Counted from the first letter of the stretch, positions 1 through 7,623 are shown. The stretch: DNA of 7,623 nt from Deltaproteobacteria bacterium (GCA_016183065.1 JACPFF010000021.1:3535-11157); one strand, 5' to 3'. Program-made: numbers and translations. The notes: generated from the letters alone by a model not told the origin.

Positions 1-300
1 ATTGATCCGCACGACAACGGTTTTGCCCGTCTCCATGTGTGTCACTGTGACCGTCGTACCAAACGGGAGGGTCCGATGGGCGGCCGTCATGGCGGTGGCA
101 TTGAACCGTTCCCCGCTCGCCGTCCGCCGACCCTGAAAGCGCCCCCCGTACCACGAGGCCCAACCTTTTTGCGTGAAAGACTTCTCCGCCGCCCGGATGG
201 TGTCGGCGCGCTTTCCGCCGAACTGTTGCGCACAGGCCGTGAACACCAGCCCGCAGGCGCAGAGCATCAGGTATCGCCGGGCGTATTGGCATCGTGTCAT
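1..300 (-). CDS. rlpA: RlpA-family septal ring lytic transglycosylase / lipoprotein, N-terminal 100 residues (runs off left edge)
   Basis: Reading the minus strand from the ATG at 300-298 gives 100 codons without a stop up to base 1. The start of the protein is basic, then hydrophobic, and ends in F-T-A-C at residues 20-23, a near-lipobox that suggests an outer-membrane lipoprotein with Cys23 as the acylated residue. Residues 46-100 match the start of the RlpA double-psi beta-barrel: [19 protein letters not shown], then F-N, then [11 protein letters not shown] and GKTVVVRIN. The catalytic Asp that normally follows RIN lies just outside the window. Family members cleave peptidoglycan glycan strands or bind denuded glycans at the septum. 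A GAGGA ribosome-binding site sits about five bases before the ATG, at roughly 306-310 on the complement. The gene follows the aminotransferase gene after 100 bp, so it may share its transcript or use its own promoter. Family assignment is firm; whether it is enzymatic cannot be judged from this fragment. Confidence 0.88.
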
Positions 301-400
301 GGGGTCCTCGCTGACAGCGTGTGAGTCATGAGCCCCAAAACGGCCTTGCCCGTTTCAAGGGTCTCTGCCGCCTCATTTTTCGATGACATGCCGCTCGGAC

Positions 401-1270
401 TCATCCCGGCGATCCCTTCGCTTGCACCTGGAATTGCACTAATTGTTGATACGCCTCCATGAGCTGGTGTGTCACGGGGCCGGGACGACGACGCACGAGA
501 CCGCGCACCTCCCGGATCGGGAGGATCTCGGTGGTGGTGCCAGTGAGAAAGAGTTCGTCGGCACGGCGGAGATCGGCGGGATGCAGGCGTTGCTCGACGA
601 CCGGGAGACCGAGCGATTGTGCGAGGAACAGCACCAAATACCGGGTGACGCCGGGCAACACGCCGGTGGCAAGTGGGGGTGTGATGACGCGACCACGGTG
701 CACGACAAAGAGATTGGTGAATGTCCCCTCCACGATCTCGTCGCGTGAGGTCATGAAGAGGCCCTCATCGGCATGTGCGGCAGCGACTTCATTGCGCGCG
801 AGGACCTTGGAGAGATAGCTGGTCGATTTGATCGTCCCGATCGATGGGGGATCGGCATGGACGTCTTGCACAAGGATGACGCAGGCCCCGCGGCGATAGA
901 GGGCCGAGGTGCGCCGCGGGAGCGGGCGGAGAAAGATCGTGATCATCGAGCGACCGCGCCGCGGACGCCGGATCGCTGTGGTGCCGACCTGGCTCGCGGT
1001 CACCCGCAGGGCGACATTGCGGGCGTGGTTTTCGCGCAAGACCGCCAGGAGTTGTGCGCGGAATGCCGTGAGAGAAGAGCGAAACGGGATCTGCAAGGCC
1101 GCGCAGTTGTCACGCAGTCTGGCATGGTGCAAGTCGACAAATGCCGGCGTTCCATTGTACGCGCGGAGTGTTTCAAACGCCCCTGCACCGTAGAGATACG
1201 CGCGGTCGAAAATCGGGATGCCGGCTTTGTCCGCAGGATAGAGGCGGCCGTTAATAGAGACTTTGTTCAT
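401..1270 (-). CDS. Fold-type IV PLP aminotransferase (PabC-like aminodeoxychorismate lyase / BCAT / D-amino-acid aminotransferase group)
   Basis: This 289-residue protein has the normal length of class IV aminotransferases. It begins with the standard N-terminal strand (NKVSINGRLYP) and the FDRAYLYGAGAFETLR block at residues 21-36. The PLP-binding lysine is K148 in TIKSTSYLSKVLARNE. The cofactor-N1 glutamate is E181 in EGTFTN, followed by TPPLATGVLPGVTR (197-210) and the phosphate-binding TGTTTE (243-248). All core cofactor residues are present, so it should be active. The family uses PLP to transaminate branched-chain or D-amino acids, or to eliminate pyruvate from aminodeoxychorismate in folate synthesis. 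The preceding gene is PabB-like, which favours a PabC assignment by context, but that neighbour lacks its catalytic residues, so the substrate is open. The start overlaps the end of the PabB-like gene by 20 bp and no good Shine-Dalgarno is visible, which points to translational coupling. Confidence 0.85.
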   Translation of the reverse strand: MNKVSINGRLYPADKAGIPIFDRAYLYGAGAFETLRAYNGTPAFVDLHHARLRDNCAALQIPFRSSLTAFRAQLLAVLRENHARNVALRVTASQVGTTAIRRPRRGRSMITIFLRPLPRRTSALYRRGACVILVQDVHADPPSIGTIKSTSYLSKVLARNEVAAAHADEGLFMTSRDEIVEGTFTNLFVVHRGRVITPPLATGVLPGVTRYLVLFLAQSLGLPVVEQRLHPADLRRADELFLTGTTTEILPIREVRGLVRRRPGPVTHQLMEAYQQLVQFQVQAKGSPG

Positions 1271-2654
1271 GGATCGTCGTAATCGGGGTGCTGTGGAGCC
1301 GCGAGAAAAAGTGCGTCACGCGCCCGTTGGTTTGTTCCAGGGTTTCCTCGAAGGGCGTACGGGCATCGAGCCAACTCGCGGCGTGAACGTACCCGAGCCC
1401 CTCATGCATGGTGAGTAAACGGACGCAGAGGTTGAACTGGGCCCTGGCATTCGGCGCCCAATAGCCCATGGCGCCGGTGTAAGCATGGCGCGGAAAGGGT
1501 TCATGATGCGCGAGCAACTGCAAGGCGCCGGGTTTTGGATAACCGGTCATGGAGAGGCCGGGGACGAGTCGCGCCAGGGCGTCGAGGATCGTGAGCGGCG
1601 ATTGCAATTGCAGTCGCAGGTTGCAGGCCAGATGCGCGGCCTGCCGATCGGTCTCCACTTGGGGGATGTCAAGGGTGACACGCCCACACGCGAGTGGGGC
1701 AAATTCCTCCTGCAACCGATGGAGTGTCCCCGTGGCCTCGGTGCTGTGCGCCATATCATCCAGGACATCGGGTGCATGGTGCGGGTGGTGATAAAAACGA
1801 TGCGCCAACACCGGCTTGGCCATCAGCTCCCGGCCTTGCAGCGAGAGAAAGCAGGTCGGTGAGGTGGAGGAGAGTTGATACTCGCCGAGATTGAGAAAGG
1901 CGCTGTGCGGCGTGGGATTGTGCTCGCGCAGCCGGGCGTGGACTGCCCACGGTTCTTCCTGCATCAGGCCGACATACCGTTGCGCGAGGTTCAGTTTTTG
2001 CGCGAGGCCCTGCCACAGGTGATGTTGGAGCGTCTGCGCAATCTCGCGGTACCGACGGAGCGGACTCACCGGCGCCAGATCGTCCGGCTCCAATTCGCGC
2101 TCGAGATAGGGCGGACTGGTGACCTGCGATGGTTCGCTCATGAGCGCCAGGAGCTGCTCGGCGCGCTCCTGCGCCAGGGCCTGGCGCGGTGCCATAGCCT
2201 CGTCGAGGCCGAGCGAGGCTATGTAACAGGTCCGCTCCACATGATCAAAGACGGCGACGGTGTCGAAGAGCCCAAACCAGGCATCAGGCAGCATGGTCCC
2301 CTGATGGGCGCGATCGATTCGCTGCGCCTTGGCGCCCCACTCAAAGGAGACATAGCCGACGAGGCCGCCATAAAACGGGAGATAGTGGTCCTCCGGCAGG
2401 GACGACAGGCAATCGGCGAAGTGGCGCAGGGCCTCGATCGGTTGATCGATCTGAATGTGCGGGGCCTCATGACCGCGACGGCGCGTGACAAAGCCGTCGA
2501 CGGAGGAGAACGTGGCGACCGGGGCAAGACCGAGGAACGTGTGTCGTGGTCCGGCGTCGAGGCAAAAACTGTGCGGGTGCGATCCAATGCGGGCAAGGGC
2601 CAGCTCCACGCGGAACCCTGCGGGGAGATCGAGCAGATACGGCATATGGCCCAT
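1251..2654 (-). CDS. Chorismate-binding (PabB/TrpE-like) protein with a degenerate active site
   Basis: The frame runs from a possible TTG at 2690 (479 codons) to the stop at 1251. I prefer the ATG at 2654 (467 residues), or the ATG at 2645, because PabB-type homology starts at PYLLDLPAGF. Residue numbers here use the TTG start. Family landmarks are present in order: YGGLVGYVSFEW (107-118), KLNLAQRY (232-239), NPTPHSAFLNLG (258-269), MTGYPKPGAL (381-390), YTGAMGYW (404-411), FNLCVR (419-424) and FEETLEQ (447-453). The catalytic core is not. SPERF reads SPTCF (277-281), PIKGT reads PVLAH (293-297), and the VDLxRND block has no recognisable counterpart. In E. coli PabB the lost residues correspond to Glu258 and Lys274, which are 16 apart; here T279 and L295 are also 16 apart, so the alignment is in register. 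An uninterrupted full-length frame argues for a retained non-catalytic or altered role rather than a decaying gene. It lies directly after the lyase-like gene and overlaps the aminotransferase gene by 20 bp. Confidence 0.8.
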   Translation of the reverse strand: MGHMPYLLDLPAGFRVELALARIGSHPHSFCLDAGPRHTFLGLAPVATFSSVDGFVTRRRGHEAPHIQIDQPIEALRHFADCLSSLPEDHYLPFYGGLVGYVSFEWGAKAQRIDRAHQGTMLPDAWFGLFDTVAVFDHVERTCYIASLGLDEAMAPRQALAQERAEQLLALMSEPSQVTSPPYLERELEPDDLAPVSPLRRYREIAQTLQHHLWQGLAQKLNLAQRYVGLMQEEPWAVHARLREHNPTPHSAFLNLGEYQLSSTSPTCFLSLQGRELMAKPVLAHRFYHHPHHAPDVLDDMAHSTEATGTLHRLQEEFAPLACGRVTLDIPQVETDRQAAHLACNLRLQLQSPLTILDALARLVPGLSMTGYPKPGALQLLAHHEPFPRHAYTGAMGYWAPNARAQFNLCVRLLTMHEGLGYVHAASWLDARTPFEETLEQTNGRVTHFFSRLHSTPITTIHEQSLY

Positions 2655-2690
2655 GGCAGGTATCGGATCACACTGCCGGGACGCCGTCAA

Positions 2691-3734
2691 TCAGCAATAT
2701 GTCCGTGTCACCGGGGGAACGCCTTGCAGGAGGTCGGCCGTGTCGATCCCGTGTTCATCCACAATCGTGATCGGGACCTGCGGCATGCAGCGACGAATCT
2801 CCCCAACCAGCTGTTGATAGATCTGCGTGCGCACCTGACGCAGATACCGAAAGCAGCCATTCACCGGGACCAGTTCGCCAAAAAAGATGCGGGATGCGGG
2901 GAAACGGGAGGCCACCTTGACAGGAAGACCGCGGGGATAATGGAAGCAGGAGAGTTCGATGCGCGAGAGGAGTTTCACGGGGAGCGATTGCGCCACGGTC
3001 TCAAGGAGGCATCGATAGTCGGCTGCCCAGTCCGGATATTGCACGATCGGATCAATGACGATCCCGATCGGATAGCCGAGCTCAGCCAGCTGGGTCAGCG
3101 CCGTGCAGCGATCGGCGAGCGAGGGCGAGCCGCGTTCTTCGTCCGCAATGATGCGCTCCGTGGTGACCGTCATCAAAATGGTGGTGCGTCCGTGATGGGG
3201 GATTTTTTTCAGCTCTGTCGGTGTGACGGCGCGCGTTTTGAATTCGAGGGAGGCATTGGGTGTCCAGGCAAAAAAAGGAATGAGGAGTTCCGCAAGATGG
3301 AGGGAGGGCTCCATGGCGAGCGGATCGCCCAGGCATCCGCACCGAAGTCGAAATTGTTGCCCCGGTTGCGCGGCGCACCGTCGTCCCAGATCTGCGAGGG
3401 CCTCCTCGATATTGACATGAATCGTCAAAAAAGGACGCCGTGCAATAATCACCGGGAGCGGGGAGTAACTGCAATCATACGGGGCGTTCATGACAAAATC
3501 GGCCTCAATGGTCGTGGTACCCCCATCGTGCTGCATGGTGTGGTACCATCGTTTGGTCGATTGCGTCATCAACCACTGCTGTTTGGCGCGGAGAAAATCC
3601 TCCGGGAGTTGCATGCTGTCGAGATCGGTGATCAGTTCGGTGTGGACATCGGGGAGTGCGGCGAGAATACGCTGTGTGGTCGGCAACCCGCGCACCTGTG
3701 CGTCAATATAGAGAATTTCCGGTTTCGTCTGCAT
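2691..3734 (-). CDS. Spore photoproduct lyase (SPL)-like protein with a broken radical-SAM cysteine motif
   Basis: The 347-residue protein has the length and layout of the SPL family, radical-SAM enzymes that repair UV-induced thymine dimers. Matches include ILYIDAQVRGLPTTQRIL (7-24), the strand-loop before TIHVNIEEAL (104-113), LEFKTRAV (163-170), and TERIIADEERGSPSLADR (192-209) leading into GYPIGIVIDPIVQYPDWAADY (220-240). The last block is very typical of the family. The [4Fe-4S] motif expected as GC-x3-C-x-YCYL reads NAPYDCSYSPL at 83-93, so the first and third cluster cysteines are replaced by A84 and S91 and only C88 remains. C134 in CLGD falls where B. subtilis-type SPL has its hydrogen-donor cysteine (CTSD); that alignment is by eye. 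Without the cluster the protein should not cleave SAM, but it may still bind DNA or act structurally. It begins 77 bp after the ParB-like gene; the gap holds a small 6-bp hairpin (3781-3797) with no T-run. GAGG stands only one base from the ATG, an odd spacing. Confidence 0.78.
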   Translation of the reverse strand: MQTKPEILYIDAQVRGLPTTQRILAALPDVHTELITDLDSMQLPEDFLRAKQQWLMTQSTKRWYHTMQHDGGTTTIEADFVMNAPYDCSYSPLPVIIARRPFLTIHVNIEEALADLGRRCAAQPGQQFRLRCGCLGDPLAMEPSLHLAELLIPFFAWTPNASLEFKTRAVTPTELKKIPHHGRTTILMTVTTERIIADEERGSPSLADRCTALTQLAELGYPIGIVIDPIVQYPDWAADYRCLLETVAQSLPVKLLSRIELSCFHYPRGLPVKVASRFPASRIFFGELVPVNGCFRYLRQVRTQIYQQLVGEIRRCMPQVPITIVDEHGIDTADLLQGVPPVTRTYC

Positions 3735-3811
3735 GCCTCGTGACTGCTATCGCTGCCTCGGAGGGGTGTCAATCGTTCCCGTCTTCGCGGGGAAGACACG
3801 GTGCTTGCGGA

Positions 3812-4786
3812 TTAGATGGAGTTATACCAATCGAAGATCTTGTGCCACGCCTGCCGTTCAAAGGCCTTCTGCAGATGGCTGACGATCGTCTCGAGCTCTT
3901 CCGGGCCCCGAATCTGGCATTCCAGTTTCAGTTTATTATCCTCAAAATAGGGATCGGCGGTAATCTTGGCCATGTTCGGGAGTTGCAATTCTTGCAACAG
4001 GCCGGCAAATTGTTGCTGGCGCCGCGCCAACGTCGGGAGACGCACGCCACGTAGGGTCTGGCGGAGCGCGGCCATTTTGGCGGTGGGGGCCACGCCTGGA
4101 TCGGCGACCACGGAGAGGAGTTGATACCGCTGCAGGACCTCCTCGACGGTCATGGCGTCGCGCGCCGAGATCTCGCGGATCATGGATAAGAGTTCGTTGA
4201 GCTTGGCCGTGGTGGCCCGCAATGGCCGCAGGACGCTCAAGAGCGCCTCCTGGGTCGTCGGGCTGAATTCGGCAATCCGCGCCGCCGACGAGAGAGCGTA
4301 TTGGTGATCGACGACGAGTTCCTTCATCGGTCCGGAACATTGATGGAGCGAGAGGAGTTGATGGAGGACTTTATAGCTCGGCTCTTCGCCCATCATCGGC
4401 AGGTATCGTTTGACCAATTCATCTTCCGCTGTGCTGTAGACATACGCCAATTTGTGGAGCGTGTTGGACTTCTCGACAATACTGAGCTGACGGGTTGCCA
4501 GATTGTCGTGAAGATTGTAGAGGAATGCCTGCAGAACGGAGAGATCCGTGTGTTCATAGACCAGTGCCGGGATCGTTTGCCGCGCCAGTTTCTGTGAGGC
4601 AAGGACGCGTCGATATCCGGTGACGATCTGATAGGTCCCATCGACGGTGTGACGGACGAGGATCGGTTGGACAATGCCGATCGTTTTCATCGAGGAGACG
4701 AGTGCGTCGAGGTTCCGCGAGAAGGTCATGCGAAAACTATCATCGGCAATGTTGAGAGCACTCATCGGGAGGAACTGCAGGAGCAT
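3812..4786 (-). CDS. ParB/Spo0J-like CTPase-fold DNA-binding protein
   Basis: This 324-residue protein carries a ParB N-terminal domain at about residues 8-80: LPMSALNIADDSFR, then IGIVQPILVRHTVDGTYQIV (36-55), then the box II motif GYRRVLAS (57-64) in place of the common GERRxxAA. After it comes N-x-H-x-N with LSIVEK (91-106), which corresponds to the segment linking to the KorB/Spo0J helix-turn-helix domain. A helical, probably DNA-binding region spans about 120-175. The remainder (about 180-324) is helical and not recognised, and lacks the usual ParB dimerisation tail that I could identify. ParB proteins bind centromere-like sites and switch as CTP clamps in chromosome or plasmid partition. 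No parA lies beside it here, and the downstream genes are metabolic or repair-like, so it may be a regulator or a loader for the SPL-like protein rather than a partition factor; that is inference. No Shine-Dalgarno precedes the ATG, in keeping with a possible leaderless transcript. Confidence 0.82.
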   Translation of the reverse strand: MLLQFLPMSALNIADDSFRMTFSRNLDALVSSMKTIGIVQPILVRHTVDGTYQIVTGYRRVLASQKLARQTIPALVYEHTDLSVLQAFLYNLHDNLATRQLSIVEKSNTLHKLAYVYSTAEDELVKRYLPMMGEEPSYKVLHQLLSLHQCSGPMKELVVDHQYALSSAARIAEFSPTTQEALLSVLRPLRATTAKLNELLSMIREISARDAMTVEEVLQRYQLLSVVADPGVAPTAKMAALRQTLRGVRLPTLARRQQQFAGLLQELQLPNMAKITADPYFEDNKLKLECQIRGPEELETIVSHLQKAFERQAWHKIFDWYNSI

Positions 4787-4795
4787 AGGGTGCGG

Positions 4796-4824
4796 CTTAT
4801 GACAAAAAAGGGTGGGTGGTGCAA
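4796..4824 (-). promoter_or_regulatory. Possible minus-strand promoter of the ParB-like gene, giving a near-leaderless mRNA
   Basis: On the minus strand TTGCAC (complement of 4819-4824) is followed after exactly 17 bases by CATAAG (complement of 4796-4801). These match the sigma70 consensus at 3/6 and 4/6 positions. Only nine bases separate the -10-like box from the ATG of the ParB-like gene, so a transcript starting about seven bases downstream would begin almost on the start codon. That would explain the missing ribosome-binding site. The match is weak and short motifs like this arise by chance. Confidence 0.3.
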
Positions 4825-4850
4825 CAAGAAAGGTCAGGGCAAGGGAGACT

Positions 4851-6098
4851 ATGCCAACACAACAGCAACGAACCGCCTATGATGAGGCGATGGTCTACAT
4901 GCGGACCGCGGCGCAACGATTGGCCATGCCGCCGGAGTATCAGCAGCTGATCGCCAATACCTATCGGGAACTCCGCGTTCAGATCGCCATTCGTCGCGAC
5001 GATGGGTCCTTATTTGAGACCTTTGGCTACCGCGTGCAGCATAACGGGGCCCGTGGGCCGTATAAGGGCGGGATTCGGTATCACCCTGCGGTAAATATCG
5101 ATGAAATCCGGGCCTTGGCGAGTCTCATGACGTGGAAAAACGCGCTCGTCGATATCCCTTTCGGTGGGGCCAAGGGGGGGATTACGGTGGACACCCACCA
5201 ACTCTCCAAGCGGGAGCTGCAAAGTCTTACCCGGGCCTTTATGCGGAAGATCGACATGGCCCTGGGACCACATCGGGACATCCCCGCGCCGGACATGTAT
5301 ACCAATGCGGAAGTCATGGGCTGGATGATGGATGAATACGGCCGCCGCCATGGCCACACGCCCGCGGTGGTGACCGGGAAGCCGCTTGATCTCGGCGGTT
5401 CGCTTGGGCGGACCGAAGCGACCGGGCGCGGCGTCAGTTTTGTCACGCAGTGGGCCTCGGCCGATTACGGCGTCAAACTGCGCGGTGGCACGGTGGTGAT
5501 TCAGGGATTCGGGAATGTCGGTTCCTATGCCGCCGAGTTTTTGCAGCAGGGAGGGGCGCTCATTATTGCGGTCTCGGATGAGCGCGGCGGGGTCTATAAC
5601 GCCGAGGGGCTCGACATTCCGAAATTGCGCCAACATCATCAGGCGCACGGTACGGTTGTCGGGTTTGCCGGGGGGACGCCGGTCGAGGGGGAGAAGCTCC
5701 TCCTGATTCCCTGCGATATCCTGATGCCGGCGGCCTTGGGGGACGTCATTACGGAGGCAAACGTCAAGAAACTCGACACCCACATGGTCATTGAGGCGGC
5801 CAATCATCCCGTTACGCCCGCCGCCGCGGCAATCTTGTGGCAGCGCGATATCCGGGTCATTCCGGACATCTTGGCGAATGCCGGCGGGGTCATCGTCTCC
5901 TATTTCGAATGGACACAAAATCTGCAGCAATTCTATTGGAAAGAGCATGACGTGAATAATCGCCTCGGGGAAAAATTGGAGACCGCGTATCGGGCCATTC
6001 ACGAGATTGCCGCGCGCGAAGAATGTTCGCTACGCGAGGCTGCCTACATGATCGCCCTCCAGCGTGTGTATGATGCCGTGCGCCTGCGGGGGATTTAG
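4851..6098 (+). CDS. gdhA: Glutamate dehydrogenase (Glu/Leu/Phe/Val dehydrogenase family)
   Basis: The protein interconverts glutamate and 2-oxoglutarate plus ammonia with NAD(P) in the cytoplasm, linking nitrogen assimilation to the TCA cycle. With the ATG at 4851 it has 415 residues, typical of hexameric bacterial and archaeal enzymes of about 420. Visible motifs are FGYRVQHNGARGPYKGGIRYH (58-78, substrate-binding K72), the catalytic lysine K108 in IPFGGAKGG, the catalytic Asp D148 in PAPDMYTN, GGSLGRTEATGRG (182-194), the Rossmann motif GFGNVG (219-224) and the C-terminal LANAGGVIVSYFEW block (341-354). One small oddity is EAANHP at 315-320, where family members usually have a G, A or M in place of the His. 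The start is supported by AAGGGAG just upstream, although its spacing is short; an upstream in-frame ATG at 4812 lacks support. The last codon lies one base before the tadA GTG, so the two genes are probably cotranscribed. The Glu versus Leu/Phe specificity is inferred from overall resemblance. Confidence 0.93.
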   Translation: MPTQQQRTAYDEAMVYMRTAAQRLAMPPEYQQLIANTYRELRVQIAIRRDDGSLFETFGYRVQHNGARGPYKGGIRYHPAVNIDEIRALASLMTWKNALVDIPFGGAKGGITVDTHQLSKRELQSLTRAFMRKIDMALGPHRDIPAPDMYTNAEVMGWMMDEYGRRHGHTPAVVTGKPLDLGGSLGRTEATGRGVSFVTQWASADYGVKLRGGTVVIQGFGNVGSYAAEFLQQGGALIIAVSDERGGVYNAEGLDIPKLRQHHQAHGTVVGFAGGTPVEGEKLLLIPCDILMPAALGDVITEANVKKLDTHMVIEAANHPVTPAAAAILWQRDIRVIPDILANAGGVIVSYFEWTQNLQQFYWKEHDVNNRLGEKLETAYRAIHEIAAREECSLREAAYMIALQRVYDAVRLRGI

Positions 6099-6099
6099 C

Positions 6100-6552
6100 G
6101 TGTCAGCGGCTGGGATATGGATGCGTGCGGCATTGTGCGAGGCCGAGCAGGCGGCGGCCATGGGCGAGGTGCCGATTGGTGCGGTCGCAGTGGTGGGCGA
6201 TGCCATCATTGCGCGGGCGCATAATGTGCGTGAGGCCACGCACAATCCGTTGGGTCATGCCGAGATTTTGCTCATTGAACAGGTCAGTCGCACGCGTCAG
6301 GCGTGGCGGTTGGATGATGTCACCGTGGTCGTGACGTGTGAGCCATGCCTCATGTGCGTCGGGGCCATGTTACAGGCGCGGATTCCGCGAGTGATCTACG
6401 GTTGTGCCGATCCCAAGGCCGGAGCGTGCGGGTCGCTCTATACCGCACACAATGACCCCCGCCTGAACCACCGGATCGATGCCGTTTCTGGCGTGTCGGC
6501 CGACGAGTGCGGTGCGTTGTTGTCGGTGTTTTTTCGGGCCAGGCGCGGGTAG
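6100..6552 (+). CDS. tadA: tRNA adenosine(34) deaminase TadA
   Basis: TadA deaminates A34 of tRNA-Arg(ACG) to inosine so that one tRNA reads three arginine codons. The 150-residue product has the usual length. It shows the WMRAALCEAEQAAAMGEVPIG N-terminal helix region, the zinc and proton-shuttle motif HAE (in GHAEILLIE) and the second zinc motif PCLMC in CEPCLMCVGAMLQARI, followed by IYGCADPKAGACGSLY. I chose the GTG at 6100 because family proteins begin several residues before the WMR motif and because GGGGGAT precedes it at a fair distance. The in-frame ATG at 6121 would remove part of the conserved first helix region. An upstream ATG at 6064 lies inside the dehydrogenase gene and adds unrelated residues. 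It follows the dehydrogenase gene after one base and precedes tRNA-Ser, a tadA/tRNA-Ser neighbourhood seen in many bacteria. Confidence 0.95.
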   Translation: MSAAGIWMRAALCEAEQAAAMGEVPIGAVAVVGDAIIARAHNVREATHNPLGHAEILLIEQVSRTRQAWRLDDVTVVVTCEPCLMCVGAMLQARIPRVIYGCADPKAGACGSLYTAHNDPRLNHRIDAVSGVSADECGALLSVFFRARRG

Positions 6553-6595
6553 GCGCAGCCTTATGTGCGCTTGCCCCACCGCCCCTGCTTTCCGG

Positions 6596-6617
6596 TTGAG
6601 CTTTCGCCCGTTAATGG

Positions 6618-6624
<7 letters not shown>
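6596..6624 (+). promoter_or_regulatory. Possible sigma70-type promoter of tRNA-Ser
   Basis: TTGAGC (6596-6601) and TATGCG (6619-6624) are separated by 17 bases and lie 20 bases before the mature tRNA start. Both boxes match the consensus poorly (4/6 and 3/6). The position suits a tRNA promoter, but readthrough from tadA would serve as well. Confidence 0.3.

Positions 6625-7623
<999 letters not shown>

Follow-up and report, generated by a model that had tools for sequence, protein, structure and literature searches.

Three described systems lie closest to the locus that is the subject of this paper. The first is the family of CTP-dependent DNA clamps that includes ParB, Spo0J and Noc. The second is splAB of Bacillus, in which SplA, encoded upstream, accompanies the radical-SAM enzyme SplB; the cysteine that donates the H atom is C141 in the B. 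subtilis SPL and C74 in that of C. acetobutylicum (PMC5368176). The third is the gene pair pabB–pabC. We found no published account of a ParB–SPL pairing in the literature that we searched, with most subscription journals outside our reach, so the novelty of the pairing is unproven; an ICTV profile of the Bicaudaviridae (PMC12662068) lists, for one archaeal virus, a "DNA repair photolyase" along with a ParB-like protein and a glycosyltransferase.

Here, we ask a narrow question: why would a bacterium keep, directly beside a ParB-like gene, two full-length relatives of enzymes that have both lost their catalytic motifs? Our preferred answer, to which we give a probability of about one-half, is that two ancestral gene modules lie side by side, that the ParB-like protein serves as a hub, and that the SPL-like protein—and perhaps the PabB-like protein—may have been kept as a non-enzymatic subunit.

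The Locus

The window (that is, the whole stretch of 7,623 nucleotides that was analysed, G000:C2:3535-11157) comes from a 1.97-Mb, 89%-complete genome, G000; G-numbers denote genomes and f-numbers denote families, and in our set, the window's class and its phylum both comprise the same 46 genomes. ORFs and Pfam matches agree with the preliminary description in placing four packed genes on the minus strand: a ParB-like protein (3812–4786; 324 aa; ParB_N, 3e-16), an SPL-like radical-SAM pseudoenzyme (2691–3734; 347 aa; SPL, 1e-22), a PabB-like pseudoenzyme (1251–2690; 479 aa; Chorismate_bind, 5e-32, and Anth_synt_I_N, 4e-18) and a class IV PLP aminotransferase (401–1270; 289 aa; Aminotran_4, 7e-53). 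The ParB and SPL genes are 77 nt apart, PabB and the aminotransferase overlap by 20 nt, and SPL and PabB are separated by 0 or 36 nt according to the PabB start chosen, which is probably the ATG at 2654, the methionine being invariant in homologues. A Pfam search of the gene cluster found no parA. On the plus strand, a Glu/Leu/Phe/Val dehydrogenase gene (4812–6098) runs divergently from ParB and lies outside the conserved pair described below, and tadA (6064–6552) is syntenic with ParB–SPL, PabB or the aminotransferase across much of the phylum. A homologue of the dehydrogenase also occurs near the PabB pseudoenzyme in f9 genomes, divergent from it in two (L085-L087).

A 622-aa plus-strand ORF (1875–3743) lying over SPL and PabB was set aside as probably an antisense shadow of codon bias, all homology being on the minus strand. 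Assembly artefact or frameshift was discounted, given the full-length frames and the parallel losses in other genera. At the edges of the window, a minus-strand ORF (6618–7622) runs off the contig end; it looks recombinase-like by eye, has no significant family match, and overlaps a tRNA-Ser(GGA) on the other strand (6644–6729), as at an integration site. A peptide like PNGGWFSPxPxQDNGGxxAPVVLRR is common to L032:103-609 and window positions 6618–7559, which suggests a repeated element on the contig, and a run of unknown bases just left of the window (L032, ~3484–3534) cuts an RlpA-like gene (window 1–300, minus strand).

A ParB-Like Protein with an SPL Neighbour

The ParB-like protein has a ParB_N CTPase-type domain, in which the GxxR motif of the clamps is present as GYRR and which matches ParB and Noc structures, followed by a putative HTH region; its C-terminal domain (about residues 193–324) is specific to the family. 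The putative HTH region is conserved, without a Pfam match in the window copy and with an HTH_ParB match in a relative (G143). The window protein is 51–61% identical to orthologues from 11 other genera of the phylum, and in its lineage, it is retained under strong constraint. It is a paralogue, found in 12 of the 46 genomes of the phylum (f1, f2, f3, f9 and f14); a separate match of canonical ParB type is present in the window's own genome (G000:C8) and in most genomes. The AF2 model is poor (pLDDT 57), the C-terminal domain having no confident structure, and the structural matches that VIA-align returned, generic helical repeats only, were rejected with it. A ParB tree that included distant rows had long branches, was unusable and was replaced by one of 12 close orthologues.

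An SPL gene adjoins ParB in nine of these 12 genomes (the window's, G003, G004, G005, G011, G017, G027, G037 and G043); more distant ParB relatives adjoin SPL in f10 and f16 (divergent), and in f12, f15 and G258, it is the C-terminal domain alone that adjoins SPL. Stand-alone small proteins of this C-terminal type lie next to SPL at L037:7629-8135, L164:12927-13367 and L041:7139-7543; a Pfam search with one of them gave no match.

How far does the pairing extend? In a sample of 385 genomes, 36 from beyond the phylum carry the ParB family (35 called at E <= 1e-35; the other, G258, has just the C-terminal domain). In 24 of the 36, ParB is followed immediately, on its own strand, by an SPL-family gene, with CxxxCxxC intact in every one; in G243, a 156-aa ORF stands between the two. 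Gaps, which are minimal because they use the start codon closest to the ParB stop, fall between -22 and +40 nt at 18 of 22 measured loci. In the remaining 12 carriers, no SPL match was found within the stretch fetched around ParB; the contig of one, G100, stops just past ParB, and in G050, SPL sits on a different contig. The gap is ~270 nt in G046 and 3 nt in G059, and as each of these is the sole member of its own phylum in the set, the pair spans at least three phyla. ParB–SPL is thus a widespread gene pair across many bacterial families. Neither Bacillus splAB nor an SPL-family gene of Deinococcus, examined for comparison, has a ParB neighbour. A scan of viral_contigs with the SPL alignment returned no relative, and single SPL queries of phages and of plasmids returned only matches of 23–27% identity.

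In 14 of the 36 outside-phylum genomes, the gene just ahead of ParB, in the same orientation, encodes a GT2 glycosyltransferase; in ten of these, SPL follows ParB. This GT2 (~280 aa) has a conserved CEDYDLW...GGHxDQLSxKYWGMDRFR (L263, L264, L273, L276, L280, L282, L043, L173 and others). In G278 and G140 (L267, L268), a DUF4921-matching protein (match tested in G140) takes the place of SPL downstream of the ParB relative.

Repeated Loss of the SPL Active Site

Among intact ParB-linked SPLs, CxxxCxxC is common to all, and CC.Y, GTGE..DSLALD, KTK, RY and LCME are present in most. Alignments with relatives bear out the earlier claim that the SPL-like and PabB-like proteins of the window have lost their catalytic motifs: in its SPL, CxxxCxxC has become AxxxCxxS, GTGE has become RCGC, KTK has become KTR, and the conserved CCxY and LCME are also missing. 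The cysteine motif is degenerate in four genomes (A..C..S in the window, S..C..D in G027, T..C..C in G017 and N..L..C in G043), and all four copies read KTR where intact ones end in K (KTK, RTK or KSK). The tree of ParB orthologues separates the window's order (f1–f3, of which f3 is intact) from f9/f14 with support of 98/96, which implies at least two losses; the count is taken from the ParB tree because the window SPL, which evolves fast, could not be placed firmly in a tree of SPLs. The cluster motif was thus lost at least twice within the phylum, along with SAM-contact residues. No SPL was found in three other ParB carriers (G002, G022 and G032).

The fold has been kept: the model of the window SPL (pLDDT 71) aligns to SPL structures with TM of 0.78–0.80, and the protein scores 80.6 bits on Pfam SPL against a gathering score of 27. 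It falls under the NCBIfam equivalog cut-offs of TIGR04070 (100 bits against 400) and TIGR03886 (40 against 438), and four intact relatives, at 120–160 bits, are likewise far under the cut-off of TIGR04070.

The PabB-Like Protein

The window PabB retains the Anth_synt_I_N plus Chorismate_bind architecture with a chorismate domain stripped of catalytic residues: SPE has become SPT, PIKGT has become PVLAH, PGGxxTGAPK has become PGLSMTGYPK, and the E(L/H)xMLxDLxRND segment is gone. Such pseudoenzymes occur in nine of the 12 ParB-carrying genomes, in nine genera (the window's, G002, G004, G005, G011, G022, G027, G032 and G037); none was found in ParB-carrying G003, G017 and G043. With the intact PabB of f5, they form one clade (95/95), outside which fall the functional PabBs of G000, G001, G002, G017 and G043. 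That of G000, on C15, is intact (PIKGT, lysine type) and lies behind a PabA/TrpG-like gene, the latter named by sequence.

The idea that motif loss might be confined to this strain fails for both proteins, with SPL degenerate in four genera through at least two events and PabB in nine.

Constraint or Decay?

Are these proteins being used, or are they merely on the way out? The main rival to our reading, which we consider a live if not a likely possibility, holds that this clade no longer had any use for radical-SAM chemistry, that SPL and PabB lie idle and are being lost as selection on them relaxes, and that ParB is kept for some other reason. Several observations fit it, and of these, the missing or shortened copies and the faster change count against our own reading. 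The copies form a graded series from intact through motif-lost to truncated or absent; the PabB-like protein of G002 is a 200-aa N-terminal domain only, and in G001, a member of the window's family, we found no ParB, SPL or pseudo-PabB, the whole trio being absent. Both pseudoenzymes also change faster in amino acid sequence than their intact counterparts, by up to ~2x (pN of 0.28–0.46 in pseudoenzyme pairs and 0.19–0.24 in intact SPL and PabB pairs).

Against decay stand the frames themselves, which are open in every pseudoenzyme and full-length across several genera at 30–45% identity, with pN well below pS (0.64–0.87). Synonymous divergence is mostly saturated, and the sole unsaturated pair, the PabBs of G027 and G032, gives dN of 0.52 and dS of 1.46. 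Moreover, the f9 PabB pseudoenzymes keep specific residues (the conserved RxxYGGAFG and TGxP) without the catalytic ones. With pN well below pS, yet above that of intact relatives, the SPL-like and PabB-like pseudoenzymes look constrained but relaxed.

Two Separable Modules and a Proposed Four-Part Complex

The preliminary description had imagined a single integrated complex on DNA, with the ParB-like protein as clamp, the SPL-like protein as scaffold, the PabB-like protein as ligand sensor and the aminotransferase as fourth member. We now think this improbable; that some complex is loaded onto DNA is a plausible idea. In its favour are the tight four-gene cluster of the window, the order ParB–PabB(truncated)–aminotransferase, without SPL, in G002, and the finding that PabB pseudoenzymes are seen only in ParB-carrying genomes, with none among the best matches that we read from 22 ParB-lacking members of the phylum. 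The idea is opposed by the position of the PabB pseudoenzyme in f3 and f9, where it lies on contigs other than that of ParB–SPL (a position that tells against our own reading as well), and by the absence of any PabB-like gene next to ParB at the loci outside the phylum.

It is opposed also by the aminotransferase. As the preliminary description had supposed, this protein is of a working type: it belongs to Aminotran_4 and keeps its Schiff-base lysine (IKSTSYL) and EG...N. The BCAT, ADCL and DAAT models all match it below cut-off. No other class IV aminotransferase was found in G000 (an incomplete assembly, at 89%), and its homologues adjoin PabB in much of the phylum; from these two facts, it is probably PabC (4-amino-4-deoxychorismate lyase), with a housekeeping role. 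In G001, where the trio is missing, its immediate neighbour is tadA, and we have set the enzyme aside as a part of any ParB system.

Conservation of the cluster, then, was half right: the ParB–SPL pair reaches far beyond the strain, and the four-gene unit, in its exact order, was seen only in the window. Comparison of gene neighbourhoods found the motif losses in several genera and, instead of one system, ParB–SPL and PabB–aminotransferase as separable modules, with intact SPL and intact PabB as the ancestral states. An SPL–PabB–aminotransferase cluster with intact motifs in f11/f12 shows that the neighbourhood is older than the losses.

A last alternative, that tadA, ParB–SPL and pabB–pabC are neighbours by descent with unrelated jobs and that the role of the PabB pseudoenzyme has no connection with ParB, is very doubtful: PabB–aminotransferase and tadA adjacencies are indeed seen without ParB, and the ParB-carrying families may be one clade, in which case PabB catalysis could have been lost just once, coinciding with ParB by descent, but every genome with a PabB pseudoenzyme carries the ParB-like protein's family.

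Discussion

We return to our preferred reading of two ancestral modules with a ParB hub. Module A would be the ParB-like protein and the SPL-like radical-SAM enzyme. In the intact pair, the N-terminal CTPase/HTH part of ParB may bind or slide on DNA, while the family-specific C-terminal domain would recruit the enzyme, as is suggested by the lineages in which that domain alone remains beside SPL. The intact enzyme would act on DNA, in lesion or base chemistry, a substrate to which the kinship of ParB and SPL points. In the window's lineage, the SPL-like partner, without iron–sulphur and SAM sites, may now act purely as a non-catalytic subunit. Module B would be an old pabB–pabC operon: with an intact PabB elsewhere in the genome, the local PabB lost catalysis, its N-terminal domain, the best kept part, possibly becoming a second ParB-associated subunit (the weakest step of the mechanism), and the aminotransferase would continue as PabC.

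More tentatively, there may be an undescribed, widespread system in which a ParB clamp brings an SPL-like enzyme, often together with GT2, to DNA, there to carry out repair or base modification, and in which, within this phylum, the enzyme (repeatedly) and PabB became non-catalytic subunits, which would give the complex a structural or regulatory role over and above catalysis. The pair joins CTP-dependent DNA clamps with SPL-type radical-SAM enzymes and makes the role of this SPL subfamily directly testable, and lineages that kept the protein after losing the cluster, as happened repeatedly, offer natural separation-of-function variants.

How does all of this compare with what has been described? 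Like ParB, Spo0J and Noc, the window protein has ParB_N with a GxxR motif, and a putative HTH region; it differs in being a second ParB, with a C-terminal domain of its own and an SPL for a partner. The PabB-like protein resembles PabB in its full architecture (E 2e-34 to 7pi1) and stands in pabB–pabC gene order, and it differs by its lost catalytic motifs and by the intact PabB elsewhere in the genome. ParB-linked SPLs share with SplB the fold (TM ~0.8, window model) and the radical-SAM superfamily and, in intact relatives, CxxxCxxC as well; they differ in having ParB where Bacillus splB has SplA upstream. At the position of Cys141 of B. subtilis, intact ParB-linked SPLs have the Glu of GTGE, which is compatible with lyase activity, since the clostridial donor is another cysteine (C74), whereas the window copy, which lacks the cluster motif, has a Cys there (RCGC).
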